Origin: Clostridia bacterium
Lineage (GTDB): Bacteria > Bacillota > DSM-521 > Neomoorellales > Neomoorellaceae
Length of the DNA stretch: 32,730 bases
Reading direction: 5' to 3'
Assembly (NCBI GenBank): GCA_030445865.1
Contig: JASUSV010000017.1
Coordinates: 1-32,730, forward strand
Shown: one piece after another, positions 1 through 32,730 of the stretch
How the letters are laid out: each line of letters begins with the position of its first letter
How positions within the stretch are numbered: the stretch's first letter is position 1
Notes under the pieces: generated by a model
Databases searched by the model: none
What the model saw: only the letters and a program-made list of their open reading frames with translations
Told to the model about the DNA's origin: nothing
Program-made: the position numbers and the translations under genes

Positions 1-438
1 AGGGGTGGTCATGGTGGTGGCTCCAGCAGGGGTTGTGGGGGCCACCTGGCCACCGGTCATGCCGTAGATCTGGTTGTTAATCATGATGACGGTGAGGTCT
101 ATATTTTTTCGGGCGGCGTGGATGAAGTGGTTGCCGCCGATGCCGACGCCGTCACCGTCACCGACAAAGACGATCACCTTGCGGCTGGGATCCGTTAGCT
201 TAAGAGCCATGGCCGCTGGTAAAGTGCGGCCGTGGAGGATTTTCATAAAATCTACATTGAAATAGGTGGCAATCCAGCTGCTGCACCCGATACCGCCCAA
301 GGTGCAGACGCGGTCGAGGATTCCCAGTTCATCAATGGCCCGGGCAACTATCTGGACAATAATACCGTCGCCGCAGCCGGGGCAAAAGAGGAAGGGCATT
401 TGGTCCGTACGTAAGACTTTTCTCGCCAGGCTGTGCAT
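1..438 (-). CDS. korB: 2-oxoacid:ferredoxin oxidoreductase, beta subunit (partial, C-terminus outside window)
   Basis: This is the thiamine-pyrophosphate (TPP) subunit of a ferredoxin-dependent 2-oxoacid oxidoreductase, which decarboxylates a 2-oxoacid to an acyl-CoA and reduces ferredoxin in the cytoplasm. Only the first 146 residues are present. They begin MHSLARKVLRTDQMPF and contain the family CPGCG motif near residue 20, GGIGCSSW near residue 50, and the TPP/Mg2+ motif GDGDGVGIGGNHF near residues 93-105 followed by VIMINN and YGMTGGQ. The ATG shares its A with the last base of the korA stop codon (TAATG), so the two subunits are translationally coupled. The substrate (pyruvate, 2-oxoglutarate or a branched 2-oxoacid) cannot be read from this piece. 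The malic enzyme in the same block makes pyruvate a natural candidate. Confidence 0.93.
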   Translation of the reverse strand, partial: MHSLARKVLRTDQMPFLFCPGCGDGIIVQIVARAIDELGILDRVCTLGGIGCSSWIATYFNVDFMKILHGRTLPAAMALKLTDPSRKVIVFVGDGDGVGIGGNHFIHAARKNIDLTVIMINNQIYGMTGGQVAPTTPAGATTMTTP

Positions 439-1583
439 TATCTATAAGCCTCCTTGATGGCTGTTAAAATCTCGACAGGGGTATGACACCTGCCGCCGAG
501 TTTGGGCAGCGGCTTAACCTCGCACAATCCACCGCTTACCCGCTCCACTTCAAGAACCATACGGCCGATGTTCATTTCGGGCACTAGGATCTTTCTAACC
601 TTTCCGGCTATGGCGCGTACCTGCCCGGCCGGGAAGGGCCATAGGGTTTTTAGTTTAAGCCAGCCTACTTTTAGGCCCTGTTCCCTGGCATCTTTGACTG
701 CCCTTAAGGCCGAACGGGCCACAGCGCCGTAGGAAATTACCGCCATTTCAGCATCGTCCAGATAAGCTTCTTCTACCTCGACGATGGCGTCGGCGTTCTT
801 TTCTACCTTGTCGTTTAACCTCTGGATAAAGGCGGCGCCTTCTTTGGCATCGGCCCGGAACCCTTTTTCGTTATGCAACTGGGATAAAACCGGAACTTTA
901 TACCCCGAATTAAACGCCGGCATAGGCGGTATGCCATCGGCGTCGGGTCTCCAGGGAACAAATTTTTCCGGCGGCACGGCAGGCTTTTTGCGGTTGATTA
1001 TTTCCAGTTCCTCTGCCGGCGGGATGTAGACCTTTTCGCGCGTATGGGCCACTATTTCATCGGAAAGGATGATCACCGGCACGCGGTATCTTTCGGCAAG
1101 GTTAAAGGCCCTTACCGTCAGGTCAAACATCTCCTGAGAAGTAGAAGGCGCCAAGGCGATTACGGCATAATCGCCGTTAGAGCCGTACCTGGCCTGGAAG
1201 ACATCGCCTTGGGAGGGGGCCGTGGACTGGCCGGAAGCCGGACCGCCCCGCTGGACATTGACGATAACGCAGGGGGTCTCGGTGATGGCTAAAAGGCCAA
1301 TGCCTTCCTGCATGAGGCAAAAACCCGGCCCGCTGGTGGCGGTCATGGCCTTCCAGCCGCCCCAGGAGGCGCCTGCCAGGGCCACCACTGAGGCTATTTC
1401 ATCCTCCATCTGGACAAACACCCCGCCCAGAGGCGGCAGGCGCCGGGCCATGCCTTCGGCGATTTCGCTGGCCGGCGTGATGGGATAGCCGGTAAAGAAC
1501 CTGCAACCTGCCGCCAGAGCGGCTTCGACGCAGGCCTCATTTCCCTGCATGATTTTGACTGTTCCTTTAGCTGTTGCTGCCAC
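438..1583 (-). CDS. korA: 2-oxoacid:ferredoxin oxidoreductase, alpha subunit
   Basis: This is the alpha subunit of the KorAB-type enzyme, 381 residues, full length for the family. The N-terminal pyrimidine-binding domain shows FFTGYPITPASEIAEGM and later TATSGPGFCLMQEGIG, followed by VNVQRGGPASGQST and PSQGDVFQARYG, all hallmarks of KorA/PorA-type subunits. A C-terminal transketolase-like domain follows from about residue 260. The start is a GTG with a strong AGGAGG six bases upstream. That ribosome site lies in the last codons of the Ldh_2 gene, so translation is probably coupled. No gamma or delta (ferredoxin) subunit lies upstream, so either a two-subunit enzyme is meant or the remaining subunits lie beyond the left edge. 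Confidence 0.93.
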   Translation of the reverse strand: MAATAKGTVKIMQGNEACVEAALAAGCRFFTGYPITPASEIAEGMARRLPPLGGVFVQMEDEIASVVALAGASWGGWKAMTATSGPGFCLMQEGIGLLAITETPCVIVNVQRGGPASGQSTAPSQGDVFQARYGSNGDYAVIALAPSTSQEMFDLTVRAFNLAERYRVPVIILSDEIVAHTREKVYIPPAEELEIINRKKPAVPPEKFVPWRPDADGIPPMPAFNSGYKVPVLSQLHNEKGFRADAKEGAAFIQRLNDKVEKNADAIVEVEEAYLDDAEMAVISYGAVARSALRAVKDAREQGLKVGWLKLKTLWPFPAGQVRAIAGKVRKILVPEMNIGRMVLEVERVSGGLCEVKPLPKLGGRCHTPVEILTAIKEAYR

Positions 1584-1585
1584 GG

Positions 1586-2656
1586 TTAAACCTCCTGTGG
1601 TATAGTTTCTACGCCCAATTCGCGGGCTGTTGCCAGCAATTTGCCAAGCAATGTCTCCCCTATGGGAATGCCCTTTTGCCTGCGTTCCTGCATTTTTTCC
1701 TCTTCTATTTCTCCGGGGAGATAGATCTTCTCTACTCCTTCCGCCTTCGGGGAGTTCTTAATGCGGGAGCACAGGTCTTCCATTCGGGCGATAAATTCTT
1801 CGTAAGGAATAAAGGCTCCAATATCCAGGGCGCAGAAGAAGTTACCGATGTTTCTCTTTTCTTGCGCACCCTGGGGGTTTTCCAGGTACATAGGGGTAAT
1901 AAGGTCGGCGTAGGCTGCTCCGGTTAGGACGCCGGAAAAAATATCTACCATTAAGGCCAGGCCGTATCCCTTAGGGCCTCCTACGGGAAAAAGGGAGCCC
2001 TCTAGCGCCTTTTTCGGGTCGGTGGTTGCCCGGCCCTCGCTATCAAAAGCCCAGTCGGGCGGTATGGGCTTTCCGGCAGTTGCCGCCAGTCGGATTTTGC
2101 CCCTAGCTACGGCGCTGGTGGCCATATCTAATATTACTACACCGTATTTACCGGCCGGGACGGCAATGGATATAGGGTTGGTTCCAAGCATGGCCCTGCG
2201 CCCGCCCCAGGGAGCCATGGCCGGAGGAGCATTGGTCAGGGCGATGCCGATGTAGCCTCCCCGGGCCATTCTGGCCGTATAGTAGGCGGCAGTACCAAAA
2301 TGGTTGGTGTTTTTAATGCCGGCTACGGCCACGCCAGTTTCTCTAGCTTTAGCCATACAGATTTTAGCGGCTTCTAAGGCAATTATCTGGCCGAGGCTGT
2401 TTTCCCCGTCTATTAAGGTTACGGTTTTTGTTTCCCGTAATATTTGAAAACAGGCCACCGGGCTGACCAGACCGTTTCTAATCCTGGAGATATAGACGGG
2501 CAGGCGGGAAACGCCGTGGGAATCTACGCCGCGTAAATTGGCCCAGATCAGGGAATCGCTTACCAGGTCGGCTTCATTTTTTGGCACGCCTGCCGCCTGC
2601 AAAACTTCGCTGCAGAACTGCTGCAGGGAATCCGGCCGGTAAAATTTTTCGGTCAT
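1586..2656 (-). CDS. Ldh_2-family NAD(P)-dependent malate/lactate/sulfolactate-type dehydrogenase
   Basis: This 356-residue protein belongs to the Ldh_2 family (malate, sulfolactate, ureidoglycolate and 2,3-diketogulonate dehydrogenases), cytoplasmic NAD(P)H enzymes without a classical Rossmann fold. The family signatures are visible: NLRGVDSHGVSRLPVY near residue 40 with the conserved His, IKNTNHFGTAAYY near 117, MLGTNPISIAVPAG near 155, and GGPKGYGLALMVDIFSGVL near 225. It overlaps the preceding dehydrogenase gene by four bases (ATGA) and abuts korA. The context suggests interconversion of a 2-hydroxy acid with its 2-oxoacid, feeding KorAB. Sequence alone does not separate malate from other 2-hydroxy acids. 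Confidence 0.88.
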   Translation of the reverse strand: MTEKFYRPDSLQQFCSEVLQAAGVPKNEADLVSDSLIWANLRGVDSHGVSRLPVYISRIRNGLVSPVACFQILRETKTVTLIDGENSLGQIIALEAAKICMAKARETGVAVAGIKNTNHFGTAAYYTARMARGGYIGIALTNAPPAMAPWGGRRAMLGTNPISIAVPAGKYGVVILDMATSAVARGKIRLAATAGKPIPPDWAFDSEGRATTDPKKALEGSLFPVGGPKGYGLALMVDIFSGVLTGAAYADLITPMYLENPQGAQEKRNIGNFFCALDIGAFIPYEEFIARMEDLCSRIKNSPKAEGVEKIYLPGEIEEEKMQERRQKGIPIGETLLGKLLATARELGVETIPQEV

Positions 2657-3570
2657 TGGCTTCCAGCGCTCCTCTGAGCGAGGATTTTTTCTATCGCCGC
2701 CAGCACTTCTTTATAAGAAGATGGGGTCTGGCCGCCGAAGTATTCTTTTAGGCCTAGGCCGGCCGACCATTCCAGCCTTCTTTTAGTAGCTTCGGACATT
2801 ATGGGTTCGATGCCCATTTCCCGCAAGGTGGAGATAACCCCTTCCATTTCATGCACCCTGCGGGCAGCATGGATAGCATCGCCAGTTACGTAACGATTGG
2901 CCGAAGCTATAAAAGGCGTCTTTTCCAGGGTTTCGGCTATGGAAGCAAGAACTTGCTCATCGGCGTTATATTTATAAGCGGCAAGCAGCATCTCCAGGAA
3001 AAGAGCCTCAATGCCTTTCATAAAAATGCTGCGGAACATCTTTATGGCCGAAGCCTGGCCCGGATGCTTGCCGATTACCGTAATATCCATGCCGTAAGGC
3101 GAGCACAATTCCTTAAAAAGTTCTGCGCCATCGCCGCAGGCCAGCATGGGCACTTTGTGGCCGTAAACAGGTAAAGGGCCGACTATGGCTACATCCACAA
3201 ACTTGCAACCTGTGGGGGTGACAATATCGTGAAGTTCCTTTTTCAGAGCGGGGGCCGAAGAACTCACATCTACGTAAAGCTGGCCTTTCTTCAGCCACCT
3301 GGAGGTTTCCAGGGCCACTTCCTTAGCTACCGAGGTGGCTACGGCGACTATAAGGAGATTACAATTCTGGGCGAGTTCCCCGAGGTCATCTACCAGTTTA
3401 ACCCCTGCCTCCCGGGCTCTCTTTTGAATCAGGGGGCCAAAGGGTTCGGTATCCCAGAACTTATCGTAGGCAACTATGTTATGTAATCCGGATTCTTTTA
3501 AACCCCTGGCAAATCCAGAGCCCACTTCGCCAAAGCCGATAATGCCTAACTTTAAATCCGGCAATTGCAT
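2653..3570 (-). CDS. 6-phosphogluconate/3-hydroxyisobutyrate dehydrogenase-like oxidoreductase with DUF1932 C-terminus
   Basis: This 305-residue protein has an N-terminal dinucleotide-binding Rossmann fold (LGIIGFGEVGSGFARGL, residues about 7-24) and a helical C-terminal domain typical of DUF1932 proteins (MFRSIFMKGIEALFLEML around residue 178). Relatives reduce or oxidise beta-hydroxy acids such as tartronate semialdehyde or hydroxyisobutyrate. The ATG is preceded by AAAGGGGAA. The gene overlaps the Ldh_2 gene by four bases and follows the FCD-type GntR gene by 22 bases, so the regulator and the two dehydrogenases probably form one transcript. The substrate is not determinable from sequence. 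Confidence 0.8.
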   Translation of the reverse strand: MQLPDLKLGIIGFGEVGSGFARGLKESGLHNIVAYDKFWDTEPFGPLIQKRAREAGVKLVDDLGELAQNCNLLIVAVATSVAKEVALETSRWLKKGQLYVDVSSSAPALKKELHDIVTPTGCKFVDVAIVGPLPVYGHKVPMLACGDGAELFKELCSPYGMDITVIGKHPGQASAIKMFRSIFMKGIEALFLEMLLAAYKYNADEQVLASIAETLEKTPFIASANRYVTGDAIHAARRVHEMEGVISTLREMGIEPIMSEATKRRLEWSAGLGLKEYFGGQTPSSYKEVLAAIEKILAQRSAGSQ

Positions 3571-3592
3571 AAGGCTTTTCCCCTTTACGGTT

Positions 3593-4252
3593 TTATTTTT
3601 TTAGAGAGCTTAATACGTCCTTCTTTAAACCTTCTAAATGGCTGATAATGGCTTCTTGCGCCGCAATATAATCCTGCCTTTGAATGGCGTTAAATATTTC
3701 TTTATGCTCCTTTAAAGACCGCTTCTTTCTTCCGGGTATGGTGGAAGCCATGTTCTTCACTAAATAAGCTTGATCATAAATCATCAGGGCCAATTTTATT
3801 AATCTTTTATTTTCAGAGGCCTTCACGATGTATAGGTGAAAATTACTGTCTAAATCGTTACACCTAAAGATATCTGCTATTTCGACTGCATGTTCATATT
3901 CATTAAGAATCCTGGTAAGATTTTTATTTATAATTTCTTTGTTATTATTTTTAGTAATTAACAACCGGACAGCATAGCCTTCGATGGCCTGCCTTATTTC
4001 ATATATTTCTTTAATATCCTCTTCGGTAAGGTTGACTACAAAACCCCCGATCCTCGGCTTAATAACAATTAAGCCATCGGCCTCCAGCTTGCGCATAGCT
4101 TCCCGTACCGGGCTTTTACTTATTCCTAATCTACTGGCAATCTCGGTTTCGATGATTCTCTCTCCGGGTTTCAGCAAACCCGTCAATATACTTTTCCTGA
4201 GGTAACTGTATACGTCGTCCTGCAGGGTAAAGAAGGAGAGAGGTTGATCCAT
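3593..4252 (-). CDS. GntR-family regulator, FadR/FCD subfamily
   Basis: This 219-residue regulator has an N-terminal winged helix (VYSYLRKSILTGLLKPGERI, then ASRLGISKSPVREAMRKLE, residues about 12-60). An all-helical FCD effector domain follows from about residue 80 (EIYEIRQAIEGYAVRLL). FCD proteins usually bind small carboxylic acids or their metals, which fits the surrounding catabolic genes. ATG start with AAGGTG upstream. It is the first gene of the set leading into the two dehydrogenases and korAB, and is probably the local regulator. Three tandem heptamers just upstream are a candidate autoregulatory operator. Confidence 0.9.
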   Translation of the reverse strand: MDQPLSFFTLQDDVYSYLRKSILTGLLKPGERIIETEIASRLGISKSPVREAMRKLEADGLIVIKPRIGGFVVNLTEEDIKEIYEIRQAIEGYAVRLLITKNNNKEIINKNLTRILNEYEHAVEIADIFRCNDLDSNFHLYIVKASENKRLIKLALMIYDQAYLVKNMASTIPGRKKRSLKEHKEIFNAIQRQDYIAAQEAIISHLEGLKKDVLSSLKK

Positions 4253-4267
4253 ATAAATTCACCTTTC

Positions 4268-4288
4268 GACAGTCGACTATCGACTATC
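4268..4288 (-). promoter_or_regulatory. Tandem 7-bp repeats, candidate operator of the FCD-type GntR gene
   Basis: On the minus strand the sequence reads GATAGTC-GATAGTC-GACTGTC, three adjacent heptamers, two identical and one with two changes. It ends 16 bases before the ATG at 4252 and just upstream of the ribosome site. A regulator bound here would block its own transcription. That role is inferred from position only. Confidence 0.4.
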
Positions 4289-4332
4289 TACTTATATTCT
4301 ACTTCAATTTTTAGAATCCTGCCGGCAAAAAA

Positions 4333-4376
4333 TTTTTTATATAAAAAAATAAAAGCCCCCGGGTAAAGGAGGGCTT
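4333..4376 (-). terminator. Rho-independent terminator after the intact UTRA-type GntR gene
   Basis: On the minus strand an AAGCCC...GGGCTT stem (extended by imperfect CTCC/GGGG pairing) is followed by TTTTATTTTTTTATAT. It lies 35 bases past the stop codon of the gene at 4411-5145 and separates it from the FCD-type GntR gene. Confidence 0.8.
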
Positions 4377-4410
4377 GTCGAAGCCTGCCATCATATAAAT
4401 CGGCTGTTTT

Positions 4411-5145
4411 TCACCCGCCGGTTATATCCACGTAATGCCGGCAGCGGTCGCCGCGCACGATCCAGGTGCATACGGCCACCACCTCGCCGTTTTCCGCGTA
4501 GGTGATTCTTTCAAGAAGAAGGGCCGGCGAGCCTTTCTTTACGCCCAGCAGGGAGGCTTCGAAATTATCGATAACTGTAGGCTCGACGTATTTTTTAGCT
4601 CCTTTTATCTTTAACTGGTACTTTCTGGTCAGCAATTCATAGAATACGGGGTTAACCGAAACTTCTTCAAAGGTAAGGTCGGAGAATAAGGCATACGGCA
4701 GATACGTTTTTTCTACAAATAAAGGTTCATCATTTACCAGCCTCAACCTTATGACGCGCACCACCTTTTCCCCGTCGGCAAAAGCAAAAAGTTCGGCCAG
4801 GCGCCTGGGGGCGGGTATTACTTCAACACTAATGGGCTTGACGCTGGGGTTGTAGCCTTTGGCCTTCATCTGGCTGGTGAAGTTATAAAAGCCCAGCAGG
4901 TTTTCCTCCATTTTAGGTGCCGATACGAAAGTACCCCGTCCCTGCTGGCGCACCAAAAGCCCTTCCCGCACCAGGTCGGCCAGGGCCTGGCGCACCGTGG
5001 CCCGGCTTACATCGTACTTTTCACATAATTCTCTTTCTGGGGGGAGACAGTCGCCCGGTTTCCAGACGCCGCCTTCAATCTCCTGGCGGATGATCTCCTT
5101 AAGCTGGTAATAAAGGGGGATTACGCTTTCTTTGTCGATGCCCAT
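4411..5145 (-). CDS. GntR-family regulator, HutC/UTRA subfamily (intact copy)
   Basis: This 244-residue transcription factor has an N-terminal winged helix (IPLYYQLKEIIRQEIEGG, then CEKYDVSRATVRQALADL, residues about 8-55; GRGTFVSAP marks the wing). A UTRA ligand-binding domain runs from about residue 95 to the C-terminus (VVAVCTWIVRGDRCRHY). It is a close paralogue of the next regulator at 5313-6045. Two stretches are identical in DNA: 37 bases in the helix-turn-helix region (4971-5007 versus 5871-5907) and 50 bases at the 3' end (4434-4483 versus 5336-5385). Its own promoter, a palindrome and a terminator flank it, so it is transcribed independently. The effector is unknown, possibly a carboxylate of the pathway. 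Confidence 0.92.
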   Translation of the reverse strand: MGIDKESVIPLYYQLKEIIRQEIEGGVWKPGDCLPPERELCEKYDVSRATVRQALADLVREGLLVRQQGRGTFVSAPKMEENLLGFYNFTSQMKAKGYNPSVKPISVEVIPAPRRLAELFAFADGEKVVRVIRLRLVNDEPLFVEKTYLPYALFSDLTFEEVSVNPVFYELLTRKYQLKIKGAKKYVEPTVIDNFEASLLGVKKGSPALLLERITYAENGEVVAVCTWIVRGDRCRHYVDITGG

Positions 5146-5180
5146 TTCTCTTCTGCCGCCCGAACCGGATTAAAAGGATA

Positions 5181-5207
5181 TGGCTTATTGATATATATTT
5201 ATAGCCA
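5181..5207 (-). promoter_or_regulatory. Palindrome between promoter and UTRA-type GntR gene, candidate operator
   Basis: TGGCTTAT and ATAGCCA flank an AT-only centre, giving an imperfect 27-bp inverted repeat. It sits just downstream of the extended -10 at 5214-5219 and upstream of the ATG at 5145, the usual position for an autorepression site. Confidence 0.4.
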
Positions 5208-5213
5208 TTATTT

Positions 5214-5243
5214 ATTATAGCACAATAAATCTTAAACTGTCGA
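5214..5243 (-). promoter_or_regulatory. Promoter of the intact UTRA-type GntR gene
   Basis: On the minus strand an extended -10 (TGCTATAAT) is preceded, 18 bases upstream, by TCGACA as a -35. The -10 is a consensus hexamer, and the promoter lies directly after the terminator of the upstream gene. Confidence 0.6.
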
Positions 5244-5284
5244 TAAAAAAATTTAAGCCCCAGGAAGAACAGAGTACCCGGGGC
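5243..5284 (-). terminator. Rho-independent terminator after the frameshifted GntR gene
   Basis: On the minus strand GCCCCGGGT pairs imperfectly with CCTGGGGC and is followed by TTAAATTTTTTTATC. It lies 28 bases past the stop of the gene at 5313-6045. Confidence 0.75.
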
Positions 5285-5312
5285 AAGAAGAAATCTCACG
5301 GCGAAACTTTTC

Positions 5313-6045
5313 CTAAAGCAGTTTGAGGTCGAGATAATGCCGGCAGCGGTCGCCGCGCACGATCCAGGTGCATACGGCCACCACCTTTTCTTCGTCATAG
5401 GTAATGCGCTCGAGGATTAGAGCCGGAGATCCTTCACTGACCTGCAGCAAGTGGGCTTCAAAATTGTCAAGCAAAGTCGGCTCAATAAACTTTTTAGCTT
5501 TAGTGGGCCTTAGACCCAATTTTTGGGTCAGAAGCTCAAAAAAAAACCGGCGTGGCCGAAAGTTCCTCCGGCTGCAACAGTCCGTAACACCCAGAAGGTA
5601 AATAGGTCTTTTCGAGAAATAAAGGCTCGTCCTCCAGCAGCCGCAGCCGGAGAATTCTTACCAACATCTCACCGGCATTGGCTTGGAAAAGGTTGGCCAG
5701 GCGACCCAGGGCAGGTACGCGGTCGATGCTGATCATTTTAGATGAAGGGCGCAACCCTTTGGCCCGCATTTCCCGGCTAAAGCTATAGAACCCCAGCAGG
5801 TCTTCTTCTACTTTAGGCCCCCGCACAAATGTACCTTTACCCTGGCGGCGCTCAACCAGGCCGCTCTGCTCCAGGTCGGCCAGGGCCTGGCGCACCGTGG
5901 CCCGGCTCAACCCGTATTTCTCGCAAAACTCTTTTTCTGCTGGGAGGCAATCGCCCGGTCCCCAAAGGCCTCCTTCGATCTCCTGGCGTATAATCTCCTT
6001 CAACTGGTAGTACAACGGTATCGGGCTGCTTTTATCGAGCCCCAT
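5313..6045 (-). pseudogene. GntR-family regulator, HutC/UTRA subfamily (second copy, frameshifted)
   Basis: This tandem paralogue of the regulator at 4411-5145 is split by one extra base. The first 169 codons from the ATG at 6045 give the winged helix (CEKYGLSRATVRQALADLE) and the first half of the UTRA domain to ...LSATPVFF. The rest (ELLTQKLGLRPTKAKKF to the C-terminal VRGDRCRHYLDLKLL) is in another frame. The shift falls in a run of nine A/T at 5538-5546. With eight, the product would be 243 residues, matching its 244-residue sister. GGGAGG precedes the ATG. It could be a true pseudogene, an expressed gene rescued by slippage on the run, or a sequencing error. Both halves keep strong conservation, which favours a recent or artefactual lesion. 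Confidence 0.85.
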
Positions 6046-6077
6046 TTTCTCTCGCCTCCCTGGCCAACCAACCTTTC

Positions 6078-7307
6078 TTATTTTTGAGCCTGCACCAGCC
6101 TCTTCGTCTTCTCGGCCACTTCGGCCGGGTCAATTTTCAGCCGGGCCACGCCCGAATCTATAGCCGCCTGGGCTACGGCCTGGGCCACTGCCGGAGCCAC
6201 ACGGGGATCTAAAGCATCGGGGATTACGTAGTCGGGGTTAAGCTCGTTTTCGGCAATTAAGCTGGCGATGGCTCTGGCAGCTGCAATTTTCATAGCTTCG
6301 TTAATGTCCCGCGCCCTCACGTCCAAGGCCCCGCGCAGCACCCCGGGGAAGGCCAGAACGTTGTTGATCTGGTTGGGGAAGTCGGAACGGCCAGTACCGA
6401 TTACTTTGGCGCCGGCAGCCTTGGCCTCTTCCGGGTAAATTTCGGGCACGGGGTTGGCCATGGCAAAGATAATGGCGTCTTTGGCCATAGAGGCCGCCAT
6501 TTCCCTGGTCACGGCTCCGGCTACGGAAACGCCTACGAAAACGTCGGCGCCTTTTAGGGCTTCGGCCAAAGTCTTATTTTTTTCTTTGTTGGACCTGGTC
6601 GCCAGTTCTTCTTTGTAAGGGTTCATGCCCTCTTTCCTGCCGGTGTAGATGGCCCCTTTGGTGTCGCACAAGACGAGGTCGCCTACTCCCATATCCAGCA
6701 GGAGCTTGCTGACGGCTATACCGGCAGCACCGGCGCCGTTTAAGACCACTTTGATGTTGGCAATGTCTTTACCCACGATTTTCAGGGCGTTGATTAAAGC
6801 CGCGCCCACAACGATGGCTGTACCGTGCTGGTCGTCGTGGAAAATGGGGATGTCGGTTTCCTTTTTCAGGCGCTCTTCAATATAAAAGCAGCGGGGGGCG
6901 CTGATGTCTTCCAGGTTAACGCCGCCGAAGGTAGGGGCGAGGAGTTTTACGGTTTCCACGATCTGGTCGGGGTCCTGGGTGGCCAGGCAAATGGGGAAAG
7001 CGTCCACGCCACCGAAGGTTTTAAAGAGGACGGCCTTGCCTTCCATGACCGGGAGGGCGGCTTCAGGGCCGATATTCCCCAGCCCCAGGACGGCGCTGCC
7101 GTCGGTCACTACGGCTACCAGGTTGCTCTTGGCGGTATAGTCGTAGACCAGGTCTTTTTCTTTGTGGATCTCTTTGCAGGGTTCGGCCACGCCGGGAGTA
7201 TAGGCCAAGCTTAAGTCCTGGCGGGTTTTGACCGCCACTTTGCTTATGACCTCGATTTTGCCTACCTTTTCCCGGTGAAGTTTCAAAGCTTCAGCACGCA
7301 GGTCCAC
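6078..7307 (-). CDS. NAD(P)-dependent malic enzyme
   Basis: This enzyme decarboxylates malate oxidatively to pyruvate in the cytoplasm. It has 409 residues, the short bacterial form without a phosphotransacetylase domain. Signatures are LSLAYTPGVAEPC near residue 33 with the catalytic Tyr, VLGLGNIGPEAALPVMEGKA near 74, FHDDQHGTAIVVGAAL near 155 (metal ligands), and a Rossmann fold with GAGAAGIAVSKLLLDMG near 191. The start is a GTG with GGAGG nine bases upstream. The ATG at 7315 is out of frame. It follows fumAB by 25 bases and completes fumarate to malate to pyruvate. Confidence 0.93.
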   Translation of the reverse strand: MDLRAEALKLHREKVGKIEVISKVAVKTRQDLSLAYTPGVAEPCKEIHKEKDLVYDYTAKSNLVAVVTDGSAVLGLGNIGPEAALPVMEGKAVLFKTFGGVDAFPICLATQDPDQIVETVKLLAPTFGGVNLEDISAPRCFYIEERLKKETDIPIFHDDQHGTAIVVGAALINALKIVGKDIANIKVVLNGAGAAGIAVSKLLLDMGVGDLVLCDTKGAIYTGRKEGMNPYKEELATRSNKEKNKTLAEALKGADVFVGVSVAGAVTREMAASMAKDAIIFAMANPVPEIYPEEAKAAGAKVIGTGRSDFPNQINNVLAFPGVLRGALDVRARDINEAMKIAAARAIASLIAENELNPDYVIPDALDPRVAPAVAQAVAQAAIDSGVARLKIDPAEVAEKTKRLVQAQK

Positions 7308-7332
7308 TCTTGCATACCTCCCTTTACAGGCG

Positions 7333-7887
7333 CTAGGCCAGCTTGCGGTATTTCGCCTGGCCGACCTGGTAGAGGTTGTTGCCGTAGCAGTCTATGCCGA
7401 CGACTACAGGGAAATCCTCCACCTCCAGGCGGTAGATGGCTTCCGGGCCTAAGTCTTCGTAGGCGATTATTTCCGCTTTTTTAATCCTCTGGGCGAGCAA
7501 GGCCCCGGCGCCGCCTACGGCCAGGAAGTAGACGGCAGTATGCTCTTTCATGGCCTCAATTACCTCCGGGGTGCGGCCGCCCTTGCCTATCATGCCTCTA
7601 AGGCCCATTTTTTCTATTATCAAGGGAGTGTAGGCATCCATGCGGCCGCTGGTGGTGGGGCCGGCGGCTCCTATTACTTTGCCGGGCTTGGCCGGGCAGG
7701 GGCCCACGTAGTAGATAATCTGGTCTTTGAGGTCCACCGGCAATTCCTTGCCGGCTTTATAGGTTTCTACCAGGCGCCGGTGGGCGGCGTCGCGGCCGGT
7801 ATAGATGACGCCGTTAATTAAAACCTGGTCCCCGGCTTTAAGGTCTTTTATCACTTCGGCGGTTAAAGGAGTAGTTATTTTGATCAT
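7333..7887 (-). CDS. fumB: Fumarate hydratase class I, beta subunit
   Basis: This is the C-terminal-type subunit of two-subunit, iron-sulfur class I fumarase, which interconverts fumarate and malate. It has 184 residues from the ATG at 7887. Family motifs are LINGVIYTGRDAAHRRL, YYVGPCPAKPGKVIGAAGPTT, TPLIIEKMGLRGMIGKGG and VVVGIDCYGNNLY. Two starts are possible: TTG at 7893, only four bases from GGAGG, or ATG at 7887 at ten bases. I prefer the ATG. The symbol follows the two-gene alpha/beta naming used in Clostridia, not E. coli fumB. Confidence 0.92.
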   Translation of the reverse strand: MIKITTPLTAEVIKDLKAGDQVLINGVIYTGRDAAHRRLVETYKAGKELPVDLKDQIIYYVGPCPAKPGKVIGAAGPTTSGRMDAYTPLIIEKMGLRGMIGKGGRTPEVIEAMKEHTAVYFLAVGGAGALLAQRIKKAEIIAYEDLGPEAIYRLEVEDFPVVVGIDCYGNNLYQVGQAKYRKLA

Positions 7888-7902
7888 TTTCAAGGCACCT
7901 CC

Positions 7903-8745
7903 TTAAAGGATGGCTTCGGCATGGCGGGCGGCATGGCACTGGAAGTTGACGGCTACAGGCAGGCCGCCTATATGGGTGGGATAGAGTTCCACGTGTACAT
8001 CTAAAGCGGTAATGCGGCCGCCCAGCCCCTGGGGCCCGATGCCGGTGGCGTTGACCCGCTCGAGAATTTTTTCTTCCAGGGCCGCGGCATGGGGCAGGGG
8101 GTGCCTCTGGCCTAAAGGCCTGAGCAAAGCTTTTTTGGCGATGAGGCCGGCTTGTTCTAGATTGCCCCCGATGCCGACGCCGATAACTACCGGCGGACAG
8201 GGGTTGGCTCCGGCCGCCTCGACCATATCTACGACGTATTTGATGATGCCTTCTTCGCCGTCGGCGGGCTTCAACATTTTAATGCCCGACATATTTTCCG
8301 AGCCTACGCCTTTGGGAGCTACGGTAATTTTTAAGTTTTCGCCGTCTACGATTTCGGTATGGATGATGGCCGGAGTGTTGTCGCCGGTGTTCTTGCGAAT
8401 TAAAGGATCGCCGACAACCGACTTGCGCAAATATCCCTTAGTGTAGCCTCGGCGCACGCCTTCGTTAATAGCAGCATAAAGGCTGCCGCCGGTGATGCGC
8501 ACATCCTGCCCGAGTTCTAAAAATACGACGGCCACGCCGGTATCCTGGCAGATGGCCTCATTAGTTTCTACGGCAAGCCTGGCGTTCTCCTGCAGAAGTT
8601 TTATCAGGTCGCGGGCCAGAGGGGATTCTTCTTGGGCCAGGGCTTTGTTGGTAGCCTCCCACCAGTCGTCGCCCAGGACGGTGCAGGCTTTGATACACAG
8701 GTTTTCCACCGTAGAGGTAATGAGTTCCACCGGTATTTCCTTCAA
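7903..8745 (-). CDS. fumA: Fumarate hydratase class I, alpha subunit
   Basis: This is the N-terminal-type subunit of the same class I fumarase, 280 residues. It carries the cysteines expected to hold the [4Fe-4S] cluster, in NEAICQDTGVAVVF (near residue 63), ANPCPPVVIGVGIGGN (near 181) and NFQCHAARHAE close to the C-terminus. The oxygen-labile cluster fits an anaerobe. The start is a TTG eight bases after GGGAGG. The beta subunit gene follows within 16 bases, as is usual for this heteromer. Confidence 0.93.
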   Translation of the reverse strand: MKEIPVELITSTVENLCIKACTVLGDDWWEATNKALAQEESPLARDLIKLLQENARLAVETNEAICQDTGVAVVFLELGQDVRITGGSLYAAINEGVRRGYTKGYLRKSVVGDPLIRKNTGDNTPAIIHTEIVDGENLKITVAPKGVGSENMSGIKMLKPADGEEGIIKYVVDMVEAAGANPCPPVVIGVGIGGNLEQAGLIAKKALLRPLGQRHPLPHAAALEEKILERVNATGIGPQGLGGRITALDVHVELYPTHIGGLPVAVNFQCHAARHAEAIL

Positions 8746-8786
8746 GGCAACTTCCCTCCCCGATAAGCTCCATCATAATAGAAATA

Positions 8787-8820
8787 AACCGGGTCCAGCT
8801 CTCCCTGGCCAGACCCGGTT
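8787..8820 (-). terminator. Hairpin between lyase and fumarase genes
   Basis: AACCGGGTC and GACCCGGTT form a perfect 9-bp stem around a 16-base loop, followed on the minus strand by TATTTCTATTATG. The T-tract is weak, so it may be a partial terminator or attenuator and not a full stop before fumAB. Confidence 0.5.
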
Positions 8821-8832
8821 ACATAAATCAAA

Positions 8833-10236
8833 CTATATCTCGATACCGAAGGGCCTGACGGCTTCGGCGTCGGTCTCCCGAGCCTTCTTGATGTAATCCA
8901 CCATTCTCTCGGCCTGGATGTCGGCGGTGCCGTAGTAGGTTTCGGGGTTGGTAAGCTCGTCGATTTCCTCGGCCGTTAGGTACTTGCGGGCTTCCTCGTT
9001 CTCCAGCAAGACATCCTTAAGCGGCCGCCGTTCCAGGAAGGCCTTCATGGAGACGTCGTGCACCAGGGTGTGGGCCGTTACTTTCTTGCCAGTCTTCTTG
9101 TAGAGGGCCAGCATGACCAGCTCGGACATAGCGATGCCGTTGGTGATGTAGAGGTTCTCGCGCATGCGGTCTTCGTGCACTACCAGTCCTTTGAGGTTCT
9201 TCAACGCCGTGGCGAGAGCAGCGGAAGCAATCAGGCAGCTCTCCGGGATGCAGGCGAACTCCGGAGCCATACGCGTAGCGTCGCGCTCGTGCTGCATGTT
9301 GATCTCCATGACGGCCACCGCGTTGCCGCGGGCGATCTTGGTGAGACCTTCCAGCCACTCGCTGGGCTCAGGGTTACGCTTGTTGGGCATGGTGCTGCTG
9401 GAGTACTGTTTTTCGGAGTCGAAAGGCTCCTCGACTTCCTGGACTTCCGTCCGCTGCAGGTTGCGGATTTCGATGCCCATCTGAGCAAGGGTGGTCATCA
9501 TGACGGCAATGGCATTAGTAAACTCCATATAGCGGTCCGGCCTCTGGTGGATGTCCATTACCGGAACGCCCAACTTCAACTCGCGGGAAACGATTTCCTG
9601 GACCTGTTCGGCCTTCTCAGGACCTACCAGGTATTTGAAGGTGTTGCGGGAACCACAGGCAGCCGAAATGTTAGCCAGGAAGAGCCTCTTGGCCAGCTCT
9701 TTAAACCTTTCGATGTGGTCGCGCATGGCATAAGCCCAAATGGCGCACTTAAAGCCAAAGGTAATGGGTACGGCGTGCTGGCCGTGGGTGCGGCCCATCA
9801 TAACCGTCTTCTTGTATTTCTCAGCCAACTCGCAGAGGGCGGCCTCTACCTCCCGCATTTGCTTCATGAGGATGGTGTAGGCTTCCCGGAGCTGGAGGAC
9901 CAGGCCGGTGTCGAGGATGTCCTGGGTGGTCGGCCCTACATGGTAATGCTCCCCGGCAGGCCCGCACATCTTGGCAAAGGCCTTAATGAAGGAAACGATC
10001 AGGTGGGCGGCGCCGGCCTTAACATCGGCGATCATCTGGGGGGTTAAGTACTTGACGCTGCTCTTGGCGATAATTTCTTCCCCGGCTTCTTTGGGGATGA
10101 TGCCAAGCTCCATCTTGGCTTTAGTAATGGCTACCTCCATGTCCAGCCATTTCTGGACCATGTTCTCCTCGGTCCAGACCGCGCGCATCTCGGGTGTGCC
10201 GTAGGCGTTTTGCAGCAATACATAATGATCCTTCAT
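8833..10236 (-). CDS. Fumarase/aspartase superfamily lyase, adenylosuccinate lyase-like
   Basis: This 467-residue lyase releases fumarate by beta-elimination in characterised relatives. The superfamily signature SSSTMPNKRNPEPSEW lies near residue 283. The N-terminal catalytic regions are HVGPTTQDILDTGLVLQL near 99 and MMGRTHGQHAVPITFG near 147. It resembles adenylosuccinate lyase (purB), but no purine genes are near. Its neighbours are fumarase, malic enzyme, carboxylate transporters and an MmgE/PrpD protein. I therefore consider a catabolic C-N or C-O lyase acting on a substituted succinate at least as likely as PurB. ATG start with GGGAGGAAG upstream. It is probably the first gene of the lyase-fumarase-malic enzyme transcript. 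Confidence 0.85.
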   Translation of the reverse strand: MKDHYVLLQNAYGTPEMRAVWTEENMVQKWLDMEVAITKAKMELGIIPKEAGEEIIAKSSVKYLTPQMIADVKAGAAHLIVSFIKAFAKMCGPAGEHYHVGPTTQDILDTGLVLQLREAYTILMKQMREVEAALCELAEKYKKTVMMGRTHGQHAVPITFGFKCAIWAYAMRDHIERFKELAKRLFLANISAACGSRNTFKYLVGPEKAEQVQEIVSRELKLGVPVMDIHQRPDRYMEFTNAIAVMMTTLAQMGIEIRNLQRTEVQEVEEPFDSEKQYSSSTMPNKRNPEPSEWLEGLTKIARGNAVAVMEINMQHERDATRMAPEFACIPESCLIASAALATALKNLKGLVVHEDRMRENLYITNGIAMSELVMLALYKKTGKKVTAHTLVHDVSMKAFLERRPLKDVLLENEEARKYLTAEEIDELTNPETYYGTADIQAERMVDYIKKARETDAEAVRPFGIEI

Positions 10237-10605
10237 TTTACTTCCTCCCTTGTCATGATAGTAATGAACGCTTTTTGTTTTTTAATGCCTCTTGGCCAAA
10301 CCCCTGTAACAGGGCTTAACCAGGATCAGAACGCTAAAATCTTTCCGAAACCACCACCTCCTGAATTATTCCATCCTCCAAAACTAAGTTAGCAGGTCTT
10401 GGATGTACGAACCTCCGAATAATAGTACTACGACATACACGCCCAGATTTCCTGCTAAGTTATAAAATTTTTTTTGGCAAATGGCACCACATAGGGATAA
10501 TAATAAAAACCCCGCCCCCGGAATGCTACGCATAAAATGCAAGTAACCCACCCCCAGGGGGCTCTTTTAGTTCCTGAGTCTAATATTGCCCAACAATTTA
10601 ACTTT
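10237..10605. other. Intergenic leader between tctA and lyase gene, no gene seen
   Basis: No coding region is supported in these 369 bases. It holds an 8-bp inverted repeat, TTAGCAGG at 10389-10396 and CCTGCTAA at 10451-10458, that encloses the palindrome TAGTACTA at 10423-10430. The palindrome resembles the GT-AC core of GntR operators. The lyase promoter should lie here, but I could not place a convincing -35/-10. A 5-bp CCCTG/CAGGG hairpin at 10303-10315 is too weak to call. Confidence 0.4.
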
Positions 10606-12111
10606 CTAAGCATTTTGTTTGGCCCTTACGTTCTGCCCCGCCCTGCGCATCAGCCAGTTACGGACAAAGGGGGAACCGAAGGATAGGACTGCCAGGATAA
10701 GGATGACCAAACTTAAAGGCCTGGCAAAAAAGATTGTGTAACTTCCTTCACCCATCAAAAGGGCCCTGCGGAAGTTGCTCTCAGCCATATAGCCCAAAAC
10801 CAGTGCTAATACCACCGGGGCCGTGGGAAAACCAAACTTGCGCAAGACATAGCCAATGATCCCAGAAATAAAGGCAACCCAAACCGGGAACATAGAGTTG
10901 CCGAAGGAGTAGGCCCCAAGGAAGCAGATGCATAAGACTACTGAAGCCAGGACGCTTTTGGGGATAAGGGTAACCTTAGCGAATAGTTTTGCTCCACCAA
11001 GACCGATTGAAAGCATGATAGGGGCGGCTATCAAGAGACAGGCAAATACCGAATAGGGTACTTCCGGGTGTTTAGTGAAAAGCAGGGGGCCGGGCTGGAG
11101 GCCGTGAATAGTAAGGGCGCCGATAAGGACGGCCGCGCTGGCCGATCCCGGGATGCCTAGCGTCAAAAGAGGTACCAGTACACCGGCCACGGCGGAATTG
11201 TTGGCGGATTCGCTGGCCGCTATTCCTTGAATAACGCCGGTGCCAAATTTTTCCGGATTCTTGGAAGCCCGCTTGGCTTCGTTATAGGACACGAAGGAGG
11301 CAATGGTAGCGCCGGCACCAGGTATCATACCAATTATATAACCAATGCCGATACCCCTAGCAATTGTTGAAGCGCAGGATTTTATCTCATTCAGGGTAGG
11401 CAGGGCGCCGGCAGCTTTTTCAATGATCAACTGCCCGGTTTTGGTTTCTTCAAACAACATGAGAACTTCGGAAACGGCAAAGAGGCCTATTAAAGCAGGC
11501 ACAAAGGGTACGCCTTCCATCAGGTCGTTGATAAAGGTGTAACGCGTAATACCAGTGATGGGATCAAGACCGATAGTGGTCACCAAAAGACCCATAGCAA
11601 CTGCCAAAAGCCCTTTTAGCCAAGATTCTGCCGATAGGCCGGCAACAACGCTCAAGCCGAACACGGCCAGGGCAAAATACTCAGGCGGGCCAAACTGGAG
11701 GGCAAAATTAGCCAGAGGTACAGCAAATAATATAAGCAGAATGGAGCTCACAAAAGCGCCTATACCAGAAGATATAATAGAAATGCCCAGAGCCTTTCCT
11801 GCCTTTCCTTGTTTAGCTAGAGGATATCCGTCAAAGGCAGTGGCCGCTGCAGCCGGCGTACCCGGGGCGTTAACCAGGATAGCCGTTATACCGCCGCCAT
11901 ACTCCGCCGCCATATAGAGGCCTACCAGCATAACAATACTGGCAACGGGGTCCATACCAAAAGTAAAAGGAATCAACAAAGCAATGCCTACAGTGGGGGT
12001 TAAGCCCGGCACGGCACCAACAAAATAACCCATCAGGGTGCCGGCCAACAGGGCCAGCAAGTTGCTCCACTGTAAAACGACCTGAAATCCCATCAGGAGG
12101 TTTTCAAGCAT
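10606..12111 (-). CDS. tctA: Tripartite tricarboxylate transporter, large permease TctA
   Basis: This is the large membrane subunit of a TctABC (TTT) transporter, a secondary, binding-protein-dependent importer of carboxylates. It has 501 residues and about twelve hydrophobic segments. Family signatures are PGLTPTVGIALLIPFTFGMD near residue 35, GGGITAILVNAPGTPAAAAT near 72, GMIPGAGATIASFVSY near 262, and SANNSAVAGVLVPLLTLGIP near 301. ATG start with GGGGAG nine bases upstream. It lies 18 bases after tctB. The transported acid is unknown; citrate, tartrate and aromatic acids are all known for this family. Confidence 0.94.
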   Translation of the reverse strand: MLENLLMGFQVVLQWSNLLALLAGTLMGYFVGAVPGLTPTVGIALLIPFTFGMDPVASIVMLVGLYMAAEYGGGITAILVNAPGTPAAAATAFDGYPLAKQGKAGKALGISIISSGIGAFVSSILLILFAVPLANFALQFGPPEYFALAVFGLSVVAGLSAESWLKGLLAVAMGLLVTTIGLDPITGITRYTFINDLMEGVPFVPALIGLFAVSEVLMLFEETKTGQLIIEKAAGALPTLNEIKSCASTIARGIGIGYIIGMIPGAGATIASFVSYNEAKRASKNPEKFGTGVIQGIAASESANNSAVAGVLVPLLTLGIPGSASAAVLIGALTIHGLQPGPLLFTKHPEVPYSVFACLLIAAPIMLSIGLGGAKLFAKVTLIPKSVLASVVLCICFLGAYSFGNSMFPVWVAFISGIIGYVLRKFGFPTAPVVLALVLGYMAESNFRRALLMGEGSYTIFFARPLSLVILILAVLSFGSPFVRNWLMRRAGQNVRAKQNA

Positions 12112-12129
12112 AACTTATATCTCCCCTAT

Positions 12130-12567
12130 TTAAACAGGTAACGCAACTTGCAGAAATTTGAAGAAGACGTAGTAGCTGAAAAGAGCAAACCCTAACGCTG
12201 TACCAAAAAGCTGAACCCATTTTCTATTGCCCAGCACCAGCATCAATACTAATAAAAAGATCGGGGTAACATGAAAATAGCCAACTCTGGGAACGAGGTA
12301 TAAATATATAAGGGTTAAAATAAGGCTAAGAAAAAAGCTCCATTTATTATCGATGTTGACTCGATCTTTGGCACGGCCGAAAATAGACATCAGTAGTTGA
12401 GCCAAACCCAGCAAAATAGTCAGTCCTGCCATTAACCGGGGGAAGGCCGCAGGCCCTACATCAACCGGGTTCATGGCCGCCGGGAAATTATTGCTAATGA
12501 TATAAAAGGTAACGGCAAAAACAATCAAGATTACAGATATAAGAGCCTCGCCTATCCATATTGGCAT
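12130..12567 (-). CDS. tctB: Tripartite tricarboxylate transporter, small membrane subunit TctB
   Basis: This 145-residue membrane protein with four predicted helices begins MPIWIGEALISVILIVFAV. The spacing and the PVDVGPAAFPRLMAG segment near residue 35 are typical of TctB, which pairs with TctA. The frame is open up to a TTG at 12624, but the ATG at 12567 has a perfect AGGAGG seven bases upstream, so I place the start there. It sits between tctC and tctA, the standard order. Confidence 0.9.
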   Translation of the reverse strand: MPIWIGEALISVILIVFAVTFYIISNNFPAAMNPVDVGPAAFPRLMAGLTILLGLAQLLMSIFGRAKDRVNIDNKWSFFLSLILTLIYLYLVPRVGYFHVTPIFLLVLMLVLGNRKWVQLFGTALGFALFSYYVFFKFLQVALPV

Positions 12568-12609
12568 ATCCTGCCCTCCTTTAGCCGCCAAAAAAATGAT
12601 ATTGTTAGG

Positions 12610-12636
12610 GGTGCCCGGCCACAATGGCCGGGCACC
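12610..12636 (-). terminator. Intercistronic 11-bp hairpin after tctC
   Basis: GGTGCCCGGCC and GGCCGGGCACC form a perfect 11-bp stem with a five-base loop, 12 bases past the tctC stop. No T-tract follows on either strand. It is therefore better read as an mRNA-stabilising or partial-termination hairpin that raises binding-protein output over the membrane subunits than as a full terminator. Confidence 0.6.
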
Positions 12637-12648
12637 AAATCATAACAC

Positions 12649-13704
12649 TTACTTCTTCATTTCCAGTTCAGCCAATATTTCCTTTAGAATTTTATCCGTC
12701 TTTTTAGCGGCTGCAGTAAACTCTTCGGGGCCCATGCTACCGTCAAGCTGGTTAGTATCTTTCAAGTACTTCTGGAACTCGGGTTCCTTAATCGCCTTTA
12801 GGAAGGCATCGGCCAGCTTGTCAATTCTCTCTTTAGGAATGCCCTTCTTAGCAAAGATCCCCCGCCACTGAATCCAGGAGGTATCCACGTCGTAACCAGC
12901 TTCTTTGTAGGTAGGCACATCCGGTAGCGCATCGAGTCTTTCATCATACATAACTCCTAAAACGCGCAGTTTACCGGCCTGTACGTGCTGCAAGACGTTG
13001 CCGGGATTGGTATTACAAACATCAATATGGCCCCCTAAAACTGCCGCCACTGCCTCGGAGCCACCGTCAAAGGGCATCCAGGTAAACGGCATGTTGGCTG
13101 CCTTAGCCAGCAAATTAAACGCCACGTTGTGGCCAGAGCCTGTTGATCCGAAACCGCCGGCCTTCAACTTTCCAGGGTTCTGCTTGGCCCACTCGACCAT
13201 ATCTTTAAGGGTCTTAAAAGGGCTGTTGGCGTTGACCACAACTACGTAGGGATCAGCCTGGACGCGGACAATAAAATCATATTGATCCATACTGAATTGG
13301 CCTTTAAGATTGGTATTCCAGGCGCCGATGGCGCTGGGCGTGACTGTTCCCAAGGTATAGCCGTCGGCGGGAGCCGCCAACATGGCAGCCTGCTGGTTGG
13401 CCGTCGATCCTCCGGTCTTCTGGACCACGGTAATCGGTTGGCCGAGATACTTCTCAGCGTGCTTGGCCAAAGTACGGGCCATGACATCAACCGGAGAACC
13501 GGCCTTTGAAGCGCAAAGGATCTGAATAGGTTTAGTCGGGAAGTCGTCTGCCTTTTTTTCTGCCTGCTGCTCTTTCTGTTGCGCCTCCTGTTGACCTTTG
13601 GATGTCTCTTGGGGGGCTTGGCCTTTGCCGCCGCAGCCGGCCACTACCAAAGCCACGACCAGCCCCAAAATTAGAACCCAGCTAATCTTCCTGATGCTAC
13701 GCAA
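12649..13704 (-). CDS. tctC: Tripartite tricarboxylate transporter substrate-binding lipoprotein TctC
   Basis: This 351-residue extracytoplasmic receptor has a lipoprotein signal peptide (ISWVLILGLVVALVVAGC, lipidated Cys at about 24) and a Gln/Glu/Lys-rich linker to about residue 52. The TctC/Bug fold follows. Family motifs are FPTKPIQILCASKAGSPVDV near 54, GQPITVVQKTGGSTANQQAA near 92, and PADGYTLGTVTPS. The start is a TTG seven bases after GGAGG. The long charged linker is usual for Gram-positive lipoproteins. Neighbouring tctB and tctA complete the transporter. Confidence 0.94.
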   Translation of the reverse strand: MRSIRKISWVLILGLVVALVVAGCGGKGQAPQETSKGQQEAQQKEQQAEKKADDFPTKPIQILCASKAGSPVDVMARTLAKHAEKYLGQPITVVQKTGGSTANQQAAMLAAPADGYTLGTVTPSAIGAWNTNLKGQFSMDQYDFIVRVQADPYVVVVNANSPFKTLKDMVEWAKQNPGKLKAGGFGSTGSGHNVAFNLLAKAANMPFTWMPFDGGSEAVAAVLGGHIDVCNTNPGNVLQHVQAGKLRVLGVMYDERLDALPDVPTYKEAGYDVDTSWIQWRGIFAKKGIPKERIDKLADAFLKAIKEPEFQKYLKDTNQLDGSMGPEEFTAAAKKTDKILKEILAELEMKK

Positions 13705-13764
13705 AATTTGTCCTCCTCTCTTGATTTAAAAAATAACCAGCAACTCCAACCTGCTTCCTTAATT

Positions 13765-13777
13765 ACAATAACATTGT
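13765..13777 (-). promoter_or_regulatory. Dyad upstream of tctC
   Basis: ACAAT-AAC-ATTGT is a perfect 5-bp dyad, 61 bases upstream of the tctC start and between the DASS transporter and tctC. A regulator site is possible, but a chance AT-rich dyad is not excluded. Confidence 0.25.
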
Positions 13778-13811
13778 TTATAAACCTCCGGCACCACCTC
13801 CTGCATTAATT

Positions 13812-15272
13812 TTAAGGAGTTAATCCCACCAGCGGCCAGTAGAACATGGCTAAGGCCACTGTAACGATAACCAGAGCGAGGGAGACCCAGATCCCGGCTT
13901 TAAACATATCCCCTATGCTGTAATAACCGGTGGCATAAGTGGCCAGGTTGGTCGGCGACTGGGTAGGCATACAGAGACACAGATCGCTACCAATTATAGT
14001 GATCATCCCCAGCCATACCGGGTTAATTCCCAAAGTGGCTGCAGCCGCCATCACCACCGGTAACATGGTTGTCGTAGAGGCCAGAACGCTGTTAAAACCG
14101 AAGCGGACGAGGGCGGTAATAACCAGGACGAAAGTGGCCATCGTTGCCGGGCCAAAGCCCTTGGCCCAGCCAAAGGCGATCCTTGCCAGCCAGTCGACGG
14201 CGCCGCTTTCTTTTAGGGCGCCGGCCAGGGCCAGGCTGGAGCCGAATAGTACCACCGTCCCCCAGTCGATCTTCTGGGCCGCCTCCTTCCAGGTTATGAG
14301 TTCAATGCCGGGAAGGAAGACCAACACGGCCACCGCCAGGGAGAGAAGGGCAACCGGCAGGTGGTGGAGGAAGTTGGTGACCCAGAGTAAAAGCATTAAG
14401 AAAAAGAGCAGGGCTATTTTTATTTCATCTTTAGAAGGTTGGCCGAGCTTTTTTAGCTCGCCTTCTATGTAACTGGCTCCCTCATGTAAAGTTTTAATTT
14501 CGGGAGGAAAGATCTTTAGGAGAATAGGCCCTACCAGCAGGGAGACTATCAGGGCGCCGGGAAACATGACTACAAACCAGGAAAGGTAGTTCCAGGAGTA
14601 GCCGGCTACTTTCTGGAAGAGGCCGACGGCGTAAACCATGGAAAGGGCGCCGGTCATCAATGAACTAGAAAATACCAACGAGATATAAGGAACGGCGATA
14701 AACATGGCTTTAGCCACGTTGCTCCCCGGCTTTAAAGCCATGGCGTTTGCTATGCCCAGGCAAATGGGCACCATGAGCGCCGAGCGGCCGGCCGAGGTGG
14801 GGATGATAAAGGTGAGGATCATCATGGTAACTATGACCATATAAATAGTCCTTCTGGCATCGGCTCTGGCCAGCCTTATCAATGAGAAAGCCAGGCGGCG
14901 ATCAAAGCCGGTCTTCACCATAGCCGCCGATAAGATAAAGACGCCGATTAACAGCCAGATGGAACTATCAGCAAAGCCCAGCAGCGATTGGGAAAAATCG
15001 ATCACTTTTAATAAAGGCAACAAGACCATAATCAGGAGGCCGGTTACCACCGGGGAAAGGACTTCGGTTACCCAGAGCATTACCGCCATAGCTAATACTC
15101 CTATAGCCCGGAGGCCGGCAGTATTTAAACCCTGGGGAGGGGATAAGATACTTAAGATAATTAATAAGGCAACGGAGATTAAGATGTATGCCCATTTTCT
15201 TGCAATTTCCCGACCGAGATAAGACCTTAAAAATACAACCTGCTGCCTGGCCGTCTCGCCCAAATTCAACAC
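13812..15272 (-). CDS. DASS/SLC13-family anion (dicarboxylate) transporter
   Basis: This 486-residue membrane protein of the divalent anion:sodium symporter family has about twelve hydrophobic segments. The two conserved family regions are visible: FIIPTSAGRSALMVPICLG near residue 155 and CLCMPTQSPTNLATYATGYY near 433. Family members carry succinate, malate, fumarate, citrate or sulfate, by Na+ symport or by exchange. The context favours a dicarboxylate. The start is a GTG close after GGGGAAG; a TTG one codon later is an alternative. Two unrelated carboxylate transporters side by side suggest uptake of one acid and exchange or uptake of another. Confidence 0.9.
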   Translation of the reverse strand: MLNLGETARQQVVFLRSYLGREIARKWAYILISVALLIILSILSPPQGLNTAGLRAIGVLAMAVMLWVTEVLSPVVTGLLIMVLLPLLKVIDFSQSLLGFADSSIWLLIGVFILSAAMVKTGFDRRLAFSLIRLARADARRTIYMVIVTMMILTFIIPTSAGRSALMVPICLGIANAMALKPGSNVAKAMFIAVPYISLVFSSSLMTGALSMVYAVGLFQKVAGYSWNYLSWFVVMFPGALIVSLLVGPILLKIFPPEIKTLHEGASYIEGELKKLGQPSKDEIKIALLFFLMLLLWVTNFLHHLPVALLSLAVAVLVFLPGIELITWKEAAQKIDWGTVVLFGSSLALAGALKESGAVDWLARIAFGWAKGFGPATMATFVLVITALVRFGFNSVLASTTTMLPVVMAAAATLGINPVWLGMITIIGSDLCLCMPTQSPTNLATYATGYYSIGDMFKAGIWVSLALVIVTVALAMFYWPLVGLTP

Positions 15273-15427
15273 TTCCCCTGTAATGTTACTCTTGGCACTT
15301 GATAATATATCAGCTTATCCGGACGTTATTATTATTCGACAAATGGTGTTGATCTCCTGCTAGATTAAGCTAAGGTTAAGGAAAAAAAATTTTAACATTA
15401 GGAAACCTCTTCCTAGACAAAGTAAAG

Positions 15428-15439
15428 GAAGGGCCCTTC
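15428..15439. repeat. 12-bp perfect palindrome
   Basis: GAAGGGCCCTTC lies 21 bases past the stop of the MmgE/PrpD gene, followed on the minus strand by CTTTACTTTG. With no loop it is a poor terminator. It could be part of a weak one or a protein-binding site. Confidence 0.3.
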
Positions 15440-15459
15440 ACGCAAGGATGTTAGTAACT

Positions 15460-16821
15460 CTATATAAGTGACAGCAGTGATGAGACCTTGCCATCATTTT
15501 CTGCCCCCAGAACCTCCCCGGCTATTTTAACGACTTCTACTTCACTTAAAATAATCCCGGCTAGGGATTTAAATTTTTCTACTACCTCTTCTTTGCTTAA
15601 AGGATTTTCCGGCATACCCCGCGGGATATCGACGCTATGAGCAAGCTTATCCCCGTTTTGCATCTCAATCTCCAAGACCGCCGTGCGCTTCTGGGGGAAA
15701 GTCGAATTAATTTCTGCATCCTCGGAAACGTCAACCTTCGCGGCTAAAGCAAGCACTTCCTGGTCCTGCAAATTAGCGGGCACAAAGTCGAAATATCCCG
15801 CCCTACCTTTTATAATAGCCAGGGCAATAACGAAAGGCAGGCTAAATTTGGCTTCCCGGGTGGTTTCGGGTTTCTTTTTATCCAGCACAGCCGCTGCCCG
15901 GTAAGTTTTTACAGTCACGCGCCGGATCTCTTTTTCTTTACCTTGAAGTTGCCGGCGCAGTTCTAAGGCGGCGTCGATGGCCGCAAAGCTGTGGCCGCAG
16001 GCAGCGTGGCGCTTGAAGTAGACGTTTTCCATTTCGAAGCGCTCGCCTAAACCCTGGGTGAGCAACTCCAGGTTATACTCGTCGGCAAAAGCGCGGCAGA
16101 AGCCCTCTTTTCCCTCTAAAACAGTCGAAGGTCCCGTAAAGCCTTCGGCGGCCATAAGAGCGGCCGTCACCCCTGCGGCAGCGGCGTGGCCGGCATGCAA
16201 AAGCTTGCTCATGCTCCCGTCCTGCAAGAACTCGAAAAGGCCGCCGGCCATAGACCCCGCCAAGCCCAAGGCCCAGGCCGTCTCTTTAGCTCCCAAACCC
16301 AGGATCCTGGCTACTCCCGCCGCCGCGCCCAGGCAGGCCACCGTACCGGTAGAGTGAAAGCCGCGGTAGCGGTGGGAGGGGTTAATGGCGCGGCCTACCC
16401 GCCCGGCTACCTCGTAGCCGGCCACTATGGCCGTAAGCAGGTCCCCCCACTTGGAATCGCAATACTCGGCTGCTGCCAGCACCGCCGGGATCACCGTAGC
16501 GCCGGGATGTAGCCCGGTGGCGTAACGGTGGGCGTCGTCCACTTCGTAGACGTGACCGGCCACGCCGTTGGCCAGGGCGGCTAAGGGCACGGAGGTTTTT
16601 AGATCCGTCCCAATAATACTTGCCTGGGGGTTGCCGCCGACTCTGGCCACAAACGCCCTCGCCAGGCCCGCCTCCCTGCTCCGGCTTCCTGCCAGGGCGG
16701 CGCCCAGATAGTCGAGCAGGCAAAGCCGGGCCCGCTCCAATGCCGGCTCGGGAATTCGGGCATAGGATAAAGCGCTTGTAAAAGCGCTCAGTTCTGCTGT
16801 CTGACGATGGTTATTTGACAA
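15460..16821 (-). CDS. MmgE/PrpD-family protein
   Basis: This 453-residue protein covers the whole MmgE/PrpD fold. The N-terminal helical domain shows LLDYLGAALAGSRSREAGLA near residue 32 and VAGHVYEVDDAHRYATGLHP near 88. The C-terminal part holds KRHAACGHSFAAIDAALELR near 265. Family members act on carboxylic acids: 2-methylcitrate dehydratase, cis-aconitate decarboxylase and iminodisuccinate epimerase. No methylcitrate synthase or lyase is present here, so PrpD proper is unlikely. The start is a TTG after GGAGAGAG. With the nearby lyase, an epimerase or dehydratase role is inferred. Confidence 0.88.
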   Translation of the reverse strand: MSNNHRQTAELSAFTSALSYARIPEPALERARLCLLDYLGAALAGSRSREAGLARAFVARVGGNPQASIIGTDLKTSVPLAALANGVAGHVYEVDDAHRYATGLHPGATVIPAVLAAAEYCDSKWGDLLTAIVAGYEVAGRVGRAINPSHRYRGFHSTGTVACLGAAAGVARILGLGAKETAWALGLAGSMAGGLFEFLQDGSMSKLLHAGHAAAAGVTAALMAAEGFTGPSTVLEGKEGFCRAFADEYNLELLTQGLGERFEMENVYFKRHAACGHSFAAIDAALELRRQLQGKEKEIRRVTVKTYRAAAVLDKKKPETTREAKFSLPFVIALAIIKGRAGYFDFVPANLQDQEVLALAAKVDVSEDAEINSTFPQKRTAVLEIEMQNGDKLAHSVDIPRGMPENPLSKEEVVEKFKSLAGIILSEVEVVKIAGEVLGAENDGKVSSLLSLI

Positions 16822-16932
16822 AACTTACTCTCTCCTTCCTAAAAAATGTGTAACGACATTAGCGTCATGCGTTCTAATAGAAGATGTTTAAGCAGCAACC
16901 CCATTACCGCTACCCTTCCGGGGGAGTGGCCC

Positions 16933-18762
16933 TTACCTTAACCCCAATTCGTTGAGAGTCTCTTCTGTGGGTATCCCCGTCTTTACGTCCCAGCCGCGGG
17001 CGCGGTAGTACTCGTCCAACATTTCTTCCAGTTCTTCCGGACGGGCGAGACAGCCCTGAGAGGGGCCATCGGGGATAGGCTCTCGCATCAGGCGCTCCGG
17101 TATGGTATCCTGGGCACGGGTAATGCCTTCGCGCACGTTAAAGAGGCGCTCCAAGGTGTAGATGCGCTCGGCTATGCGCCTTAGCCCGGCAAGGTCAATA
17201 CCGCGGCCGGTGGTGAGATTGACCATTTCCACATAAGGGCCGCCCAGGAAAAAGCCGAAGACGGGCTCGGTGAAACGGCAGATGACGAGGGAGTCGCCGA
17301 TAGTGGACATGTCCTGGTTGTCCTTAACGATCTGGCCCTTGCCTTCGACGGTGAAACGGTCGGCCTTGCCCGATCTTTCCACGACGGGACGGTACTCAAG
17401 GTGGCTTCCGCCGCGGTTGGAGGTGGCGTAGCCCAGAGCCATACCTTTAAGGCCCCTGGCGCTGTGGCCGGCAAGTTCCAGGCCTTTAACCTGCATGGCG
17501 TATTTTTCCGTTCCCCTGCCCAGGATCTGGCTGGCTCTTTTGGAACCTTCCGCCAAGATTTGCCCGAAGCCTTTGCGGTGGGCGATCTGGTCTATGAGGG
17601 TGAGGATTATTTCCGGGTCGCCGAAGTTTATTTTTAGGCCGCCGGTATCCGCGGTAGTAATTAAACCTTTTTCGAAGCATTCCATGGCAAAGGCGATGGT
17701 GACGCCGGTGGAGATGGTGTCCAGGCCGTATTCGTCACAGAGGCGGTCGGCGGCCAGGATGTGGTCAAAGGAGTTTACTTCGCACATGGAGCCGAAGCTG
17801 TAAAGGGTCTCGTAGTCAGGGCCCTCGTTGATGAGGTCTTGATCTTTAAGTTTACCCTTAAGGACTTTGCCGCAGCTCATGGAGCAGGCCAGGCAGGCCG
17901 TGCTGCGGATAAGCCTTTTTTCCTGGTCTATGATTTTGGGACTGCTGATGTCGGGGGCATGTTGAAAGGTCTCTTTTTGCCAGTTGCGCGTGCCTAAAAT
18001 ACCCAGGGCATTGTTGTTGGCCGGGCCCCCAGTAGTGCCGTAGCGGGGGCGGTCTTTCCCGGTGCCGGGGTTAGCTTTAAATTTGGCCGTATATTCGCGG
18101 AAGAAATTTACCAGGCCTTCGGGGTCGGCTACTTTAACGCCTTTAGTACCCCTTACGGCGATGGCTTTTAAGTTTTTGGAGCCCATGACGGCGCCCACGC
18201 CGCCCCTGGCCGCCGCCCTGGTGCCGGCAATGATGGAGGCAATTTTAACTTGATTTTCGCCGGCAGGGCCGATGGAGGCTACTTTAAGTTCGGGATCCCG
18301 GCATTCTTTTTTTATTACTTCTTCAGTAGCGTAGGTGGTTTTACCCCAGAGGTGAGCCGCTTCTTTTATTTCTACCTGTCCGTCGTTTATATAGAGGTAG
18401 ACGGGACGAGGCGAACTGCCGGTTATTATCAGGGCGTCGTAGCCGGCGTATTTTAATTCCGAGCCCCAGTGGCCACCGGCAAAGCTGTCCATATAGAGGC
18501 CGGTAAGGGGCGATTTAGTGATTACAGCAAAGCGGGAGGCGGTAGGGATAAGGGTACCAGTGGCCGGGCCTACAGCGAAGATAAGGGCATTGGCAGGCGA
18601 TAAGGGATCAATGCCTGCCGGGACGAGGTCGTAAAGGTATTTGATGCCAAAACCGTTGCCGCCTAAGAAATTATTTTTTAAGTCTGTGGGAGTAGGGATT
18701 TTCTCAATTTTTTGGGCGGTGAGGTCGATTTTTAAGATGGTACCACCGTAGCCGTCGCTCAA
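16933..18762 (-). CDS. aor: Aldehyde:ferredoxin oxidoreductase (tungstopterin enzyme)
   Basis: This enzyme oxidises aldehydes to carboxylates with ferredoxin, or runs the reverse, using a tungsto-bispterin and one [4Fe-4S] cluster. It has 609 residues, normal for AOR. Visible features are LGGNGFGIKYLYDLVPAG near residue 29, MDSFAGGHWGSELKYAGYDA near 92, the cluster motif CLACSMSCGKVL near 287, and a further Cys in DSLVICRFTEP. The frame stays open upstream to 19020, but that part only shadows the ferredoxin gene. The TTG at 18762 follows AGGAGGCG and overlaps the ferredoxin stop by four bases (TTGA), so I start there. Its electron partner is probably the co-transcribed polyferredoxin. Confidence 0.93.
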   Translation of the reverse strand: MSDGYGGTILKIDLTAQKIEKIPTPTDLKNNFLGGNGFGIKYLYDLVPAGIDPLSPANALIFAVGPATGTLIPTASRFAVITKSPLTGLYMDSFAGGHWGSELKYAGYDALIITGSSPRPVYLYINDGQVEIKEAAHLWGKTTYATEEVIKKECRDPELKVASIGPAGENQVKIASIIAGTRAAARGGVGAVMGSKNLKAIAVRGTKGVKVADPEGLVNFFREYTAKFKANPGTGKDRPRYGTTGGPANNNALGILGTRNWQKETFQHAPDISSPKIIDQEKRLIRSTACLACSMSCGKVLKGKLKDQDLINEGPDYETLYSFGSMCEVNSFDHILAADRLCDEYGLDTISTGVTIAFAMECFEKGLITTADTGGLKINFGDPEIILTLIDQIAHRKGFGQILAEGSKRASQILGRGTEKYAMQVKGLELAGHSARGLKGMALGYATSNRGGSHLEYRPVVERSGKADRFTVEGKGQIVKDNQDMSTIGDSLVICRFTEPVFGFFLGGPYVEMVNLTTGRGIDLAGLRRIAERIYTLERLFNVREGITRAQDTIPERLMREPIPDGPSQGCLARPEELEEMLDEYYRARGWDVKTGIPTEETLNELGLR

Positions 18763-19181
18763 TTTGGGTCGCCTCCTTTGGGAGCGTAGATCAGGACTTC
18801 GTTGGGGCAATAGGTTACGCAGGCAGGCTCGCCGCCGCAGAGGTCGCAAATTAAAGGCAGGCCGGTTTCGGGGTGGGCCGCCATGGCCCCGAAGGGGCAC
18901 ATCCTTATACAGGTGCCGCAGGCGTTGCATAACTCCGGGTCGAGGGTTATAACCCCGGTTTTCGGATCTTGAGTTAAAGCTCCGCTGGGGCAGCTTTCCA
19001 TGCATTTGGGACGCGGGCACTGCCGGCAGAACACCGGGTTTTCTTTCTCCATGCCCCGATTTTTTATGCGGATGCGGGATAGAGCCGGGTTAAATCCGGG
19101 AGCACCGTGCCGGTAGGAACAAATAAGCTCGCAGGTACGGCAGCCGGTGCAGAGACCGGCTTTTATTTTAATTGCAGGCAT
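18759..19181 (-). CDS. Polyferredoxin-type 4Fe-4S protein partnering AOR
   Basis: This 140-residue iron-sulfur protein has four cysteine groups: CTGCRTCELIC (residue 11 on), CRQCPRPKCMESCP (near 52), CNACGTCIRMCP (near 85) and CDLCGGEPACVTYCP (near 112). The pattern is that of HycB/DmsB-like electron-transfer subunits with up to four [4Fe-4S] clusters. There is no signal or membrane segment. AAGGAGG lies nine bases before the ATG. It lies directly upstream of aor and overlaps it, so it very likely moves electrons between AOR and a carrier. Confidence 0.92.
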   Translation of the reverse strand: MPAIKIKAGLCTGCRTCELICSYRHGAPGFNPALSRIRIKNRGMEKENPVFCRQCPRPKCMESCPSGALTQDPKTGVITLDPELCNACGTCIRMCPFGAMAAHPETGLPLICDLCGGEPACVTYCPNEVLIYAPKGGDPN

Positions 19182-19186
19182 TTTAT

Positions 19187-19486
19187 TCAGCCTCCTTCAG
19201 CTCCTGGGATAAGCATGACTTCGTCGCCGTCTTGTAAAGCCGGGGCTTCCTTTAAGCTGGCAACCAGGCGGTTGTTTACGACAACAGCTACACCGGGCCA
19301 GAGGTCGCCCGTTTCCGGGTCTAAAAAGTAGCCTGCCAGATCGGGGCCGTATTTTTGGGCCAGGTTTCTAAGCAAGTCCAAAAGGCCGTTACCGGCAGGC
19401 AAGGTAACGGCTTCTTCCTCGCGGCCGGCCATGGCTGCCAGGTGAGAGACGAATTTTATGGTAATGGTTATTGTTTTTGGGCACAT
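19187..19486 (-). CDS. MoaD/ThiS-like ubiquitin-fold sulfur carrier
   Basis: This 99-residue beta-grasp protein ends in the Gly-Gly tail (IPGAEGG) required for thiocarboxylation of MoaD-type carriers. ITIKFVSHLAAMAGREEEAV at the N-terminus and ALQDGDEVMLIPGAEGG at the C-terminus match the family. MoaD paralogues are often found beside AOR genes and are thought to supply sulfur for the tungstopterin. ATG start with a modest GGTGG. It is the first gene of the moaD-like/ferredoxin/aor transcript. Confidence 0.88.
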   Translation of the reverse strand: MCPKTITITIKFVSHLAAMAGREEEAVTLPAGNGLLDLLRNLAQKYGPDLAGYFLDPETGDLWPGVAVVVNNRLVASLKEAPALQDGDEVMLIPGAEGG

Positions 19487-19532
19487 ATAGAACCACCGCT
19501 GTTATTTTGTTCGCTCATCTGGACCGGTCGTT

Positions 19533-19629
19533 AATACCATTCTACATCTGTGCCGCATATTCCTGCCTGGGTTAAACCAAATAAAGGACATATCTTGCCT
19601 TTTACAGCTGTTTAAAATAAAATGGTATT
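19533..19629. promoter_or_regulatory. Inverted repeat pair in the aor/MFS divergent promoter region
   Basis: AATACCATT at 19533-19541 and its exact reverse complement AATGGTATT at 19621-19629 lie 79 bases apart between the divergent moaD-like and MFS genes. The match extends imperfectly outwards. One copy sits near each gene, as expected for paired operators. The binding protein is unknown. Confidence 0.4.
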
Positions 19630-19692
19630 TAAGGTTTGAGAGGAATAGCGCCACCTTTCGGGATAAACAGATTTGAAATAGAGGTTGCTAGA

Positions 19693-20955
19693 ATGCCAAA
19701 AATATCTACCCAGCCAGTAACCTGCCGGCAAATAGCAGCACGAGTCCAAGGCGTTCCGTGGCTCTTCCTGGCGTTATTTTCCCTGGCCCACGCTGCCAAT
19801 GCTATGAGCTATAACGGCCTGGCCCCTATAGCCTCTTTCGTGCAAAATGAACTCCAACTCACCAAGGCCCAGCTAGGCACAATTACGGGGGCCTTTTCTT
19901 TAGGTATTTTTGCCGCTTCCATTCCCACCGGCTGGCTGGTAGACAGGTTAGGTGCAAGGCAAATGCTGTTCTGGGGGCAGGTGGCAGTAGCTGTTTTCAC
20001 GGCAGTTTTTGCTTTTTCCTTTAATTTCTGGCCAATTCTGCTGGCCAACACCCTGGCCGGAGCAGGCTACGCCTGCCTTAATCCCGCAACGAACAAGGCC
20101 GTCCTCTGCTGTTTCCCCAAAAACGTTAGGGCTACGGCCATGGGCACCAAACAAATGGGCGTAGCCCTTGGAACTGCCGCAGCCGCAGCCATCCTCCCTG
20201 CCCTCGCCTTGACCTTTAGCTGGCGGGTAGGGCTCTTAGCGGTAGCCGCCCTTGTTTCGACTACGGCACTAATGTCTTTTATCTTTTATCGCATTGAGGA
20301 AGAAAAAAGCCAGGCTTCCTTCTTAAAAAGCCTGTCTTTAAAAGAAATTTTCCGCAACAATAAATTATTGCTCCTGGGCGTTATGGGCATGGCCTTTACA
20401 GGCGCCCAGGTTTGCTTTACTACCTACGCCGTCATCTTTTTACAAGAAGCCCTGGCCTTACCGCCGGTAGAAGCCGGATCCTACCTCTCGCTGGCTTTAA
20501 TCTGCGCCGCCATAGCGCGTATTAGCTGGGGAGTCATCAGCGACCGCTTTTTTGGCGGCAGGCGGCGGCCGGTACTGCTCCTGCTGGCGCTCCTGGCTGC
20601 GGCTATGGCCGCCGTCCTTTCCGTTTTACCGCCCGGTATGCCTTCCTGGATACTGGCACCGGTTGTAGCCATCATGGGTATGACGGCAGTGGGCTGGAAC
20701 GGCCTCCAGATGACCCTGGTGAGCGAAGCTGCCGGTCGGCAAAAGACGGGCTTTGCTACCGGCTTCACCCTGGCCATCGGCTACCTGGGCTCTATCTTCG
20801 GCCCGCCCCTTTTCGGTTATCTAGTAGACCTTACAGGCCAGTACCGCATCTCCTGGCTGATGCTGACCGGCATCATGCTGGCCATAGCCCTGGTGCTAGC
20901 TATTTTCAAGATGGAAGAACATATGGGCATTCCTCGAGGGCTCGATACCCCATGA
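19693..20955 (+). CDS. Major facilitator superfamily transporter
   Basis: This 420-residue, twelve-helix secondary transporter shows the first-loop MFS motif as GWLVDRLGARQMLFWGQ near residue 79 and its repeat as GVISDRFFGGRRRPVLLL near 277. The frame is open from a TTG at 19636. I prefer the ATG at 19693 (MPKISTQPVTC), which follows AGAGG and gives the usual length. It is divergent from the aor operon and shares its regulatory region. Substrate is unknown; a carboxylate would fit the neighbourhood. Confidence 0.88.
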   Translation: MPKISTQPVTCRQIAARVQGVPWLFLALFSLAHAANAMSYNGLAPIASFVQNELQLTKAQLGTITGAFSLGIFAASIPTGWLVDRLGARQMLFWGQVAVAVFTAVFAFSFNFWPILLANTLAGAGYACLNPATNKAVLCCFPKNVRATAMGTKQMGVALGTAAAAAILPALALTFSWRVGLLAVAALVSTTALMSFIFYRIEEEKSQASFLKSLSLKEIFRNNKLLLLGVMGMAFTGAQVCFTTYAVIFLQEALALPPVEAGSYLSLALICAAIARISWGVISDRFFGGRRRPVLLLLALLAAAMAAVLSVLPPGMPSWILAPVVAIMGMTAVGWNGLQMTLVSEAAGRQKTGFATGFTLAIGYLGSIFGPPLFGYLVDLTGQYRISWLMLTGIMLAIALVLAIFKMEEHMGIPRGLDTP

Positions 20956-21027
20956 ATATCTTTCCGGCAAAGGCCAGGCAAGTAGGCTCGCCGCATTGCC
21001 TGCAATTGGTCCTCACCCTTTTTAAGA

Positions 21028-21060
21028 AAGCCACGGGCAAATGTATCCTGCCCGTGGCTT
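21028..21060. terminator. Strong hairpin between convergent MFS and DGC genes
   Basis: AAGCCACGGGC and GCCCGTGGCTT form a perfect 11-bp stem. On the minus strand it is followed by TCTTAAAAAGG, on the plus strand by AAAACTAATA. It probably ends both convergent transcripts, although T-tracts are short. Confidence 0.7.
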
Positions 21061-21064
21061 AAAA

Positions 21065-21339
21065 CTAATACCTCAGGGATTCTTTCACTACTTTTACCAC
21101 GCGCTCAATCTCTTCATCCGTCCAAGCAAAATCGTCAATGGCCACGATCCTTTTAGCCGCCTTAGTGGATTCCACAATGCTCTGCACGTGGCCGCCTAGC
21201 CCGGCCAGGCAAAAAAGCTTGCCTATTCCTTCTTGGTCCAGCTTTACCGCCGCCTGGTTGGCCACTTGCCCTACATTCGACCCCCGGCGCAAGGGAAAAT
21301 CATAATTTCAGCCGGGTCGCAGGTGCACTTTTCCGGCAT
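21065..21339 (-). pseudogene. DGC-domain putative zinc-binding protein, frameshifted and internally deleted
   Basis: Reading from the ATG at 21339 (after AAAGGGGTG) gives MPEKCTCDPAEIMIFPCAGG. The frame must then change by one base in the run of five C/G at 21281-21285 to continue with SNVGQVANQAAVKL, LFCLAGLGGHVQSI and KAAKRIVAID. This is the start of the DGC family, small proteins with conserved cysteines found near thioredoxin and metalloid genes. After IVAID the expected DGCP...C segment is absent and the sequence jumps to DFAWTDEEIERVVKVVKESL, so some 30 residues, including the name-giving motif, seem lost. The frameshift may be artefactual, but the deletion is not easily explained so. 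Probably non-functional. Confidence 0.65.
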
Positions 21340-21352
21340 ACACTTCACCCCT

Positions 21353-21595
21353 TTAGTTCATTTCCTCCTGGATCCACTTCTTGATCTCCTCTTTGTCGGG
21401 TACCCGGCCGAAAACTTTGACCTTGCCGTTGACCACCAGCCCCGGAGTCATTATAACACCATAGTCGGTAATTTTGTTGATGTCCGTTACTTTTTCTACC
21501 TCGGCAGCTACACCCATTTCGGCCAGGGCGTTCATAACATTTTGCTCCAGCGCCTTACACCGGGCGCATCCCGGACCCAAAACTTTGACTTCCAT
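21353..21595 (-). CDS. Small thioredoxin-like redox-active disulfide protein
   Basis: This 80-residue cytoplasmic thioredoxin-fold protein has the active site GPGCARCKALEQN (CxxC at residues 10-13) and the cis-proline segment VIMTPGLVVNGKV near 47. This family commonly sits beside ArsR-regulated UPF0718 permeases, as here, and may supply thiols for the metalloid substrate. ATG start with GGAGG 11 bases upstream. It is followed by the DGC remnant 13 bases on. Confidence 0.9.
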   Translation of the reverse strand: MEVKVLGPGCARCKALEQNVMNALAEMGVAAEVEKVTDINKITDYGVIMTPGLVVNGKVKVFGRVPDKEEIKKWIQEEMN

Positions 21596-21743
21596 ATTTA
21601 CCGTTTCCTCCTTTTCTTTTAGGTCTATGAATATCTCTTAGCTTTAGGCAGAGCTTTTGCGGCCAACCTGCTTGACCCCTCTATCACCTCCTCCAGCATT
21701 TTCCCAAAGAATGTCCTATGAAGGTTTCTGATATGGTCCGCAG

Positions 21744-22913
21744 CTAACCAACCAGCGCCCCGAACACCATACCCGTTAAGGTGGCCATTATAACTACCAG
21801 GAAAACGTAAGCGAAGGTTTTTTTAAAGCCCAAAATGCTATTGATAACTAACATATTGGGTAAACTCAAAGCCGGTCCGGCCAAAAGCAGGGCTAAAGCC
21901 GGCCCCTGGCCCATGCCGGAGCCCAGAAGCCCCTGGACAATGGGCACCTCCGTCAGAGTGGCAAAGTACATAAAAGCTCCGACGATAGAGGCAGTGAAAT
22001 TGGCCAGAAGCCCATTGCCCCCCACGACCATAGATATATACTTAGCCGGGATTATCCCTGTATCCACGCCCGGTCTGCCCATGAGGAAGCCGGCCACCAG
22101 CACGCCCCCAAAGAGAAGGGGCAAAATTTTGATACTGAAGTCCCAGGTGGAATCCACCCAGGCAGTTAATTCTTCCCGGGTAAACCAGGCTCTCAAAATT
22201 AAGGCCAGGGCTATGAGCAGGCCGATCACCAAGTACCATTTTATGTGGTAGACGGTATACCAGAGGCCGGAACTCTCCGCAGGCCTGCCCCAGGCGGCGA
22301 AGACCAGGATCAGGACCAGGACCAGGAAGTAGGACGCGGTCTGACCCAGGGTCCTGCGAGGTTCCACGCTTTCAGGCATCAGTAGCCCTTTGGCTCTCTC
22401 CTGCTCTTCCCCTCTGAAAATTAGGGCCATGATGAGGCCTATAATTACCGAAAACAGGACCGCGCCCACGGCTCTGCCCAGGCCGATCTGCCAGCCCAGA
22501 ACCCGGGCCGAAAGGATAATGGCCAGAACATTTATAGCCGGGCCGGAGTACAGAAAGGCTATGGCCGGGCCCAGACCCGCTCCTCGCTTGTAAATGCCCA
22601 TAAATAAGGGCAAAACGGTGCAGGAACAAACAGCCAGTATGGCTCCCGACACGGCTCCTACTCCATAAGCTGTCACCTTAGGGCTGTCCGGCCCCAGATA
22701 CTTCATTACGGCTTGAGAAGAAAGGAAGTTACTCATGGCCCCGGCTATAAAGAGGGCAGGCACCAGGCAAAATAGGACGTGCTCCCGGGCATATTCCTGC
22801 AGCATGTAAAAGGATTCCAGGATAGCGCTCTGCATCCTGGGATGGTGGAAGGGTAGGAAGTAAGCTGCTAAGAATACCCCCACAATTAGCAGTAACTTGG
22901 TCTGCTTGCTCAT
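21744..22913 (-). CDS. UPF0718/ArsP-like permease
   Basis: This 389-residue membrane protein has two homologous halves with about eight to ten helices. The first half carries the family motif AVCSCTVLPLFMGIYKRG near residue 95 followed by YSGPAINVLAI. The second half shows LTEVPIVQGLLGSGMG and LLLAGPALSLPNM. One characterised relative, ArsP, exports trivalent organoarsenicals; others are uncharacterised. The gene follows an arsR and precedes the small thioredoxin on one strand, so arsenic or another thiophilic metalloid is the likely substrate. ATG start with AGGAGA. Confidence 0.85.
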   Translation of the reverse strand: MSKQTKLLLIVGVFLAAYFLPFHHPRMQSAILESFYMLQEYAREHVLFCLVPALFIAGAMSNFLSSQAVMKYLGPDSPKVTAYGVGAVSGAILAVCSCTVLPLFMGIYKRGAGLGPAIAFLYSGPAINVLAIILSARVLGWQIGLGRAVGAVLFSVIIGLIMALIFRGEEQERAKGLLMPESVEPRRTLGQTASYFLVLVLILVFAAWGRPAESSGLWYTVYHIKWYLVIGLLIALALILRAWFTREELTAWVDSTWDFSIKILPLLFGGVLVAGFLMGRPGVDTGIIPAKYISMVVGGNGLLANFTASIVGAFMYFATLTEVPIVQGLLGSGMGQGPALALLLAGPALSLPNMLVINSILGFKKTFAYVFLVVIMATLTGMVFGALVG

Positions 22914-22981
22914 AAGAGCATCTCCTTTTTAATTTAGGATTTGAGTGCATTAAATTCAAAGTAAGGCGCTACGCGTATTTT

Positions 22982-23335
22982 CTATTTACACGAGCTTAAT
23001 ACTTTTCCGCTGGCCACACTGGCTTGATAACGATCCCATTCTTCCTTCATCTGTGGGATGTCTTTAATGGGAGTCGCCAGGAACAAATCTAATTCCTTGT
23101 TATATTTATCTAACGCATCTTGGATTAGCCTGTAACGAATGCGCTGGCCTTCCTTTTTTTCTTCTGCCAGCCCCACCGCTTTCAATCTCCTGAGGTGCTG
23201 GGACACAGTAGGCTGGGCAATACCCATCACCGCCACCAGTTCACAAACATACATGTCGCGTTCCAAAAGAAATTTTATTATTTTCATGCGGGTGGGATCG
23301 GCTAGAACCTTAAGATATTCTATCAATGGTTCCAT
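22982..23335 (-). CDS. arsR: ArsR-family metalloregulator (permease operon)
   Basis: This 117-residue winged-helix repressor has the helix-turn-helix GIAQPTVSQHLRRLKAVGL near residue 38, preceded by YVCELVAVM with one cysteine in the position often used for As/Sb sensing. A C-terminal SSCK could add a ligand. The frame is open from a TTG at 23362, but the ATG at 23335 has GAGGAG nine bases upstream and starts at the conserved EPLIEYLKVLADPTR, so I start there. It leads the permease-thioredoxin transcript. Confidence 0.9.
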   Translation of the reverse strand: MEPLIEYLKVLADPTRMKIIKFLLERDMYVCELVAVMGIAQPTVSQHLRRLKAVGLAEEKKEGQRIRYRLIQDALDKYNKELDLFLATPIKDIPQMKEEWDRYQASVASGKVLSSCK

Positions 23336-23379
23336 GCTTCCACTCTCCTCAATGTCTCCCAAGCAATAATAGAGCTATT

Positions 23380-23392
23380 TATATTCTTATAT
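23380..23392 (-). promoter_or_regulatory. Candidate ArsR box 1
   Basis: On the minus strand ATATAAGAATATA lies about 45 bases upstream of the arsR ATG. A 12-of-13 match occurs at 23554-23566 before the divergent arsR. The surrounding sequence is AT-rich, as expected of an ArsR operator/promoter. Confidence 0.5.
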
Positions 23393-23553
23393 TACTATTT
23401 ACCTATAATATAATCGATACACTCCCTCCCGTCAACCTTTTTGCAAAATTATTTACCCATAAGGAGCTGCTTAAAAAGAGCTGGGTGAACCCGGCCAAGT
23501 TTAAGGGAGCCATTCCCGGTAATTCCTTGACGAAGATAAAAAAGTAAAATAAT

Positions 23554-23566
23554 ATATAAGAAAATA
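23554..23566 (+). promoter_or_regulatory. Candidate ArsR box 2
   Basis: ATATAAGAAAATA lies 64 bases upstream of the second arsR and matches box 1 at 12 of 13 positions in the same orientation relative to its gene. The following TTATATACTTGTTATAT is a further imperfect palindrome in the likely promoter. Confidence 0.5.
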
Positions 23567-23629
23567 GTTATATACTTGTTATATATGTTATAGGAGCAAT
23601 ACAACAAATAAAGGAGGCGAATCAATGCT

Positions 23630-23995
23630 TTGCAGATAAAAGAAGCCGAAAAAGTATTTAAGGCCCTGGGCCAAAGCTTGCGCTTAAAGATTATTGCCCT
23701 GCTGGCCGAGCAAGAGTTTTGCGTCTGTGAGCTGGAGGAAATCTTCGGCGTTTCCCAGCCGGCCATATCACAACATTTGCGCATTTTAAAGGAAGCCGAC
23801 CTTGTAGAGGAAGAAAAAATAGGACAGTGGGTATTCTATTCCTTAAAGCGAGAATACCTGGAAGAATTCCTGCGGGATTTTTCTTCCTACCTGATTTCAC
23901 CCCTGGAAGCCAAAAAGGATTTGGAGCAGGAAAGGGCGCGGGTTAAGCAGCTGGAGCAGAATCCCAAAGTCACCTGCCGGCCGTTGCCCAGATAG
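23630..23995 (+). CDS. arsR: ArsR-family arsenic repressor (acr3 operon)
   Basis: This 121-residue winged-helix repressor has EFCVCELEEIFGVSQPAIS near residue 29, so the CVC pair typical of arsenite-sensing ArsR precedes the recognition helix. The C-terminus has one more Cys (VTCRPLPR). The only in-frame start is a TTG 12 bases after GGAGG. An ATG at 23625, at ideal spacing, opens a four-codon frame (ATG CTT TGC AGA TAA) instead. Translation may re-initiate at the overlapping TTG, or one base near the start may be wrong. It precedes acr3 by 48 bases. Confidence 0.88.
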   Translation: MQIKEAEKVFKALGQSLRLKIIALLAEQEFCVCELEEIFGVSQPAISQHLRILKEADLVEEEKIGQWVFYSLKREYLEEFLRDFSSYLISPLEAKKDLEQERARVKQLEQNPKVTCRPLPR

Positions 23996-24043
23996 CCGGA
24001 TTAAAGACGACCGGCAGCATAGAAGGAGGTTTGCAGCACAACA

Positions 24044-25123
24044 ATGTCCGACAGCAAAGCCGTATCCCGGTTGTCATTGCTAGACCGTTTCCTCACCCTA
24101 TGGATCTTCCTGGCCATGGCCTTCGGCGTGGGCCTGGGGTATTTCGTCCCCGGTGTGGCCGCTGCCCTGGATAGAATGTCCATAGGCACCACTTCTATAC
24201 CCATCGCTATAGGTCTGATAGTTATGATGTACCCGCCTTTAGCCAAGGTTAAGTATGAAGAGATAGGTAACGTCTTTAAAAACGGCAGAGTTATGGCCCT
24301 CTCCCTCATCCAGAACTGGGCCATCGGACCCATTCTCATGTTTATCCTGGCCATCATCTTCCTCCATAACTACCCAGAGTACATGGTGGGCCTGATTTTG
24401 ATCGGCCTGGCCCGCTGTATCGCCATGGTCATAGTCTGGAACAGCCTGGCCAACGGCGACAGCGAATATGCTGCTGCGCTGGTAGCCCTGAATTCTATCT
24501 TCCAGGTTTTCTTCTATTCCATCTACGCCTATATTTTCATCACTGTTCTACCCACCTGGCTGGGCTTAAAAGGGATGCAGGTACATGTTTCCATACGCGA
24601 AGTAGCCATCAGCGTGGCCATCTACCTGGGCATCCCCTTCGTAGCCGGCTTTTTGACCCGCTACTTCCTACTGCCGGCCAAAGGCAAGGAATGGTACGAG
24701 AAAGTTTTCGTGCCCAAAATCAGCCCCCTGGCCCTGATCGCCCTATTGTTCACTATAGTAGTGATGTTCTCTTTCAAAGGTAATTATATCGTCACCCTGC
24801 CCATGGACGTGGTGAGGGTAGCCATTCCTCTGGTAGCCTATTTCGTACTTATGTTTTTAGTTTCCTTTTTCATTAGCATGCGCCTGGAAGTAAATTATGC
24901 CCAGACCGCTACCCTCTCTTTTACGGCAGCCAGCAATAATTTTGAACTGGCCATAGCCGTGGCTGTGGCCGTTTTCGGCGTCAACTCCGGCCAGGCTTTT
25001 GCGGCGGTAATCGGCCCTTTAATTGAGGTGCCGGTAATGATCGGCCTGGTGAACGTGGCCCTGGCGTTTTCGCGTAAATATTTCACTCCCGCAGGAGCGC
25101 CCAGGACGGCGAGGAGCAGGTAA
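24044..25123 (+). CDS. acr3: Arsenite efflux permease Acr3
   Basis: This 359-residue, ten-helix arsenite/antimonite:H+ antiporter of the ACR3 family shows the conserved Cys in [19 protein letters not shown] near residue 126. The second signature is [16 protein letters not shown] followed by [17 protein letters not shown] near the C-terminus with the conserved Glu. ATG start with AGGAGG 13 bases upstream. It is transcribed with the upstream arsR. No arsenate reductase (arsC) is present; the small thioredoxin across the divergent promoter cannot replace it by sequence. Confidence 0.94.
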
Positions 25124-25139
25124 TAGCAAATCCGCTTAT

Positions 25140-25212
25140 CGAGTAGGAGGGGGGCGGCTAGCCCCCGTCCTCTCACACCGCCGGACATGCGGGTCCGCAT
25201 CCGGCGGTTCCC
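25140..25212 (-). mobile_element. Paired hairpins, possible group II intron debris
   Basis: On the minus strand CCGCCGG-ATGCGG pairs with CCGCAT-GT-CCGGCGG (13 bp with a two-base bulge), followed by GTGTGAGAGGACGG and a second stem GGGGGC/GCCCCC. The wording GGATGCGG...GCATGTCCGG...TGAGAGG resembles the region next to the maturase gene in bacterial group II introns. No reverse transcriptase or catalytic domain V is visible. It also lies between convergent genes and may simply act as a terminator. Confidence 0.3.
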
Positions 25213-25950
25213 CCAGCGTTACGATGGGACTGAAACTGGCCCCAACCGTTGACTACCAAGGCTTCCGGGCCTTGGGGAGCCTGCCCGCCACCAGGCAAAG
25301 GAATACGGCAGGTGAGATTGAGGTTCCCTTCCCTGTCCACTTCGGCCCTGGTGAACATGGCCCGCACCAGGGTTAGCTGCTGCTCCCGGGTCATTTCGGT
25401 GTCGAAGTTGGTGAGGGCGGCGAAGTATTCCACGATGTAGTCCAGGTCTGCCTGCTCGCCGGAGAGAAAGGTTAGCTGCTCGCGTATTTCCTGCCGCTGC
25501 TTTTCGTTAAGCCTGATTTGGGCTTCCAGGGATTTTTTCTGTTCGTCGAGGAAGGATTTGTCCCAGTCGCCGTCTAAGTATAGGGCCAGCAGTTTCTTTT
25601 GCTTGGCGGCAAGGGATTGCCGCGCTTTCTCCAGTCCTGCTAAACGGGCCTGGAGCTTTTTTCTGTCCTTTTCATCGTTCCTGAAATAGATAAACCGCCT
25701 GGCTGCTTCCGGGGAGGCTCCAATAGCAATGATTTTAGCGTCTATGGCCTCAAGTGCGTGGCTGATTTTGCACTTGGCGTGGAGGTCCCTGCCGTTCTTC
25801 CTGGGGCGATGCTTGTAATAGAAGTAGGAATGTCCCCTGCTGATGTTAGTTTTGACGTGCAGTCTTTGGCCGCATTCACTGCAATAAAGCGCGTCGGAAA
25901 GCAGGCCGCGCTTTACGGCGGGTCTGTTTTCCTCACGTAGGAGTACGGTC
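25173..25950 (-). pseudogene. Large serine recombinase, displaced C-terminal part (zinc ribbon and coiled coil)
   Basis: This piece encodes the C-terminal part of a large serine integrase: the zinc ribbon ALYCSECGQRLHVKTN with partner cysteines further on (LHAKCKISHAL), then a long charged coiled coil (about residues 95-170). There is no catalytic domain and no good ribosome site; an in-frame stop lies just upstream. The missing front half is at 26866-27565 on the same strand, so the gene seems interrupted by about 0.9 kb. The last residues read into the hairpin region at 25140-25212. Confidence 0.8.
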
Positions 25951-25981
25951 AAAATTTACTTGTGGTGGCTTATCTAACAAG

Positions 25982-26015
25982 GGGGAGAAGGACGTTCAAA
26001 CACGTTCTTCTCCCT
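25982..26015. repeat. 13-bp hairpin at edge of inserted segment
   Basis: GGGAGAAGGACGT and ACGTTCTTCTCCC pair over 13 positions with one G-T wobble and an eight-base loop, then TTATT on the plus strand. It lies 30 bases from the end of the recombinase fragment, at one border of the foreign segment. Confidence 0.5.
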
Positions 26016-26170
26016 TATTGGACGCCGGGGAGCGGTACATCAGAATCAATCTACAGTGAAGCCGATGAGACTTAGAAACTTGCCTAATTGTACTAAAGTA
26101 TAATAAAATTTAATAAACATGTGGACAGAGTTGCCTAAGAATAACAGGCTTGCAAAGGGGGATACGACAG

Positions 26171-26629
26171 TTGACAAAGAATAATTCTTTGAAAGCGGTA
26201 ATTGGATTGCTATGTCTGAATCTCATATTTATTACAGGCTGTTCTTTATTTGACCCGAAAGTTAGGGGCTCAAGGCAAATTGAAGAACGTAGCCAAAAAG
26301 TAATTGCTAAAGCGGAAGCAATGGTACAAGCAGACGACAGTATTGATATATTCGTATGTAATGGAAACATCTATATAAACGCCGAAGATATTGAATGGGT
26401 TAATCAACTCAAACCGACGTTAGACCAGGGGGCACAATTATGTGAAATTAAAAAGCTCTATGAAGTGGGAAAACCATTTGAAGAATATATGGCTACAAAA
26501 TTGCCAGTTGGAGCACGGCTATTTTTGTCCAAAGAAAGACAGGGCATCATGATAGCATTAGTTGATGGGAGACAAATTTATTACTTACCTTTTTTCCCCG
26601 AAAACTATACCACCCAACAGCAAGAGTAG
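26171..26629 (+). CDS. Putative lipoprotein of unknown function
   Basis: This 152-residue protein has a lipoprotein signal peptide (SLKAVIGLLCLNLIFITGC; lipidated Cys at 24). The mature domain is mixed with two further Cys (FVCNGNIYINAEDIEWV and GAQLCEIKKLYEVG). I do not recognise the domain. Start chosen at the TTG at 26171, eight bases after AGGGGGA; an upstream TTG at 26150 has no ribosome site. The gene is clearly more AT-rich than its surroundings and lies inside the segment that splits the recombinase, so it was probably acquired by transfer. Confidence 0.7.
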   Translation: MTKNNSLKAVIGLLCLNLIFITGCSLFDPKVRGSRQIEERSQKVIAKAEAMVQADDSIDIFVCNGNIYINAEDIEWVNQLKPTLDQGAQLCEIKKLYEVGKPFEEYMATKLPVGARLFLSKERQGIMIALVDGRQIYYLPFFPENYTTQQQE

Positions 26630-26639
26630 GGGCAAGCGC

Positions 26640-26865
26640 GGAAGGTATTGAATACTGCGAGACTCCGGCGCAAACTGGCTTTCCCCCTGGCCACCGCGGC
26701 GCCCAGGCATCATCGGGGTCTCTTCTCCACATGCGGCTCGATAACCGACCGGCAACTGCCTCAGGGTACCAGGAAGGGCCGGACGGCATCCTCCACCACC
26801 GGATAGCCATGGCTGGCTGATTCGCTACGCATGTACTCCTCGACGATGCGCCTGACTAACATGCT
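26640..26865 (-). pseudogene. Remnant of a ribbon-helix-helix-type gene related to the one at 31973-32368
   Basis: Translation of the minus strand gives LVRRIVEEYMRSESASHGY, PVVEDAVRPFLVP, then a stop, VIEPHVEK, another stop, and after a frame change DPDDAW and ARGKASLRRSL. Each block matches, in order, the intact protein at 31973-32368 (ELVRNILDEHLRNEAARLG, VPVVEDAF, VVEPHVD, DPDEAW, RAKVDLRRSM). The middle is deleted and the N-terminus is lost at the junction with the recombinase near 26865. It is a decayed paralogue. Confidence 0.75.
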
Positions 26866-27565
26866 TGCCGTTGACGTTTACACTGATGTTTCCGATGTAG
26901 GCGGGGTTTTTCAGGATTCTAAGCATCCCGGCGGGTTTCCACGTCTTGCGGTAGGGGCTGGGAACACCTTCTGTATTCAAGCGATTGCAGATTTCCCAGG
27001 TGCCCAATCCCCTGGCGTAAAGCTCAAAGATTCTCTGGACTACCTGCGCTTGTGAGGGCTCCGGCTCCAGTTTCTGGTCCTTGAGCTGGTAGCCGAAGGG
27101 TGGCTGTCCCGGCCACTTCCCCTGGCGGAAGGCTTCTTCCCGGCCCCGGCGCATGGCTTTCTTGATTTTCCGCCGCTGGTGCCGGGCGAAGAGGTTAAAG
27201 ATGTCGGAGACCAGCTCGCTGTCCTCGTCGTCGAAGTTTACGGTTTAGGCGGGCGTAACAATGCTCACCCTGGCTTCCCGCAGCTCCTTCTTTAATAGTT
27301 CCTAGTCAATTGGTTCCATGCGGGAAAGCCGGTCCTGGTCCACGCAGAGGATGGCATCAAACTTCCCGGCGGCCAGGTCGTCGCGTAGGGCGTCCAGGCC
27401 GGGCCGATGGGCCTTGGAGCCGGAAATGGTGTCCCGGTAGGTTCCGGTCACTTCCCAGCCCTTGCGGCTGGCGAATTCCTTAAGCTCCTTTTCCTGGGCG
27501 GGCAGGCTGTACTTTTGCAGGTCCTCGTCGGTGGAAATGCGGCAGTAGATGGCCACCTTCTTCAA
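26866..27565 (-). pseudogene. Large serine recombinase, N-terminal part with two in-frame stops
   Basis: From a TTG at 27565 the frame encodes the resolvase catalytic domain: VAIYCRISTDEDLQKYSLPA with the nucleophile Ser in CRIST, then FDAILCVDQDRLSRMEPID. A TAG at 27302-27304 and a TAA at 27245-27247 follow. The same frame then continues with the recombinase domain (KWPGQPPFGYQL, VVQRIFELYARGLGTWEICN, MLRILKNPAYIGNISVNVNG). It ends abruptly near 26866 in the ribbon-helix-helix remnant. Two stops plus loss of the zinc ribbon make it inactive. The start overlaps the upstream small gene (TTGA), showing former coupling. Confidence 0.88.
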
Positions 27566-27831
27566 TCTTTCTTCACCTCCTGGGAGGAACTGTTCTCCAC
27601 CAGGGAGGAAACTTCCTGCCAGAGAACTAAGAGGGGTTTGGTGCCTTCGCCCCAGGCCAGCAAAGCCGCCACAGCCTCACCCTGATGCCCGGACCTGATG
27701 GCCCGGGCCAAAAGTTTGGGCAGGTTGGCGCGAATGTAGATGTGCTGTTGCAGTATAAGCTGCGCATCATGAACGATGCCATGATCAGCCACGCCCATGC
27801 TTTTCTCTTTTTCGTACTTGACGTTGATCAT
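27562..27831 (-). CDS. Small conserved-looking protein coupled to the recombinase
   Basis: This 89-residue protein begins MINVKYEKEKSMGVADHGIV, with ILQQHIYIRANLPKLLARAI and AALLAWGEGTKPLLVLWQEV following. It has no signal or membrane segment and I do not recognise a domain. The ATG at 27831 has GGAGG nine bases upstream; a longer frame to 27933 is not needed. It overlaps the recombinase start by four bases, which suggests an accessory role, for example in recombination control, by position only. Confidence 0.65.
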   Translation of the reverse strand: MINVKYEKEKSMGVADHGIVHDAQLILQQHIYIRANLPKLLARAIRSGHQGEAVAALLAWGEGTKPLLVLWQEVSSLVENSSSQEVKKD

Positions 27832-27933
27832 GGCCCGGCACCTCCCCCGGTCCCCGCGGACCTGCACGCACCCGCTGGCGGCTCCCTGTTGCCGCCTGCC
27901 TGCCGCGCCTAATGACAGAATGACAGGGTTCAC

Positions 27934-28277
27934 TCCACGCCATTACCCTCTCTGGAGTGAGGGGGGTTCCCGAACCTATCCGGCCAATTTTGGCCTGATA
28001 AGGCCAGGTACACCGGCGTGAGCACGGGCGCTCAACCCCGCCGCCACCTTAGGCGCCTGACGCTCCGGGCGGTGGACGGCGCTAAACTGTCAAAGAACCT
28101 AAGCTAATTGGCCCAGTAATTTTCCTGGGCTGGTTTTTCCTTATTACCCCTTTACCATATAAAGAGAAAACAGGGGTGCTTTTGACAACCCCCTGCAAAA
28201 ATAATTTTTCATCTTTTACTCACAATGGCCCTGTGGCTCCCGGCGGCTAAACTAAGGGAAGGATTCTCCTCTTGCCT
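27934..28277. other. Non-coding stretch with hairpins
   Basis: No gene is supported here. It contains a small TGGCCT/AGGCCA hairpin near 27990-28006, a 10-bp CGCCGCCACC/GGTGGACGGCG stem with one bulged base (28039-28048 with 28071-28081), and the conserved hairpin element at 28147-28210 listed separately. Confidence 0.5.
28147..28210 (-). repeat. Conserved hairpin element, copy A
   Basis: On the minus strand this copy contains CAGGGG...CCCCTG (28171-28195) followed by TTTTCTCTTTATAT, then GGTAAAGGGG. Copy B at 31028-31090 has the same order and nearly the same sequence. The hairpin plus T-rich tail looks like an intrinsic terminator. The TATAT just after it could also serve as a -10. No minus-strand gene ends just before copy A, so it may be left from a deleted or moved gene. 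Confidence 0.65.
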
Positions 28278-28362
28278 GTAGAAGGAAAGGGGAAGGTTAA
28301 ACCTGCTGATAGGCAGTTGAAGATTTTTCTGCGGGGAGCGGAACGAAGTAACCTGTTTCTAC
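28278..28362 (+). ncRNA. Unidentified three-way-junction leader RNA upstream of the BNR lipoprotein
   Basis: Four nested pairings are visible: GTAGAA (28278-28283) with TTCTAC (28357-28362), AGGTTA (28294-28299) with TAACCT (28349-28354), CTGC with GCAG (28303-28316), and TTCTGC with GCGGAA (28327-28343, one wobble). Together they form a closing stem, an internal purine-rich loop and a three-way junction. The strand AACCT could instead pair with AGGTT at 28396-28400, which covers part of the ribosome site of the gene at 28406, so a switch is conceivable. I do not recognise a known riboswitch class. Confidence 0.4.
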
Positions 28363-28405
28363 GTCTATATCTTTGTTAAGAAAGGTTTTTAAGGAGGTTT
28401 TTCTA

Positions 28406-29563
28406 GTGAAAAAGAGAGACTTATTGGTAATAGGTACTGCTATTATACTCTCATTGGCTTTATTTGGATGTGCTCAAGGACCGGCTAATTATGATCAACA
28501 AGTAGAGAAAAAGGGTAGCATACAGGCCGCAAATGATCCTACTAATGGGTCGCAAATGATTATTATAAATCCACCGCTATCTTCTATACACATGCTCAAT
28601 GCAAATATCGGCTGGGCAATAAGTGACGACGCTATCTTCCGCACCACTGACGGCGGTAGGAACTGGAGTGATGTGACTGAAATAAGCCCAAGCATTGTAG
28701 GGTCGTTTTTTTTAGATGCTCAACACGGATGGGCGGCTTCCAAAGCAGGCGATAAGCAATGGTCCATACACAGTACGGCTGATGGAGGGACGTCCTGGCA
28801 AAGAGCGAAGATTGCCGTTGATTATCCTGACGGCGAAAGCGACATTTTCTTCCTCGATGAGAACCATGGGTGGATATTGATTGACTACGGCGGTGTAGCC
28901 GGCAGCCACCCCGCTGCGCTTTTCCAGACCGATGACGGTGGTAAAACGTGGACAGAAATTGCTGATACAGATCTCTATAGCCGTGAAACAGCGGAACTCC
29001 CTTTCGGTGGCATCAAAATAGGCATTAGCTTCCGGGATCGGTCAAATGGTTGGTTGCCGCTCTACATCGGCGTAACTGGTGGTTTGAAAGTTCTTAATAC
29101 AGAAGATGGCGGAAAAACGTGGAAAGAGCAAGTTCTTGCTGTACCGAAGGTGTTGGAGACAATGACCTTTTGGCCCTATCCTCCACTCTTTTTTAACGAT
29201 AAGGATGGTGTCTTACCCGTCCGTGCCGGAGAAGGGAATTTTGTTATTTATCACTCAAACAATGGCGGAAAAACATGGGCATCTACAACTCCACTCACCG
29301 ATCTTTCCTCTTACCCTGTGTATGATTTCGTAAACCCAGAGCATGGATTCGTAACCGACGGCACGAAGATATACCAGACGTCAGACGGCGGAACAACATG
29401 GTCTCCTGTTCAGCCGAATATAAGTCTAAAAGAAGTAAAGCAGGTCGACTTTGTCAGTTTAACAATTGGATGGGCTCTGACCCATAGCAATAACAACAAT
29501 ATCCAACTGTATCGAACCCAAGATGGTGGAGAAATCTGGTCCCCGATGCTGAAGACTCCATGA
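28406..29563 (+). CDS. Lipoprotein with BNR/Asp-box repeats (Ycf48-like beta-propeller)
   Basis: This 385-residue exported lipoprotein has a signal peptide (DLLVIGTAIILSLALFGCAQ) and about seven Asp-box repeats with the S/TxDGGxxW pattern (TTDGGRNWSD, TADGGTSWQR, TDDGGKTWTE, TEDGGKTWKE, SNNGGKTWAS, TSDGGTTWSP, TQDGGEIWSP), indicating a six- or seven-bladed propeller. Intermediate phrases (ANIGWAISD, AQHGWAAS, NHGWILID) fit Ycf48/YCF48-like proteins. The GTG at 28406 lies eight bases after AAGGAGG. Function on the cell surface is unknown; propellers of this kind often aid assembly or binding. Confidence 0.88.
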   Translation: MKKRDLLVIGTAIILSLALFGCAQGPANYDQQVEKKGSIQAANDPTNGSQMIIINPPLSSIHMLNANIGWAISDDAIFRTTDGGRNWSDVTEISPSIVGSFFLDAQHGWAASKAGDKQWSIHSTADGGTSWQRAKIAVDYPDGESDIFFLDENHGWILIDYGGVAGSHPAALFQTDDGGKTWTEIADTDLYSRETAELPFGGIKIGISFRDRSNGWLPLYIGVTGGLKVLNTEDGGKTWKEQVLAVPKVLETMTFWPYPPLFFNDKDGVLPVRAGEGNFVIYHSNNGGKTWASTTPLTDLSSYPVYDFVNPEHGFVTDGTKIYQTSDGGTTWSPVQPNISLKEVKQVDFVSLTIGWALTHSNNNNIQLYRTQDGGEIWSPMLKTP

Positions 29564-29582
29564 AAGATTGCTATGTAGAGTG

Positions 29583-29608
29583 ATGGGCCGGCTAAGAGAC
29601 CGGCCCAT
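29583..29608. terminator. Hairpin between convergent BNR and hydrolase genes
   Basis: ATGGGCCGG and CCGGCCCAT form a perfect 9-bp stem with an eight-base loop, then ACCCATCTTGTCTTT on the plus strand. It lies 20 bases past the plus-strand stop and 14 bases past the minus-strand stop, so it probably serves both. Confidence 0.65.
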
Positions 29609-29621
29609 ACCCATCTTGTCT

Positions 29622-30455
29622 TTAAGGAATTACTAACATATAGTTAAGGGCTTTCGAGTAGGCATCATTTGTTTCATCCATATCAAGATTTTCACCCCCG
29701 GCATAGCTGCTATCTTTGCAATAGTCTACACACGTAGGAGGGGTCGCATATTGCCACATCAACAGTGGGACGAGAGTGCTGGACGAACCGCACGGTTGAT
29801 TGTATTCGTTGAACTTAGTCCAGTCCAGTGTGGGGTCAGCGATACAGTTGCTACATAGCTGGGGATGTGCTGTCCATAACCCGTCACAGGTAACCTCCGT
29901 TGTCTTATCCGGGTACTTCTCGCATGCCGCATCCAGCGCAGACTTAACCAGTTGGTTCAGGGAATACGTACCATCACTTTGTCTAACGTACTGGGCATAG
30001 ATACAGGCAAAGAATGGTAGTTGTCCATTGAGGTTGTAGTGCCAGAGTGTGTATGCCCAACCTGCCCAATAATCAGTACTCAAAGCAACTCCTGTTTCAA
30101 CGTCAAGGTAGACGTTGACAAAACCAGATGGAGGTATTTGAAGTTTGTTGTTGACAACTGCCGTTTCAATTTCCTTAGCAATAGCATTTGCATCTTCCAC
30201 CCCGTATTTATAACCGGTGGACCCTGTGGCTTCGAGGCGACTTTTATTCCCGACGGCTCCCTGAATGGGATGAATTTTATTAAGCATGCCATTGGTATCT
30301 TGTTTCGCAGTAGCAAATTCAGACAAACTCCAGCCATAACCAGCGTAAAAGTATCGGCCGGCAAAGTTCGGATATTCTCCCTTCCAATTCTTTAGATTTG
30401 CCCAGTTAATGTCTGATAGATAGTCTGCGGTGTCTACACCAAAAGCCACTTTCAT
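29622..30455 (-). CDS. Glycoside-hydrolase-like (DUF1906/GH25-like) protein, cysteine-rich
   Basis: This 277-residue protein looks like a TIM-barrel of the DUF1906/GH25-like type. It has FGVDTADYLSDINW at the N-terminus, FVNVYLDVETGVAL near residue 111, VPLLMWQYATPP near 228, and a late LDMDET. These acidic residues at strand ends are usual in lysozyme-like barrels. No signal peptide is seen, yet there are eight cysteines in the second half (for example CDGLWTAHPQLCSNC and CVDYCKD), more typical of an exported protein. AAGGAGGTC directly abuts the ATG, an unusually tight spacing. It ends the holin/sigma gene set, so export or release through the holin is conceivable. Confidence 0.72.
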   Translation of the reverse strand: MKVAFGVDTADYLSDINWANLKNWKGEYPNFAGRYFYAGYGWSLSEFATAKQDTNGMLNKIHPIQGAVGNKSRLEATGSTGYKYGVEDANAIAKEIETAVVNNKLQIPPSGFVNVYLDVETGVALSTDYWAGWAYTLWHYNLNGQLPFFACIYAQYVRQSDGTYSLNQLVKSALDAACEKYPDKTTEVTCDGLWTAHPQLCSNCIADPTLDWTKFNEYNQPCGSSSTLVPLLMWQYATPPTCVDYCKDSSYAGGENLDMDETNDAYSKALNYMLVIP

Positions 30456-30484
30456 GACCTCCTTAAAGTTTTGTGTTTACTCCA

Positions 30485-30526
30485 AAGGCAGGAGGAAGTA
30501 AAATAGCTTTAGCAACTCCCTGCCTT
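30485..30526 (-). terminator. Hairpin after the sigma region 4 gene
   Basis: AAGGCAGG and CCTGCCTT pair over eight bases around a 26-base loop, 32 bases past the stop of the region 4 gene. Only TTTGG follows on the minus strand. A weak or partial terminator is possible. Confidence 0.3.
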
Positions 30527-30557
30527 CGGGTATGGGTTATCCGTCCTGGATGAGGTT

Positions 30558-30996
30558 CTACTTGGCGGTGGGCTCGTCCAGGACAAAATGTTTTCTCAGC
30601 CGTTTCAAGGCTCGTCCTTTCAAGCGGTTCACTACTTGTTGCGATATTCCCAAGTGCTCAGCTACCTCCTGCTCTGTCCGCTCCTCCAGGACCGTTGCCG
30701 TGATAACCTTCTGCTGCTGCGGCGTCAGCAACGCAAGGGCTTCCTGAAGGAATACGGTGTCCTCTACTTCGGCGAGAATGTCACTTGGAGCGGCTATGGT
30801 ATCAAGCATTTCTGTTATCTCATCTTCGGCGTCCTGGCTAAGCAGGTCGTTGAGGATGAGCAGTTCGTGCTCCCGTAGCCGCTTATGCTTTTTCGCCAAC
30901 CTGATAGCCTCGTGACGTAGGCCGGTTATAAACCAGGCCATAATCCGGGCGTCTTCAAGGCCATCGTCGTAGGCGTCAGGTGTAGGGGGCCATCAT
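30558..30996 (-). CDS. Sigma region 4-type protein (SigO/UviA-like C-terminal half), frameshifted near its start
   Basis: The C-terminus carries a clear sigma-70 region 4 (LTPQQQKVITATVLEERTEQ, then EVAEHLGISQQVVNRLKGRA). A helix, FITGLRHEAIRLAKKHKR, precedes it, as in UviA/TcdR-type and transposon sigma-like proteins. The ATG at 30996 has GGAGG six bases upstream, but its frame runs into a stop. Removing one base of the five-G/C run at 30985-30989 gives MMAPTPDAYDDGLEDARIMAWF and a 145-residue protein. Without that, only an internal ATG at 30941 without a ribosome site remains. No region 2 is present; it is on the separate protein at 31095-31346. Confidence 0.82.
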
Positions 30997-31027
30997 TGTC
31001 CACCTCCTTCCAGCTTGTCCATCTCGC

Positions 31028-31090
31028 CCTCTACTATATAAAGAGAAAATAGGGGGTCGTTTTAACACCCCCCACTGGAAAAAATATTTT
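31028..31090 (-). repeat. Conserved hairpin element, copy B
   Basis: On the minus strand GGGGGTGTTAAAACGACCCCC is followed by TATTTTCTCTTTATATAG and GAGGGC. It lies 5 bases past the region 2 gene and just before the ribosome site of the region 4 gene. Its sequence matches copy A at 28147-28210. Read as a terminator it would separate the two sigma halves. Read as a promoter it would drive the region 4 gene. Confidence 0.65.
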
Positions 31091-31094
31091 CTGG

Positions 31095-31346
31095 TTAGTG
31101 CCGGTCAGCGCCTTTACGGGTGAAGTACCTGGTTAACTCGTCCCTGCCCCAGGTGGTATTTGGCCGGTAGCGGTGAACGGCTTCGATTATCCAAGTCACT
31201 AGGTCGGAGCAAGCTTCATCGTAGCCCAATTGTCGGCTGTATTTCTTCACCAGCGGGACGAGGCGGTGAACGACCCGAGTCATAGCTTCTTCGTCACCAG
31301 TTTTAGCCTGGTTAATCAATTCCCGCAGTTTTTGCCTTCTTTGCAC
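31095..31346 (-). CDS. Sigma region 2-like small protein (HTH_16/RsoA-like)
   Basis: This 83-residue protein has AKTGDEEAMTRVVHRLVPLV, then KKYSRQLGYDEACSDLVTWI, the helical pattern of the core-binding N-terminal domain of UviA/TcdR/BotR sigma factors and of RsoA-type co-sigma proteins. It has no DNA-binding region 4. The start is a GTG ten bases after GGGAGG, three bases past the holin stop, so the two are co-transcribed. Together with the region 4 protein downstream it would make one complete sigma factor. Confidence 0.72.
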   Translation of the reverse strand: MQRRQKLRELINQAKTGDEEAMTRVVHRLVPLVKKYSRQLGYDEACSDLVTWIIEAVHRYRPNTTWGRDELTRYFTRKGADRH

Positions 31347-31349
31347 GGC

Positions 31350-31655
31350 TCACTGGCCTCCCTTCTTCCCGCTGGCGTCGCCAACAAGGTTGTCATGGAT
31401 TACCTGCCAGCCACCGATGGCGGAGGCGGCCACCAGCAGGCCGTTGAGAAAGTAAAGGGGGAGGTTGGCGGCGGCAAAATTACCCGTGGCCAGGCTGGTG
31501 ACCACCACTATTCCCTCCGCCACCGCCAGCACCAGCCAGCGGGTGGACAGGCGCTTTGACGGTCCTAGCTCCTTCAGGAACTCCACCACGAGAACGGTTG
31601 CCGTGACCGCCCCGGTCAGGGTTCCGAGAGAAGTATAGGTAAAAAGGTCTGACAT
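31350..31655 (-). CDS. Holin-like small membrane protein
   Basis: This 101-residue protein has two to three hydrophobic helices (YTSLGTLTGAVTATVLVVEF, TRWLVLAVAEGIVVVTSLAT, LPLYFLNGLLVAASAIGGW) and a short charged tail ending DASGKKGGQ. Size and layout match small phage holins and the UviB/TcdE type. The ATG at 31655 has GGGAGG nine bases upstream; the longer open frame covers the terminator and riboswitch and is not coding. It is the first gene after the c-di-GMP riboswitch. Confidence 0.75.
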   Translation of the reverse strand: MSDLFTYTSLGTLTGAVTATVLVVEFLKELGPSKRLSTRWLVLAVAEGIVVVTSLATGNFAAANLPLYFLNGLLVAASAIGGWQVIHDNLVGDASGKKGGQ

Positions 31656-31675
31656 GGTTATCACCTCCCTCCAGG

Positions 31676-31713
31676 GGAAAAAGAAAGACCCGCTGGTAAG
31701 AAAGGGCGGGTCT
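31676..31713 (-). terminator. Intrinsic terminator, expression platform of the c-di-GMP riboswitch
   Basis: On the minus strand AGACCCGC and GCGGGTCT form an 8-bp stem with a 12-base loop, followed by TTCTTTTTCCCC. It lies between the aptamer and the holin ribosome site. CGCCC at its left side could alternatively pair with GGGCG in the 5' strand of the aptamer, giving an antiterminator. This would make binding switch expression off, but the direction is inferred. Confidence 0.85.
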
Positions 31714-31721
31714 GACCACCA

Positions 31722-31820
31722 AGAAATGCGGCAGCCAGGCTGTCGTAGTGCCGGTAAGCACCTTAGACCCTGTAGCTTTGCGTCCCCACCTTTCAATGGG
31801 TTTGCCCTTGACGCCCGGTA
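31722..31820 (-). promoter_or_regulatory. Cyclic di-GMP-I (GEMM-I) riboswitch
   Basis: The minus strand contains the hallmark stretches of the GEMM-I aptamer in order: AAGGGCAAACCCATTGAAAG with the GAAA tetraloop, GTGGGGACGCAAAGC (tetraloop receptor side), CAGGGTCTAAGG, and the 3' segment ACAGCCTGGCTGCCGCA. The known class binds cyclic di-GMP between its two stems. A terminator follows 9 bases further, then the holin gene. A weak -10 (TATAAG, 31868-31873) lies upstream. Confidence 0.92.
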
Positions 31821-31972
31821 TGCGGTTGTTTGGCGGGTTAATAAACAACCACCTTTCCCTTTCTACCCTTATAGACGTGTCTTGAAGGTAAAATGTTCCA
31901 TTATTACCAGTGAGAACTTATCGCCTTTTTCCGACAGCATTTGTGATTTTGGCTGCCTTTTTACGTCGGGCC

Positions 31973-32368
31973 TTAATTCCGGTTATCCTCTTTTTGCTCG
32001 CCAACCCTCATGCTGCGGCGCAGGTCCACCTTCGCCCTGGCCGCCGCCTGGTCCCAGGCCTCGTCAGGGTCCACATCCGTAAGCAGGTTAACCAACGCTT
32101 TGTTTAGCCAGGCCGCCGTGCCAGCGGCGATGCCGGTGTGGGCAATAAGCCCGGCCAACTGGTCCACGTGCGGTTCGACAACCCGCCGGAAGGCGTCCTC
32201 CACCACCGGGACTCCCAGGCGGGCGGCTTCGTTACGGAGATGTTCGTCCAGGATGTTCCTGACCAACTCGCTGATCGTTAGACCTTGAACCCGGGCTTGG
32301 GCCTGGAGTTCGGCGTAAACCTGCCTGCTAACCTTGGCCGTGATTTTTCCCTCCAGTTTGGCGGTCAC
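31973..32368 (-). CDS. Ribbon-helix-helix-type DNA-binding protein
   Basis: This 131-residue protein's N-terminal 45 residues (KITAKVSRQVYAELQAQARV, then QGLTISELVRNILDEHL) have the beta-strand plus two-helix pattern of Arc/CopG-like regulators. The C-terminal helical part is unassigned (VVEDAFRRVVEPHVDQLAGL; LLTDVDPDEAW). Of several in-frame GTG codons I choose 32368, eight bases after GGGAGG. A decayed relative lies at 26640-26865. It precedes the riboswitch-controlled genes on the same strand and may regulate itself through the repeats at 32397-32416. Confidence 0.75.
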   Translation of the reverse strand: MTAKLEGKITAKVSRQVYAELQAQARVQGLTISELVRNILDEHLRNEAARLGVPVVEDAFRRVVEPHVDQLAGLIAHTGIAAGTAAWLNKALVNLLTDVDPDEAWDQAAARAKVDLRRSMRVGEQKEDNRN

Positions 32369-32396
32369 TTTGTTCACCTCCCTTGGCACTCGTCAG

Positions 32397-32416
32397 GTCG
32401 ACCGGATGTCGACCGG
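32397..32416. promoter_or_regulatory. Tandem 9-bp repeat upstream of the ribbon-helix-helix gene
   Basis: GTCGACCGG occurs twice at 11-bp spacing (32397-32405 and 32408-32416), one helical turn apart, 29 bases before the GTG start. Ribbon-helix-helix dimers typically bind such tandem sites side by side. Confidence 0.5.
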
Positions 32417-32441
32417 GCAAACCGCCGTGGTTAAAGCCTTG

Positions 32442-32460
32442 GCGCAGGCTTTGCCTGCGC
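32442..32460. repeat. 8-bp perfect hairpin
   Basis: GCGCAGGC and GCCTGCGC enclose a three-base loop. It lies between the divergent ribbon-helix-helix gene and the plus-strand gene at the right edge. No T-tract follows. Confidence 0.4.
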
Positions 32461-32544
32461 TGTGGTGTCTCTCTTATCCTGCATTACATAGCCTTGAGCA
32501 GTGAACCGAAGGACTGTGCCAGGCCAGTTTGTTAACCAAAGGTA

Positions 32545-32574
32545 TTGCCCCAATTCCCGCAAACGTGGTAGAAT
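32545..32574 (+). promoter_or_regulatory. Candidate promoter of the right-edge gene
   Basis: TTGCCC and TAGAAT are separated by 18 bases, and the -10 ends 23 bases before the start codon at 32598. Confidence 0.45.
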
Positions 32575-32597
32575 ATGGGCAAGGGAGGGGAGGCGGC

Positions 32598-32730
32598 TTG
32601 GCTGTGGTCGAGGACGAAACCAGAAAGCAAATGGCTGCGGGCAGCGAGGAGCAGGGATTCACCTTCCGCACCTCCTTTGACCCGTTCAACATGATCATGC
32701 AGCAGTTGGGCAAGCTGGACACAAAGATTG
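32598..32730 (+). CDS. Start of an unidentified gene (cut by window end)
   Basis: A TTG after GGGAGGGGAGG opens a frame reading MAVVEDETRKQMAAGSEEQG, then FTFRTSFDPFNMIMQQLGKL and DTKI, with no stop to the window edge. It is hydrophilic and the last part looks like the entry to a coiled coil. Forty-four residues are too few to name a family. Confidence 0.55.
   Translation, partial: MAVVEDETRKQMAAGSEEQGFTFRTSFDPFNMIMQQLGKLDTKI

Follow-up and report, generated by a model that had tools for sequence, protein, structure and literature searches.

A c-di-GMP-I riboswitch heads a recurrent sigma factor-holin gene set in Clostridia, a candidate protein release cassette

In clostridial toxin loci and in the locus of the bacteriocin Bcn5, a sigma factor and a holin, sometimes joined by an endolysin, are encoded together with a cargo protein that lacks a signal peptide (reviewed in PMC9527704). 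The gene set described here resembles the UviA/UviB/Bcn5 system of C. perfringens (PMC9527704) in its dedicated sigma factor, its small holin-like protein and its cargo without a Sec signal, and in both cases a murein hydrolase is found at some loci. The two differ in that the holin of the present set falls outside the BhlA/UviB family of Pfam, its sigma factor is split in two, a c-di-GMP riboswitch stands in place of UV induction, a convergent lipoprotein partner is present and the cargo is exchanged in blocks. The TcdR/TcdE system of the C. difficile pathogenicity locus likewise combines a sigma factor, a holin-like exporter and a secreted protein without a signal. c-di-GMP acts on that locus indirectly, through the flagellar regulon, whereas control by the riboswitch described here would be direct, and small enzymes or unassigned proteins take the place of the large glucosylating toxins.

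Typical targets of c-di-GMP-I riboswitches (RF01051) are genes for motility, pili and adhesins. The riboswitch studied here is like other members of the family in having a full-length aptamer above the cut-off and a terminator platform, but its sub-group precedes sigma factor and holin genes. Class-I aptamers beside lysis genes have been described as Cdi1_4 and Cdi1_5 in the lysis modules of phiCD119-type prophages of C. difficile (PMC3649979). Those aptamers lie in a prophage context and, according to PMC6200980, have no detectable downstream transcript, whereas the present locus is chromosomal and has no phage genes around it.

The window, that is, the whole stretch of 32,730 nucleotides that was analysed, is an entire contig (C49) of a 2.08-Mb genome of a Clostridia bacterium. 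Using cmscan with the Rfam gathering cut-off as threshold (35 bits for RF01051), we found on the minus strand at 31816-31727 a match to RF01051 of 76.8 bits (E 1.3e-13), which covered positions 1-87 of the 87-position model and in which no non-canonical pairs were flagged. The original prediction of a near-canonical GEMM-I aptamer on this strand had named this covariance-model search as its check; the full-length match above the cut-off bears the prediction out, and we regard the riboswitch as near certain. G11, G12 and C13 as well as G36-G41 were invariant in 12 cassette aptamers, and both the G of the GGC motif and the GCAAAG core were kept. This G is G20 in Vc2, where an A marks cGAMP-type variants. 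Seven c-di-GMP-I aptamers, including that of the window, and seven GGDEF domains were found in the genome, so c-di-GMP signalling is plausible there. Among the neighbours of the six other aptamers were flagellar (C60:24204), chemotaxis (C60:7285) and type IV pilus (C69) genes, as named by eye from translations.

As a whole, the leader did not fold more stably than shuffled sequences (z -0.84); bulk stability was therefore dropped as evidence, and the covariance-model match was used in its place. Upstream of the riboswitch, a weak candidate promoter with the pattern GGAAC-N17-CGTC lies at 31873-31901 (minus strand). A conserved cassette promoter was rejected, as the weak pattern GGAAC-N16/17-CGT occurred only in closely related leaders (the window, G019 and G053).

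An intrinsic terminator had been predicted at 31676-31713, and both the sequence and the folds confirmed it on the minus strand at exactly this place. Its 5' arm AGACCCGC (31713-31706) and 3' arm GCGGGTCT (31693-31686) are followed by the T-run TTCTTTTT, and a terminator-like hairpin was found directly 3' of the aptamer in each of the 12 aptamer-bearing cassette leaders. The energy model offered two candidate antiterminator pairings between the aptamer and the 5' region of the terminator (31702-31809, minus strand), namely GGGTCT (31770-31765) with AGACCC (31713-31708) and AAGGGC (31809-31804) with GCCCTT (31707-31702). When 123 nt have been made and the 3' arm of the terminator is still absent, the best ligand-free fold was calculated at -42.7 kcal/mol and the aptamer at -39.2 kcal/mol, so that the antiterminator was ahead by 3.5 kcal/mol. 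This best fold was that with AAGGGC:GCCCTT, and GGGTCT:AGACCC was nearly equal to it in energy. For the full leader the terminator-bearing fold won, whether or not the aptamer was enforced.

Since the antiterminator beats the aptamer before the 3' arm is made, ligand binding would favour termination and the cassette would be OFF in the presence of c-di-GMP. The original prediction had not addressed the direction of the switch; the folding competition favours OFF, which we consider probable. Among the class-I c-di-GMP switches of C. difficile with measurable effects, most are OFF switches according to PMC6200980. The folds of the L078, L081 and L082 leaders contained an aptamer-terminator pairing similar to that of the window, and in the G005, L051, L052 and L054 leaders such a pairing was not clear. 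As about half of the homologous leaders showed no aptamer-terminator competition in the energy model before the 3' arm was made, the folding calculations do not point to OFF in every leader.

The open reading frame behind the terminator runs on the minus strand from 31655, preceded by GGAGGGAGGTGATAACC, to 31350 and encodes a holin-like membrane protein of 101 aa with three predicted transmembrane helices, placed at residues 10-29, 38-57 and 67-92 in an AF2 model of low confidence (pLDDT 60). A holin-like gene had been predicted after the terminator; no Pfam or NCBIfam match was found, and support for a holin came from relatives. The top Foldseek match of the model was a siphovirus holin (E 0.047), a weak result since the model itself is of low confidence. 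No member of the family matched Pfam Holin_BhlA, which comprises the UviB/BhlA holins, at E 0.1. Weak matches to two PHROG holin families came from 5 and from 2 of the 13 members, with best E values of 0.0039 and 0.00049, respectively, and the commonest PHROG match of the family was phrog_18218, which has no known function. The best support for a putative holin identity was given by a distant relative in a phage tail-holin-amidase cassette (L069), where its neighbours are phage tail genes on one side and, 3 bases downstream, the gene of an Amidase_2/glucosaminidase endolysin. Searches of phages, plasmids and viral contigs (IMG/VR) returned no relatives of the holin.

The two sigma-like genes of the original prediction kept their sigma identity, but they are halves of one factor. 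The N-terminal half (HTH_16, regions about 2.1-2.2; 31095-31346, minus strand) matched PF12645 with E 1.5e-6, and the C-terminal half (regions about 2.3-4; 30558-30941, minus strand) matched Sigma70_r4 with E 6.6e-12 and TIGR02937 over its cut-off. In L059 a single gene encodes a protein of 177 aa to whose front and back the two window halves correspond. The holin gene sits between the two halves in L060, which indicates that the sigma factor is truly split and that the halves are independent genes. A programmed frameshift joining the halves was rejected, because a true split is the simpler explanation of the arrangement in L060 and of a frame offset that differs between the window and G005. 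In one of the G019 copies (L018:1872-2027 and 1969-2256), a deletion has joined the halves into overlapping reading frames beside a third cargo type.

A sigma factor of two polypeptides, one region-2-like and one containing region 4, is known as SigO/RsoA from Bacillus subtilis, and we know of no link of SigO/RsoA with a holin or a riboswitch. The likeness lies in the use of two polypeptides; the NCBIfam RsoA model was matched in one homologue (L020), below its cut-off (15.6 against 100 bits), and had no match in the window. Membership of the UviA/TcdR type, taken as a single polypeptide with both region 2 and region 4 together with a subfamily match, was not found, and the matches were to generic sigma-70 models.

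A profile search of 398 genomes together with a named scan defined a closer holin family of 23 loci. At 12 of these, the sigma/holin set was headed by a c-di-GMP-I aptamer of the same orientation. The 12 included the window, two loci of G019 (MAG 1MN72D_59_214), two in G350 and others in G286, Tepidanaerobacter sp. GT38 and MAG.313. At the G005 locus the aptamer leads a sigma half and the holin is divergent, and at the G192 locus it leads a second sigma half. In Acididesulfobacillus acetoxydans and Peptococcaceae CEB3 the aptamer is placed directly before the holin gene, and no sigma or cargo gene is nearby. The aptamer was absent from the other 11 of the 23 loci and is thus a common but not an obligatory part of the cassette; the sigma halves were absent from six of the 23, for example in Thermosediminibacter. 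With about 7 aptamers per 2-3 Mb, we estimate that any one gene would have an aptamer as close as a few hundred bases by chance in well under 1% of cases.

The aptamers themselves were also compared, using 49 from the genomes of the holin family. Cassette aptamers from different genomes had a mean identity of 77%, against 65% with the remaining aptamers of the same genome. Nearly always, the aptamer closest to a cassette aptamer was another cassette aptamer, and in a tree they appeared to group together. A model built from the cassette aptamers and run over the 398 genomes gave a high-scoring group above about 84 bits. Most of those followed up preceded either sigma halves (G019 C25, G057, G263 and G053) or a different sigma-region-4 ORF with serine recombinases behind it, and a few (L123/L148, L124/L149 and L125/L150) were without a sigma match. 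The sub-group is therefore strongly biased towards sigma-like genes. The same sensor and the same cassette were found together across distantly related Clostridia, and we are confident that the recurrent sigma-holin cassette is real. A plasmid match to the leader, in Alicyclobacillus pAACI02, precedes an EAL-domain gene and was set aside as a different context.

The gene at 29622-30455 (minus strand) occupies the cargo slot. It encodes an orphan protein of 277 aa without a signal peptide as judged by hydropathy, and no match was found in Pfam, PHROGs, NCBIfam or PDB sequences and no homologue in the 398 genomes, phages or viral contigs. It had been called hydrolase-like, a label that was not upheld and that derives solely from what fills this slot in relatives, namely Amidase_3 (L019), an Rv2525c GH-like protein (L061) and a glucosaminidase-like protein (L063); several cargos in relatives are not recognisable hydrolases. 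An Rv2525c/GH25-like barrel, suspected by eye, was rejected when hhalign against three such cassette proteins gave a probability of 0.2%. The AF2 model of the cargo, built without an alignment, had a pLDDT of 35.

Convergent with the cargo gene and 59 bp from it lies the gene of a lipoprotein with a BNR/YCF48 beta-propeller (28373-29563, plus strand; PF14870, E 4.6e-19), a candidate immunity or partner protein. The cargo and the mature part of this lipoprotein have been exchanged as one block between near-identical cassettes. Between the window and L019, identity is 92% over 32724-30520, a region with the RHH gene, the riboswitch, the holin and both sigma halves. Shortly after the sigma stop codon the similarity is lost, and it returns at 28585, within the signal-peptide part of the lipoprotein; the flanks of the swapped block are 89-94% identical. 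The counterpart of this block in L019 encodes an Amidase_3 and the mature portion of a lipoprotein with a Germane domain. Over about their first 70 residues the two lipoproteins agree at 53 of 71 positions, beyond which they are unrelated. The third cargo, that of L018, has Cu_amine_oxidN1 as its partner.

In 12 cassettes, hydropathy showed no N-terminal hydrophobic segment in the cargo, and its convergent neighbour, at a distance of 39-133 bp, carries a signal peptide or is membrane-anchored; exactly one such member was present in 2 of 22 other convergent pairs from the same data. This pattern was noticed first and counted afterwards, and for this reason we treat it as a hypothesis. The pairs resemble effector-immunity pairs, and pore-forming colicins are known to have immunity genes in convergent orientation. 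An effector-immunity nature of the cassette is thought possible, somewhat short of an even chance.

Given the aptamer and terminator before the holin gene and the recurrence of this association in several lineages, it is reasonable to read the locus as a membrane pore under c-di-GMP control. The original prediction had left the pore as one for lysis or export; the loci resemble a release cassette more than a phage lysis module. The best reading in our opinion, and one we favour with moderate confidence, is a riboswitch-gated sigma-holin release cassette analogous to UviA/UviB. Direct control of the sigma-holin cassette by c-di-GMP is predicted and highly probable. At low c-di-GMP, the antiterminator of the leader would form and RNA polymerase would read into the holin gene and both ECF-like sigma halves, while at high c-di-GMP the aptamer would fold, the terminator would form and the gene set would be off. 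The reassembled sigma factor may then boost expression of the cassette, cargo included. Through the holin, cargo without a signal peptide would leave the cell independently of Sec, as clostridial toxins do through TcdE and as the bacteriocin Bcn5 is believed to do through UviB. The convergent lipoprotein would probably protect the producer. That release would be non-lytic, rather than by lysis, is predicted with about equal weight for and against. A wider proposal, of a horizontally moving, antibacterial (bacteriocin-like) release system widespread in Clostridia, in which a holin and a split sigma factor are joined to a dedicated c-di-GMP riboswitch and wall-active effectors are swapped as cassettes with their convergent surface immunity proteins, is put forward only tentatively.

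Alternatively, the locus might be a domesticated phage lysis module, whose holin and murein hydrolase would lyse a subset of cells at a time set by c-di-GMP and release DNA or protein in a biofilm. Although the cargo slot of relatives holds murein hydrolases of the Amidase_3, glucosaminidase-like and Rv2525c-like types, other cargos are not recognisable as such. The distant holin homologue of L069 belongs to a true phage lysis cassette, but no relative of the family turned up in phages, plasmids or viral contigs, and no structural phage genes were recognised among the window ORFs or near the cassettes. The C. difficile prophage lysis modules with class-I riboswitches offer a precedent, weakened by the lack of a detectable coding transcript downstream of them (PMC6200980). 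A convergent membrane protein or lipoprotein partner and a dedicated sigma factor better fit release with self-protection, and we consider the lysis module unlikely.

The surroundings of the cassette bear on another alternative, in which c-di-GMP would gate the activity of a mobile element and the holin and cargo would be passengers. A large serine recombinase with Resolvase, Recombinase and zinc-ribbon domains adjoins the cassette at 25173-27565 (minus strand); by alignment it is broken into three fragments in the window and intact in L019, as a relative of 579 aa. In other Clostridia, aptamers of the same sub-group stand before a small ORF with sigma region 4, behind which lie serine recombinases (L139, L140, L141, L144, L145, L146 and L147), which suggests that some mobile elements may be controlled by c-di-GMP; the member of this type searched against phage records had no match. 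Many cassettes, however, have no recombinase nearby (L020, L052, L054, L078 and L079), and the aptamer of A. acetoxydans and of CEB3 heads a holin gene alone; we regard plain regulation of a mobile element as improbable. A decaying or non-switching remnant, with an intact aptamer and an idle cassette in this genome, is very improbable. The broken recombinase alongside, the orphan cargo and the degraded cassettes of relatives L058, L062 and L063 speak for it; against it, the window has kept its aptamer, terminator and ribosome-binding sites intact, along with the holin and both sigma halves, and its holin shares 93-95% identity with the G019 copies.

Several other features were recorded near these loci. 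A small lipoprotein ORF (26150-26629, plus strand) is inserted within the broken recombinase. Beside the 3' end of the recombinase, at 25138-25209 (minus strand), a group II intron domain (RF00029) was matched with 41.8 bits against a cut-off of 40; no reverse transcriptase was seen near it, and the match may be spurious. The region 21353-25123 looks by eye like an arsenic-resistance set, with two ArsR-like regulators, a transporter resembling arsenite pumps and a permease. Among relatives, c-di-GMP-I aptamers at L055:5586-5670 and L051:7746-7833 (both minus strand) are directly upstream of small ORFs that by eye resemble stand-alone LytTR DNA-binding proteins, and a molybdenum/tungsten cofactor riboswitch (RF01055, 78.8 bits) at L022:1194-1351 (minus strand) is found just downstream of the G005 holin and before ABC transporter genes.

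In the literature searched, with most subscription journals outside reach, we found no description of a sigma-holin-riboswitch cassette. If the release cassette reading is true, the reach of c-di-GMP in Clostridia would go beyond motility and adhesion: by way of a membrane pore it would directly gate the release of protein and perhaps the killing of other bacteria. A sub-group of c-di-GMP riboswitches would gain a dedicated partner in the sigma/holin cassettes, and holin-dependent secretion with exchangeable cargo would acquire a compact model open to testing. The logic of TcdR/TcdE and UviA/UviB would be extended past pathogens to thermophilic and environmental Clostridia and, if the antibacterial reading is also true, the messenger that governs the choice between sessile and motile life would decide when neighbours are attacked.
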